Source: Lachnospiraceae bacterium (GTDB taxonomy: Bacteria; Bacillota; Clostridia; Lachnospirales; Anaerotignaceae). Taken from it: a stretch of 33,813 bases of DNA. Location: assembly GCA_028695945.1 (NCBI GenBank), contig JAQVIB010000002.1:1-33813 (forward strand). The letters run 5' to 3'. Both the position numbers and the translations under genes were made by a program. Positions 1-33,813 of this stretch are shown piece after piece; the stretch's first letter is position 1; each line of letters starts with the position of its first letter. A model generated the notes under the pieces. The model worked only from the letters and a program-made list of their open reading frames with translations, searched no databases and was not told the DNA's origin.

Positions 1-807
1 AAGGCTTGCTGACGGAAGCATGCCAATTGAACCTGTTATCTGGCTTGCTTCATCGGATAAAATATCACCAAAAATGTTAGATGTAACAATTACATCAAAA
101 TGTTTTGGGTTACGTACTAACTGCATTGCGGCATTATCTACATACATATGGTCAAGTATAACCTCAGGATAATCTTTAGCCACCTCAATTACAACTTTTC
201 TCCATAAACGTGAGGTTTCCAAAACGTTAGCTTTATCCACACTTGTAAGGCGTTTATCTCTGCTCATAGCCGCCTCAAAGGCAACCTTTGCAATTCTCCT
301 AATTTCTGTTTCACTGTAGGCCTCTGTATCGTAAGCCTCTGTTCCATATTTCCCATCTCTGTATCCACGGTCACCAAAATATATACCGCCTGTAAGCTCA
401 CGCACAATAAGTATATCAAGGCTGTCGCCAACTATTTCCTTTTTAATAGGTGACGCGTCGCTTAAGGCGTTATGTATAATGGCAGGGCGAAGATTTGCGT
501 AAAGTCCAAGCTGTTCTCTTAGACCTAAAAGTGCCCTTTCTGGACGTTGGTCACCTGGAACATTGTCCCACTTAGGGCCGCCAACCGCACCTAAAATAAC
601 AGAATCAGAATCTTTACATACTTCAACAGTTTCTTTTGGTAAACATTCTCCACAGGCATCAATGGCATTTCCGCCTGCCAAAACCTCTGTAAAATTAAAT
701 TTATGCTGAAATTTTTCGCCTATTACTTCAAGCACCTTTAATGCCTCATCTACTATTTCAGGGCCTATTCCATCGCCCTTAATTACCGCTAAATTAAAGC
801 TTGCCAT
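1..807 (-). CDS. leuB: 3-isopropylmalate dehydrogenase, 3' end cut by window edge
   Basis: Own reverse-strand translation from ATG at 805-807: [33 protein letters not shown]...[10 protein letters not shown]...[13 protein letters not shown]...[12 protein letters not shown]...[32 protein letters not shown] aggaggaaaaac upstream. Absent from the ORF track. Confidence 0.96.
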
Positions 808-848
808 TGTTTTTCCTCCTATATCGAATCAACACTTGGATGAACTTG

Positions 849-1340
849 TTAACCAATTTTACTGCTTGTATATTTAACCAAGCCGCCCTCTGCCATTATC
901 TTTTGCATAAACTCTGGAAAAGGCTCTGACTTATAGGTTTTTCCTGTTGTAACATTAGTAATAACACCTGTTGTGAAATCAACACTAACCTCATCATCTG
1001 CTTTAATGTCGTTTGCCGCTTCTTCACATTCTAAAATTGGCAACCCAATATTAATTGCATTGCGGTAGAAAATACGAGCAAATGTTGAAGCAATAACACA
1101 ACTGATACCTGCACATTTTATAGCAAGAGGTGCATGTTCACGAGATGAGCCACAGCCAAAATTTTTAGTTGCAACAATAATATCGCCTTTTTTAGCCTTG
1201 TTTACAAAGTCTGCGTCAATATCAATCATACAATATTTTGCAAGCTCTTCACCGCTGGATACATTAAGGTATCTTGCTGGTATAATTACGTCTGTATCCA
1301 CGTTATCGCCATATTTAAAAACTCTTCCCTTTGCCTCCAT
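849..1340 (-). CDS. leuD: 3-isopropylmalate dehydratase small subunit
   Basis: [38 protein letters not shown] motif; start codon overlaps the leuC stop (TAATG). Confidence 0.97.
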
Positions 1341-2620
1341 TAGTTCATACCTCCTGTAATTTTTTCTGGGTCTGCAATATATCCAACCAGTGCCGATGCC
1401 GCTGCAACAGCTGGGCTTGCAAGGTAAACTTCGCTTTCTGTATGTCCCATTCTGCCTACAAAGTTACGGTTAGTTGTAGAAATTGCCCTTTCTCCTTCAG
1501 CAAGTATACCCATATGTCCGCCAAGGCATGGTCCGCATGTTGGGGTAGAGAAAATTGCACCTGCTTTAATAATATCTTCTGCATATCCAAGCTTAATACA
1601 ATCCAAATAAATCTGCTGTGTTGCAGGAATTACAATGGTTCTTACACGCTTGTGTACCTTTTTGCCTCTTAAAATGTCTGCGGCAATTTTCATATCCTCT
1701 AAACGTCCGTTTGTACATGAGCCAATAACTGCTTGGTCCAGAACAACTTTAAGACTTTCTGCTTCATCAATTGTTTTTGTGTTATCTGGCAAATGTGGGA
1801 AAGAAATGGTAGGACGTAATGTGCTTAAATCAATTGTAATAACCTCATCATACTCTGCGTCCTCATCAGCCTCAAATATTTTATATTTCTTTGTTGTGTG
1901 GTCATTTTCATATGCAATAGTTTTGTCATCTACAGGGAAAATGCCGTTTTTAGCACCCGCTTCAATTGCCATATTTGCCATAGCAAATCTATCATCCATA
2001 GAAAGATGGCTAATACCATCACCAACAAACTCCATAGATTTATATAACGCACCATCAACACCAATTTTTCCTATTATGTGTAAAATAATGTCCTTACCAC
2101 TAATCCATTTAGCTGGCTTACCAGTAAGTACAAATTTAATTGCACTAGGCACTTTAAACCACGCTTCACCTGTTGCCATGCCAATTGCCATATCTGTAGA
2201 GCCAACACCTGTAGAAAAGGCTCCTAATGCACCATATGTACATGTATGGCTGTCTGCACCTATAATAACTTCTCCTGGTGCAACAATACCCTTTTCAGGA
2301 AGAAGTGCATGTTCAATACCCATTTCGCCAACATCATAAAAATGCTTTATGTCCTTTTCCCATGCAAATTCTCTGCTACACTTGCACTGCTGTGCCGCTT
2401 TAATATCCTTGTTTGGTGTAAAATGGTCTAATACAATTACTACTTTTTCTTTGTCAAAAACCTCTGTAGCCCCTGTTTTTTTAAATTCTGGTATTGCTAC
2501 AGCAGTTGTAATGTCGTTGCCCATAACTATATCCAGCTTTGCCTGTATCAATTGCCCTGCTTTAACGCTTTCTAAGCCAGCGTGTGCCGCCAGTATTTTT
2601 TGTGTCATTGTCATTCCCAT
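1340..2620 (-). CDS. leuC: 3-isopropylmalate dehydratase large subunit
   Basis: Aconitase-family motifs ([47 protein letters not shown]). Start trimmed from the listed ORF to MGMTMTQ (cat at 2618-2620), preceded by gaaggaggaaaataaa. Confidence 0.96.
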
Positions 2621-2644
2621 TTTATTTTCCTCCTTCAGATATTG

Positions 2645-2887
2645 ATTGGAACATCGTTCCAATCCTTGTGTCGATAAAGTTAAAACCTTGAGGGCTCTGC
2701 CCTCAAACACCCACAAGGGTTTCACCGGTCAGCACTTTGCGACCCAAAGCTGTCCTGCGGACAGATGGCATGTCTTTGCCATTGCATAATTGACCAATCT
2801 AAAACCGCATCTCATGCGGTTTTAATAAAGTTTTTGGTCTTGCTTTTTTCAAAAAGCAAGTGGGTTTGGGCAACGCCCAAGGTTTGT
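2645..2887. repeat. Intergenic hairpin array: eight consecutive short inverted repeats
   Basis: Stems read directly: 2645-2663, 2688-2706, 2727-2744 (imperfect), 2750-2764, 2765-2782, 2801-2823, 2839-2860, 2866-2880. Confidence 0.85.
2821..2887 (+). repeat. Dispersed palindromic repeat, copy 1
   Basis: tttaataaagtttttggtcttgcttttttcaaaaagcaagtgggtttgggcaacgcccaaggtttgt; recurs in reverse orientation at 21394-21460 with few differences. Confidence 0.9.
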
Positions 2888-2920
2888 CTCCAGTATGTTT
2901 GAAATCAGTTCCAGTAACAA

Positions 2921-4579
2921 CTAATCTATAATTTTATTTACGGCACTAACTACCGCCCTAAGTGATGACTTTATAATATTGCTTGATGTTCCTGCACCGA
3001 AACCAACCTTTCCTTTTCCATCAGAAACCTGCACATAAGAAATGGCTCTTGCTTTTGTTCCATATTCCATAGAATGTTCACGGTAATCATTAATTTCAAG
3101 TTTAACCTCAAAATGTTTTTCCAATGCATGTGTAAAAGCGTCAATAATACCATTACCCATGCCACAAATTGTTAATGGCTGTCTGTGATAAGTAATCTCT
3201 GCCTCAACAGTAACCTCTTCGTCATCACTCTTATTAATTTCTCTATATTTCTCAATTGAAATTGGGTTTCTTCCGTCAACATAAGTGTCGAAGAATACAT
3301 TTCTTATAGCACTTGGTGAAACGTCCGTATGGCTTCTATCCGAAAGCTTAGTAATAACAATACTGAAATCCTGCTGAAAAGCTCTTGGTAAAAACATTCC
3401 GTAGTTTTGCTCCAACACAAATGCTACTCCACCCTTTCCAGACTGGCTGTTAATTCTAACAATAGGGTCGTAAGTTCTGCCAACATCCATAGGGTCAATT
3501 GGTAAATAAGGTACTTCCCAATGATCTGGATGGTCTTTCATTCTGTCCATTCCCTTTCTTATTGCATCTTGATGTGAACCCGAGAAAGCTGTATAAACTA
3601 AAGCCCCTGCATATGGATGCCTTGGGTGTACTGCAAGCCTTGTTGTTCTTTCGTAAATTTCAACTGCGGCATCTATATCACTGAAATCCAGTTCTGGGTC
3701 AATGCCCTGAGAGAAAATATTCATTGCAACCGCCATAATATCGGTATTTCCCGTTCTTTCTCCGTTTCCAAATAAAGTTCCCTCAACCCTGTCTGCTCCT
3801 GCCATAATTGCGAGCTCTGTTGCCGCTACGGCAGTGCCTCTATCGTTATGTGCATGAAGGCTGACGATAAGGTTTTCTCTGTTTCTAAGCTTACTGCACT
3901 GGTATTCAATTTGGTCTGCATATATATTTGCTGTTGCCATTTCCACCGTAGATGGAAGATTGATAATAAGCTTCTTTTTTGCAGTTGGTTTAATAACATC
4001 AATTACAGCATTACAAATTTCAACTGCGTAATCCATTTCTGTTCCCGTAAAGCTTTCTGGTGAATATTGAAAAAAGAAATCTGTTTCAGGAATTTTTTCT
4101 GCTTCAGAAATTAAAAGCTTTGCACCCTCAACCGCAAGTGCAGTTGTCTGCTCCATGCTATTCCCAAAAACAACATCTCTTTGCAATGTTGAAGTTGAAT
4201 TGTAAAGGTGAACGATTGCTTTTTTTGCACCCCTTAACGCCTGAAAAGTTTTCTTAATAATTTCCGGACGGCTTTGTGTAAGCACCTGCACCACAACATC
4301 ATCAGGAATTAAGTTTTCATCAATAAGCTTTCTTGCAAACTCAAACTCTGTATCACTTGCCGCAGGAAAACCAATTTCAATTTCTTTAAAACCTATTTTA
4401 ACCAAATAGTTGAAAAACTCCATTTTTTCATCAAGACTCATAGGTATTTCAAGGCTTTGGTTACCATCTCTAAGGTCTACACTACACCAGATAGGTGCTT
4501 TTGTAATAACAGCACTTGGCCATTTTCTATTAGGCATATTCATTGTTGGGTATTGACGGTATTTTGTATAGTTCATCAT
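2921..4579 (-). CDS. leuA: 2-isopropylmalate synthase (type-2 LeuA)
   Basis: RKWPSAVITKAPIWCSVDLRDGNQSLEIPM N-terminus, SLHAHNDRGTAVAATELA, C-terminal LeuA regulatory domain. Confidence 0.95.
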   Translation of the reverse strand: MMNYTKYRQYPTMNMPNRKWPSAVITKAPIWCSVDLRDGNQSLEIPMSLDEKMEFFNYLVKIGFKEIEIGFPAASDTEFEFARKLIDENLIPDDVVVQVLTQSRPEIIKKTFQALRGAKKAIVHLYNSTSTLQRDVVFGNSMEQTTALAVEGAKLLISEAEKIPETDFFFQYSPESFTGTEMDYAVEICNAVIDVIKPTAKKKLIINLPSTVEMATANIYADQIEYQCSKLRNRENLIVSLHAHNDRGTAVAATELAIMAGADRVEGTLFGNGERTGNTDIMAVAMNIFSQGIDPELDFSDIDAAVEIYERTTRLAVHPRHPYAGALVYTAFSGSHQDAIRKGMDRMKDHPDHWEVPYLPIDPMDVGRTYDPIVRINSQSGKGGVAFVLEQNYGMFLPRAFQQDFSIVITKLSDRSHTDVSPSAIRNVFFDTYVDGRNPISIEKYREINKSDDEEVTVEAEITYHRQPLTICGMGNGIIDAFTHALEKHFEVKLEINDYREHSMEYGTKARAISYVQVSDGKGKVGFGAGTSSNIIKSSLRAVVSAVNKIID

Positions 4580-4637
4580 AATTTTTTGCTCCTTCTCATT
4601 TAGTTATTCTATGTATTTCTTCAAATTTGAAATAAAA

Positions 4638-4905
4638 AAAGCCCTTCGTCTCCTATAATAGAGACGAAGGGCATAACCTCCGTGGTACCACTCTCATTTG
4701 TTCCCAAAGGGAACACACTTAATACGGATACAGGCAGTAAACCTAATCAGTTCTGCTGTATATCCTGTCATTATAACGGTTGACCTCCGATTCCACCTAT
4801 TAACATTCTAAAATGGTTGTTTTTTCAGCGAATCACTCCAAGGCGAGTTCAATTTCTCTCGTATTACTGCCTCGCACCACACGGCAGCTCTCTGAAAATC
4901 TTAAG
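4638..4905 (-). promoter_or_regulatory. T-box leader controlling leuA; candidate specifier CUC (Leu)
   Basis: Reverse strand has gagagtggtaccacgg (T-box motif, about 4680-4695), terminator gcccttcgtctctattataggagacgaagggc (4641-4672), and gaaCTCgccttggag with specifier CTC at 4845-4847. Confidence 0.93.
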
Positions 4906-4962
4906 AAATTTACTATTCCTCTTCACAGTGTTATTAAAACTATTCAATTGATGTTGAAAACT

Positions 4963-4991
4963 AATCTATCACACTTGTGCCGTGTTGTCAA
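4963..4991 (-). promoter_or_regulatory. Predicted sigma-A promoter upstream of the leuA T-box
   Basis: Reverse strand TTGACA-N17-TAGATT; -35 lies within the palindrome gtgttgtcaacac (4982-4994). Confidence 0.65.
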
Positions 4992-5064
4992 CACAAAATT
5001 AAATAAAATTTTCATTCTTTCTTAGCACAAAAATTTTACTTATAACCTTTTTCACACAACTATC

Positions 5065-6378
5065 CTACACCTCGGCGGCTACTGCAACTACTTCAATATC
5101 GTGCGGCTTACATCTACTTTCAGATGGTTCATTAAATGTATTTGCTTTTAGAAATCTACTTAATACAGGATACAACACAATTGATATAACTCCGCCGCAA
5201 AAACCGTTATTATAAAGATTTGCACCTCCTGCTGAAATTCCTGATTTAAGAACAGCTGAAGAATGAATAATAGCTGCAAATGTGCCTGCCACAAAACCAT
5301 AAGTACCCGCCACAGGTGCAAGGGTTGTACCAAAAAGCACTGCCATTTGAATTCCTGGAGTTGTAGGTGAATAGGTAGGGCTTATTAAACCACCAATAAA
5401 AATTCCTAACATAACAGGTATAATATTTTTAGCGTGCTTTCCGTTTGCACTAAACCCAATAATTGTGAAAATTCCACCAAGAGTAGGCCCATTCAAGTCA
5501 CCCTTAATTAAAAGCAAGTATGTTGTACAAATAATTGTGTTTACACCCATGTTTACAAGTACAGCACCAATTCCATCAAGATATGTAAAATCGTCCTTTC
5601 CTAAACCAGGTCTTTTTAGCAATGTAATATAATTTTTAAAAGCGTTATCCCTATCTGCCAAATATCCGCACAGAATGAACACAAGTGACAACATGTATAG
5701 GAAAATTCCAAACTGCATATTGTTTCCCGTTGACCAACAACCCTGATTATCAAATGAAAAATTTAAACTATGCATCACCGGTACCATTATCATTGCCAAT
5801 AAACCAACCGCAAACCCCACGTTGTAAAGATTTAAACCACGTAAAATTACGTTTGTGTGTATAGCAAGTAAAGGTATTACAAACCCTATTATAATCCCTA
5901 CAATAACAGCATAAAATACAGATAGTGGTGTTACTCCATTATGCAAATATGCAACTCCAACAATAGGCCCCAAGGATGTTGCCAAAAGACCACTCATAAG
6001 GTTTTTGCTAAATTTTTCTTTGCATATAACGCCAAGTAAATATGTTCCTAAAAGAATAAACCACATTGTATAAATATTTTTTCCAAAAAATCCAAATCCA
6101 GCCATTAACCCAACTGTTAAAATACTTCGTCCGTGCATAGGCAAGTGGTTTAGCCTCATTAAAATTGCGGAAAAAAGCGTTACTAATGCCACATTAAAAA
6201 AAGCGGCAGCCACCCCGGCAAGTGCAATGTAATCGGTGATTAATATTGCTTTACTGTAAAAAATTGCCTTCATGCCTTCTGGTATAGTGCGGTAATCCCC
6301 CAAAATGATTCCCACAATAGCTATACACACCGAAGTAAAGTACACCCAATGATAGTGTTTTCTGGATTCTCTGTCCAT
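5065..6378 (-). CDS. DUF1576-like polytopic membrane protein (putative transporter)
   Basis: 437 aa with many hydrophobic segments; overall resemblance to the DUF1576 family by recall; RBS gagagaaggggt. Confidence 0.7.
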   Translation of the reverse strand: MDRESRKHYHWVYFTSVCIAIVGIILGDYRTIPEGMKAIFYSKAILITDYIALAGVAAAFFNVALVTLFSAILMRLNHLPMHGRSILTVGLMAGFGFFGKNIYTMWFILLGTYLLGVICKEKFSKNLMSGLLATSLGPIVGVAYLHNGVTPLSVFYAVIVGIIIGFVIPLLAIHTNVILRGLNLYNVGFAVGLLAMIMVPVMHSLNFSFDNQGCWSTGNNMQFGIFLYMLSLVFILCGYLADRDNAFKNYITLLKRPGLGKDDFTYLDGIGAVLVNMGVNTIICTTYLLLIKGDLNGPTLGGIFTIIGFSANGKHAKNIIPVMLGIFIGGLISPTYSPTTPGIQMAVLFGTTLAPVAGTYGFVAGTFAAIIHSSAVLKSGISAGGANLYNNGFCGGVISIVLYPVLSRFLKANTFNEPSESRCKPHDIEVVAVAAEV

Positions 6379-6447
6379 TTTTCAAATACCCCTTCTCTCC
6401 CTGAATTGTGTTGCACTGTTTTTTTTTTCATACAATGAATTTTTATG

Positions 6448-6476
6448 CTTACAATACTTAAATATTGTAGTATAAT
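6448..6476 (+). promoter_or_regulatory. Predicted promoter with overlapping palindrome (TACAATA-N6-TATTGTA) between divergent genes
   Basis: CTTACA-N17-TATAAT; palindrome at 6450-6469 fills the -35/spacer region. Confidence 0.6.
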
Positions 6477-6524
6477 CAAGAAAGCTAGTCAACAAAATAT
6501 TAACTTTATTCAAGGAGGAATAAG

Positions 6525-7619
6525 ATGGCTTACGTTAGTATTCAATACGAAGCAATGAAAAAATTAAGCAATCATGTATTTTCTAAACTTGGCTTCACAG
6601 ATGATGAAAGCAAAATAATTACCGACGTTTTACTTATGAGTGATATGTACGGCATTGAATCCCACGGAGTTCAGCGAATGGTTCGCTACTATAACTCCAT
6701 CAAAAACGGAAGAATTCACATGGATAGTAAATGGGAAATCGTTCACGAAACTCCAATAAGTGCCGTTATAGACAACAACCACGGAACTGGACAATTAGTT
6801 GGCCACTTCGCCATGAACAAAGCTATAGAAATGGCTAAGAAAAATGGTGTTGGTCTTATTTCTGTGCGTAATTCAAACCACTACGGAATTGCTGGTTACT
6901 ATGCAAAATTAGCATGTGATGAAGGCTTAATTGGCATTTCAACTACCAACAGCGAGGCTATTATGGTACCTACAAATGGTCGTGTGGCTATGCTTGGCTC
7001 TAATCCAATTGCAATTGCAATGCCCGCTAAACCTTATGACTTTTTCTTTGATGCTTCTACAACAGTTGTAACTAGAGGCAAGGTTGAAGTTTATAACAAA
7101 AAAGGCGAACCTCTCCCTGAAGGATGGACAATTAATGCCGCTGGTCAAGCTGGCTCTGATGCTCAGGACATTCTTAAAAATATCGATGAAAAAAATGGCG
7201 GAGGCATTCTTCCACTTGGTGGTGCAACCGAAAAATTAGGCGGTCATAAAGGATATGGCTATGGAATGATAGCAGAAATTTTATCCTCTATCCTTTCACA
7301 GGGTCTTACTTCAAACCATACCCACATTGGTGCTTTAGGCGGAACTTGCCACAGCTTTATTGCCATTAACCCTAACCTTTTTGGCGACCCAGAAGCTATT
7401 AAAGCACATTTCAGCACATATTTAGAAGAACTTCGCCAGTCTCCAAAAGCAGAAGGTCAAACAAGAATTTACACCCATGGCGAAAAGGAAGTTGAAGCCT
7501 ATGCTCTTCGCCTTAAAGAAGGTTTCCCTGTAAACGAAAACACAATTAAAGAAATGAAAGTTATTTGTGACGAGTATGGAATTGATATGGAAAGCTATCT
7601 AGGCAAACTTGATATCTAA
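6525..7619 (+). CDS. Ldh family (malate/L-lactate/ureidoglycolate-type) oxidoreductase
   Basis: MYGIESHGVQRM, NSNHYGIAGYYAKLA, STTNSEAIMVP, GGHKGYGYGMIAEILSS motifs of the LDH2/MDH2 family. Confidence 0.92.
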   Translation: MAYVSIQYEAMKKLSNHVFSKLGFTDDESKIITDVLLMSDMYGIESHGVQRMVRYYNSIKNGRIHMDSKWEIVHETPISAVIDNNHGTGQLVGHFAMNKAIEMAKKNGVGLISVRNSNHYGIAGYYAKLACDEGLIGISTTNSEAIMVPTNGRVAMLGSNPIAIAMPAKPYDFFFDASTTVVTRGKVEVYNKKGEPLPEGWTINAAGQAGSDAQDILKNIDEKNGGGILPLGGATEKLGGHKGYGYGMIAEILSSILSQGLTSNHTHIGALGGTCHSFIAINPNLFGDPEAIKAHFSTYLEELRQSPKAEGQTRIYTHGEKEVEAYALRLKEGFPVNENTIKEMKVICDEYGIDMESYLGKLDI

Positions 7620-7694
7620 AAAAACGAATAATATTTAATTTTTTATCTACTTTAACACCGCAATTTTTTTGCCCATAGTAGGTCGAATAAGATG

Positions 7695-7732
7695 AAAAAA
7701 CAAAGTGTATATTTAAACACTTTGTTTTTTTT
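7695..7732 (+). terminator. Intrinsic terminator after the Ldh-family gene
   Basis: aaaaaacaaagtgt / acactttgtttttt stem plus T run. Confidence 0.8.
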
Positions 7733-7858
7733 GGTCTTAAAATATATTTTGAATACCATCCATAGTTACTGTTCTTAATTATTTAAATTTAATTGACTTA
7801 ATAAAGATATTTTGTCAAATAATATAGCTGTTAATCTAATTAAGTAATTCTATGTTCA

Positions 7859-7887
7859 TTGACATTTTTGCTTAAATGTGTTACATT
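7859..7887 (+). promoter_or_regulatory. Predicted promoter for the opuA operon
   Basis: TTGACA-N17-TACATT; followed by perfect inverted repeat caacttta-N8-taaagttg at 7898-7921. Confidence 0.6.
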
Positions 7888-7998
7888 TACAAAGTGACAA
7901 CTTTAATTTTTCATAAAGTTGCTTGTTTGTATGCTGCATCACACATGTTACAAATATTTATTTACTTTAATAGAGCGAAGGGAGGTTATTAAATATAT

Positions 7999-9192
7999 AT
8001 GATAAAACTTGAGGTGAAAAATCTATACAAAATTTTTGGCTCAACACCACATAAGGTATTGGAGATGCTGAAAAAAGGTAAGTCTAAAAAAGAAATATTG
8101 AAAGAAACAGATCATGGAATAGGAGTTAGCAATGCAAGTTTTGCCGTTGAAGAGGGAGAAATCTTTGTAGTTATGGGTTTATCTGGAAGTGGCAAGTCTA
8201 CTTTAATAAGATGTCTTAATCGTCTTATTGAACCAACAAGTGGCGTGGTATACATTGATAACGAAGATATAACGAAATGTGATAAAGCTCAATTAAGAGA
8301 AGTTAGGCGAAAAAAAATAGGAATGGTATTTCAAAATTTCGCTTTGCTACCACACCGTAGCATAGAAGAAAATGTGGCATTTGGTCTTGAAATACAGGGT
8401 GTGGGAATTGATGAACGTAATAAAAAAGCATTGGAATCACTAGAATTAGTTGGACTAAAGGGGTATGAAAAATCAATGCCTTCAGAATTAAGCGGTGGCA
8501 TGCAGCAACGTGTAGGTCTAGCACGAGCTTTGGCTACTAATCCTGACATTTTACTTATGGATGAAGCCTTTAGTGCATTGGACCCATTGATTAGAAAAGA
8601 CATGCAAGATGAATTACTTGCGTTACAATCGAAGATGCAAAAAACAATTATTTTTATAACACATGACTTAGATGAAGCCTTAAAAATAGGCGATCGCATT
8701 GCCATTATGAAAGACGGAGAAATAGTGCAAATTGGCAGTCCTGAGGAAATATTGAAGCATCCAGCAAATGATTATGTAAAAGAATTTGTTCAAGATGTAA
8801 ACCGCGTAAAGGTAGTTACAGCCAGTTCTATTATGAAGAAAGTGGATACCATTGTGTACTCCAAAGATGGTGCCAGAATTGCAGTAAGAAGAATGAAGGA
8901 AGCAAATCTATCCAGTGTTTTTGTTGTTGATAAACAACGTAAGTTAAAAGGAATTGTTACTATAGAAGACACAATGGAACTAATCAAGGCAAATAAGGAT
9001 GATTTAAGTGAAATAATTGATAGTGATATAAATGAAGTTTCCCCAGATGTTTTAATAGGAGATATTATACCGTTATTCATCAATTCAAGGTATCCGGTTG
9101 TAGTAGTTGATGAAGAACGTAAAATTTTAGGGATTATTTTCAAAGTTTCCGTACTCGCAGGAATAATGGGAGGAGGAGAAGAGGATGATTAG
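7999..9192 (+). CDS. opuAA: Glycine betaine/proline ABC transporter ATP-binding protein with CBS domains
   Basis: Walker A GLSGSGKST, signature ELSGGMQQRVGLARA, Walker B ILLMDEAFSALDP; C-terminal tandem CBS region. Confidence 0.93.
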   Translation: MIKLEVKNLYKIFGSTPHKVLEMLKKGKSKKEILKETDHGIGVSNASFAVEEGEIFVVMGLSGSGKSTLIRCLNRLIEPTSGVVYIDNEDITKCDKAQLREVRRKKIGMVFQNFALLPHRSIEENVAFGLEIQGVGIDERNKKALESLELVGLKGYEKSMPSELSGGMQQRVGLARALATNPDILLMDEAFSALDPLIRKDMQDELLALQSKMQKTIIFITHDLDEALKIGDRIAIMKDGEIVQIGSPEEILKHPANDYVKEFVQDVNRVKVVTASSIMKKVDTIVYSKDGARIAVRRMKEANLSSVFVVDKQRKLKGIVTIEDTMELIKANKDDLSEIIDSDINEVSPDVLIGDIIPLFINSRYPVVVVDEERKILGIIFKVSVLAGIMGGGEEDD

Positions 9193-10027
9193 ACTACCAT
9201 TAGGATTTTATGTAGAAAAAGGTGTTGATTGGTTAACAAATAATCTGGATGGTTTTTTTGGCGGAATAAAATATGCAATAGAGTCCATTATAAACGGATT
9301 CGAATTTGTTTATGTAAGCGTTCCATTTGTTATAATGTTAATTTTAATTGCAGTCCTTGCATACTTTACAGCCGGAAAAAGAACTGCCATTTTTGCAGTG
9401 TTTGGCTGTTTACTGATTAAAAGTATAGAATTATGGCAAATGACTATGAAGACCTTTGCTCTGGTTACAACAGCAACTTTAATAGCTCTTATTATCGGAT
9501 TACCACTTGGAATTTGGATGTCAAGAAGTGACAGATTGAATAAAGTTATGAGACCTATTCTTGACTTTATGCAGACCATGCCTGCATTTGTTTACTTAAT
9601 TCCTGCCGTGTATTTTTTCGATTTAGGCCCCGTGCCAGGTGCTGTGGCAACAATTATATTTGCTATGCCACCAATAGTACGTTTAACAAGTTTAGGTATT
9701 AGGCAGGTTCCATCAGACGTTATAGAAGCATCACGAGCCTTTGGAGCCACCCCTAAACAAATGCTATTTAAGGTACAGATACCTTTGGCTATGCCCACAA
9801 TTTTGGCAGGTTTAAACCAAACAATTATGCTATCACTTTCTATGGTAGTAATATCTGCAATGATTGGCTCGGGCGGACTTGGAGATGTAGTTTTAAAAGG
9901 TATTTCACAAATGAAGATTGGCGACGGTTTTGAAGGTGGTTTGGCGGTTGTTATTCTTGCTATGATATTGGATAGAGTAACACAAAGTATTGGAAAACCT
10001 AAGAATTTAAGTGGTGGAAGAAAATAA
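9185..10027 (+). CDS. opuAB: Glycine betaine ABC transporter permease
   Basis: Binding-protein-dependent permease motif EASRAFGATPKQMLFKVQIPLAMPTILAGLNQ; overlaps opuAA by 8 bp. Confidence 0.92.
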   Translation: MIRLPLGFYVEKGVDWLTNNLDGFFGGIKYAIESIINGFEFVYVSVPFVIMLILIAVLAYFTAGKRTAIFAVFGCLLIKSIELWQMTMKTFALVTTATLIALIIGLPLGIWMSRSDRLNKVMRPILDFMQTMPAFVYLIPAVYFFDLGPVPGAVATIIFAMPPIVRLTSLGIRQVPSDVIEASRAFGATPKQMLFKVQIPLAMPTILAGLNQTIMLSLSMVVISAMIGSGGLGDVVLKGISQMKIGDGFEGGLAVVILAMILDRVTQSIGKPKNLSGGRK

Positions 10028-10063
10028 TTCGGATAAAGAATAATAATTAAAGGAGTGTAGCGT

Positions 10064-10939
10064 ATGAAGAAATTTTTATCATTAGTTTTAGGGTTAGTAT
10101 TGGTAACAGGTGTTATTACAGGGTGCTCACCCAATACTAAAAAGGAAGAAGTTAAATCAGAAACAAAAAAAATAACAATTGGATATGTAAACTGGTCTGA
10201 AGGCATAGCAATGACAAATCTTGCTGCGGCTATACTAGAAGATAAAATGGATTACGACGTTGATTTGGTATTAGCCGACGTTGCACCTATATTTACTTCA
10301 TTAGCTAGCGGAAACACAGATGTTTTTCTGGATACATGGCTGCCAGTTACACATGCTGATTACTTAGAAAAGTATGGTGACGATATAGTAGATTTAGGTG
10401 TTAGCTACGAAAACGCATTAATTGGCATTGTTGTGCCATCTTATGTAGATATTAACAGCATTGATGAGTTAAATGATAATAAAGATTTGTTTGATGGTAA
10501 AATTATAGGAATCGATTCAGGTGCTGGAATTATGAATGCAACTGAAAAAACAATTGATGAGTATAATTTAGACTTCGAATTGGTTAGCGGAAGTGGTCCA
10601 GCAATGACAGCGTCTTTAAAAAAGGCTATTGATAATAACGAAGCAATTGCAGTTACAGGGTGGACACCACATTGGATGTTCTCACGCTGGGATTTAAAAG
10701 TATTAGAAGACCCAAAAGGAATATATGGCGATGCAGAAAACATCCACATATACAGCAGAAAAGGCTTTGAGGAAGATGCACCAGAAGTAGCAGCGTTATT
10801 AAAGAACTTCAAATTTTCAGATGAAGTATTATCTGACTTAATGGGTGCAATTGAAGATAGTGATAAAGACCCTCTTGACGTTGCAAAAGATTGGGTTAGT
10901 ACCCATGAAGAACAGGTAAACGCTTGGCTTGGTAAATAA
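10064..10939 (+). CDS. opuAC: Glycine betaine ABC transporter substrate-binding lipoprotein
   Basis: Lipobox LVTGVITGC; KITIGYVNWSEGIAMTNLAAAILE, GWTPHWMFSRWDLKVLEDP typical of OpuAC-like proteins. Confidence 0.92.
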   Translation: MKKFLSLVLGLVLVTGVITGCSPNTKKEEVKSETKKITIGYVNWSEGIAMTNLAAAILEDKMDYDVDLVLADVAPIFTSLASGNTDVFLDTWLPVTHADYLEKYGDDIVDLGVSYENALIGIVVPSYVDINSIDELNDNKDLFDGKIIGIDSGAGIMNATEKTIDEYNLDFELVSGSGPAMTASLKKAIDNNEAIAVTGWTPHWMFSRWDLKVLEDPKGIYGDAENIHIYSRKGFEEDAPEVAALLKNFKFSDEVLSDLMGAIEDSDKDPLDVAKDWVSTHEEQVNAWLGK

Positions 10940-11016
10940 TTATTTGCTTGACCTTAGTAGAAAAAACTGTTCTTGAAAAAATAAAAAGACCTCTCTTTTA
11001 GAGAATATCTGAATTG

Positions 11017-11064
11017 AAAAAAAGTGAGAAACCTTGTGTCCGCAAGATTTCTCACTCTTTTTTT
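11017..11064. terminator. Bidirectional terminator
   Basis: aaaaaaagtgagaaaccttg / caagatttctcactctttttt. Confidence 0.8.
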
Positions 11065-11096
11065 GAATATTTGCTTAAATTCTATTAAACCATCTA

Positions 11097-11138
11097 GGAA
11101 AACGCTGATTAATTCAAATATCAAAAATCAGCGTTTCC
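11097..11138. terminator. Second hairpin in the convergent gap
   Basis: ggaaaacgctgatt / aatcagcgtttcc. Confidence 0.55.
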
Positions 11139-11168
11139 CTAATTTTGAAAAAACCTTATAAGTATTTT

Positions 11169-11924
11169 TCAAAAACTCTTTTCTGCAATTAGTTTTTCAA
11201 ACTTCTTTTCCGAAAGAATTTCATTTGTTACAAACTCTCCATTAAAAAACAAGCTATAAGAAGTAAACGGAGCATTGGCATTTTGTGCCTGTTGAGCTGT
11301 TTCAAATTTTATTGCTTTAAACGGAATACCTTTTTCTTTTGCAACGGCTTCAATTAATGGTACATATTTGGCAGTAAAAGGACATTGGTGCGTATAATAA
11401 AGCACAAACCCATCTTCCTTAATTTTGGGACTTTTCACACTTTCTTTAAAACATGGCTTGTCCGCTGAATTATCAAATGGTAAGTACATTAACTCATAAA
11501 ACGGTTCTGCCGTATCCGCTAATTGAAAACCTTTATATCTTAAATACTTGCCATCAGAAAGAAAAGGCATTTTCTTTTTTGATGATAGAACTACAAGCCC
11601 ACGCTTGCCCTTTTCTTTGCTGTCCTTAATGCATTCTTCTAACAAAATATTAGAATTACCATGCCCTTTTAATTGTCCAGATACCCAAAAGCAGTCTATA
11701 TACATATATCCGTCTGCCTTAATTGGTGACCATGCTTTTTCAGCCGGAATATACTCAATAAAACATTTGCCACGCATATCGCCTTTTTTAAAAACAAGTC
11801 CCTCATCAAATCTTTCTGCAAGCCAGCTTTTTTTAGCAACCACCTGGCAATCTTTGTTGTTGGAAATAGCACAGCAAATATGCTCTTTTTCTAAGTTGTC
11901 CTTTGTAACAGTAATTATTTCCAT
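11169..11924 (-). CDS. GNAT-like N-acetyltransferase with C-terminal YoaP-type domain
   Basis: Acetyltransferase-like N-terminal half (YIDCFWVSGQLKGHGNSNILLEECI); C-terminal FVLYYTHQCPFTAKYVPLIEAVAKEKG resembling YoaP. Confidence 0.8.
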   Translation of the reverse strand: MEIITVTKDNLEKEHICCAISNNKDCQVVAKKSWLAERFDEGLVFKKGDMRGKCFIEYIPAEKAWSPIKADGYMYIDCFWVSGQLKGHGNSNILLEECIKDSKEKGKRGLVVLSSKKKMPFLSDGKYLRYKGFQLADTAEPFYELMYLPFDNSADKPCFKESVKSPKIKEDGFVLYYTHQCPFTAKYVPLIEAVAKEKGIPFKAIKFETAQQAQNANAPFTSYSLFFNGEFVTNEILSEKKFEKLIAEKSF

Positions 11925-12009
11925 GGGTTTTCGCCACCTTCACCTAATGCATAAAAGTTTTTCTATAGTACATTCAGTTTCAAATTACATAAAATATATT
12001 TTTTGCAAA

Positions 12010-12082
12010 TCGGGGTGACGAGACTCGAACTCACGACTTCTGCGTCCCGAACGCAGCGCTCTACCACCTGAGCCACACCCCG
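12010..12082 (-). tRNA. tRNA-Pro(CGG)
   Basis: Reverse strand cggggtgtggctcaggtggtagagcgctgcgttcgggacgcagaagtcgtgagttcgagtctcgtcaccccga; anticodon loop ttCGGga; all arms fold. Confidence 0.96.
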
Positions 12083-12224
12083 CTATACTATTTTATTTTA
12101 ATCCAATAGCAAAATATGTCAACACATTTTCAGCATTTTATACCTTTGACAAGCCAATTTAGTAACACCATCATGTTTTTCCTCATAATATAAAACTGCA
12201 ACCAACCTTTAGGAGGTTATAAAA

Positions 12225-12527
12225 TTGACCCAGAATTACCAGGATTACTATATGGCTTTTGGTTGTCAAAGGCCAAATTACAATGAAGAATGTAGGTGTG
12301 TAAAAAGCAAAGTTGAAGATGCTTGTGCTACAACACCAGAAGATTTTTGTTATGAGGTTTTAGACTGCAACGACTGTGTTATGGAGCATGTTGGCTTGGC
12401 TCAAGCTTACGTTCCGTACCAAACAGATTTCAAAACATTTTCACAAGAGGATAGCCTTGCCTGCGGCACAATTTTCCCTCAGCTTGTAATACCGTATTAT
12501 CGTTGCAGATATTTAGGAAGGAGGTAG
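12225..12527 (+). CDS. cotJA: Spore coat associated protein CotJA (TTG start)
   Basis: LAQAYVPYQTDFKTFSQEDSLACGTIFPQLVIPYYRC; aggaggt RBS before a TTG start; followed by cotJB. Confidence 0.85.
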   Translation: MTQNYQDYYMAFGCQRPNYNEECRCVKSKVEDACATTPEDFCYEVLDCNDCVMEHVGLAQAYVPYQTDFKTFSQEDSLACGTIFPQLVIPYYRCRYLGRR

Positions 12528-12531
12528 CTTA

Positions 12532-12816
12532 ATGGAAAGGTATGCTCTTTTAAAAACTCTTACAGAATTGGATTTTATGGCAACAGATTTAGCACTTTTT
12601 CTTAATACTCATCCAACGCATGAAGAAGCTATTGCAATGTATAACAAAATTATTAAAGCTGCTGATACCGTACGCGGCAAATATGAAAAAATTGCTGGCC
12701 CTGTTTGTGGCAGCAGAAGCATGAACCGTTGTGATGATAAATGGCTCTGGGACGATTGCCCATGGCCATGGCAGAACTCTTTCAATTTTGAAGCTCCCAA
12801 AGCGAGGTGTAAATAA
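12532..12816 (+). CDS. cotJB: Spore coat protein CotJB
   Basis: LLKTLTELDFMATDLALFLNTHPTHEEAIAMYN and tryptophan/proline-rich C-terminus (CPWPWQ). Confidence 0.9.
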   Translation: MERYALLKTLTELDFMATDLALFLNTHPTHEEAIAMYNKIIKAADTVRGKYEKIAGPVCGSRSMNRCDDKWLWDDCPWPWQNSFNFEAPKARCK

Positions 12817-12933
12817 ATGTGGATTTATGAAAAAAAGCTTGAATTTCCCGTTAAAATCAAAACTCCAGATGCCCGTCTTGCTAAAATTATGATAGAACAG
12901 TATGGTGGTGCAGATGGCAATATGATATGGTAA
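12817..12933 (+). pseudogene. cotJC: Truncated CotJC (manganese catalase-like coat protein), N-terminal 38 codons only
   Basis: MWIYEKKLEFPVKIKTPDARLAKIMIEQYGGADGNMIW* matches my recall of the CotJC N-terminus (MWxYEKKLxxPVxIKxPxxxLAKxIIxQYGGPDGEL...); stop at 12931-12933; no remaining CotJC sequence seen downstream. Confidence 0.75.
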
Positions 12934-13005
12934 AAATAACGCAATAATATAATGCTGTTTTCTAGCATTATACTAAAACTACTATATATTTTGTGTTATT
13001 TCATT

Positions 13006-13464
13006 TTATTCCACTTTTTCACAATTAACTCTCTCTTGTTCTTCCTCAATCTTCATATGTTTTCTTATTATTATAGCTAGCCAAATATTGTAAGCTAATG
13101 CACCCAATATCAAAATTAATAGAAGCCATTCTCTCACCCATTCCACTTCAGGAAGTAATAGTGCAACTGCACAGCCTAATCCCATCAAAATAGGTCCTCC
13201 GTATGGTGCCACTGGTCCAAATTTTCCAAACAGCTTACGGTAAACCCTTTTCATTTTTGCTTCTCTTTTTTTCTCCTTATCTAATTCTTCTTTTGAAATA
13301 GAAATAGAAATTCCTTTTAAAACTAGATATGCAAAAATTATCAAATAAAAAAAATCAGTTACCTCGTTAAAGTGTAATAATATATATATAATGGCACCAC
13401 CGCCACCAAATATAGATACTAATAGGTCTTTCCAACTATATATTTTCATAATCAACCTCCACAT
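13006..13464 (-). CDS. Hypothetical membrane protein
   Basis: 152-aa ORF with several hydrophobic segments; no family recognised. Confidence 0.65.
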   Translation of the reverse strand: MWRLIMKIYSWKDLLVSIFGGGGAIIYILLHFNEVTDFFYLIIFAYLVLKGISISISKEELDKEKKREAKMKRVYRKLFGKFGPVAPYGGPILMGLGCAVALLLPEVEWVREWLLLILILGALAYNIWLAIIIRKHMKIEEEQERVNCEKVE

Positions 13465-13566
13465 TTACAAATACTTCCTGTCTATTACTATATCACTTTT
13501 CTAATCGGCAAGCAAACTTCATAATACACAAAATATTAATTTAATTTACAAATGGTTCCCTTAAAA

Positions 13567-13605
13567 AAACAGCGGCAATCACTTTATATGTGATTACCGC
13601 TGTTT
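13567..13605 (-). terminator. Terminator of the amino-acid ABC operon
   Basis: aaacagcggcaatcac / gtgattaccgctgttt with flanking A/T runs. Confidence 0.8.
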
Positions 13606-13626
13606 AAAACACCCCATGGCTATTTT

Positions 13627-14349
13627 TTATTCTCTTATTACGTTTTTGTACTCTTCTGAAGTCATTTCCTTTGTTATTTTTCCGTGTTCAATAAAAAGCA
13701 CTCTGTCCGATACATCCCTAACAAACTTCTCGTCATGGCTTATTATAAGTATACCTATACCTTTTTCACTTGCAAGGTTTCTTATAATTTTAATTATTTC
13801 CACTACCAATGCGGAATCTAATGCCGCTGTCGGCTCGTCAAAGCACAAAAGCTTAGGGTTTGTAACACAGCTTCTTGCAATGGCAACCCTCTGTTTCTGC
13901 CCACCGCTAAGCTGTGATGGCTTACTATTGATTTTCTCTCCAAGTCCAAGGCTTTCTAGCATTTTAACAGCCTCTTCGTTTGCTTGAGTACGCGGAACTT
14001 TATAAACATCTGTAAGTGCAATGGTAACGTTTTCAAGCACCGTCATATGGGGAAAAAGATGATATGCTTGAAAAACCATGCCTAATTCATGGCGTATAAG
14101 AGCCAATTCATCTTTAGTAGCATAGGTTGTAATACCATTTTCTGTTTTGCATATAAATTTATCGTTTATAGCTATACTCCCTTTGTCACATTTTTCAAGT
14201 CCAGTAATACACCTAAGTACTGTTGTTTTACCTGCACCGCTTTGACCAACCAGTGAAACAACCTCACCACGTTCAACACTAAGGCTAATATCATTAAGCA
14301 CAACCGTATCATTAAATGCCTTAAAAAGTCCCTCTGCTTGTAATAACAT
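13627..14349 (-). CDS. Polar amino acid ABC transporter ATP-binding protein
   Basis: GQSGAGKTTVLRC, QLSGGQKQRVAIAR, LLCFDEPTAALD. Confidence 0.94.
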   Translation of the reverse strand: MLLQAEGLFKAFNDTVVLNDISLSVERGEVVSLVGQSGAGKTTVLRCITGLEKCDKGSIAINDKFICKTENGITTYATKDELALIRHELGMVFQAYHLFPHMTVLENVTIALTDVYKVPRTQANEEAVKMLESLGLGEKINSKPSQLSGGQKQRVAIARSCVTNPKLLCFDEPTAALDSALVVEIIKIIRNLASEKGIGILIISHDEKFVRDVSDRVLFIEHGKITKEMTSEEYKNVIRE

Positions 14350-14357
14350 ATTTTCAC

Positions 14358-15011
14358 CTACTCTTCGTAATTAACTTTTCTCTCTATTGCCTCAAATGCA
14401 ATGGTAATAATATATGTAAGCACCAGATATATAGTCCCTGCAATTAAATATGGCATAAGGGTTGCATCCCTTACAGCTATACCCTTTGCATATTTCAAAA
14501 TATCACTCCAACCAACTGCATACACCAAAGATGTGTCTTTAACAAGGGTTATAACCTCATTGCCTATAGATGGCAACGTACGCTTAATTACTTGTGGCAA
14601 TACTATTTTTAAGTTAATTTGCATAGGCGAAAAGCCAAGTATGCTTGCAGCTTCTCTTTGTCCTTTTTCTATAGATTGTATTCCAGAACGGAAAATTTCA
14701 CCAAAATAAGCAGCATAGTTAAGTACAAATGCAATAACTACAGAATTAAACCTTCCAAAACTTATGCCTATACTTGGTAGACCGAAAAATACTAACATAA
14801 TTTGAAGTAATAATGGCGTACCTCGAAGTACACAGATATAAACCTCTGTAGCCTTACTTACTGCCTTAATTTTTGAAAGCCTTAACCCAGCCACCAAAGC
14901 ACCCAGTGGCAGTGAAAATATAAGGGAAACAATAAATACACTTAATGTTAATCCCAACCCTTCTAAAATTTGAACAAGATAATTCATACGCTTTTCCCCT
15001 TTGAATTGCAT
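14358..15011 (-). CDS. Polar amino acid ABC transporter permease (His/Glu/Gln/Arg class)
   Basis: VLRGTPLLLQIMLVFFGLP, FRSGIQSIEKGQREAASILGFSPMQ. Start may be internal (MNYLVQ, about 14987). Confidence 0.93.
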   Translation of the reverse strand: MQFKGEKRMNYLVQILEGLGLTLSVFIVSLIFSLPLGALVAGLRLSKIKAVSKATEVYICVLRGTPLLLQIMLVFFGLPSIGISFGRFNSVVIAFVLNYAAYFGEIFRSGIQSIEKGQREAASILGFSPMQINLKIVLPQVIKRTLPSIGNEVITLVKDTSLVYAVGWSDILKYAKGIAVRDATLMPYLIAGTIYLVLTYIITIAFEAIERKVNYEE

Positions 15012-15080
15012 TCCCTAATACGCAAATTTAGCCGCCAAGTATTTTGGCAGCCAAATTAAATTCTATTCTGTTATTGTTTG

Positions 15081-15932
15081 TTACTGTAAAATATCCTCTG
15101 CAAACCATTTTTCAGATATTTCTTTGCCTTTTCCGTTAGCTTTAAGCTCTGTTAATGCACCATTTATTGCTTCAACTAATGCTGTGTCCTCTTTTCTTGC
15201 ACCAATGCCATATTCTTCTTCACCGAAGTTTTCATCAAGTACTTTGTACTCTGTTCCTTCATGCTGAGAAATATAATAACGTATAAGCACTTCATCCGCA
15301 ACAACCGCATCTGCCCTGCCTGCTTCCATGTCAAGCAAGCATTCTTCATATGTACCAAAAGTTACATATTCGCCAAATGTGTCTGTAATTTCAGGCTTTG
15401 CCATCATCGCTTCCTCGCTACTAGACTGTGCCTGAGTTGCTACAGTTTTTCCGCTAAGGTCTGCAAGGGTTTTAATTTCAGAGTTGCCAGGAACAAGTAC
15501 AATCTGTCTGTTTTTAAGGTATGGCTGTGTAAAAAGCACCTTTTCTTTTCTTGCATCTGTAATGGTATAGCCGTTCCATATAAGGTCAATATTTTTGTTG
15601 GCAAGCTCTGTTTCTTTCATAGCCCACTCAATTGGCTGAAACTCAACTTCAACACCAATTATTTCACCTACTGCCTTTGCAAGCTCTACGTCAAAACCAA
15701 CAAGCTCATTGCTTTGGTCCCTAAAACCCATAGGTGCAAATGTATCATCAAGGCCAACAATAACCTTGTCGTAACCAATATCCTCTGTTGCAGTTTTTTC
15801 TGCTTCACCTTCTGTTTTTGCCTCTGCACCAGTAGTCGCTGGTGTTGTTTTTGCTGTTTTTGATGCACAACCTGTTAATGCTCCAAATACCATTGTAGCC
15901 GCCAAGCCCAATGCTAATACTCTCTTTTTCAT
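15081..15932 (-). CDS. Amino acid ABC transporter substrate-binding lipoprotein (SBP family 3)
   Basis: Lipobox FGALTGC; VIVGLDDTFAPMGFRDQSNELVGFDVELAKAVGEIIG. Confidence 0.94.
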   Translation of the reverse strand: MKKRVLALGLAATMVFGALTGCASKTAKTTPATTGAEAKTEGEAEKTATEDIGYDKVIVGLDDTFAPMGFRDQSNELVGFDVELAKAVGEIIGVEVEFQPIEWAMKETELANKNIDLIWNGYTITDARKEKVLFTQPYLKNRQIVLVPGNSEIKTLADLSGKTVATQAQSSSEEAMMAKPEITDTFGEYVTFGTYEECLLDMEAGRADAVVADEVLIRYYISQHEGTEYKVLDENFGEEEYGIGARKEDTALVEAINGALTELKANGKGKEISEKWFAEDILQ

Positions 15933-16129
15933 CTAAAAACCTCCTAAGCTTAATCACCAATTATGTGTTATCGCATTATCATAGTAAAGCAGTAACGCAG
16001 TTTTGTCAAGTAAATCAATAAATTTTGCTATTGACTAAATACAATATTTCACATAAAATATATTGTGCATTTAAAAATAGCTGTGCTGGTAATATATAAT
16101 ATTGTAATACCACAGCCATATAGTTTTGT

Positions 16130-16203
16130 GTTTCCGTAGCTCAGCAGGATAGAGCACTCGCCTCCTAAGCGAGGGGTCGTGCGTTCGAATCGCATCGGGA
16201 ACA
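16130..16203 (+). tRNA. tRNA-Arg(CCT)
   Basis: gtttccgtagctcagcaggatagagcactcgcctcctaagcgaggggtcgtgcgttcgaatcgcatcgggaaca; anticodon loop ctCCTaa. Confidence 0.95.
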
Positions 16204-16206
16204 TAC

Positions 16207-16246
16207 AAAAAACCGCAATCCTATTACAGGATATGCGGTTTTTTTA
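16207..16246 (+). terminator. Terminator after tRNA-Arg
   Basis: aaaaaaccgcaatcct-attac-aggatatgcggttttttt. Confidence 0.85.
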
Positions 16247-16397
16247 ATTGCCTTTATTAATTTACTTTAAATATAGTTAAAAGTATCGTTAATAAAAGAA
16301 AAAAATTGCATACATCCGCTAAATATATTACAATTGTATTATTATGTAAAAATATTCATTATTATCATCTTATTCCCATTATACTAGGAGGTTTTTT

Positions 16398-19300
16398 ATG
16401 AAAAAAATGTCCCGTTTAATAACCCTTTTTCTGGTTTTCATATTTACATTTTCAAGCCTTACGCCAGCTTTTGCCGATAAACGTGAAACCACATTGCGTG
16501 TTGGGTATATAGACATTGAGGGTTTTATTTCTGAACAAGAAGAAGGAAAATATAAAGGGTATGGTGTTGATTATTTAAAAGAAATATCCAAATACACAGG
16601 ATGGAAATATGAATACATTTTTGACACTTGGGAAAACAGCCTTGAAAACCTTAAAAAAGGTAAAATTGACCTAGTGTGCATGGCTCAGTATACTGATGAA
16701 CGAGATAGATATTTTGATTATTCAAAATATCCTATTGGAATTGAAAGCACCATTCTTTATACACTTCTGGATAACGACAATATGTACTATAACGATTTTT
16801 CCTCCTTTGATGGAATGACAGTTGCTGTTTTAGACGAAAGTTTTCAGAATACAGCCTTTGACACTTATGCCCAAAACAACGGCTTTACATATAAAACTAA
16901 AGGCTATAGTGAATATAGTAAAATGTTAGCGGCTCTTAAAAAAGGTGATGTTGATGCTATTGCCACTGGCAGTCTTGCACTTCACAAAGACTTGAAAACC
17001 CTTTGCAAATTTGGCTCTGACCCATTTTATATTATTACAAACAACGGAAATACTGCTGTGCTAAGTGAAGTTAACAACGCCCTTGATAACATAAAGAGTC
17101 TTAATCCATATTTTGAAAGTGACCTATATGCAAAATACTACAGCACCAGTGCCTCTACCACAAAACCCCTTTTAACCCGTAAAGAAGCTGAATTTATTAA
17201 AAGCCAACCTGTAATTACAGTGGGAAATATAAAAGACTGTGCCCCTGTTTCATACTATAATCCTGAAACACAGGAATTTTCAGGTATAACCATAGATATT
17301 TTAAACCTAATATCCGATGAAACGGGTATTAAATTTGAATATAAACCTATTCCCGATAATGTGTGTCCATCTCAATACCTTGAAAGCAACGATGTTGATT
17401 TAGTTGCTGGAGTATTCTATGGTGAAGATTTAGAAGATGGTAAAAAACTAATACTAACACAGCCCTTTTTAACAAGTTCTCTTGCCATGGTTGGCAAAGT
17501 GAATAAATCTTTTAACCCAAGTGGTAAACTCACTATGGCAATACCCAAGTCTTTCAGTTTGGCAAAGAGCTACATAAAAAGCATTTATCCAAACTTTACT
17601 ATTATAACCAAACCTTCAAATGACCAATGCCTTGAGGCTGTTTTAAACGGAAATGCAGATGTTATGCTCCAAAATTCATACTACATAAGCCATAAACTTC
17701 AAAATCCTAAATATGATAGTTTATCGGTTATGCCTGCATACTATGCACAGGAGAGCCTTTGTATTGCCTCACTTAGCAACACAAATAATGAAATGCTAAT
17801 ATCCATAATTTCAAAAACAATTGAAGTTTTAGATGATGATGAAATTAATAAGATAGTTGTAAATAACAACTTTGCAGACCCATATAGACTTTCGTTCAAT
17901 GATTTTTTCATAAAATACAAGGTTCTTATTTTAACAACTTCAACTCTTGTTATAGTTTGCGTTTGGCTTTTACTAATAGTAGCAATGCTTAAACAAAAAC
18001 ACAACAATGAGTTACTTAAAAAAAATGAGCAACTTACCCAAGCCATAGAACAAGCAGAACATGCAAGCCATGCAAAATCCGACTTTTTGTCTAGAATGAG
18101 TCACGAAATACGAACACCTATGAATGCAATTATAGGGCTTACTACTCTTGCGGAAAAGTATATTTCTGATGAAAAAAGAACATTGGAGTATTTAAATAAA
18201 ATTTCATTTTCATCTAAAATGCTTCTAAATATTATTAATGATGTTCTTGATATGTCTGCAATTGAAAGTGAAAAGCTTAAAATAGCCAACGAACCATTTG
18301 ATTTAAAACAACTTTTAAATTCTATTTCTGCAATGTTTTACAGCCAATGCAAACAAAAAAATATTGACTTTGAACTTCTTCCTAATGATATTACATTTGA
18401 AACTGTTTGCGGAGACCAGCTTAGGCTTAATCAGATTTTAATTAATTTATTAAGTAATGCAGTTAAATTTACAGACGCTTGCGGTAAAATAACTTTCACT
18501 GCAACACAAATTAAAACCCAAAATGAACATGTTTTTATGAAGTTTGTTGTAAAAGATACTGGGTGTGGAATAAGCCAAGAATTCCTAGATCGTATATTTA
18601 AGCCATTCGAGCAAAACGATGCCACAACTGCACAAAAATATGGCGGAAGCGGACTTGGTTTATCCATTGTCAAAAACCTTACAGAACTTATGAGTGGTAA
18701 AATATCTGTTGAAAGTAACCTTGGCAAAGGTTCTGTGTTCACCGTTGAACTTCCATTTGGTATCCCAGAATCTATTGTATCTTTTTCAGAACATTCATTT
18801 AGTAACCTGAATGCAATAATTGTTGATGATGACTTAGATACATGCCAGTACGTCTCCTCTATACTTGATAGAATTGGATTGCGTAACAACTATGTTACAT
18901 CTGGATTTACTGCCATTGAAACAATTAAAGAAAGCCATGACAGTGGCAATGATTACAATATTTCTATTATAGACTGGAGAATGCCAGATATTGACGGAAT
19001 GGAGAGAACAAAGCGTATACGTAAGCTTTTTGGCAAAATTACAATCATCATTATTGCATCCGCTTACGATTTAAACGAAATTGAGGACGAAGCCAAAGCC
19101 GCAGGTGCAGACATGCTTGTTTCAAAGCCTTTGTTCCAAAGCTCACTTTTTAATACCCTTGTAAACATTGTTGGCGGAAAGTATAGTAAAAAAGATACAA
19201 CGGAAATTAGTTATAACTTTAATGGTAAAAAAATATTGCTTGCAGAAGACAATGCCCTTAACCGTGAAATAGCCATTGAACTTCTTTCAATGGTTGGCAT

Positions 19301-19598
19301 TGTGGCAGATTCCGCCGAAAACGGGAAAGAAGCAGTTGAAAAATTTGAATCTTCTGCTGTTGGCACATATTCTGCAATATTAATGGATGTTCAAATGCCA
19401 ATTATGGACGGTCTCGAAGCAACCCGTCTAATAAGAAAACTTAATCATAATCAAGCAACCTCGATACCTATTATTGCAATGACGGCAAATGCGTTTACTG
19501 AAGATATAACTGCCGCCATTTCTGCGGGTATGAATGAACACATTGCCAAACCAATAGATACTCAGGTACTTTTTTCGGTACTAAATAAATATATTTAA
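16398..19598 (+). CDS. Hybrid sensor histidine kinase: two periplasmic SBP-like modules, TM, HisKA, HATPase, two receiver domains
   Basis: Signal peptide; SBP-like module 1 (TLRVGYIDIEGFISEQEEGKYKGYGVDYLKEI) and module 2 (VITVGNIKDCAPVSYYNPETQEFSGITIDILNLI); TM VLILTTSTLVIVCVWLLLIV; H-box SRMSHEIRTPMN; N-box LINLLSNAVKFT; REC cores IIDWRMPDIDG...SKPLF and ILMDVQMPIMDG...AKPID. Confidence 0.93.
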   Translation: MKKMSRLITLFLVFIFTFSSLTPAFADKRETTLRVGYIDIEGFISEQEEGKYKGYGVDYLKEISKYTGWKYEYIFDTWENSLENLKKGKIDLVCMAQYTDERDRYFDYSKYPIGIESTILYTLLDNDNMYYNDFSSFDGMTVAVLDESFQNTAFDTYAQNNGFTYKTKGYSEYSKMLAALKKGDVDAIATGSLALHKDLKTLCKFGSDPFYIITNNGNTAVLSEVNNALDNIKSLNPYFESDLYAKYYSTSASTTKPLLTRKEAEFIKSQPVITVGNIKDCAPVSYYNPETQEFSGITIDILNLISDETGIKFEYKPIPDNVCPSQYLESNDVDLVAGVFYGEDLEDGKKLILTQPFLTSSLAMVGKVNKSFNPSGKLTMAIPKSFSLAKSYIKSIYPNFTIITKPSNDQCLEAVLNGNADVMLQNSYYISHKLQNPKYDSLSVMPAYYAQESLCIASLSNTNNEMLISIISKTIEVLDDDEINKIVVNNNFADPYRLSFNDFFIKYKVLILTTSTLVIVCVWLLLIVAMLKQKHNNELLKKNEQLTQAIEQAEHASHAKSDFLSRMSHEIRTPMNAIIGLTTLAEKYISDEKRTLEYLNKISFSSKMLLNIINDVLDMSAIESEKLKIANEPFDLKQLLNSISAMFYSQCKQKNIDFELLPNDITFETVCGDQLRLNQILINLLSNAVKFTDACGKITFTATQIKTQNEHVFMKFVVKDTGCGISQEFLDRIFKPFEQNDATTAQKYGGSGLGLSIVKNLTELMSGKISVESNLGKGSVFTVELPFGIPESIVSFSEHSFSNLNAIIVDDDLDTCQYVSSILDRIGLRNNYVTSGFTAIETIKESHDSGNDYNISIIDWRMPDIDGMERTKRIRKLFGKITIIIIASAYDLNEIEDEAKAAGADMLVSKPLFQSSLFNTLVNIVGGKYSKKDTTEISYNFNGKKILLAEDNALNREIAIELLSMVGIVADSAENGKEAVEKFESSAVGTYSAILMDVQMPIMDGLEATRLIRKLNHNQATSIPIIAMTANAFTEDITAAISAGMNEHIAKPIDTQVLFSVLNKYI

Positions 19599-19637
19599 AA
19601 TATATATTAAACATATCCAGAAAGAGATGATAACAAC

Positions 19638-20621
19638 ATGAAACCAAAAGTATTAGTAACCCAGTGGATACCTGACGCAGTAAATGATGCCTTCAAAAAC
19701 GAATTGGATTTGGTTTATCCCAGCAAAGAAAAAACATCATATTCCTATAGCAAAGTTGTTAAAATTATAGGGGAATTTGATGCACTACTCACTATTTTTA
19801 ATAAAGCTGATAAAGCAATAATTAATGCTGGTGTAAACCTAAAAGCCATTGCAAACCTTGGGGTTGGATACGACTCCATAGAAGTTGAATATGCCACAAC
19901 GAAAAATATAGCCGTTATAAACTCACCCACAAGCGTAACAGAATCAACAGCAGAACTTGCCATAGGGCTTATTATGGCATCTATGCGTAATATAGTAGCC
20001 TATGACAAAAGTATGCGAAAAGGTGAATGGACAAGTACCGCCTTTGAAGATAAGGCAGTTGAAGTGTTTGGTCATACCCTTGGAATTGCAGGCTTTGGGC
20101 GTATTGGAAAATCCGTTTGTAAAAAAGCACAGGTTTTGGGTATGAAGGTTGCCTACTACGACCCCTTTCCTTTAAACCCAGATGATGAAAAGGAAATGAA
20201 TGTTGAGTTTATGCCCCTAGAAAAACTGTTTGCCCAGTGCGATTGTGTTTCATTGCATATGCCGTATACCTCAGAAAATCACCATTTGGTGGATGAAAGA
20301 CTTTTGTCCACAATGAAAAAAGGAAGCTTCCTTATTAACGTAGCACGTGGTCCAATTGTTAAAGAAAGTGCCTTGGTAGAAGCACTTAACAACGGAACCC
20401 TTAAAGGTTCGGCATTAGATGTTTATGAATTTGAACCAAAAATTAGTAAAGAACTTTTGGCTTGTGAAAACGTAGTGCTTAATCCTCATGTAGGTACACA
20501 AACAATGCAAGTTAGAATAAATATGTGCAATGAATCTTTAAACGGCGTTTTACAGGCACTTAAAGGCGAAACGCCATATAACCTTGTTAATAAAGATATA
20601 AACATGAAAAGTAGGTTTTAA
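19638..20621 (+). CDS. D-isomer-specific 2-hydroxyacid dehydrogenase family protein
   Basis: IANLGVGYDSIEVEYA, LGIAGFGRIGKSVCKKA, LINVARGPIVKESALVEAL, GSALDVYEFEP. Confidence 0.93.
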   Translation: MKPKVLVTQWIPDAVNDAFKNELDLVYPSKEKTSYSYSKVVKIIGEFDALLTIFNKADKAIINAGVNLKAIANLGVGYDSIEVEYATTKNIAVINSPTSVTESTAELAIGLIMASMRNIVAYDKSMRKGEWTSTAFEDKAVEVFGHTLGIAGFGRIGKSVCKKAQVLGMKVAYYDPFPLNPDDEKEMNVEFMPLEKLFAQCDCVSLHMPYTSENHHLVDERLLSTMKKGSFLINVARGPIVKESALVEALNNGTLKGSALDVYEFEPKISKELLACENVVLNPHVGTQTMQVRINMCNESLNGVLQALKGETPYNLVNKDINMKSRF

Positions 20622-20623
20622 TT

Positions 20624-21334
20624 ATGGCTATGTGGAATCCTTGGCGAGGTTGCCATAAATGTAGCGAAGGCTGTAAATTTTGTTATATTCACAAAGGCGA
20701 CCATAAGCGTAATATCGATACAAACAATATAGTAAAGACAGATAAATTTTTTGCACCTATTGAGAAAAATAAAAAAGATGAATACAAGATGAAAGCTGGA
20801 CAAGTGGTTTATCTTTGCTTTTCTTCTGATTTTCTACTTGCTGACGCAGACATTTGGAGAGCCGATTGTTGGCGAATGATGAAAGAACGTTCAGACTTGC
20901 ATTTTATATTTTTAACTAAGCGTATAGAGCGGTTTATGAACTGTATTCCTGATAATTGGGAAGATGGATATGAAAATGTAACAGTGGGCTGTACAATAGA
21001 AAATCAGAATATGGCAGATTTAAGATTATCAATTTTCTCTAAACTACCAATAAAACATAAAAACGTTATTTGCCAACCACTTATAGGCTCGGTTAACATA
21101 GAAAAGTATCTTGATGATGTAGAACTTGTAGTAGTTGGTGGTGAATCCGATTATAATGCACGTCCTTTGAACTACGACTGGGTTCTGTCCCTTAGACAAC
21201 AGTGCATAAATACAAATACTAATTTTCAATTTAGACAATGTGGCACGCATTTCATAAAAGACGGAAAAAACTATACGATTAATGTAAGACAGCTTTGCAG
21301 TCAAGCAAAAAAAGCAGGAATAGACTTTAAGTAA
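20624..21334 (+). CDS. DUF5131 / phage Gp37-Gp68 family protein
   Basis: MWNPWRGCHKCSEGCKFCYIHKGDHKR (CX2CX3CX2C), YLCFSSDFLLADADIWRADCWRMM, FLTKRIERF, VVVGGESDYNARPLNYDWV, FRQCGTHF; starts 2 bp after the upstream stop. Confidence 0.88.
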   Translation: MAMWNPWRGCHKCSEGCKFCYIHKGDHKRNIDTNNIVKTDKFFAPIEKNKKDEYKMKAGQVVYLCFSSDFLLADADIWRADCWRMMKERSDLHFIFLTKRIERFMNCIPDNWEDGYENVTVGCTIENQNMADLRLSIFSKLPIKHKNVICQPLIGSVNIEKYLDDVELVVVGGESDYNARPLNYDWVLSLRQQCINTNTNFQFRQCGTHFIKDGKNYTINVRQLCSQAKKAGIDFK

Positions 21335-21353
21335 AATTACCATTAAATAAAAA

Positions 21354-21383
21354 ATAGCGTAGCAGTTAAAAACTACTACGCTA
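21354..21383 (+). terminator. Hairpin downstream of the DUF5131 gene
   Basis: tagcgtagcag-ttaaaaa-ctactacgcta, one mismatch. Confidence 0.6.
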
Positions 21384-21393
21384 AGACTGAATA

Positions 21394-21460
21394 CAAACCA
21401 TGGGCGTTGCCCAAACCCACTCGCTTTTTAAAAAAAGCGAGACAAAAAACTTTTATTAAA
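21394..21460 (-). repeat. Dispersed palindromic repeat, copy 2
   Basis: Reverse strand tttaataaaagttttttgtctcgctttttttaaaaagcgagtgggtttgggcaacgcccatggtttg; near identical to 2821-2887. Confidence 0.9.
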
Positions 21461-21869
21461 ATACATCCTTGTGTTGATGTTTTGAACCAAATATTCTTTC
21501 ATCTAAATCGCAGTCTATCTCTTTGTTTTTACCAATTTTACTAAAAACCCCTTGCCCACCCTTACCCTTTTCACGGGTAAGATAGTCGTCCTTTTCTTTG
21601 CCCATACCAAAACTGTTGTTTAAATGTGTTGGCTTCGGCAACCTTGTTGCTGCTGTTTGCTGTACCTTTGGTTTCACAGGTGCAGATGTTCTTTGTGTTG
21701 TATTGGGTGTTGTATTAACTGTGGTTCTTGCCCTTTGGTAAGATTGTCCAGGACTTCCGGCCGCATTTTTTTGATTCAAATAATCTCCATATGTGGGCAT
21801 CTTTGCTTTACCAACAAAATAGTAAATCAGACCGTATACAAGTACGGTTATCAATATTCCGATTCTCAT
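21456..21869 (-). CDS. Hypothetical protein, N-terminal TM plus Thr/Pro/Gln-rich linker
   Basis: MRIGILITVLVYGLIYYFVGKAKMP then low-complexity linker; RBS ggagggt; stop codon lies inside repeat copy 2. Confidence 0.7.
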   Translation of the reverse strand: MRIGILITVLVYGLIYYFVGKAKMPTYGDYLNQKNAAGSPGQSYQRARTTVNTTPNTTQRTSAPVKPKVQQTAATRLPKPTHLNNSFGMGKEKDDYLTREKGKGGQGVFSKIGKNKEIDCDLDERIFGSKHQHKDVF

Positions 21870-22003
21870 ATCAACCCTCCTAAAAACTTCTACTCTTCCA
21901 TATATTCTACACCATATCTTGCAAAAAGTCTATTGTACCTATTAGAATTTTGTGCTAACATATAGTGATTAATTAAACTATTTTTCCAAAGGAGCAACTT
22001 TAT

Positions 22004-22222
22004 ATGAATGAAAATGAAGAAACCGCAAGACTTTTGCGTATAAACGAGCTTGCTCGCAAAGCAAAAACAGAAGGCTTAACTGCCGAAGAACTTGCTGAAA
22101 GAGATATTTTAAGAAAAGAATACCTTTTAGCTTTTAGGTCAAACATGATGGCAACCATGGAAAAAATTACTATTGTAGAAGAGGATGGAAGCCATACACC
22201 TGTGGTACGAAAAAATAAATAA
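22004..22222 (+). CDS. DUF896 (YnzC/UPF0291) family protein
   Basis: LLRINELARKAKTEGLTAEELAERDILRKEYLLAFR. Confidence 0.92.
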   Translation: MNENEETARLLRINELARKAKTEGLTAEELAERDILRKEYLLAFRSNMMATMEKITIVEEDGSHTPVVRKNK

Positions 22223-22259
22223 TATGAAGTTCTTGAGGTTTTTCTCAAGAACTTCATAT
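22222..22259. terminator. Bidirectional terminator between convergent genes
   Basis: atatgaagttcttgag-gttttt-ctcaagaacttcatat, perfect 16-bp stem. Confidence 0.88.
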
Positions 22260-22263
22260 ATTT

Positions 22264-24183
22264 CTACTCCTCGTGGCTATTTTCCCACTCTAGCATTAAT
22301 TCTTCTATACGTTCCTCAAGTTTTGTTTTTTCTTCATATAGCTGTTGTGCCTTGTAGGCATCTGTTGCCACCTCTGGCAATGCAAGCTGTTGGTCAAGAT
22401 TTGCTATTTTTTCTTCCGCTTCTTCTATCTCTTTCTCAATCTTTGCTATCTTGTTTTTAACTTTCCGCTCTTTTGCCTGCTGTTCTTTCTGTGTCTGCCA
22501 ATCCTGCTTTGTTGCAGACGTTGTTTCTATTTTTATTTCTGTGCTTTTACTTCCAAATAACTGCTCTTCACGCTCTTTCAAAGTTTTCTTTTCAATGTAG
22601 TAATCATAATTACCAAGGTATTGATTCATTCCATTTTCCGTAAGTTCTAAAACCTTTTGAGCAGTTCTGTTAATGAAATATCTGTCGTGGGATATATAAA
22701 CAACAGTTCCCTCGTACCTGTTTATGGCGTCTTCAAGTATTTCTTTGCTGAACATATCTAAATGGTTTGTAGGCTCGTCCAGCATTAAAAGGTTTGCTTT
22801 ACTTAGCATTATTTTTGCAAGCATAACTCTTCCTTTTTCCCCTCCGCTAAGGGCATTTATTGGTTTAAATACATCATCACCTTCAAATACAAAAGCTGCT
22901 AAAACATTACGTATTTCACCATTTGTAAGGGTTGGATATGTATCTGCTATTTCTTGAAAAATAGTTTTGGTTTCATCAAAATTCTGTTGTTCCTGGTCAT
23001 AGTACCCAATGTTAACGTTTGCACCTAGCTTAATTCTTCCACTGTCACTTACCTCTTTGCCCAAAAGCATTTTAAACAGTGTGCTTTTGCCAATTCCGTT
23101 AGGGCCAATAATTGCAACCTTTTCCTCACGCTTTATGTCCATGCTTACTCCACCAAAAAGATGCCTGTCGGGAAAACTTTTACTTAAATCTTCAGCAAAA
23201 AGTACATCATTACCACTTACAATTCGTGGTGCAAGGGTAAGACGCATTTTGTCTGGCAAATTATCTGGTTTGTCAACCCTTTCAATTTTCTCCAATTGCT
23301 TTTCACGGCTTTCCGCACGTTTTATAGACTTTTCTCTGTTAAATGAACGCAGTGTTTTTATTACATCTTCTTGGTGTTTTATCTCCTTTTGTTGGTCGTT
23401 AAAGGTTTTAAGCTGAATTTCTCTGTTTACGGCCTTTTGTGTTGCATAAAACGAATAATTACCCTCATAAACGTATGTCTTTTTATTCTCAATCTCTATG
23501 GTTTTTGTTACTATTTTGTCCATAAAATATCGGTCGTGGCTTATTATTACCACTGCCCCTTGGTATCCACGCAAGAAATCCTCCAGCCAGCTTATGGAAT
23601 CAATATCCAAATGGTTTGTAGGCTCATCTAGGAGCAATAACTCTGGCTTTGCCAAAAGAAGCTTACCTAAATGCACCCTCGTTTTTTGCCCTCCGGAAAG
23701 CTGCCAAACAGGCTTTTCAAACTCTTCTTCACTAAATCCAAGCCCTTTCAACACGCCCTTAACACGGCTTTTATAACCATATCCATCTTTTTCTTCAAAA
23801 CTGTGTTGTAGCAAAGCGTATTCTTCCATGTGCTTTGCCAATGCTTCACCACTAAGACCTGCCATGTCCTGTTCCATTTTTCTTAGGTTCTCTTCCGCCT
23901 TTATTACCTCTGAAAAAACTGAAAGTGCCTCTTCAAAAATTGTCTTTTCACCTTCTACCACAGCATTTTGCTTAAGATACCCTATTTCTACACCTTTTTT
24001 AATAAAAATTTCACCGCTGTCGTGGCTTAATTCACTTGTAATTATTTTAAAAAGAGTGGTTTTACCTGCACCGTTAACCCCAACAATTGCAACTTTTTCT
24101 TTATCTTCAAGGTTAAAAGTAATTTTTTCCAGTATTGTGTCCACTCCATATGCCTTGGCTATATCTTTACATGCTAAAATCAT
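22264..24183 (-). CDS. ABC-F family ATP-binding protein
   Basis: Two ABC cassettes (GVNGAGKTTLF/LSGGQKTRVHLGKLL; GPNGIGKSTLF/LSGGEKGRVMLAKIM), no TM, C-terminal coiled coil. Confidence 0.94.
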   Translation of the reverse strand: MILACKDIAKAYGVDTILEKITFNLEDKEKVAIVGVNGAGKTTLFKIITSELSHDSGEIFIKKGVEIGYLKQNAVVEGEKTIFEEALSVFSEVIKAEENLRKMEQDMAGLSGEALAKHMEEYALLQHSFEEKDGYGYKSRVKGVLKGLGFSEEEFEKPVWQLSGGQKTRVHLGKLLLAKPELLLLDEPTNHLDIDSISWLEDFLRGYQGAVVIISHDRYFMDKIVTKTIEIENKKTYVYEGNYSFYATQKAVNREIQLKTFNDQQKEIKHQEDVIKTLRSFNREKSIKRAESREKQLEKIERVDKPDNLPDKMRLTLAPRIVSGNDVLFAEDLSKSFPDRHLFGGVSMDIKREEKVAIIGPNGIGKSTLFKMLLGKEVSDSGRIKLGANVNIGYYDQEQQNFDETKTIFQEIADTYPTLTNGEIRNVLAAFVFEGDDVFKPINALSGGEKGRVMLAKIMLSKANLLMLDEPTNHLDMFSKEILEDAINRYEGTVVYISHDRYFINRTAQKVLELTENGMNQYLGNYDYYIEKKTLKEREEQLFGSKSTEIKIETTSATKQDWQTQKEQQAKERKVKNKIAKIEKEIEEAEEKIANLDQQLALPEVATDAYKAQQLYEEKTKLEERIEELMLEWENSHEE

Positions 24184-24249
24184 TTCAAGAAACCTCCTTC
24201 AATCCACTAAAGTATATCAGAAATCAACAACAAATAAAAGACAAAACAT

Positions 24250-24279
24250 TGACAATAAATTGATTAAGGTGGTATACTC
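24250..24279 (+). promoter_or_regulatory. Predicted promoter of rex
   Basis: TTGACA-N18-TATACT about 25 bp upstream of the rex ATG. Confidence 0.65.
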
Positions 24280-24304
24280 TATGTTATTAAGGGGTGGTTT
24301 TGAA

Positions 24305-24982
24305 ATGTATAACGAAAGAAAGATTTCTAGTGCTGTTATTAATAGGTTGCCTAGATACTACAGGTATTTGGGTGATTTGCTTGAAAATGACATTACTCGT
24401 ATTTCTTCAAAAGAACTAAGCACTAAGATGAATATAACAGCTTCCCAAATACGTCAGGACCTTAACAACTTTGGTGGATTCGGACAACAGGGTTATGGCT
24501 ATAATGTAGAATATCTTCATAGTGAAATTAAAAAGATTTTAGGACTTGACAGGGTTTATAACCTTATTGTTGTTGGCGGAGGAAATATTGGTCAAGCTCT
24601 TGTAAATTATACTAACTTTGAAAAACGTGGTTTCGTTATTACGGCTGTTTTTGACGTTAACCCTCGTCTTATTGGTATGACCATTCGTGGTGTAGCAGTT
24701 TATGACGTTGACTATATGAAGGAATTTGTTGAAAACAATAAGGTAGATGTAGCAATACTTACCCTTCCAAGGTCGCAAGCAAATAGTATTGCCAACGACT
24801 TGGTAGAATGGGGTGTTAAGGGTCTGTGGAATTTCTCTCATGTAGACCTTAATATGCAAGAAGACGTAAAGGTTGAAAATGTACATCTTACAGACAGCCT
24901 TATGACTTTACTTTACAAAATTAACGAAGTTGAAACTGAAGAATCCGTAAATCCACAAACTAAAGACGATAGTGAAGAATAG
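24305..24982 (+). CDS. rex: Redox-sensing transcriptional repressor Rex
   Basis: MYNERKISSAVINRLPRYYRYLGDLLENDITRISSKELSTKMNITASQIRQDLNNFGGFGQQGYGYNV; VVGGGNIGQALVNY Rossmann motif. Listed ORF (23828) is over-extended; real start at 24305 after aaggggtgg. Confidence 0.95.
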   Translation: MYNERKISSAVINRLPRYYRYLGDLLENDITRISSKELSTKMNITASQIRQDLNNFGGFGQQGYGYNVEYLHSEIKKILGLDRVYNLIVVGGGNIGQALVNYTNFEKRGFVITAVFDVNPRLIGMTIRGVAVYDVDYMKEFVENNKVDVAILTLPRSQANSIANDLVEWGVKGLWNFSHVDLNMQEDVKVENVHLTDSLMTLLYKINEVETEESVNPQTKDDSEE

Positions 24983-24995
24983 TAAGTAGCTTAAG

Positions 24996-25024
24996 GCCTG
25001 TATTAATTTATACAGGCTTTTTTA
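24996..25024 (+). terminator. Terminator after rex
   Basis: gcctgtat-taattt-atacaggctttttt. Confidence 0.85.
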
Positions 25025-25111
25025 CATTAAAAAACATATTTATGGAAACCTGATTTAATGTTACCAAAAAATAAAACAGAGTTTTCCTAATTTAAGGAGG
25101 CTAATTGAACA

Positions 25112-26638
25112 ATGAACCAAAGCTATATTATTACACCTGTTGCGGGTGCAGTTATTGGATATTTTACAAATTGGTTGGCAATAAAAATGCTTTTTAGGCC
25201 ACACAAACAACTACATATTGGTAAAATTAAAGTTCCGTTTACACCAGGTCTTATTCCAAAAGAAAAGGAGCGAATTGCACTAAGCCTTGGGAATACTGTA
25301 GGAAACCACATCTTAACTCAGGATGTAATGCTAGATTATTTAAGTAAACCTGATGTTCTTTCAAGCCTTTCCTCCTCATTAGATAAAGGCTTTAATTCTT
25401 TAAAATGCAGTTACCTTACTGTTGACCAAGCTCTTATTAATATATTAGGCAATGATAAGGATACCTTTGTTGATACTGCAAAAGCAGGTGTTCTTAAATC
25501 TTTAGAAAGCTTTTTGCTTAAACCAAGCTTAAAAAACGATGTAAATGACATAATATATAACAAAGTTTATTCCATTTTATTAACCAATATCAAAGACCTT
25601 CCAGCGGACAAGCTTCTTGAAGTTTTAAAAACAGCCGTTAAGTCCTGTACTAAAGATATTGCACAAAAAGGCGTTTTACGTAATGTTATAGAAAAAAGCC
25701 TTTGGGAATTTTTGCTTAATTTAAAGGATGATGAACGTAAATTATGTGCCATTGCCTCCTACTCCAGTGTTCAAGAGGCAAAAGACTATCTTGCCATAAA
25801 GACACCTGCCATAATAAATTCTCTTATCTCTCTTACAGAAAATCCCGAAGTAGAGAAACTGATTAAAGCAAAAATAGTTGGTATTATTCAAAGCTTTGCA
25901 GGTCCTTTTATGGGAATGTTCATAAACCCTGATGATATATACGTACGCCTTATTGAAAGCCTTACAGTTTATATTAATGACCCCGAGAACATGCCAGAAA
26001 TTGAACAAGCTGTAAGTCTTATAGTAGATAAAGCAATGGATATGACTGTTGGTGAAGTTTGTGGAATTATAACTGGTGAAATGCGTGAAGCAACAATAAA
26101 TAAAGCCGTTGGTTTTATAATTGACGAGCTTACAAAAAGCGAAACCATTGACGGTCTTATTAACAAACTTTCCGCCTATCTTGCCAAGCATGGGGATAAC
26201 ACCATTTTAGACATTTTAAACACCATAGATAGTAATGCTGATGAAAATCTTAAAGTTGTTATTACCTCCATTACCAACACCATGTTTTCAAATGCAACGG
26301 TTTCTCTTATAGCCGAAGTTATAAATAATCAAACAAACCGACTTCTTAAACAAAAAATTGCTTACCTTGCCCAAAAGGTAGGTGAAAGCACATATTCAAG
26401 GGTTAAAAAATCTATTTTTACACTCTATAGCTTTAGTTTAAAAAACATTGCTCCTAAAGTTCTTACAGCATTTAACATACCAAAAATTGTAGAGGAACGT
26501 ATTAATTCTTTCAGCATTCAGTACACCGAAGAACTGATATTGGAAATAGTTAACAAAGAACTTCAGGCAATCACTGCCATAGGTGGTATTTTAGGCTTTA
26601 TTATAGGGCTTTTGCCTGTTTTAATTGAACTGCTGTAA
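25112..26638 (+). CDS. DUF445 family membrane-associated protein
   Basis: IITPVAGAVIGYFTNWLAIKMLFRPHKQ...PFTPGLIPKEKERIALSLGNTVGNHILT; C-terminal TM hairpin. Confidence 0.92.
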   Translation: MNQSYIITPVAGAVIGYFTNWLAIKMLFRPHKQLHIGKIKVPFTPGLIPKEKERIALSLGNTVGNHILTQDVMLDYLSKPDVLSSLSSSLDKGFNSLKCSYLTVDQALINILGNDKDTFVDTAKAGVLKSLESFLLKPSLKNDVNDIIYNKVYSILLTNIKDLPADKLLEVLKTAVKSCTKDIAQKGVLRNVIEKSLWEFLLNLKDDERKLCAIASYSSVQEAKDYLAIKTPAIINSLISLTENPEVEKLIKAKIVGIIQSFAGPFMGMFINPDDIYVRLIESLTVYINDPENMPEIEQAVSLIVDKAMDMTVGEVCGIITGEMREATINKAVGFIIDELTKSETIDGLINKLSAYLAKHGDNTILDILNTIDSNADENLKVVITSITNTMFSNATVSLIAEVINNQTNRLLKQKIAYLAQKVGESTYSRVKKSIFTLYSFSLKNIAPKVLTAFNIPKIVEERINSFSIQYTEELILEIVNKELQAITAIGGILGFIIGLLPVLIELL

Positions 26639-26705
26639 ATATTAAACAAATATTCATAAAAATAATTTGTACTTTTTATAATTGAAAATTTGAACAAGTT
26701 TCTAT

Positions 26706-26741
26706 AAGCTTATTGACTTTGTTAATAAGCTTTGTTAGAAT
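26706..26741 (+). promoter_or_regulatory. Predicted IclR-gene promoter with overlapping inverted repeat
   Basis: TTGACT (26713-26718)-N17-TAGAAT (26736-26741); AAGCTTATT-N9-AATAAGCTT at 26706-26732. Confidence 0.7.
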
Positions 26742-26796
26742 ACAAGTGAAAGTTTATGGACTGTATCTTATATTATCGAACATGTGAGGTTAAACT

Positions 26797-27555
26797 ATGG
26801 GGAAAACTAAAAACATTCAATCTATAGAACGTGCTATGTCCATTTTAGAGCTTTTTGAAGATGGAAACCGAGAAAAAAGTGTTAAAGAAATTGCACTTAA
26901 ACTGGATTTAAGCAAAAGCACTGTATTTGGCTTAATAAACACCCTTGCAAACCTTAATTACCTTCACCAAAATGAAGACAACTTAAAATATAGTCTTGGT
27001 CTAAAAGTTCTAGCTCTTGGCAGTGCGGTGTCACAAAGCAATTTGCTTTCAAAAGCAGCAAATCCACATTTGCAAAAGCTTTCCTTTAAGTTTCAAGAAA
27101 CCTGTCTTTTGGCAATTGAGGAAAATGGCTTTGTTGTGTATATAGACAAAACTGAATCTTCAAGTTCAATTTCAATAAATACACGTATTGGTACAAAAAA
27201 AGACCTATTTTGCACAGGTGTTGGTAAGTGCTTTTTAGCATTTATGCCAAAAGAAAATGCAGACAACATTATAAACCTTGGTCTACGTAAACTAACTCCA
27301 AATACAATTGACAATGCAAGTGACCTTGAAAAAGAGTTGAACTCCATAAGAAAACGTGGCTTTGCATTTGATAATGAAGAATATGAGCTTGGTATAAGCT
27401 GTGTTGCGGTGCCTGTTTTCAGCAACTCTGGCAAAATAATTGCTTCTATAAGCCTTACAGGCCCTACAGCAAGAATACGAGAAATAGACCTTACAGATTT
27501 AAGCGAAAGCCTAAAGTTTACTGCAAAAGCTATTTCTGGTGACTTAAATGTTTAG
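26797..27555 (+). CDS. IclR family transcriptional regulator
   Basis: IQSIERAMSILELFEDGNREKSVKEIALKLDLSKSTVFGLINTLANLNYL wHTH; VGKCFLAFMP, ISCVAVPVFSNSGKIIASISLTGP effector domain. Confidence 0.94.
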   Translation: MGKTKNIQSIERAMSILELFEDGNREKSVKEIALKLDLSKSTVFGLINTLANLNYLHQNEDNLKYSLGLKVLALGSAVSQSNLLSKAANPHLQKLSFKFQETCLLAIEENGFVVYIDKTESSSSISINTRIGTKKDLFCTGVGKCFLAFMPKENADNIINLGLRKLTPNTIDNASDLEKELNSIRKRGFAFDNEEYELGISCVAVPVFSNSGKIIASISLTGPTARIREIDLTDLSESLKFTAKAISGDLNV

Positions 27556-27633
27556 TTTTCTAAAATTTAGGTAGTAAACGGCAAAAGCCTGCTAATAATA
27601 TGTATGTTGTTAATATTTTAAGGGGGAAAAAAA

Positions 27634-29316
27634 ATGGAAAAATTCCGCAGTGAAGAAATTATGGAATTATCATGTAAAGGTTACTTTAAGTCTATGGGTT
27701 ATTCCGAAGACGAGTTAGGACATAAACCAAGAATTGGTATTGCAAATTCCTGGAATCAGTTAGTTCCTGGTCACTATAACCTTAATCAGGTTTCTGAATA
27801 CGTTAAAAGAGGTATTTACGCTGCTGGTGGTGTAGCTTGCGAATTTGGAGTAATGGCTGCATGTGATGGCATTGCACAAGGTCACGTAGGAATGAAGTAC
27901 ATTCTTCCTTCACGTGAAATTATCTGTAACTCAGTTGAAATTATGGTACAAGCTCATCAGCTTGATGCAGTTGTTCTTGTTGCATCATGCGATAAAATCG
28001 TTCCAGGTATGCTTATGGCAGCAGCAAGATTGAATATTCCTGCTATCCTTATTAACGGTGGACCAATGCTTGGCGGCATCCAGTTCGACGGCAGAAAATC
28101 AGATGGCACTTCACCTGATGAAGCTAAAGGTATGCTTGCAGCAGGCAAAATTAATCAGGATGAACTTGATAACCTTATTGATGCTTGTGGCCCTGGTTGC
28201 GGTTCATGTTCTTTCTTTGGAACAGCAAACACAATGGGGTGCGTAACTGAAGCCCTTGGTATGAGTCTTACAGGCAGTGCAGTTATTCCTGCTGTTTATG
28301 CTGAAAGATCAAGATGTGCATACGCAACAGGTGCAAAATGCGTTGAGCTTGCTAAAAAAGACATTAAGCCACGTGACATCATCACAAAAGAATCTATTAA
28401 AAATGCTATTAAAGCCTGCCTTTCTGTTTCAGGCTCAACAAATGCTGTTCTTCACTTAAGTGCTATTGCTATTGAAGCTGGTATTCCTTATGAAGAATTC
28501 AACGTAGTAGATGCTTTCGATGAGTTAAATAAAACAACACCTCAGCTTGCTAAAATTAACCCTGCAAGCCACTGGAGCCTTGAGGACTTCTATTTTGCAG
28601 GTGGTATGCCAAGAGTAATGCAGCACTTAGGTGATTCTCTTGACCTTACGGTTATGACTGCAAACGCTATGACCCTTGGCGAAACCCTTGCAAAAGTTAA
28701 ATATACCTATCCTGAAAACAAAGAACTTATTAGAACAAAAGAAACTGCTTACAGCCAAACAGGTGGTCTTGCAGTGCTTAGAGGTAACCTTGCACCTGAA
28801 ACAGGTGTTACAAAACCAGGTGCTTTTGACCCGTCCTTATATGAATTTACAGGCACAGCTATCTGCTTCGATTGTGAGGAAGATGCCGAAGAAGCTATCC
28901 TTGGCGGCAAGGTTAAACCTGGTAATGTAGTAGTTGTTCGTTATGAAGGTCCTAAAGGCGGCCCTGGTATGCGAGAAATGTACAAGGCAATGAAATACCT
29001 TTACGGTATGGGACTTAATATGTCTACAGCACTTATTACCGACGGTCGTTTTTCTGGAACCAACAACGGTTGCTTTGTTGGACACATTTCTCCTGAAGCT
29101 GCTGATGGTGGCCCAATCGCTATTGTTGAAGACGGCGATGAAATCTACCTTAACGTAATGGAAGGCAAACTTGAACTTCATGTTCCAGACGAAGTTATTG
29201 CTGAAAGACTTAAACGCTGGAAACGCCCTGAAAAGAAAGATATTCCAAACGGATATTTAAAACTTTACTCAAGAGTTGCTTCTTCAGCAGCTAGAGGTGC
29301 AGTTATCGATTGCTAA
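27634..29316 (+). CDS. ilvD: Dihydroxy-acid dehydratase
   Basis: SCDKIVPGMLMAAARLNIPAILINGGPM; CGPGCGSCSFFGTANTMGCVTEALGMSLTGSA; ITDGRFSGTNNGCFVGHISPEAADGGPIA. Confidence 0.96.
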   Translation: MEKFRSEEIMELSCKGYFKSMGYSEDELGHKPRIGIANSWNQLVPGHYNLNQVSEYVKRGIYAAGGVACEFGVMAACDGIAQGHVGMKYILPSREIICNSVEIMVQAHQLDAVVLVASCDKIVPGMLMAAARLNIPAILINGGPMLGGIQFDGRKSDGTSPDEAKGMLAAGKINQDELDNLIDACGPGCGSCSFFGTANTMGCVTEALGMSLTGSAVIPAVYAERSRCAYATGAKCVELAKKDIKPRDIITKESIKNAIKACLSVSGSTNAVLHLSAIAIEAGIPYEEFNVVDAFDELNKTTPQLAKINPASHWSLEDFYFAGGMPRVMQHLGDSLDLTVMTANAMTLGETLAKVKYTYPENKELIRTKETAYSQTGGLAVLRGNLAPETGVTKPGAFDPSLYEFTGTAICFDCEEDAEEAILGGKVKPGNVVVVRYEGPKGGPGMREMYKAMKYLYGMGLNMSTALITDGRFSGTNNGCFVGHISPEAADGGPIAIVEDGDEIYLNVMEGKLELHVPDEVIAERLKRWKRPEKKDIPNGYLKLYSRVASSAARGAVIDC

Positions 29317-29328
29317 TTAGTTGTTAAT

Positions 29329-29374
29329 AAGAAAACGGTTTCGTCTGATTTATTTCAGAAGAAACCGCTTTCTT
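29329..29374 (+). terminator. Terminator after ilvD
   Basis: aagaaaacggtttc...gaaaccgctttctt with inner stem tctga/tcaga. Confidence 0.75.
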
Positions 29375-29405
29375 ATATCTTTTCTATTTGTTTAAATACT
29401 TCACC

Positions 29406-30245
29406 TTAAAATGAAATATTGTCAATTAATCTTGTTTTGCCAACAAATACCGCCATTGCAACTAAAACTTTTCCATCAATAGCTTCAACATCTTCAATTG
29501 TATCACTATCAACTATTTTAACATAATCAATTCTAGCAAGCGGCTCTTTTTCAATAATGGCCTTCATAGTGTCCAAAACCACTGTAGCATTTTTTTCTCC
29601 GCCTTCAAAAACCTTTCTGCCTTCTGCAAGTGCCTTGCTAAGTACCAATGCAGCTTTTCTTTCTTCTGCACTTAAATAAGCATTGCGTGAGCTTAAAGCA
29701 AGCCCGTCCTGTTCACGCACAATAGGGCATTCAATAACTTCTGTGTCTATATTCAAATCCCTAACCATTCTCTTAATAATAGCAAGCTGTTGTGCATCTT
29801 TTTTACCAAAATAAGCTTTATCTGGTGTAACTATGTTAAAAAGCTTATTAACAACAGTACATACTCCTCTAAAATGTGAAGGTCTGCTCATACCACACAA
29901 GTTATGAGTAAGGCTATCCATATCTGTATAGGTACAAAAATCCTTAAAGTACATTTCGGATGCCAAAGGGTGGAAAATAATGTCTACCCCTGCATCTTCA
30001 CATAATTTACTGTCTCTTTCCAAATTCCTTGGATAGGCGTCTAAATCTTCGTTCACCCCAAATTGAATTGGGTTTACAAAAATGCTTACTACCACCTTGT
30101 CATTTTCCTCATGGGCTTTATCTATAAGACTTTTATGCCCAGCATGAAGATAGCCCATTGTTGGTACAAGCCCAACTGTTAAACCCTGCTTTTTCCATTC
30201 CTTAATACTTTCTCGTACTTCTGCAATTCTTCCTAATGTTTTCAT
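29406..30245 (-). CDS. panC: Pantoate--beta-alanine ligase
   Basis: VGLVPTMGYLHAGHKSLI, VVSIFVNPIQFGVNEDLDAYPRNLERD, YFGKKDAQQLAIIKRMV, VREQDGLALSSRN. Confidence 0.97.
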   Translation of the reverse strand: MKTLGRIAEVRESIKEWKKQGLTVGLVPTMGYLHAGHKSLIDKAHEENDKVVVSIFVNPIQFGVNEDLDAYPRNLERDSKLCEDAGVDIIFHPLASEMYFKDFCTYTDMDSLTHNLCGMSRPSHFRGVCTVVNKLFNIVTPDKAYFGKKDAQQLAIIKRMVRDLNIDTEVIECPIVREQDGLALSSRNAYLSAEERKAALVLSKALAEGRKVFEGGEKNATVVLDTMKAIIEKEPLARIDYVKIVDSDTIEDVEAIDGKVLVAMAVFVGKTRLIDNISF

Positions 30246-30309
30246 CTCTTGCCTCCCAAAATAGTTCTAAAATCTAATTTCCCTCTACCCTATATGTCAA
30301 AACTGTTTT

Positions 30310-30519
30310 TTACTTTTCTTCAACAGTTTTACCTGGGTCATTTATATAGACCTCTCTGTGCAGCAAATATTTCCTTTTAAGTCCATTTTGCTCAATAAAT
30401 GTATCTATTTCCTCAAATTTCAGTAATGCTGAAAGTTTGGGAACAAAGAGTTCCCATTTCAAATCGTGAAGGCGGAATTCATTTCCGTAGATATAATTTC
30501 CTTTTCGTTCTTTTTCCAT
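30310..30519 (-). CDS. Small hypothetical protein (69 aa)
   Basis: ORF just downstream of the cyclase gene on the same strand; no family recognised. Confidence 0.5.
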   Translation of the reverse strand: MEKERKGNYIYGNEFRLHDLKWELFVPKLSALLKFEEIDTFIEQNGLKRKYLLHREVYINDPGKTVEEK

Positions 30520-30526
30520 TCATGTT

Positions 30527-31123
30527 TCATATGCTACACTCCTCAAGTACCACTCTTAAAGACACCCCATCAAGACCATCCATTTTAAGAGGAAGACATA
30601 TAAGGCGGTATTCTCCATCCCTTACATTGAAAAGCTCAAGACCCTCAATAATGGGTATTCCATTACCAAGCAATATCTTATGACAACAAAAACCTTCGTT
30701 ACAACTATCTTCTATATCCATTGCATCAGTTCCCACAATTCTTGTTTCAAGGGTTGCAATATATTTTGCACCATCATCTGTTATACCAAATTTGCCTTCA
30801 CTTTTAAATAAAATTCTGCTTTTAGGTTCAAGTTGCAAGCTTTTTAAGAAATTCTCGTCTATAGCCTGATTTACACTAACTACAACGCACTTTCCGCAAA
30901 TTAAGTTTATATCCAATTGTGATACATCTGCACCCTCATCAAAAAAGTGCTTTGGTGAATCAATATGTGTGGCAAAATGGCTGCCCATTTCAATTTTACT
31001 TAAATTAAATTCATCCCCGTTTTTAATTTCAGATACTTTACTTACAGAATATATTGGGTCTCCCTCAAAAATTTTTGTTTTAGTGTTTATATTTTTTGTT
31101 ATATCTATAAACATAATCTTCAC
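30527..31123 (-). CDS. Cyclase family protein (kynurenine formamidase-like)
   Basis: IEMGSHFATHIDSPKHFFDEG metal-binding motif; YRLICLPLKMDGLDGVSLRVVL. Start may be at MFIDITK (about 31114). Confidence 0.88.
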   Translation of the reverse strand: MKIMFIDITKNINTKTKIFEGDPIYSVSKVSEIKNGDEFNLSKIEMGSHFATHIDSPKHFFDEGADVSQLDINLICGKCVVVSVNQAIDENFLKSLQLEPKSRILFKSEGKFGITDDGAKYIATLETRIVGTDAMDIEDSCNEGFCCHKILLGNGIPIIEGLELFNVRDGEYRLICLPLKMDGLDGVSLRVVLEECSI

Positions 31124-31218
31124 CTTTTTTTAAAAACGTGGTATACTATGTACCAAGCTAGCTTAAGTCGAATTTGTGTCATGCTGTGCTTAATATACTA
31201 TATTTAGGAGGAATATAA

Positions 31219-31425
31219 ATGGCATTTCAAGTTACTAAAGAATCTAAAATAGGCGAAATTTTAATGCAAGATAGAGGCATTGCCGCTATCTTAATGCAAT
31301 CTGGTATGCACTGTGTAGGTTGTCCATCATCAGCAGGTGAAACCCTTGCCGAAGCAGGCATGGTTCACGGTATGGATGTTGAAAAACTTGTTAAAGATAT
31401 AAACGCATACCTTGCAGCAAAATAA
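31219..31425 (+). CDS. DUF1858 domain-containing protein
   Basis: ITKxSxIGEIL-like start, GMHCVGCPSSAGETLAEAGMVHGMDVEKLVKDINAYL. Confidence 0.9.
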   Translation: MAFQVTKESKIGEILMQDRGIAAILMQSGMHCVGCPSSAGETLAEAGMVHGMDVEKLVKDINAYLAAK

Positions 31426-31448
31426 TTCCCACCTTTGCAATTGCAAAT

Positions 31449-31474
31449 AAACCCTCCTTCAACGGAGGGTTTTC
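31449..31474 (+). terminator. Terminator after the DUF1858 gene
   Basis: aaaccctcc-ttcaac-ggagggtttt. Confidence 0.85.
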
Positions 31475-31479
31475 TATGT

Positions 31480-32040
31480 TTACTTTAACTTTTCAACCTC
31501 TGGATAATATTTAAAATACACTTTTCCCAGAATTTTTTCTTTTTTAACAAATTTGTTCACCCAAAATCTTGAGTCCAATGATTCATTTCTATTATCGCCC
31601 ATCATAAAGTAGCACCCTTCTGGAACTTCATAAGGGCCATAGTTGCCATAAGCTGTTTCCTTTACATATTCATCTTCAAGAGGCGTATCTGCTCCATTTA
31701 TATACACTCTTCCGTCAATAACTTCAACTGTATCTCCTGGTAAACCTATTACACGCTTAACATACAATGTTTTTTCATCATCAGGATACTTAAACACTAC
31801 TATATCGCCTCGTTGCGGACTATCAAAATAATAAGTAAGTCTAAGTGCAATTATTCTGTCTTTAGGCATTATTGTGTTTTCCATAGACCCTGTTGGTACA
31901 GTTGCATTTACAATAATAAAATTGTTAATTAAAAAAGCCAATACCAAGGCAAATGAAATGGTTTTAATCCAGCTAATAATTTCAGTTTTTGCACTTGTTT
32001 TTTCTTCTTTTTTCTCTTCTGCTTTATATTCTTCTGACAT
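31480..32040 (-). CDS. lepB: Signal peptidase I
   Basis: VPTGSMENTIMPKDRI (catalytic Ser), LYVKRVIGLPGDTVEV (catalytic Lys), MMGDNRNESLDSRFW. Start trimmed to MSEEYK. Confidence 0.95.
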   Translation of the reverse strand: MSEEYKAEEKKEEKTSAKTEIISWIKTISFALVLAFLINNFIIVNATVPTGSMENTIMPKDRIIALRLTYYFDSPQRGDIVVFKYPDDEKTLYVKRVIGLPGDTVEVIDGRVYINGADTPLEDEYVKETAYGNYGPYEVPEGCYFMMGDNRNESLDSRFWVNKFVKKEKILGKVYFKYYPEVEKLK

Positions 32041-32118
32041 TTGAATTACTCCCTGTTTTGTATTTGAATCATATAATACCACAAAAAAAATAATTTGTGC
32101 ATAAAAATTTAAATTAAT

Positions 32119-32155
32119 TTAAGGTGACAGTGAAAACTTTCCACTGTCACCTTAA
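32119..32155 (-). terminator. Terminator, perfect 14-bp stem
   Basis: ttaaggtgacagtg-aaaactttc-cactgtcaccttaa. Confidence 0.85.
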
Positions 32156-32159
32156 AAAT

Positions 32160-32639
32160 CTACTTATCTTCTTTTTTCTCTTCTTCCGCCGATGGAATAA
32201 TTACTACATCTTGTACAAAATCATCTTCTTTGGTAGACGCATCTTTCTCGTCCTCTTCAAAGCAGTCATCATCGCATAAATCATCTTCATCAGCCTGTTT
32301 TTTGCTTTCATATACGTTTCTTATTTCTTCTGCCTTTTCAGCAACAGTATCAGCAGCTTTTTTCATAATAGGCTTAGCATCTTCAACTACTTTGTCTATT
32401 GCATCACCCGCTTTTTTCATAACAGGTTTGCTTTCTTCAACAATTTTATCTGTCTTTTCGCTAAATGTCTTTGCAAAAGAACTTAACCCATCTCCAGCCT
32501 TAGATAGAAGTTGACTTACCTTATCACCTAAATCAAAGTTATCTTTTCTATCAATGGCGGCAAAAAGTCTTTCGGCATCTTCCACACTTATAATTCCCTT
32601 TTCAACCATGGATAAAATAGCCATTCTTTCTTCCTTCAT
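32160..32639 (-). CDS. SHOCT-like/YvlB-N-terminal-type small protein with amphipathic helical repeats and acidic C-terminus
   Basis: MKEERMAILSMVEKGIISVEDAERLFAAI N-terminus; tandem 18-aa repeats DKIVEESKPVMKKAGDAI/DKVVEDAKPIMKKAADTV. Confidence 0.7.
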   Translation of the reverse strand: MKEERMAILSMVEKGIISVEDAERLFAAIDRKDNFDLGDKVSQLLSKAGDGLSSFAKTFSEKTDKIVEESKPVMKKAGDAIDKVVEDAKPIMKKAADTVAEKAEEIRNVYESKKQADEDDLCDDDCFEEDEKDASTKEDDFVQDVVIIPSAEEEKKEDK

Positions 32640-32758
32640 ACTATTACCTCCTAAATTTTATTTTTCAAATAAAGTAAACGTATTAAAAGCATATTCGTCT
32701 GCTATTATCTAAAACTTTTTCATTTTATACAAATATTCTTGAAATAAGCGGTAATTTT

Positions 32759-33169
32759 TTATTTAAGTATATAACTTTGTATGTTCCTAAAAATTTCTTC
32801 AAAACCTATTCCAAGCTTAATTCTAGCCAAAAAAAGAATAATAACAATAACCGTAAGCACCGCAAATATACATTCCCTTACTAAAAGCCTGTTAATGCGT
32901 TTTTTTCGCCTATCCTCATTTTTATACAAATCGCTCGTTACATAAACACCGCCAAATATTCCTATACGTGAATCCATAACAAGGGATTTCTCAGACTTAA
33001 GCATAAGATATGCCTTGCGTGTCATGTTAAATACATATTCTTTTCCATTTTGCACACCTTTAATAGCATATTTTATATTTCTACCCATTCCTCTATGTCT
33101 ATCTCTTGAAAAAGGGCGGCACTGTATCAGTATAAAGGTTTCTTTTTTTGAAAAATACTTATAGGACAA
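32759..33169 (-). CDS. Hypothetical protein with C-terminal TM; N-terminus uncertain (overlaps putative junction)
   Basis: ORF 32759-33169; hydrophobic VRECIFAVLTVIVIILFLARI; the first ~25 codons may come from the other side of the junction. Confidence 0.45.
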   Translation of the reverse strand: MSYKYFSKKETFILIQCRPFSRDRHRGMGRNIKYAIKGVQNGKEYVFNMTRKAYLMLKSEKSLVMDSRIGIFGGVYVTSDLYKNEDRRKKRINRLLVRECIFAVLTVIVIILFLARIKLGIGFEEIFRNIQSYILK

Positions 33170-33813
33170 TAAGAATCAGCTACATAAACAAAATCCAAAC
33201 CCGAAATTGTATCTTCATCTCCAAAAGACACTGAATAAAATGTTTCCTCAGGCAATGACAAATTCCAAATATCTGAATAATATATTGGACTAACCATGTA
33301 ATTAGCCTCGGCAGTATCAACCAGTATTTTATATTGTCCTGTATTATCCGATATCCCATAATAAGGTCCGGGTTCGGCTTTTATTAATACATGTGGAATG
33401 ATGTAGTCCATTTCAGGATCATATATGCCGTTTTCGTTTATGTCAGAAAAAACGGTACCTGTTAAAATCCCACTATTATGAGGTTGTTGCAAAAAATCAA
33501 TACTCCAGTTAAACATTGTACCGTCATCTGCACCCCAATTATCGTAAATACTTAAAGACCAAGTACCATTCATGGGACACCCAATAAGAGTATCAAAACT
33601 AAATAAAGGCAAATACATACCTGAAGGAACGGTGCTACCTGAATAACAAACATCTGTCATGAAATCCGAGGCATTCATAGTCCAGCAATAATCATAACCT
33701 ATTCCAGGATTGCAATTATCACTATGATTTGGTTCGCCAAGATATGCATTATTACAGTTAAAATATTTATGTAGAGTAGTTTGTTGTCCGTTTGGACATG
33801 TTATATACATAAG
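33127..33813 (-). CDS. Fragment of a Bacteroidota-like proprotein convertase P-domain / SdrD B-like secreted protein
   Basis: GYDYCWTMNASDFMT...FDTLIGCPMNGTWSLSIYDNWGADDGTMFNWSIDF (P-domain), ILTGTVFSDINENGIYDPEMDYIIPHVLIKAEPGPYYGISDNTGQY (SdrD B-like). Runs off the window edge. Confidence 0.8.
   Translation of the reverse strand, partial: LMYITCPNGQQTTLHKYFNCNNAYLGEPNHSDNCNPGIGYDYCWTMNASDFMTDVCYSGSTVPSGMYLPLFSFDTLIGCPMNGTWSLSIYDNWGADDGTMFNWSIDFLQQPHNSGILTGTVFSDINENGIYDPEMDYIIPHVLIKAEPGPYYGISDNTGQYKILVDTAEANYMVSPIYYSDIWNLSLPEETFYSVSFGDEDTISGLDFVYVADSYCPISIFQKKKPLY

Follow-up and report, generated by a model that had tools for sequence, protein, structure and literature searches.

The window, i.e., the whole stretch of 33,813 nt that was analyzed, contains a leucine operon on the minus strand. 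The hairpin-rich sequence described here is located in the gap between leuA and leuC. The features that define the operon are the following:

4657-4935, minus strand: T-box leader 5' of leuA (Rfam RF00230, 135.6 bits, E 2.7e-30)
2921-4579, minus strand: leuA, isopropylmalate synthase, the upstream neighbor of the gap (Pfam HMGL-like, IPMS_D2 and LeuA_dimer)
1340-2620, minus strand: leuC, isopropylmalate dehydratase large subunit, the downstream neighbor (Pfam Aconitase)
849-1340, minus strand: leuD, isopropylmalate dehydratase small subunit (Pfam Aconitase_C)

The start of leuC was set at the conserved MGMTMTQK. The T-box leader has its terminator stem at positions 4672-4641 and is likely the actual regulator of the leu operon. 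The leuA-leuC gap is approximately 300 bp here and approximately 100 bp in the sister species. It is approximately 20-80 bp in eight of ten other genomes of the bacterial family, and approximately 140 and 230 bp in the remaining two.

A preliminary description placed eight consecutive hairpins in this gap, and the named inverted repeats are all found there. Seven count as perfect in region 2640-2890, with perfect arms of at least 6 bp and loops of 2-6 nt. They start at the following positions:

2644: GATTGGAAC/GTTCCAATC
2688: TTGAGGGC
2750: CTGTCC
2765: ATGGCA
2800: TAAAACCGCAT
2839: CTTGCTTTTT
2866: TTGGGC

The mean over 1000 dinucleotide shuffles is 0.40 such repeats and the maximum is 4. 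A scan of the entire window shows that five perfect inverted repeats are reached only by 251-bp stretches starting at 2600-2700. As minus-strand RNA, the gap has a predicted fold of -103 kcal/mol (z = -5.3), and none of 100 shuffles is as stable. The array of hairpins is confirmed and greatly exceeds chance expectation. One of them was mis-parsed in the preliminary description: in place of a third, imperfect hairpin GGTC..GACC, the transcribed strand gives a CTTTG-GGTCG-CAAAG hairpin plus a separate TGACC, which can pair with a GGTCA approximately 60 nt upstream.

The array is one copy of a dispersed repeat. A BLAST search of the same assembly with positions 2620-2910 gives at least 89 match rows in at least about 40 places; 40 of 88 first-look candidates were scored and the resulting copy numbers are lower bounds. 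A pattern for the core of module A (see below) has 49 matches in this genome and two in the sister species (the only other genome of the genus compared), with no occurrence of the reversed-pattern control. Of the options offered at the outset, the composite palindromic element is thus the right one, and the BLASTN comparison with the same genome and relatives, proposed as a check, reveals a repeat family. The copy in the window has no transposase and consists of three modules in the order A-B(n)-C. Its parts and flanks, in the order in which they are transcribed, are:

2664-2897, minus strand: repeat copy, about 234 bp with its ends
2898-2916, minus strand: probable left copy of the target hairpin, decayed, TACTGGAACTGATTTCAAA, which aligns with the right flank TGGAAC-GATGTTCCAA
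2883-2897, minus strand: left terminal inverted repeat CATACTGGAGACAAA (family form CAGACTGWWGACAAA), from a comparison of ends over 47 copies; IS1182-family elements of the bacterial family have matching ends
2789-2889, minus strand: module A, about 101 nt, with TTGGGC-gtt-GCCCAA, CTTGCTTTTT-GA-AAAAAGCAAG and TAAAACCGCAT-gag-ATGCGGTTTTA (75 copies aligned; core count)
2727-2788, minus strand: module B, about 62 nt, single here, with ATGGCA..TGCCAT, CTGTCC-gca-GGACAG and CTTTG-ggtcg-CAAAG (copy-number comparison within the genome)
2668-2726, minus strand: module C, about 59 nt, with GGT-gaa-ACC and TTGAGGGC-aga-GCCCTCAA, then GGTTTTAACTTTATC (65 copies aligned)
2664-2678, minus strand: right terminal inverted repeat TTTATCGACACAAGG (family form TTTGTCWACAGTCTG), from the comparison of ends
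2644-2664, minus strand: hairpin GATTGGAAC-gat-GTTCCAATC, outside the repeat, the probable right-hand target stem-loop (BLAST matches stop at approximately 2668; flank comparison)

The first of the eight hairpins is present as described, but it lies outside the repeat. The TGACC at the 3' end of module B can pair with the GGTCA at the end of module A. The module C hairpin at 2687-2707 is terminator-like in a consensus scan, with a weak T tail. The ends CATACTGGAGACAAA and TTTATCGACACAAGG of the window copy are degenerate forms of the terminal inverted repeats. Young copies have terminal inverted repeats at both ends, CAGACTGWWGACAAA or, in an Anaerotignum genome, CAGACTGTCGAAAAA. The ends in relatives are CAGACTGTCGAAAAA and TTTATCGACAGTCTG in genome G026, and CAGACTGAAGACAAA and TTTGTCTACAGTCTG elsewhere.

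Within the genome, the forms ABC (12 copies), AC (9), ABBBC (4) and BBBBBC (1) are found, plus truncated copies. The number of B modules is thus 0, 1, 3 or at least 5, and exactly two are never seen. In tandem arrays of module B (L018, L021, L026, L037 and L042), the B copies within an array have variants in common. The sequences point to an origin of the tandem B modules by local amplification. Many copies in the genome (e.g., L003, L007, L016 and L028) start abruptly at AAACCTTGGGC, without a CAGACTG end, and their interiors are approximately 90% alike.

Matches to the repeat are found in 21 of 58 genomes of the family, with near-full-length copies at 80-88% identity in the genus Anaerotignum (Anaerotignaceae). 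Partial matches to modules A and C extend to further families of the order (a total of 23 of 246 genomes) and are rare in the rest of the class. Phage and plasmid records contain no match, so there is no sign that the repeat travels on them. No named repeat was found in the open literature for Anaerotignum, Ruminococcaceae or Lachnospiraceae, where this repeat may still have been described.

At the leucine locus the repeat lies in sense with leuA and leuC. The same gap lacks it in the 11 other genomes of the family compared, i.e., the sister species and ten others, where conservation at the locus would be expected of a leucine riboswitch or attenuator. The copy is an insertion and not a leucine-specific feature; its presence here is genomic traffic, because the array is one copy of a dispersed repeat. 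The corresponding gap of the sister species (approximately 100 bp) has diverged too far for an empty site to be recognized to the exact base, and its predicted fold has a short ATTGG..CCAAT hairpin. Either the insertion postdates the split from the sister species or it was lost there.

The preliminary description also raised an RNA stability or processing island and a structured RNA. A leucine-operon device of this kind, i.e., an mRNA processing, stability or attenuation island that sets leuA apart from leuCD, would be consistent with the very stable sense-strand fold, the terminator-like hairpin of module C and the sense orientation of the array within the operon. However, the same sequence adjoins dozens of unrelated genes, the array is missing from the spacer in all 11 genomes noted above, and the operon already has a T-box leader. 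The base changes in the stems also bear on this. Single changes to wobble pairs show no strand bias (49 G-U vs 61 A-C on the transcribed strand, p = 0.29), and this near equality does not favor selection on the RNA of either strand. In Rfam, positions 2600-2930 have no covariance-model match at E values up to 1. With no wobble asymmetry, no Rfam match and no array in the relatives, neither proposal finds support, and a leucine-specific RNA device is very unlikely. The insertion might still affect leuCD expression incidentally, given the strength of the fold and the terminator-like hairpin, with its weak T tail, at 2687-2707.

In the stems, 55 cells carry a double change that yields a different Watson-Crick pair, most of them in the AAAACCGCAT hairpin. 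Because double changes give other Watson-Crick pairs, the palindromes appear to be maintained or corrected. The position of the copies is also biased. Those in this genome mostly lie no more than a few tens of bases from a stop codon, and among the 31 copies with two clear flanking ORFs, 13 are between convergent and 18 between co-directional ORFs, with none between divergent ORFs (orientations are approximate, as they are from simple ORF calls). The maintained palindromes, with double changes concentrated in one hairpin, and the location at the 3' ends of genes could both be read as signs of a BOX- or REP-like repeat with palindromes selected by the host, e.g., for nucleoid or gyrase binding or for mRNA 3'-end protection, with mobility only a means of spread. 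The orientation bias is, however, what terminator targeting predicts, and such targeting explains the position bias. Correction from arm to arm can also yield double changes, and the presence of 49 cores here against two in the sister genome is unlike a common host function. Host selection of the palindromes is consequently improbable.

In relatives, the same terminator-like stem-loop is found directly outside both ends of the repeat; L128, for example, has AAGGGTGCAGACGGTGTCTGCACCCT to its left and AAGGGCGCAGACGATGTCTGCACCCT to its right. Over 47 copies, matched left and right flanks have a mean score of 23.0, compared with 12.1 for mismatched flanks, and none of 10,000 permutations is as high. 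A target duplication is clear from the sequences of the relatives. Copies of the window's own genome, taken alone, score 13.9 (matched) vs 12.8 (mismatched; p = 0.05). Their outer ends and duplications are mostly decayed, and the weak match is as expected if these copies are old. The flank score of the window copy is 18, which is reached by two of 92 mismatched flank pairs (shuffle p about 0.05), and its flanking sequences are suggestive of a target duplication. The hairpin at this site has no T tract, so the target here would be a stem-loop and not a classical terminator.

A duplication of this type is also found with insertion sequences. Genome G022 has 11 copies of an IS (L102-L117) with ends CAGACTGTCAAA. 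Nine have exact stem-loop duplications of 20-31 bp and two have near-exact ones, for an overall range of approximately 20-35 bp. Two of the nine have identical flanks and perhaps represent one event. The transposase matches the NCBIfam IS1182 profile (NF033551) with 374.8 bits against a cut-off of 270. A transposase in genome G009 also matches NF033551 above the cut-off, and the IS ends there are CAGATTGTTGACAAA and TTTGTCAACAGGCTG. In genome G026, the IS1182 end CAGACTGTCGAAAAA is identical over 15 of 15 bp to the 5' end of the repeat in that genome, and is located at a terminator hairpin. The IS copy with this end runs off its contig and carries an early in-frame stop; its transposase fragment matches NF033551 below the whole-protein cut-off, and the copy may be decayed. 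The stem-loop duplication is thus a signature common to IS1182-family elements and the repeat in the same bacterial family. Searches with the PF13751 and PF05598 profiles detect no IS1182 transposase in the assembly that contains the window, which is 73.7% complete and in 226 contigs. Multi-copy IS are often lost from incomplete assemblies with many contigs.

Stem-loops have been described as targets of IS1272, a member of the IS1182 family, and in the model for IS1272 a joining at the 5' foot of the stem-loop may duplicate the entire stem-loop (PMC5678879). IS1272 itself was reported to replace the target stem-loop, without target duplication (PMC5678879).

Taken together, the sequence comparisons make it very probable that the array arose by insertion of a non-autonomous element, MITE-like and BOX-like in its modularity, which was probably mobilized by IS1182 at stem-loops. 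The three palindrome-built modules A-B(n)-C form the interior, between imperfect terminal inverted repeats (CAGACTGWWGACAAA). The ends are probably recognized in trans by an IS1182-family transposase, as inferred from the end identities described above. The transposase would insert them at stem-loops, in most cases transcription terminators at gene 3' ends, and the entire stem-loop would be duplicated by gap repair. Between leuA and leuC, the target was probably the small hairpin at 2644-2664 in the spacer. The sense insertion would have given the leu mRNA a strongly folded stretch, which might lower or uncouple the expression of leuCD. A different route, with spread mainly by recombination or hairpin-mediated copying and with coincidental CAGACTG ends, would account for the many copies in this genome that begin at AAACCTTGGGC without a recognizable CAGACTG end. 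This is highly improbable, because the end identity with the G026 IS1182 element is 15/15 and IS and repeat have an unusual type of stem-loop duplication in common.

The proposed IS1182-mobilized repeat resembles several known elements. MITEs are short, non-coding and multi-copy, with terminal inverted repeats, target duplication and an IS with the same ends; here the corresponding properties are a length of approximately 234 bp, 49 cores, terminal inverted repeats and, in relatives, duplication of the whole stem-loop, and the candidate partner with matching ends in the same genome as the repeat is the cut IS1182 copy of G026. The difference is that there is no sign of a simple internal deletion of an IS, as the A, B and C interior is not seen in the IS ends examined. 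With IS1182 and IS1272 the repeat has stem-loop targeting in common, and its terminal CAGACTG ends are those of IS1182 elements of the same bacterial family, but it has no transposase, and IS1272 is reported to replace its target stem-loop without duplication. The REP/BIME elements of enterobacteria are intergenic and palindromic, lie at gene 3' ends and, in the case of REP, are associated with RAYT (Y1) transposases. The repeat has the same location and palindromic character, but its ends match those of the DDE-type IS1182.

The BOX element of Streptococcus pneumoniae has the structure boxA-boxB(n)-boxC, with terminal inverted repeats and target duplications reported (PMC3049150). Both elements are dispersed, a few hundred bp long and rich in hairpins, with a parasitic-looking distribution, terminal inverted repeats and target duplications, and both have three modules with a middle one that varies in number, including zero (n = 0, 1, 3 and at least 5 here). 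The repeat differs in that its target duplication is a whole stem-loop of 20-35 bp and its middle module is approximately 62 nt with three hairpins. It is not classified as BOX, as the comparison was one of architecture.

The repeat is ordinary in function, and what is instructive is the link of a modular repeat to the IS1182 transposase. It provides a concrete case in which a modular BOX-like repeat is tied through its ends to a transposase family. IS1182-family insertions that duplicate entire terminator stem-loops can leave a terminator on either side of the insert, and the 11 IS copies of G022 represent a clean data set for target choice by IS1182. When hairpins are densely arrayed between the genes of an operon in such Clostridia, they may belong to a mobile repeat and not to a regulator. 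A broader role is conceivable but unlikely: little-described modular, terminator-duplicating repeats would have rewritten the 3' ends of dozens of Anaerotignaceae genes, growth of module B (0, 1, 3, 5) would alter transcript ends or operon coupling, and the leuA-leuC copy would be domesticated.

The window contains one additional copy of the repeat:

21384-21461, plus strand: second copy, 3'-truncated, between two convergent ORFs, with a good left end AGACTGAATACAAACC

A terminator-like hairpin at positions 21355-21383 is located directly before this copy.
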